Assembly (NCBI GenBank): GCA_031265725.1 | Contig: JAISCH010000300.1 | Location: forward strand, 1 to 12,619 | Direction: 5' to 3' | Source: Propionibacteriaceae bacterium | Lineage (GTDB): Bacteria > Actinomycetota > Actinomycetes > Propionibacteriales > Propionibacteriaceae | DNA: 12,619 bases | Shown here: positions 1 through 12,619 of the stretch, one piece after another | Layout of the letters: each line of letters begins with the position of its first letter | How positions within the stretch are numbered: the stretch's first letter is position 1 | Translations under genes and position numbers: made by a program | Notes under the pieces: model-generated | What the model saw: only the letters and a program-made list of their open reading frames with translations | Databases searched by the model: none | What the model was told of the DNA's origin: nothing

Positions 1-45
1 GTTGACGCCGGAGCAGGCAAAACCTCACCCGACTCCGGCGTCAAC
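1..45 (-). terminator. Hairpin downstream of rpsA, probable terminator
   Basis: A 13-bp perfect inverted repeat (positions 1-13 pair with 33-45; arm GTTGACGCCGGAG) with a 19-nt loop starts 8 bases after the rpsA stop codon on the minus strand. Position and stem strength fit an intrinsic terminator. The U-tract that would confirm it lies beyond the window edge, so it cannot be seen. Confidence 0.7.
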
Positions 46-53
46 TGACAGGA

Positions 54-1511
54 CTATTCTCCAGCTCCGGTGAGCTTCTCCCGCAGCGCTTGCAGCGCCT
101 CGTCAGAAGCTAGCGAGCCTTCCTCGGGAGCAGCTTCGTCAACGGCCGAATAGGCGGCTTCATTCGCCTCTTCAATGATGGCCTGGGTGTCGGCGGCCTT
201 GGCCTCCTCAGCCTGCTGCTTGAGGGCGATCCAACGCGCATAAGCCTCTGCCCATTCGCGTTCGTAGGTCTCCTTCTGCTCCTCGTAACCGGTCTTCCAT
301 TCCTGGGTCTCCGGGTCGAAGCCCTCGGGATAGATGTAGTTGCCCTCGTCGTCATAGGACTCGGACATGCCGAATTCAACTGGGTTGAAGTCTTCGGCGG
401 CCACGTCCACGCCCTCATTCGCCTGCTTGAGCGACAGCGAGATTCGACGCCGCTCCAGGTCGATATCGATGATCTTGACCATGACCTCATCGCCGACGGC
501 GACGACCTGCTCAGGAATCTCAACATGGCGCTCGGCCAATTCGGAGACGTGCACCAGGCCCTCGATCCCCTCCTCGACCCGGACGAACGCGCCGAAGGGC
601 ACCAGCTTGGTAACCTCTCCCGGAACGATCTGGGCGATCTGATGAGTGCGGGCGAAGGTCTGCCAGGGGTCTTCCTGAGTGGCTTTCAGCGAGAGCGACA
701 CCCGTTCCCGGTCCATCTCCACACTCAGCACCTCGACAGTGACCTCATCACCGACCTCGACCACCTCAGAGGGATGGTCGATGTGCTTCCAACTCAACTC
801 GGAGACGTGTACCAGACCGTCCACTCCACCCAGATCGACGAACGCGCCGAAGTTCACAATGGACGAGACCACGCCCTTGCGAATCTGGCCCTTGGCCAAC
901 TGGTTGAGGAAGGTGGTCCGCACCTCGGACTGAGTCTGCTCCAACCAAGCGCGCCGGGAAAGGACGACGTTGTTGCGGTTCTTGTCCAACTCGATGATCT
1001 TGGCCTCAAGCTCAGCGCCGACATATGGCTGCAGATCGCGCACCCGGCGCATCTCCACCAATGACGCGGGAAGGAAGCCACGCAGACCGATATCAACGAT
1101 CAGGCCGCCCTTGACGACCTCGATGATCTTCCCGACGACAACGCCGTCTTCTTCCTTGATCTTCTCGATGGTCCCCCAAGCGCGCTCATATTGGGCCCGC
1201 TTCTTGGAAAGGATCAGCCGTCCCTCTTTGTCTTCCTTCTGCTGGACGAGCGCCTCAACGACATCGCCCACTTTGACCACATCGAATGGGTCAACGTCAT
1301 GCTTGATGGATAGCTCTTTGGAAGGGATTACGCCTTCGGTCTTGTAGCCGATGTCGAGAAGAACTTCGTCACGGTCCACTTTGACGACGACACCTGAGAC
1401 GATGTCACCGTCATTGAAATACTTGATTGTCGCATCGACAGCTTCCAGAAATGCTTCTGGCGAACCGAGATCATCTACTGCGACGCTAGATGCCTCAAGA
1501 GAGGAGGTCAT
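54..1511 (-). CDS. rpsA: 30S ribosomal protein S1
   Basis: Ribosomal protein S1, the RNA-binding small-subunit protein that helps mRNA engage the ribosome. The 485-residue product has four S1 (OB-fold) repeats at roughly residues 34-105, 123-187, 208-276 and 293-361, with typical stretches such as GFLPASLVEMRRVRDLQPY and NFGAFVDLGGVDGLVHVSEL. An acidic, Ala/Glu-rich tail follows (about 367-485) and ends in SLASDEALQALREKL, as in mycobacterial RpsA, which is about the same length. I start it at the ATG at 1511 (MTSSLEAS...), which matches the family N-terminus. The frame stays open to 1643, but that extension runs across a promoter-like sequence and resembles nothing in the family. GGAG stands 11 nt upstream of the chosen start, a slightly long spacing. 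It is the last gene of the minus-strand block, after polA. Confidence 0.96.
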   Translation of the reverse strand: MTSSLEASSVAVDDLGSPEAFLEAVDATIKYFNDGDIVSGVVVKVDRDEVLLDIGYKTEGVIPSKELSIKHDVDPFDVVKVGDVVEALVQQKEDKEGRLILSKKRAQYERAWGTIEKIKEEDGVVVGKIIEVVKGGLIVDIGLRGFLPASLVEMRRVRDLQPYVGAELEAKIIELDKNRNNVVLSRRAWLEQTQSEVRTTFLNQLAKGQIRKGVVSSIVNFGAFVDLGGVDGLVHVSELSWKHIDHPSEVVEVGDEVTVEVLSVEMDRERVSLSLKATQEDPWQTFARTHQIAQIVPGEVTKLVPFGAFVRVEEGIEGLVHVSELAERHVEIPEQVVAVGDEVMVKIIDIDLERRRISLSLKQANEGVDVAAEDFNPVEFGMSESYDDEGNYIYPEGFDPETQEWKTGYEEQKETYEREWAEAYARWIALKQQAEEAKAADTQAIIEEANEAAYSAVDEAAPEEGSLASDEALQALREKLTGAGE

Positions 1512-1623
1512 GTAGTTCCAGACTCCGATATTTTTGTAGTACTTATCGCGCGATTCCCCTGCTGCGTTAACAGCGTAACGAGCCCACTTGGTCCGAGGCC
1601 CGGCAAGAAAAAGCGCAACAGCC

Positions 1624-1653
1624 AGCGTAACCAGCGTTCTCAACCAGGGTCAA
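1624..1653 (-). promoter_or_regulatory. Candidate rpsA promoter
   Basis: On the minus strand TTGACC (1653-1648) and TACGCT (1629-1624) are 18 bp apart, a good housekeeping-sigma match. Transcription would start near 1617 and give an rpsA leader of roughly 105 nt. The position is read from sequence only. The rest of the 207-bp polA-rpsA gap (1512-1718) shows no clear hairpin or small gene. Confidence 0.5.
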
Positions 1654-1718
1654 ACGCCAATGCGGCTCACCAAGCTGTGACAAGAGAATTGATATGCAAT
1701 CGTTACGTCCGGGCCGCT

Positions 1719-4394
1719 CTAGTGACCGGCCGCGTTCCAACTCTTTCCCACTCCGACCGACACTTCGAGTGGAACGGCCAGATCGACGGCGTGGCCCATC
1801 TTGTCCCGCACCAAAGCCTCAAGCTGTTCGACCTCTCCGGAAGCCGCTTCGAAGACCAACTCGTCGTGGACTTGCAAAAGCATCCGGCTGCGCATCCCAG
1901 CGGCTTCCAACGCGTCCGCCACCTCTAGCATCGCCATCTTGATAATGTCCGCTGCCGAGCCTTGGATGGGCGCGTTCAGCGCCGCCCGTTCGGCCATCTC
2001 CCGGCGCTGCCGGTTGGACGAGTTCAGGTCGGGCAGATAACGCCGTCTCCCCAACAGGGTCTCGGTGTAGCCGGTCCGCCGGGCCTGGGCGACGACGTCG
2101 TGCAGATAGTCACGCACATGGCCGAAACGCTCGAAGTACTCGTCCATCAAGCCCCTCGCCTCGGACACCTCGATCTTGAGCTGCTGCGAGAGCCCGTAAG
2201 CGGACAGCCCATAGGCCAGACCGTAATTCATCGCTTTGATCTTGGCGCGCTGCGCCGGATTCACCGAGTCTGCGCCGACGTTGAATACCCTAGAAGCCAT
2301 CATGGTGTGGAAGTCCTCACCGGAATTGAACGCCTCGATCAGCCCCGCGTCCTCGCTGACATGGGCCATGATCCGCATCTCGATCTGCGAGTAGTCGGCG
2401 GTGAATAACGTCTCGTACCCCGCGCCCACCACAAAAGCGTCCCGGATTCTCCGGCCGGCCTCGTTGCGGATCGGGATGTTCTGCAGATTCGGCTCGACGC
2501 TGGACAGCCGCCCGGTGGCGGCGATGGTCTGCTGGTAGGTGGTGTGTATCCGGCCGTCGCTGCCCACCGTCTTCAGCAAGCCCTCGACGCTCTGCCGCAA
2601 TTTGATGTTGTCCCGGTAGCGCAGCAAATCTGCCAGGAATGGATGCTCCGTCGCCGCGAACAGCCCTTCCAAAGCCTCGGCGTCGGTGGTGTAGCCGGTC
2701 TGGGTGCGCCTGGTCTTCGGCATCTGCAATTCATCGAAGATCACCGCCTGCAACTGTTTCGGAGAGGCGAGATTGACTGAATGGCCGAGCACCGCGAAGG
2801 CTGCGGCCTCCGCCTGACTCACTGCGATGTCGAAATCGGTGCGCAGCCGCTCCAATCCGGCGATGTCCACCGCCACCCCGGCGCGTTCCATCTGCGCCAA
2901 CCGCCTGGCCAGCGGCAACTCGACCTCGTGCAGCAGATTCGCCCCGCCGTGGCTGGACAGTTCCTCCTCCAAAGCCTTCGCCAGGTCAATGACGGCGCGC
3001 GCCCGTACCATCGCGTCCTGCCCGGCCCCGCTCTCATCGAAGACGAAGGCCGCCTGATCGGCGTCGGAGCCGACGGAATTATTTTGCGTCAATTCCCGGT
3101 TCAGATGACGGACGACGAGATCGCCCAAATCGTAGGAGCGCTGATCCGGACGGAGCAGATAGGCGGCCAGCTTGGTGTCGGAGACGATGCCGTCCAACTC
3201 CCAGCCCCGCTCCCACGCGGCCAGCAACGGCGGTTTGGCGTCATGCAGAGCTTTGGGACGATCCGGATCGGCCAGCCAAGCTGCCAGTGCCCGCTCGTCA
3301 GCGGGCAGCAATTCGGTTACATCGAACCAGCAACCGGCACCAGCAGCGCTGGCCAGCGCGATAGCCTCGATATCCCCGGCCCCGCCTTTCCAGTATCCGG
3401 TCACATCCACCCCAGTTACGCCATCGGCGTGGGCAGCCAGCCAGCCAGCCAATTCGCCGTCAGCGAGCCGCACGCCCTCAATGTCGAAGCCTTCATCCAA
3501 TTCAGTCTCGTCGCCCGGCAAGGTGGCAAGCAGGCGTTCGCGCAGGGTGCGGAATTCGAGGGCGTCGAAGACGGTGTGGACAGCCTCTCGGTCGAAGGGC
3601 CTGCGCTCAAGCTGCGGGACGCTCACCGCCAAGTCCATATCGCGCACCAGCGTGTTCAACTCGCGGTTGCGTTTCACGTCGGCGATATGCTCCCGCAACG
3701 ACTCACCGGCCTTGCCGGTCAACTCATCGGCATGGTTGAGCAGATTCTCCAGATTTCCATAGGCCGCCAGCCACTTCGCCGCCGTCTTCGGGCCGACGCC
3801 AGGCACTCCGGGCAGATTGTCCGAAGCTTCCCCGACCAGCGCCGCCAAATCTGGATAGCTCTTCGGCGCGACCAGATAGCGCTCCGCCACGGCGGCCGGA
3901 TCGAGCCGCAACAGGTCGGAGACCCCCTTGCGCGGATAGAGCACGGTCACGTCGTCGTCCACCAACTGCAAGGTGTCGCGGTCCCCGGTGACGATGACTA
4001 CCTTCACTCCCGCCTGCGCGCCGGTCAGCGACAAAGTGGCGATTATGTCGTCGGCCTCAAAATTGGCCTCTTCGACATGGACGATGTTCAGCGCGTCCAG
4101 CACCTCTTTGATCAACTCCACCTGACCGATGAATTCCGGCGGGGTCGCTCCGCGAGTCGCTTTGTAATCGGCGTAGGCGTCGGTGCGGAAAGTGTGCCTA
4201 GACACATCGAAAGCCACCGCGAGATGGGTGGGCCGCTCCGCGTCGAGCAGGCTGATCAACATCGAGGTGAAGCCATAGACCGCATTGGTGTGCTGTCCGG
4301 TGGCGGTGGCGAAATTCTCCACCGGAAGGCCATAGAACGCCCGGAAGGCGACTGAGTGGCCATCGATGAGCATGAGTGTGGGTTGATCGGTCAC
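1719..4394 (-). CDS. polA: DNA polymerase I
   Basis: Repair and Okazaki-fragment polymerase, 891 residues. Residues 1-290 form the 5'-3' nuclease, with acidic residues in DGHSVAFRAF (D11), FEADD (113-117), VTGDRD (D138, D140) and GEASDNLPGVPGVGPKTAA (188-206). The middle 300-490 has the fold position of the proofreading domain but lacks its residues: where DxE is expected there is DVT (330-332), so 3'-5' exonuclease activity is probably absent. The polymerase domain has motif A DYSQIEMRIMAH (catalytic D667), motif B AKIKAMNYGLAYG with Tyr724 where E. coli has Phe762, and motif C VHDELVFEA (D844). The GTG start at 4394 is chosen because a TAGGCT hexamer ends exactly 7 bases upstream, which suggests a leaderless mRNA. 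An in-frame ATG at 4373 is the alternative. It follows pdtaR and the thioesterase and precedes rpsA. Confidence 0.97.
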   Translation of the reverse strand: MTDQPTLMLIDGHSVAFRAFYGLPVENFATATGQHTNAVYGFTSMLISLLDAERPTHLAVAFDVSRHTFRTDAYADYKATRGATPPEFIGQVELIKEVLDALNIVHVEEANFEADDIIATLSLTGAQAGVKVVIVTGDRDTLQLVDDDVTVLYPRKGVSDLLRLDPAAVAERYLVAPKSYPDLAALVGEASDNLPGVPGVGPKTAAKWLAAYGNLENLLNHADELTGKAGESLREHIADVKRNRELNTLVRDMDLAVSVPQLERRPFDREAVHTVFDALEFRTLRERLLATLPGDETELDEGFDIEGVRLADGELAGWLAAHADGVTGVDVTGYWKGGAGDIEAIALASAAGAGCWFDVTELLPADERALAAWLADPDRPKALHDAKPPLLAAWERGWELDGIVSDTKLAAYLLRPDQRSYDLGDLVVRHLNRELTQNNSVGSDADQAAFVFDESGAGQDAMVRARAVIDLAKALEEELSSHGGANLLHEVELPLARRLAQMERAGVAVDIAGLERLRTDFDIAVSQAEAAAFAVLGHSVNLASPKQLQAVIFDELQMPKTRRTQTGYTTDAEALEGLFAATEHPFLADLLRYRDNIKLRQSVEGLLKTVGSDGRIHTTYQQTIAATGRLSSVEPNLQNIPIRNEAGRRIRDAFVVGAGYETLFTADYSQIEMRIMAHVSEDAGLIEAFNSGEDFHTMMASRVFNVGADSVNPAQRAKIKAMNYGLAYGLSAYGLSQQLKIEVSEARGLMDEYFERFGHVRDYLHDVVAQARRTGYTETLLGRRRYLPDLNSSNRQRREMAERAALNAPIQGSAADIIKMAMLEVADALEAAGMRSRMLLQVHDELVFEAASGEVEQLEALVRDKMGHAVDLAVPLEVSVGVGKSWNAAGH

Positions 4395-4396
4395 GA

Positions 4397-4437
4397 GATG
4401 AGCCTATCTGCTCTTGCAGAGCATCATTCACTCAATC
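4397..4437 (-). promoter_or_regulatory. polA promoter with overlapping palindrome (repeat unit B)
   Basis: On the minus strand TAGGCT (4406-4401) is followed by six bases and the polA GTG, the spacing of a leaderless -10 box. A 15-bp palindrome TGCTCT-TGC-AGAGCA (read on plus, 4409-4423) fills the space between the -10 and the -35 position, where GAATGA (4429-4424) is a poor -35. The whole unit recurs 81 bp upstream at 4478-4518. A regulator-controlled promoter is the inference; no known operator was recognised. Confidence 0.5.
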
Positions 4438-4477
4438 AGCTCACTGACAAACGCGAGCGCTTGCCAGCTTCGCCTCA

Positions 4478-4518
4478 ATCGTGACTACCGACTCTTGCAG
4501 AGTCTCATTCACTTGATC
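4478..4518 (-). repeat. Diverged second copy of the polA upstream unit (repeat unit A)
   Basis: This 41-bp stretch aligns without gaps to 4397-4437 with 29 identical positions, 81 bp apart and in the same orientation. It contains the palindrome GACTCT-TGC-AGAGTC (4490-4504). The differences from unit B in the palindrome arms occur in pairs that keep both arms complementary. It begins 8 bases after the thioesterase stop codon. It lacks the TANNNT hexamer at the position where unit B has TAGGCT. Confidence 0.6.
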
Positions 4519-4526
4519 GTTCATTC

Positions 4527-4916
4527 TCAAGACTCGGCGCGGATCAGCCGTAACGTCACCCGACCGACGCCGATCAACGTGTCACCGTTGGTGAGGCGTA
4601 CCTCATAGCTGGCCAGGGAGCGTCCGATCCGCAGGGCTTCAGCCGTGGCGACCACCCAACCTGAGTCAGCGGGCTGGAGATGCGAGACATTTAGCTCAAC
4701 GCCGACAGCCTTTCCACCGTCACCGACCTCAGCCAGCGCACAGAGGGAAGCCATCGTCTCGACGGCCACGCCGGATGCGCCGCCGTGCCAGAGCCCGGCT
4801 GGCTGGGTGTTGCCCGCCACCGGATAACGTCCGACTGACTTGACCGCAGAGACCTCGATCAATTCCAAGCCCAGCTTGGAATCCAGTTCGCTGTCCGCCG
4901 CCAAATCGGCAGTCAT
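4527..4916 (-). CDS. PaaI-like hotdog-fold thioesterase
   Basis: A 129-residue protein of the hotdog-fold acyl-CoA thioesterase (PaaI/DUF4442-like) family, expected to hydrolyse acyl- or aryl-CoA thioesters in the cytosol. The central helix carries the family motif LWHGGASGVAVETMAS (about residues 43-58), with HGG and a following Glu as likely active-site residues. The rest is the expected beta-sheet (KAVGVELNVSHLQPA, VVATAEALRIGRSLASYEVRL). Length is normal for the family. Its ATG at 4916 follows the TAG stop of pdtaR with no gap, so it is probably translationally coupled and co-transcribed with pdtaR. The physiological substrate cannot be told from sequence. No oddities seen. Confidence 0.88.
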   Translation of the reverse strand: MTADLAADSELDSKLGLELIEVSAVKSVGRYPVAGNTQPAGLWHGGASGVAVETMASLCALAEVGDGGKAVGVELNVSHLQPADSGWVVATAEALRIGRSLASYEVRLTNGDTLIGVGRVTLRLIRAES

Positions 4917-5531
4917 CTATGCCTTGCCCTTTTTCGCGGTCTTGGAGTAGCCGATGACCCCCTCGGCCACCTCGCGCATAGATTTACGCATATCCATCGC
5001 CGTCTTCTGAATCCAGCGGAACGCCTCTGGCTCGCTGATGCCCAGCCGCTCCTGCAACAGGCCCTTGGCCTGGTCGACCGCTTTGCGCGAGGCGAAACGT
5101 TCCTCCAGATCGGCGACCTCAGCCTCGACAGCGCGAATCTCCGCGAAGCGTCCCACCGCTAGCTCGATGGCCGGGATCACGTCGGAGACGTCAAACGGCT
5201 TGACCACATACGCCATAGCTCCGGCATCGCGCGCCCGCTCGACCAATTCGCGTTGGCTGAACGCTGTCAGCATGACCACTGGAGCGATCCGCTCCTCCGC
5301 TATCGACGCAGCGGCTGTGATGCCATCCATCTTGGGCATCTTGACATCCATGACCACTAGATCGGGTTTCAATTCACGGGCCAGCGCCAACGCTTCCTCG
5401 CCATCGGCGGCCTCAGCTACAACCTGATAACCCTCGCTGGTCAAAAGCTCAACCAAATCGAGGCGGATCAACGCCTCATCTTCAGCCACCAACACGCGCA
5501 GCGGCCCGGATTCACTGCTGGACGAACTCAT
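4917..5531 (-). CDS. pdtaR: ANTAR-domain response regulator, PdtaR type
   Basis: Two-component response regulator acting on RNA rather than DNA, 204 residues (M. tuberculosis PdtaR is about the same length). The receiver domain (about 10-130) has the acidic cluster E17-D18-E19, phosphoacceptor D62 in VVMDVKMPKMDG, T89 in MLTAF and K111 in YVVKPF. A coiled-coil linker follows (ERFAEIRAVEAEVADLEERF region), then an ANTAR domain (about 150-200: AVDQAKGLLQERLGISEPEA...). ANTAR domains bind paired hexaloop hairpins and act as antiterminators; the partner kinase in related species is PdtaS, which is not in this window. I chose the ATG at 5531 because AAGGGGA sits 6 nt upstream. A TTG at 5573 in the same frame falls inside a hairpin and is unlikely. 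It abuts the thioesterase gene and lies 89 nt after recO. Confidence 0.94.
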   Translation of the reverse strand: MSSSSSESGPLRVLVAEDEALIRLDLVELLTSEGYQVVAEAADGEEALALARELKPDLVVMDVKMPKMDGITAAASIAEERIAPVVMLTAFSQRELVERARDAGAMAYVVKPFDVSDVIPAIELAVGRFAEIRAVEAEVADLEERFASRKAVDQAKGLLQERLGISEPEAFRWIQKTAMDMRKSMREVAEGVIGYSKTAKKGKA

Positions 5532-5559
5532 ATCTTTCCCCTTCAGACTCCACTCACTT

Positions 5560-5610
5560 AGAGATCGCGCCAATAGGTAGCTGGTTAAGCGACCTATTGG
5601 CGCGACCTCT
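5560..5610 (-). terminator. Long hairpin between recO and pdtaR
   Basis: A 19-bp stem (5560-5578 with 5592-5610) and a 13-nt loop, 10 bases after the recO stop. The single non-Watson-Crick position (5564/5606) becomes a U-G wobble only in the minus-strand transcript, which fits a function in recO/pdtaR RNA. No U-tract follows, so it may be an attenuator, a processing site or a weak terminator rather than a strong one. It shares its 5' arm (AGAGGTCGCGCC) and most of its 3' arm with the hairpin after hsp20 at 8945-8987. Confidence 0.6.
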
Positions 5611-5620
5611 TACTCCAAGA

Positions 5621-6439
5621 TTATCGTGGATCACCAGTTTGCGACGAGCGCTGACCGGAAGTTCCATCCAGCGGGAATTTCTCCACGAAGCCACTCCCGG
5701 ATCGATCGACCATTTCAAGGGACCGGATCGTCCGCTCGATATGCCATGAGGCGAATGCCGCGATCACGCCGCTCGCCGCCTGGGCGGTGGCTGCTGTTAC
5801 GGCCCGAGTGGCTGGCCAGTCACCAGTCAAAAGAGCGGTCAGATGGCTGAGCACCGCAGCCGAGACCCGCACCGCGCCCACTTCCCGGCAAGCAGCGCAG
5901 ACCACGCCCCCGGCTGACACCGAGAATCGGTCGTGCGACCCCAACGTCCCGCAACGGGCGCATTTGTCCAGCACTGGGGCGTAACCGGCGGTGGCCACCG
6001 CGCGCAGCAGATAGGAGTCCATGATCATGCTGGGCGGGCGTTTCCCGTCCGTGGTGCCGTTCACCATCGCTTTCAGCGCCCCGGCCAGCAACAAGTACTG
6101 CTGCAGAGCGGGTTCCCCCTCGATGGGCAGCAGACGGTCGGCGGTTTCCACCATCACCTGTCCAGCGGTGTAGAAAGCGTAGTCAGCGCCGATGGGATTG
6201 AACGGCGCGTGCATCGTCATCGCCTGGGTGATCGTGTCCAGGCTGCGCCCGCTGGCGATCTGGAGGTCGACTTGGCTGAAAGGTTCCAACCGGGCGCCGA
6301 ATTTGGACGACGTTCGTCGCACCCCTTTGGCCACCGCGCGTATCTTGCCGTGGCGACGGGAGAGCATCGTGACGATCCGGTCGGCTTCGCCCAGCTTGTG
6401 GGTGCGTAGCACGACGGCCTCATCACGATAGGTTGGCAT
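5621..6439 (-). CDS. recO: DNA repair protein RecO
   Basis: Recombination mediator that works with RecR (and RecF) to load RecA on SSB-coated single-stranded DNA. The 272-residue product begins MPTYRDEAVVLRTHKLGEAD, the family's OB-fold N-terminus (about 1-80), continues with the helical domain, and has a four-cysteine zinc site at C160, C163, C181 and C184 (CARC...CAAC). Length is normal for actinobacteria. The frame extends to 6550, but the extra 37 residues are unlike the family, so the ATG at 6439 is preferred. The ribosome-binding site is weak (TTGGGCG directly before the ATG), and a GACAAT hexamer 6 bases upstream could mean a leaderless start. It heads the minus-strand block and is divergent from the SIMPL gene. 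uppS, a common neighbour of recO, is 5.7 kb away. Confidence 0.95.
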   Translation of the reverse strand: MPTYRDEAVVLRTHKLGEADRIVTMLSRRHGKIRAVAKGVRRTSSKFGARLEPFSQVDLQIASGRSLDTITQAMTMHAPFNPIGADYAFYTAGQVMVETADRLLPIEGEPALQQYLLLAGALKAMVNGTTDGKRPPSMIMDSYLLRAVATAGYAPVLDKCARCGTLGSHDRFSVSAGGVVCAACREVGAVRVSAAVLSHLTALLTGDWPATRAVTAATAQAASGVIAAFASWHIERTIRSLEMVDRSGSGFVEKFPLDGTSGQRSSQTGDPR

Positions 6440-6591
6440 CGCCCAATTGTCGCTCCCCCGCGTCTGATGGCTGGGGACAGACACGCCCCGTCCAGCCAAG
6501 AGGTCGCCCGCCCGCTGGAACGGCGGATTATCGGCGCGACTGCGGGGCACCCAAACGTCCGGAGCACTAGCGGCATGGCCTTGCTGCTGGC

Positions 6592-6597
6592 TAGGCT
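6592..6597 (+). promoter_or_regulatory. Leaderless -10 box of the SIMPL-AKR pair
   Basis: TAGGCT is followed by exactly six bases and the ATG of the SIMPL gene at 6604, the same hexamer and spacing as in front of polA and uppS. No convincing -35 is visible and no Shine-Dalgarno sequence precedes the ATG. The remaining recO-SIMPL intergenic sequence (6440-6591) shows no other clear signal. Confidence 0.5.
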
Positions 6598-6603
6598 TAT
6601 CAA

Positions 6604-7230
6604 ATGGGAATTTTGCGCGTCCATGTGCAACACGATGTGGCGATCACCGCCACAAAGGCCCGTATCCTCTTATCGATACAGGGCAGTGAAAGAGTGTTCG
6701 GCAATGCCGCTGTGAAGCGGGCCGCAGACGTGCGTACTCTTTCCACTGATCTGCTTGCCGCCGGTATCGTCGATGAGGACATTCAGGTGATGGGAATCCG
6801 GCTGCTTACCGAGTCCGGCAAACTCACCAAGAATCAGCAGGTCGAATTCCAGCTTCGGATCACCGCAGGCGCCGCTCAAATCGGCACGGTGATCGGCATC
6901 ATCGCAGACCAGCCCAATGTCACCCTGCGTTCACTCGACTGGGTCTTCGAGAGTCACGAGGCCAGTATCGCCGCCGCTGCGGCCGCTGTTGCCAAAGCCC
7001 GCCGCAAAGCCGAGGCTATCGCAACTGCAGCCGGCCAGCAGATCGTGGGGATCAAGCGGATTAATGACTCAGTCTCCATGCCGCTGCGTGACGAGGGCGG
7101 CCAAGTCTTCTACGATTCTCCCGGACTTTTGCGAAGGAGCGCGGCCAAACCCGCTGACCTCGGGGTCGATTTCACCTCCACCCGCAAGCTGACCGTGAAT
7201 ATGACCGTGGATTTCAAATTGGGCAACTGA
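6604..7230 (+). CDS. SIMPL (DUF541) domain protein, cytosolic
   Basis: A 208-residue protein that is nearly all one SIMPL/DUF541 domain (about residues 5-205). Visible family features are a first strand of the type VAITATKARILLSIQG, a helix with AAVKRAADVRTLSTDLLAAGIVDEDIQ cut into VRTLSTDLL and IQVMGIRLLTESG, the alternation of strand and helix after it, and the Ala/Lys-rich helix AVAKARRKAEAIATAAGQ before the last strands. The biochemical role of these proteins is not defined; many bacterial members are exported. This one has no signal peptide or membrane segment, so it is probably cytosolic. Start at 6604 fits the TAGGCT box 7 bases before it. The aldo/keto reductase gene follows after 11 bases, so the two are almost certainly co-transcribed. 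Confidence 0.8.
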   Translation: MGILRVHVQHDVAITATKARILLSIQGSERVFGNAAVKRAADVRTLSTDLLAAGIVDEDIQVMGIRLLTESGKLTKNQQVEFQLRITAGAAQIGTVIGIIADQPNVTLRSLDWVFESHEASIAAAAAAVAKARRKAEAIATAAGQQIVGIKRINDSVSMPLRDEGGQVFYDSPGLLRRSAAKPADLGVDFTSTRKLTVNMTVDFKLGN

Positions 7231-7241
7231 TAGGAACTATC

Positions 7242-8165
7242 ATGCAGCGCATCTCAACGTTGAGAGTGTCCCCGTTGTGCCTGGGCGGGAACGTGTTCGG
7301 CTGGACTGCCGACGTACCCACCTCCGAGGCGATCTTGGACGCCTACCTGGCCGGAGGCGGGAACTTCATCGACACTGCCGACACCTATTCCACCTGGGTT
7401 CCCGGCCATCCAGGCGGTGAGTCCGAGCGCATCATCGGCAACTGGCTGCGCAGCCGTAAGCATGACGTCGTGCTGGCCACCAAAGCGGGCAAGCACCCGC
7501 AGCGGCGCGGGCTGCGGCCGTCCAATCTGCGAGTCTGCCTGGACGGCTCCCGGCGACGGCTCGGGCTGGAGACGATAGACCTCTACTACGCCAACGCCGA
7601 CGATCCACATGTGCCCGCCGAGGATTGGCTGGGCGCTTTCAACGAGATGATCACCGAGGGCTTGATCAAGCACTACGGCCTGTCGAATTTCAGCGCCGAC
7701 CGGGTGCGCGAGGTGTGCGGAATCGCCCAGGCCAACAACCTCGTCCTGCCGGTTGCGGTGCAATCCGAGCATAACCTCGTCCACCGCAGTGATTTCGAGG
7801 GCGGCCTGGCCGAGGCTGCCGCAGAGTACGGGCTGGTGCTGGTCCCCCATTCCGGGCTCGCCTCCGGCTTCCTCACCGGGAAATACGACCGGGCGGAGCC
7901 TCCGCACGGGCCACGGGCCGGATGGGTAAAGCGCTATGCCACTGAAGCGGGTTTCCGGGTGGTCGATGTCCTGGTCAGCATCGCCGACGCCCATGATCTA
8001 GAACCGGCGACCGTCGCCCTGGCCTGGCTCCGGCAGACCCCGCAAGTGGTCTCCCCGATAGCCAGCGTCTCCGACCCGGAACAGTTGCCCGCCCTGCTGC
8101 AAGCGATGACCCTCCGGATCACCAAGCCCCAGTTCAACAAACTCTCCAAGGCCCTGACCGCCTGA
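7242..8165 (+). CDS. Aldo/keto reductase family protein with Asn in place of the catalytic His
   Basis: A 307-residue TIM-barrel protein of the NADP(H)-dependent aldo/keto reductase superfamily. Catalytic positions: D44 and Y49 in FIDTADTY, K81 in LATKAG, and the fourth position is N118 (IDLYYANADDP) where most members have His. The potassium-channel beta subunits (AKR6) also carry Asn there, so redox activity may be retained but slow. Later landmarks are GLIKHYGLSNFSADRVREV, QSEHNLVHR and the cofactor-phosphate region TPQVVSPIASVSDPEQL. AGGAAC lies 6 nt before the ATG at 7242, so it has a Shine-Dalgarno start within the operon led by the SIMPL gene. The substrate is unknown. Downstream it faces the vapBC cassette tail to tail; I see no strong terminator in 8166-8224. 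Confidence 0.9.
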   Translation: MQRISTLRVSPLCLGGNVFGWTADVPTSEAILDAYLAGGGNFIDTADTYSTWVPGHPGGESERIIGNWLRSRKHDVVLATKAGKHPQRRGLRPSNLRVCLDGSRRRLGLETIDLYYANADDPHVPAEDWLGAFNEMITEGLIKHYGLSNFSADRVREVCGIAQANNLVLPVAVQSEHNLVHRSDFEGGLAEAAAEYGLVLVPHSGLASGFLTGKYDRAEPPHGPRAGWVKRYATEAGFRVVDVLVSIADAHDLEPATVALAWLRQTPQVVSPIASVSDPEQLPALLQAMTLRITKPQFNKLSKALTA

Positions 8166-8226
8166 GCACCATCCCAACTCTACGATGTGGGGCTACTCGC
8201 CACCCATGAACAGTTTTGCCCGCCTC

Positions 8227-8253
8227 ATTCGACTGAACCCTCGATCTGCTGAG
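8227..8253 (-). repeat. 27-bp direct repeat, copy 1 (detached hsp20 3' end)
   Basis: Exactly identical over 27 bases to 8997-9023, the last codons of hsp20. On the minus strand this copy still reads QQIEGSVE and is followed by TGA, but has no hsp20 body in front of it. It begins 8 bases after the vapC stop codon. Together with copy 2 it brackets the vapBC cassette. Confidence 0.9.
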
Positions 8254-8261
8254 TGTCCGGC

Positions 8262-8666
8262 TCACACTTGGACGACTCGTATCTCTGGGCTGGATAGCAG
8301 TAACGACATATCACCAACATCAGCAGTCAGGATCACTGCGGGAGCATATTCCATAGCTGTGGAGGCGACAATCGCATCCACTGTCAAATCACGCTTCTTG
8401 CGACGCACCGACTCGGCGTGTTCACGCAACGCTCCAGCCCGGGCCGCGATACGTGCGGTGGCATCACAAACCACCAATCTGCCCAAAGTGTGCCAGTGGG
8501 CGGCATCGTTCGCTTTTCCAGTCATGACCTCAGCCAGCACCACAGTGGGCACCACCACTCGTTGATCATTCGCCAACGCAGCCATCAAAATCACTTGGCC
8601 ACTCGGCTCCTGGCGGGAAATCGAAGAAAACGCGGCAGAATCAAGGATCAGCGTAGGTCCGCTCAC
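8262..8666 (-). CDS. vapC: PIN-domain toxin, VapC type
   Basis: A 134-residue single PIN domain, the fold of VapC toxins that cut RNA with Mg2+. Likely metal-binding acids are D9 (LILDS), E46 (VVLAEVM), D97 (LTVDAIVAS) and D116 (ILTADVGDM), the expected four-acid layout. The GTG at 8666 overlaps the TGA of the upstream antitoxin gene by 4 bases (GTGA), the normal coupling in such pairs. The open frame reaches further up to 8837, but that part overlaps the antitoxin gene in another frame and is not real. RNA target unknown. The gene ends 8 bases before a stray copy of the hsp20 3' end. VapC naming is by fold and partner; it may belong to a neighbouring PIN-toxin subfamily. Confidence 0.85.
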   Translation of the reverse strand: MSGPTLILDSAAFSSISRQEPSGQVILMAALANDQRVVVPTVVLAEVMTGKANDAAHWHTLGRLVVCDATARIAARAGALREHAESVRRKKRDLTVDAIVASTAMEYAPAVILTADVGDMSLLLSSPEIRVVQV

Positions 8667-8890
8667 GCCAACTCCCGCGCCCGTTTCTCCACTACATCCA
8701 TTGGAACAGGCCCGTTGGCTTCTTCCATCTCCTGAATCAGCGCGGCAAGATTGTCCCGCTCGACCTGGCGTCGCAACGCTTGGGACACATAAGTCGACTG
8801 CTGTCCCCTCCCGGCGAAACCCTCCACCTGCGTCCATAGCTCAAACGGTATGGTGAACGACTTCCGGACGTAATCAGTTTCAGCTTGCAT
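8663..8890 (-). CDS. vapB: Ribbon-helix-helix antitoxin, VapB type
   Basis: A 75-residue antitoxin. The N-terminal half is a ribbon-helix-helix DNA-binding unit (strand VRKSFTIPFELW at 8-19, then helices through STYVSQALRRQVERDNL, 32-48). The acidic C-terminal part with ANGPVPMDVVEKRARELA would wrap around and neutralise the PIN toxin. The ATG at 8890 is preferred over 8905: a TATTAT hexamer lies exactly 6 bases in front of it (leaderless), and the upstream start would place part of the operator inside the gene. It is first in the cassette and overlaps vapC by 4 bases. It probably represses its own promoter through the 17-bp palindrome at 8898-8914. Confidence 0.83.
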   Translation of the reverse strand: MQAETDYVRKSFTIPFELWTQVEGFAGRGQQSTYVSQALRRQVERDNLAALIQEMEEANGPVPMDVVEKRARELA

Positions 8891-8896
8891 GCACCA

Positions 8897-8914
8897 ATAA
8901 TACAACCAGTATTA
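8897..8914 (-). promoter_or_regulatory. vapBC promoter -10 and autoregulatory operator
   Basis: The palindrome TAATAC-N5-GTATTA (8898-8914, perfect 6-bp arms) overlaps the -10 hexamer TATTAT (minus strand, 8902-8897), which is followed by six bases and the antitoxin ATG. A ribbon-helix-helix dimer bound here would block the promoter, the usual toxin-antitoxin autoregulation. Binding itself is inferred. Confidence 0.6.
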
Positions 8915-8944
8915 CTCAGCCAGGCTAGCTTGCAGTGAAAAGTA

Positions 8945-8987
8945 AGAGGCCGCGCCAATGAGCGGCTTGGCTCAAGGCGCGACCTCT
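8945..8987 (-). terminator. Terminator hairpin of hsp20
   Basis: Seven bases after the hsp20 stop, arms 8976-8987 and 8945-8956 form a 12-bp stem with one G-U wobble in the minus-strand transcript, plus an inner 5-bp stem (TGAGC/GCTCA). The 3' side runs into TTACTTTTC, so this is a good intrinsic terminator. The arms match the recO-pdtaR hairpin at 5560-5610. Confidence 0.75.
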
Positions 8988-8994
8988 GCGGATG

Positions 8995-9423
8995 TTATTC
9001 GACTGAACCCTCGATCTGCTGAGCGGTGTCGGCGTGGGTCACTGCGATCTTGCGCGGCTTGGCCTCCTCAGCCACTGGAATCGTCAGCTCTAAAACGCCG
9101 TCGGCGTAGCTGGCCTCGATCTTGTCGAGGGCGACTCCGTAGCCCAGGGTCAATTGCCTAGCGAAGGTGCCGGACGGACGTTCCCGGACCAGCCATTTCT
9201 TGTCTTGGGCTGGAATGGCGGCCCGCTCGGCGCGGACGGTCAGGGTACGTTCGTCAACATCAACGTCGATAGACGCCGGATCGACTCCGGGTAGATCGAT
9301 CTTGGCCACAAAAGCGTCGCCTTCGCGGTAGAGGTCCATCGGCATACCATTGCTCGCCGGGGTCCGGGAGAAGTCCCCAATCCAACGGTCCATCTCACGG
9401 AACGGATCAAATGCGCGTGCCAT
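8995..9423 (-). CDS. hsp20: Small heat-shock protein (Hsp20 family)
   Basis: ATP-independent holdase chaperone, 142 residues. The alpha-crystallin domain covers about 28-125, with IDLPGVDPASIDVDVDERTL cut here as IDLPGV and LTVRAER, and the typical ADGVLELTIP at 108-116. The C-terminal IxV motif for oligomer contact is IAV (126-128). I chose the ATG at 9423 because AGGAG stands 7 bases upstream and MARAFDPFREMDRW is a family-like N-terminus; the frame is open to 9480. Upstream are a perfect CIRCE and a near-consensus HAIR box, so control by HrcA and possibly HspR is expected. Its last 27 bases recur exactly at 8227-8253, beyond the vapBC cassette, suggesting that the cassette inserted at this gene's end. 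Confidence 0.95.
   Translation of the reverse strand: MARAFDPFREMDRWIGDFSRTPASNGMPMDLYREGDAFVAKIDLPGVDPASIDVDVDERTLTVRAERAAIPAQDKKWLVRERPSGTFARQLTLGYGVALDKIEASYADGVLELTIPVAEEAKPRKIAVTHADTAQQIEGSVE
8997..9023 (-). repeat. 27-bp direct repeat, copy 2 (3' end of hsp20)
   Basis: This is the genic copy: it codes for the last eight residues of Hsp20 and reaches the first base of the stop codon. It is identical to 8227-8253 and in the same orientation, 770 bp apart. Beyond the exact match a further dozen bases look related only with gaps. Confidence 0.9.
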
Positions 9424-9511
9424 AGCTAATCTCCTGTCTATTTTGTCCTGTGTCCCGCCAGCCGCACCGAGCCTCACCATATCCGGCAGCCCAGTCTCAC
9501 TGACGCTTTCA

Positions 9512-9538
9512 TTAGCACTCTCACTAGTCGAGTGCTAA
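9512..9538 (-). promoter_or_regulatory. CIRCE element (HrcA operator)
   Basis: TTAGCACTC-N9-GAGTGCTAA, identical to the CIRCE consensus at all 18 half-site positions. It lies about 90 bases upstream of the hsp20 ATG. HrcA binds this element and represses groE/dnaK-class genes; its use in front of hsp20 here is inferred from position. hrcA is not in the window. Confidence 0.93.
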
Positions 9539-9575
9539 CAACCAGTGTGCATCACAACAAGCAACAAATCAAGAA

Positions 9576-9596
9576 CTTGAGCCTACCCGACTCAAC
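9576..9596 (-). promoter_or_regulatory. HAIR-like element (HspR operator)
   Basis: CTTGAGC-N7-ACTCAAC matches the HAIR consensus CTTGAGT-N7-ACTCAAG at 12 of 14 half-site positions with the right spacing. It stands 37 bases upstream of the CIRCE element. HspR is the actinobacterial MerR-type heat-shock repressor. The distance to the hsp20 start (about 150 bases) means either a long leader or action at a distance. Confidence 0.65.
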
Positions 9597-9663
9597 TTTA
9601 TTCAGCCCTGCGCTAACCGATCCTTGCGACCATTCGGTTTCCGGTTCGCTGGGATGCCCAGGA

Positions 9664-10458
9664 TCAGACTGTACGAATGGTGCGGCGGCGTATTGCTAGC
9701 AGGCCCACGGCTACTAGCACCATGCTGGTGCCGATCAGCATTGCGCTGCCTGCCGCGTCGAAGCCATTTGTGAGGGGTTGACTGGCGAGTGCCCAATGCC
9801 ACGGCGAGGCGGCGGCGAGCCAGTCGAGGGAGTCGATCATGGGGAGCATGGAGTGGGCCAGGTAGCCCAGCGCCAGCACAGCGAATGACCCGGCCAGCAC
9901 GACGTTGGCGCGCAATCCCAGCCCGGCGAGCGCCAAGGCCAGGGCGGTATGGAACAGCGCCAACCCGAAGATGCCCAAGGTCGCCGCAGCCACCCCGGCG
10001 GCGTCGAGGTCCAGCTCGAAGGCCGGGCCACCGAAACCGACCATCGCCCCGACGACAGTGGCTACCGCCGCCAGCACCAGCACCACCGCGATAAGACGGC
10101 TGAGGTACACGCCCACTCTGCTCACCGGGAGCGCCAGCAGCAATTCCAGCCGTCCGGCGTCCTCGTCCCCGGCGGTCAGCGCGTTCATGTGCAGCACGCC
10201 GAGCGCCGCGAACAGTAGTGGCAGAAAGAGCGCGTAGAGATTCCCGTTGAGGAATCCGATCGGGGAACCGTAGTCTTCCAGCCCGAGTGCGGAGATCAGT
10301 TCCGGCGGCAGACCGCCCAATAGTGTGTCCAGCGATCCCGACTCGCTCATCGACGGCCACGCGGCCAGCACCGAAACAGTGAGGATGACGAGGACACCGC
10401 CCCAGATAAACGCGCTGCGCCGTTGCGCGCCCAAGCCCCGTCTCAACAATTCCAGCAT
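9664..10458 (-). CDS. ABC-2 type transporter permease
   Basis: Membrane part of an exporter, 264 residues, with about six hydrophobic segments near 17-34, 74-91, 119-141, 153-175, 184-203 and 236-256. The cytosolic loop GDEDAGRLELLLALPVSR (97-114) is the typical ABC-2 permease loop that contacts the ATPase. The C-terminus RRRTIRTV is basic and cytosolic. Its ATG overlaps the ATPase stop by one base (TAATG), so the two are coupled. Only one permease gene is present, so the transporter would work with a permease homodimer. The substrate cannot be deduced; the TetR context suggests an inducible efflux function. A different frame over the same DNA (9602-10732) is also open but is only a high-GC shadow. 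Confidence 0.88.
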   Translation of the reverse strand: MLELLRRGLGAQRRSAFIWGGVLVILTVSVLAAWPSMSESGSLDTLLGGLPPELISALGLEDYGSPIGFLNGNLYALFLPLLFAALGVLHMNALTAGDEDAGRLELLLALPVSRVGVYLSRLIAVVLVLAAVATVVGAMVGFGGPAFELDLDAAGVAAATLGIFGLALFHTALALALAGLGLRANVVLAGSFAVLALGYLAHSMLPMIDSLDWLAAASPWHWALASQPLTNGFDAAGSAMLIGTSMVLVAVGLLAIRRRTIRTV

Positions 10459-11387
10459 TATTCTGCGCTCCTTCTCGGGGCTGCGGGGGTGGTAGCTCCC
10501 GCGTTGCGGTAGTAAGACATGAATGCGGTTTCAAGCTCCGGCTCGGGCGCGGTGAGCGATTCCAACTCGTACTCACTGAGTCTCGCCAACAACGGGCCGG
10601 GCGGCCCCGACCACTGAATACGGAGCTCGCGGGGCCGTGGCGAATCGACCGGGCCAGCCCCGGCCAACTCCGCGAAAACGGACGGATGGGGTGCGGCTCC
10701 GGCGAAGACAGCCCGGAACTCCTGGGCGGCACCCCTGCGAAGTTGGTCGGTCGGCCCGTCAGCGACCACGACCCCGCCCCGGATGACGACGATGCGGTCC
10801 GCGACCCGTTCCACTTCGGAGAGGATGTGCGACGAGAACAGCACGCTCGTCCCGAGCGCGGTCAACTCCCCGAGGATCGATATGAACTCGTTCTGCACCA
10901 GCGGGTCCAGCCCGTTCGTCGGCTCGTCAAGGACCAGCAGGTCGGGCCGGGACATCAACGCCCCCACCAACGCCACCTTGCGGCGGTTCCCGGTGGAGAG
11001 TCCGCGCACTTGCCGGTCGGCCTGGACGCCGAGCCGTTCGATGAGTTCGTCCCGGAACCGCTCATCTACGCCGCCGCGAAGCCTGCTCCAACTCTTCAAT
11101 GTCGCGGCAATTGTCAACCGCTCGTCCAGCCGCAACTCCCCCGGTGAGTAGCCGACCTTCGCCCGCACCCGTCGTTCGCGCAAAGGGTCCGCCCCGAAAA
11201 GCCGCACGGTCCCGGCACTGGGATTCGACAACCCAAGCACCATCCGGATCGTGGTGCTCTTGCCCGCGCCGTTCGGCCCGATGAAGCCGAGCACCGTCCC
11301 CGGTTCCAACTCCAAATCCAGGCTCCGGACGGCGGTGAGACTGCCGAACCGCTTGGTCAGCTTCGCGCATTGGATGATCGGACTCAT
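10458..11387 (-). CDS. ABC transporter ATP-binding protein
   Basis: Nucleotide-binding subunit of the ABC-2 exporter, 309 residues. Walker A is GPNGAGKST (37-45), the region after it reads GYSPGELRL where the Q-loop belongs, the signature is LSTGNRRKV (130-138, a variant common in this subfamily), Walker B is LLVLDEP (D154, E155) and the H-loop histidine is H187 in FSSHILSEVE. The last 80 residues are a subfamily-specific extension rich in Pro and Ala. Its ATG overlaps the TGA of the tetR gene (ATGA) and its TAA overlaps the permease ATG, so all three genes form one tightly coupled operon. It is expected at the inner face of the membrane. Confidence 0.93.
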   Translation of the reverse strand: MSPIIQCAKLTKRFGSLTAVRSLDLELEPGTVLGFIGPNGAGKSTTIRMVLGLSNPSAGTVRLFGADPLRERRVRAKVGYSPGELRLDERLTIAATLKSWSRLRGGVDERFRDELIERLGVQADRQVRGLSTGNRRKVALVGALMSRPDLLVLDEPTNGLDPLVQNEFISILGELTALGTSVLFSSHILSEVERVADRIVVIRGGVVVADGPTDQLRRGAAQEFRAVFAGAAPHPSVFAELAGAGPVDSPRPRELRIQWSGPPGPLLARLSEYELESLTAPEPELETAFMSYYRNAGATTPAAPRRSAE

Positions 11388-12037
11388 AGCGACTCCCCGC
11401 TCTGTCGTTCCATTTGCTCCATCGCGGACTGGGCTGCCCGCAGGATCGAGTCGTTGGCATAGAAACCGTGTGTGAAAAGCTCCAGCATGGGGATGGTGAT
11501 GCGGACGGTCACTGCCGGAGTCAGCTTTTCCGCGCCGAGGGCACGCGCGAATTGGCGGCCCAGCACGAGCGGAGCCAACCCGAATAGGGTGAGCAGCAAC
11601 GCGGAGCCAGCCGGATCGCTCTGCGGATGGATGATGCCCGCCGCCTCCTGCTCTCTTATCGTGCGCAGGGTGCCACTCAAGATCCCATCGAAGACTTCAT
11701 CGGCGGCGGCTGAGTCGTCAGCCAATAGCTGAGCGAGATAGTTGAGCGCTGGCCCGTATGCGTCCAAGTCATTCAGGGCGGATTGAATCAACTCTATCGT
11801 CAGCGCCTCGTCCGCCCCGTCCTCGGTGAACATCGCCACCACATGCGTATTGCAGGCCGCCCGCAACCCGTCCTTATCCCCGAAGTGATGGACGATCAGT
11901 GCCGGACTCACTCCAGCGGCCTTGGCTATCATCCGCAGGCTGGTCCGCTGGAAGCCGTGCGTCCCGATCAATTCAATAGCCGCATTTCGGATACGGGCCC
12001 GAGTGGTCAGGTCATCGGGGTCAAGCATTGAACGCAT
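11384..12037 (-). CDS. TetR-family transcriptional regulator
   Basis: A 217-residue ligand-responsive repressor. The helix-turn-helix is at about 15-55 (ARIRNAAIELIGTHGFQRTS, then IAKAAGVSPALIVHHFGDKD). The C-terminal part is the variable helical ligand and dimer domain. I place the start at the ATG at 12037 because a consensus promoter (TTGACA-N17-TAATCT) ends seven bases upstream, which implies a leaderless mRNA. ATG 12028 is an alternative. A 34-bp palindrome covers the -10 and the start codon and is the probable autoregulatory operator. As first gene of the operon, overlapping the ABC ATPase by 4 bases, it most likely controls the exporter together with itself. The ligand is unknown. Confidence 0.92.
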   Translation of the reverse strand: MRSMLDPDDLTTRARIRNAAIELIGTHGFQRTSLRMIAKAAGVSPALIVHHFGDKDGLRAACNTHVVAMFTEDGADEALTIELIQSALNDLDAYGPALNYLAQLLADDSAAADEVFDGILSGTLRTIREQEAAGIIHPQSDPAGSALLLTLFGLAPLVLGRQFARALGAEKLTPAVTVRITIPMLELFTHGFYANDSILRAAQSAMEQMERQSGESL

Positions 12038-12062
12038 GTTTATTAGATTAAACAAGCGTTCA
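12029..12062 (-). promoter_or_regulatory. 34-bp palindrome, probable TetR operator
   Basis: Arms of 14 bases (12029-12042 and 12049-12062) are complementary at 13 of 14 positions around a 6-base centre; outer half TGAACGC, inner half TGTTTA. It overlaps the -10 hexamer and the start codon of the regulator gene, the usual place for an autorepressor. Such a long dyad may hold two overlapping dimer sites. Confidence 0.7.
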
Positions 12063-12073
12063 GTATCTGTCAA
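12045..12073 (-). promoter_or_regulatory. Promoter of the TetR-ABC operon
   Basis: TTGACA (12073-12068) and TAATCT (12050-12045) are 17 bp apart on the minus strand, a near-ideal housekeeping promoter. Seven bases separate the -10 from the ATG at 12037, so the transcript should begin at or next to the start codon. Confidence 0.75.
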
Positions 12074-12146
12074 GGCTCCACTGCTGGCAAACGCGAGCCC
12101 TGAGCGTGGCACAATCCGCGTCGCTTAGAACCGGCATTCCAGGCAC

Positions 12147-12152
12147 TAGGCT
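12147..12152 (+). promoter_or_regulatory. Leaderless -10 box of uppS
   Basis: TAGGCT is followed by six bases (TAACAG) and the GTG start of uppS at 12159. The hexamer and the spacing equal those of polA and the SIMPL gene. No clear -35 is present. This box and the divergent TetR promoter share the 121-bp gap 12038-12158. Confidence 0.5.
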
Positions 12153-12158
12153 TAACAG

Positions 12159-12619
12159 GTGGCCAAAAAGACTCCGCTTCCTCCCACTCCGCATCCATCG
12201 GGCGCGCGCGCACCAGAACTCAGTTCCGGGCTGGTGCCAAAGCATGTCGCTGTGGTGATGGACGGCAATGGGCGCTGGGCGAAGCAGCGCGGACTAGCCC
12301 GCACCGACGGTCACACCCGTGGCGAGGCCTCGCTATTCGATGTGATCGAAGGGGCCATCGAGATCGGGGTCCGCTATCTGTCCGCCTACGCCTTCTCCAC
12401 CGAGAACTGGAAACGCTCTCCGGACGAAGTGCGTTGGATCATGGGCTTCAACCGCGATGTGCTGCACCGTCGCCGGGACGATCTGGACGCGCTCGGAGTG
12501 CGGGTGCGTTGGGCCGGACGAGTGCCGCGACTATGGAAATCGGTCATCAAAGAGCTACAAGTGGCCGAGGAGCAGACCAAAGCCAACAACGTCCTCACTT
12601 TGCAGTTCTGCATGAATTA
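12159..12619 (+). CDS. uppS: Isoprenyl (undecaprenyl/decaprenyl) diphosphate synthase, 5' part
   Basis: Cis-prenyltransferase that makes the long-chain polyprenyl diphosphate for the cell-wall lipid carrier. The first 153 codons are present and the window end cuts the gene. Visible are the actinobacterial N-terminal segment [12 protein letters not shown], the pyrophosphate-binding motif [17 protein letters not shown] with catalytic D35, the [13 protein letters not shown] motif (76-88) and LTLQFCMN at the cut, just before the expected YGGR. The GTG at 12159 is chosen because the conserved N-terminal segment follows it and a TAGGCT box lies 7 bases upstream. Product chain length (C50 or C55) cannot be read from this part. 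In many actinobacteria recO is the direct neighbour; here a 5.7-kb accessory region separates them. Confidence 0.96.

What the first reader, a model, noticed from the sequence alone, without database searches (positions are those of the whole stretch)
8227..9023. vapBC cassette bounded by a 27-bp exact direct repeat of the hsp20 3' end
The last 27 coding-strand bases of hsp20 (8997-9023) recur exactly at 8227-8253, in the same orientation, on the far side of vapBC. The stray copy still codes QQIEGSVE and is followed by a stop, as if the gene end had been regenerated when a roughly 770-bp unit came in. Integration at a gene's 3' end with restoration of that end is typical of site-specific elements, but these usually carry an integrase and use tRNA genes. 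Here the unit holds only the toxin-antitoxin pair, its operator and a terminator hairpin. It could be a non-autonomous cassette that uses an sHsp gene as attachment site, or a duplication-mediated capture.
Basis: partly seen in the sequence, partly recalled or inferred. Interest (0 to 1): 0.75.

Follow-up and report, generated by a model that had tools for sequence, protein, structure and literature searches.

The report
vapBC insertion duplicating a heat-shock gene end
A small bacterial toxin-antitoxin gene pair sits between two genes that are usually neighbours, with an exact 27-letter copy of one gene's end on its far side, a readable trace of how such gene pairs may enter chromosomes.

Summary
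In detail: the hsp20 end (8997-9023) recurs exactly at 8227-8253, 770 bp away, around vapBC; about 2e-8 such pairs are expected by chance. vapBC is an insertion: in 17 genus relatives AKR and hsp20 are convergent neighbours without vapBC, 55-124 bp apart in 14. A site-specific cassette with hsp20 as attachment site is not supported: no integrase in the unit, no second case at hsp20, 27-mer absent from 29 other genus genomes. In 16 of 17 relatives a long hairpin fills the gap; here it lies beside hsp20, not beside the stray copy. Best reading: a one-off, integrase-independent insertion that duplicated target sequence. A lead from the controls: in eight related genomes AAA/DUF4143 ATPase genes often lie between direct repeats of 30-113 bp (11 of 58 loci; background 14 of 795 windows; p 2.9e-4 without the five cases that prompted the test), some of them copies of neighbouring gene ends. 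For PIN-toxin genes the excess is weak and does not survive stricter counting.

The parts
8227..8253 (-). stray copy of the hsp20 3' end (27 nt), followed by TGA
   Evidence: exact match to 8997-9023
8997..9023 (-). hsp20 3' end copy in the intact gene, followed by TAA
8262..8666 (-). vapC-like toxin gene, PIN domain, GTG start overlapping vapB by 4 bp
   Evidence: PF01850 E 7.7e-7; frame read
8663..8890 (-). vapB-like antitoxin gene (ATG at 8890; the ORF could start at 8905)
   Evidence: position and overlap; relatives beside vapC relatives; no family hit
8898..8914 (.). operator-like palindrome TAATAC-N5-GTATTA upstream of vapB
   Evidence: read from the sequence; function not tested
8945..8987 (-). 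terminator-like hairpin with T-rich tail just after the hsp20 stop
   Evidence: fold z -5.3 on the hsp20-sense strand; z -4.6
8995..9423 (-). hsp20 (small heat-shock protein gene)
   Evidence: PF00011 E 5.7e-21
7242..8165 (+). aldo-keto reductase gene (AKR), the usual neighbour of hsp20
   Evidence: PF00248 E 3.1e-60; synteny in 17 relatives
8166..8226 (.). AKR-side flank of the stray copy, without the hairpin seen in relatives

Best explanation
A vapBC pair entered the conserved AKR-hsp20 junction without an integrase of its own, and the event left 27 bp of target sequence, the hsp20 end, on both sides. Shown: the insertion relative to relatives, the exact direct repeat, the absence of a recombinase gene in the unit, the lower G+C of the insert. 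Inferred: the route. I think host recombination or break repair with a small incoming fragment or circle that already carried the hsp20 end and its terminator beside vapBC is most likely. A single crossover of a circle through 27 bp, or joining at a staggered break, gives this layout. The repeat would also allow precise loss of vapBC. Similar events may have placed other single-gene modules in related genomes.
For: AKR and hsp20 are convergent neighbours without vapBC in 17 genus members; removing the unit gives a 59-bp gap, typical of them. Insert G+C 56.7%, GC3 of vapC 0.57 and vapB 0.66 against 0.71-0.83 in five neighbouring genes. No integrase in the unit; the 27-mer not in 29 other genus genomes. 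Repeat-flanked modules in related genomes have repeats of variable length and identity, unlike one fixed attachment core. An 88-nt, 91% repeat of a gene start flanks another vapBC pair (L237/L225).
Against: One case only at hsp20. No same-species empty site; the closest relative (G021) has no AKR there. The hairpin is on the hsp20 side, which a simple displaced gene end does not explain. None of 33 other vapC loci has a spanning repeat above 16 nt. PIN loci are not clearly enriched: 4 of 57 against 17 of 796, p 0.046; without the dispersed repeat L180, p 0.14; against the unfiltered background, p 0.16. No other PIN or DUF4143 locus fetched from the window's own genome has such a repeat.
Confidence: 0.5

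Rival explanations
1. Site-specific cassette: a non-autonomous unit with a 27-bp attachment core in the hsp20 3' end, integrated by a recombinase acting in trans and restoring the gene end.
For: Exact direct repeat at a gene's 3' end, coding capacity restored; a tyrosine recombinase gene exists in the assembly.
Against: That recombinase looks like the housekeeping XerD/XerC. No second site or cargo, nothing in phage or plasmid records by VapC or viral contigs. Hairpin on the wrong side.
Confidence: 0.13
2. Two-step capture: vapBC entered beyond the old hsp20 terminator, and the 27 bp next to AKR are a short templated copy made from the nearby hsp20 end during repair.
For: The terminator-like hairpin stays beside hsp20, as in 16 of 17 relatives it lies in the AKR-hsp20 gap.
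Against: The stray copy ends exactly in a stop (TGA) and lies 59 bp from the AKR stop, close to normal gap lengths, which looks like an old gene end.
Confidence: 0.22
3. Assembly artefact: a misjoin at a shared 27-base word in a fragmented draft genome.
For: The assembly is 59.7% complete in 368 contigs; no reads were available to me; 27 bp is within the word size of some assemblers (recalled).
Against: A misjoin at a shared word needs that word at both ends of the vapBC piece already. AKR on one side and hsp20 on the other are the neighbours seen in relatives.
Confidence: 0.08
4. Homologous replacement from a relative whose hsp20 is already followed by terminator and vapBC, with an illegitimate join inside the recipient's hsp20 end (homology-facilitated illegitimate recombination).
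For: Such joins are described for transformable bacteria (passages of PMC2884548); the terminator would travel with the donor's hsp20 end.
Against: hsp20 identity to relatives shows no sharp step towards the 3' end; no donor with hsp20-vapBC order was found.
Confidence: 0.07

Closest known systems
Chromosomal TA pairs in intergenic regions, e.g. ccdO157 between folA and apaH (review PMC7167474, passages read)
   Same: A TA pair present in some strains between two core genes that are otherwise neighbours; the review says the mechanism of integration remains unelucidated.
   Different: The passages read mention no duplicated gene end; here both junctions carry an exact 27-bp copy.
parDE-like TA pair beside MaOC1 in Microcystis aeruginosa PCC 7806 (PMC7935541, abstract and passages)
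   Different: The repeats there are 152 bp, lie outside the neighbouring gene and contain inverted repeats; here 27 bp of coding sequence.
Small variable segments in E. coli and other species (PMC2884548, passages)
   Same: Small strain-specific segments between conserved genes; about 10-18% flanked by direct repeats, mostly under 30 bp, ascribed to illegitimate recombination.
   Different: There the repeats are read mainly as deletion sites; here the repeat is a copy of a gene end around an inserted gene pair.
Integrase-driven islands in gene 3' ends, mostly tRNA genes (recalled)
   Same: Gene end restored, direct repeat at both ends.
   Different: No integrase in the unit, no recurring site found, unit under 1 kb.

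Membership tests
Site-specific integrative element | own or cognate integrase | tested here: not met
   no recombinase in the unit; only a XerD/XerC-like gene found elsewhere in the assembly; a partner in the missing 40% of the genome cannot be excluded
Site-specific integrative element | direct repeat core at both ends with restored gene end | tested here: met
   27 of 27 identical, QQIEGSVE plus stop in both
Site-specific integrative element | same site used again by other copies or cargo | tested here: not met
   0 of 29 other genus genomes with the 27-mer; 0 of 38 other hsp20 rows with a duplicated end
Site-specific integrative element | excised circle and closed site | not testable with these tools
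   no reads
Transposon or IS | terminal inverted repeats and transposase | tested here: not met
   no inverted repeat at the unit ends; no transposase in the unit
VapBC type II toxin-antitoxin | PIN-domain toxin | tested here: met
   PF01850 E 7.7e-7
VapBC type II toxin-antitoxin | overlapping upstream antitoxin gene of a known family | tested here: inconclusive
   overlap seen, VapB-like relatives beside VapC relatives, but no Pfam or NCBIfam hit
VapBC type II toxin-antitoxin | toxicity neutralised by the partner | not testable with these tools
   needs expression in a laboratory strain

The most novel reading that the evidence does not exclude
In a group of Propionibacteriaceae genomes related to the window's, single-gene modules (AAA/DUF4143 ATPases, and some vapBC pairs including this one) behave as integrase-free mobile units that insert beside gene ends and leave long direct target duplications of variable length (27-144 bp). 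The window's vapBC would be the cleanest small example, and the DUF4143 ATPase may itself help integration.
Probability: 0.2. Interest if true: 0.8.

Novelty: new variant of a known kind. Interest (0 to 1): 0.5.

Why it matters
A review states that how toxin-antitoxin pairs move between hosts and integrate remains unelucidated (PMC7167474, passage). Here both junctions of an apparently recent entry are readable and relatives show the junction without it, so proposed routes make different, testable predictions. If the pattern around DUF4143 ATPases holds, a common gene family without an assigned role gets a first clue: it moves as a single-gene unit and duplicates its target.

Tried and rejected
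Chance repeat: rejected, about 2e-8 expected. Known phage or plasmid cargo: VapC by tblastn gave no match in 50,697 phage and 72,556 plasmid records; DNA of 8100-9100 gave none in plasmids; the 20-base core and VapC gave no relative in viral contigs. Dispersed repeat: the 27-mer shares no 14-mer with 1.2 Mb of related sequence; the repeat in L180 does, so I do not count L180 as a target duplication. Homology running past the 27 bp with gaps: 20% of random positions align as well, rejected. General rule that TA pairs carry gene-end repeats: not supported. 33 other vapC loci have nothing above 16 nt, and with a 16-nt threshold toxin loci are not enriched (5 of 123 rows, at least nine places counted twice; background 103 of 1410).

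Counting notes. In one search two control rows (L016, L023) are boundary artefacts and were ignored. In one search, background windows whose repeat encloses a DUF4143 or PIN gene were left out of the hits (8 of 22 and 11 of 28). With them kept, the DUF4143 p-values are 4.8e-7 and 0.002 instead of 1.6e-8 and 2.9e-4, and the PIN excess vanishes (0.16). Windows overlap and many background contigs were chosen because they hold PIN genes, so p-values are approximate. The eight genomes for DUF4143 (G000, G011, G013, G014, G017, G020, G021, G024) and for PIN (G006 in place of G011) were picked largely for having many such genes; no tree was built. Fetched: 72 of 106 PIN matches and 58 of 78 DUF4143 matches in those genomes by the tables; short end-of-contig hits were mostly passed over. 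A 34-nt repeat at L336 (truncated locus, spacing 2299) is outside the 1900-bp limit. The clade-versus-other comparison used 20 other loci by mistake; with 45 and 22 untruncated loci it is p 0.086. In one search three DUF4143 queries were in the wrong frame; one search repeats the test.

Full report
What is there. The window is one 12,619-bp contig of a draft genome, 59.7% complete, 368 contigs. The closest named record carrying this hsp20 is a Propionibacteriaceae metagenome genome, Md513_bin89, 84% protein identity. Around the finding the order is SIMPL-domain gene (+), AKR (+, 7242-8165), vapC (-), vapB (-), hsp20 (-, 8995-9423), ABC permease and ATPase genes (-). The 27 bases at 8997-9023, the hsp20 end, recur exactly at 8227-8253. 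The stray copy reads into TGA, hsp20 into TAA. vapC ends 8 bp before the stray copy, and vapC and vapB overlap by 4 bp. An operator-like palindrome lies at 8898-8914 and a strong hairpin with a U-rich tail at 8945-8987, directly after the hsp20 stop.

It is an insertion. Of 60 relatives searched for hsp20, 47 had a match. In 17 genus members whose loci I read, AKR lies convergent to hsp20; gaps are 55-124 bp in 14, and 185, 323 and 590 bp in three; VapB and VapC found no match in those loci. In the window the gap is 829 bp; without the 770-bp unit it would be 59. The closest relative, G021, has another gene there and no AKR in the stretch read, so the empty sites come from more distant members. 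The insert is lower in G+C (56.7%; GC3 of vapC 0.57, vapB 0.66, against 0.71-0.83 in five neighbouring genes).

Is it a site-specific cassette? The 27-mer occurs twice in the own assembly, in none of 29 other genus genomes at up to 3 mismatches, and its 20-base core in no viral contig. None of 38 other hsp20 rows (35 distinct loci, three contigs being fetched twice) has a second copy of its gene end downstream; the longest exact share was 11 nt. The unit has no recombinase; the assembly has one tyrosine recombinase hit, XerD/XerC-like. No VapC relative was found in phage or plasmid records. I therefore do not file it as a site-specific element.

Which copy is original? In 16 of the 17 relatives the AKR-hsp20 gap holds a long hairpin (stem score 14 or more; the exception is G020; two long gaps were read only to 200 bp), while the window's AKR-side flank has none (score 7, shuffle mean 7.5) and the hairpin is next to hsp20. 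If the stray copy were simply the old gene end with its old flank, a hairpin would be expected there. Either the incoming piece brought hsp20 end, terminator and vapBC together and this lineage's own flank had lost its hairpin, or vapBC entered beyond the old terminator and the 27 bp are a templated copy. The stop after the stray copy and the 59-bp distance favour the first; the hairpin favours the second. Neither is settled.

Is the signature general for toxin genes? Among 33 other vapC loci of family and order no direct repeat above 16 nt spans vapC. PIN matches are many in the window's assembly (17) and in some relatives (12-22 in eight others), against 0-3 in 15 of the remaining 21. Of 72 PIN loci fetched from eight genomes, 5 have a spanning repeat of at least 20 nt and 85% (4 of 57 with at least 700 bp on both sides); background 17 of 796, p 0.046. 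One of them, L180, is a dispersed repeat; without it p is 0.14, and against the unfiltered background 0.16. Another, L222, has its first copy at the very start of a contig. The clearest is L237 (same place as L225): an 88-nt repeat, 91% identical, covering the start of a gene that reads like trmB (name recalled), on the far side of a vapBC pair, unit 887 bp. With a 16-nt test there is no excess.

An unexpected lead. Reading the background regions, I saw long repeats around one kind of gene: AAA ATPases with a DUF4143 domain (PF13635). 5 of the 6 such genes in those regions are flanked: 113 nt (L241), 30 nt exact (L238), 108 nt (L240), 32 nt exact (L250), 36 nt exact (L264), units 1379-1647 bp. 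Over 58 loci of eight genomes the count is 11 (11 of 48 with full flanks) against 14 of 795, p 1.6e-8; leaving out the five that prompted the test it is 6 of 43, p 2.9e-4, or 0.002 against the unfiltered background. Among 23 loci of other genus members one had a 22-nt repeat; the difference from the eight is not significant (p 0.086). Duplicated pieces include gene 3' ends (L240, L313), a palindrome like a terminator (L250), and the sequence just after a biotin-carboxylase-like gene (L264). Other background repeats of similar length enclose neither gene kind, among them 87 nt around a putative lipoprotein gene (L252). For the L240 and L313 genes, 11 best-matching loci in relatives show no DUF4143 gene in the stretch held, and one, in the window's own genome (L367/L305), has its own DUF4143 gene in the other relative orientation; orthology was not tested by a tree and a divergent DUF4143 could be missed. 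5 of the 11 cases come from one genome, G013, and none of the 10 DUF4143 loci fetched from the window's own genome shows a repeat. A full-text search for DUF4143 together with direct repeat found no paper in the open PMC set held here.

How it most likely works. Repeat lengths (27-113 bp for the window and the DUF4143 cases, up to 144 for one PIN case) and identities (about 87-100%) vary, unlike the fixed duplications of most transposases or the core of one integrase (recalled). Two routes fit: a single crossover of a small circle that carries a piece of the target, or repair of a staggered break around an incoming fragment. Mismatches between coding copies of three cases fall at third positions in 10 of 18, p 0.043, a weak hint of a diverged donor; L313 alone (3 of 7) looks like neutral decay. 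I commit to integrase-independent insertion by host recombination or repair at 0.5. The function of VapC and VapB is inferred from family and layout only.

Noticed in passing
L241:11230-12732, L238:5534-7210, L240:7615-9251, L250:530-1940, L264:3660-5207, L313:1070-2748: AAA ATPase genes with a DUF4143 domain flanked by unique direct repeats of 30-113 bp in genomes G013, G021 and G017, several repeats being copies of a neighbouring gene's end.
   Followed up: partly
L237:13238-14212 (G013:C160): A second vapBC pair flanked by an 88-nt, 91% direct repeat of a neighbouring gene's start, unit 887 bp.
   Followed up: partly
own assembly G000 and genomes G009, G011, G013, G014, G020, G021, G022, G024: PIN-domain genes are many (12-22 matches) in these genomes against 0-3 in 15 of the other 21 of the genus; DUF4143 genes are many in G000, G011 and G013 (14-15).
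   Followed up: partly
L305 and L367 (G000:C1): The window's own genome has a DUF4143 gene downstream of the best match to the gene whose end is duplicated in G013 (L240), in the other relative orientation and without a repeat, which may mean one spot was hit twice.
   Followed up: partly
L018 (G005:C202), AKR-hsp20 gap: The gap is 323 bp and repeats the AKR end sequence around a stretch of N, possibly a scaffolding artefact.
   Followed up: no
L180:1656-2784 (G021:C35): A repeat flanking a PIN gene belongs to a dispersed repeat family of that genome.
   Followed up: partly
L048 (G000:C186:1454-1840): A second vapBC of the same subfamily (VapC 58% identical) in the own genome, without flanking repeats.
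   Followed up: yes
L252:9611-11832 (G021:C16): An 87-nt, 97% direct repeat encloses a 568-aa putative lipoprotein gene, so the pattern may not be limited to toxins and ATPases.
   Followed up: no
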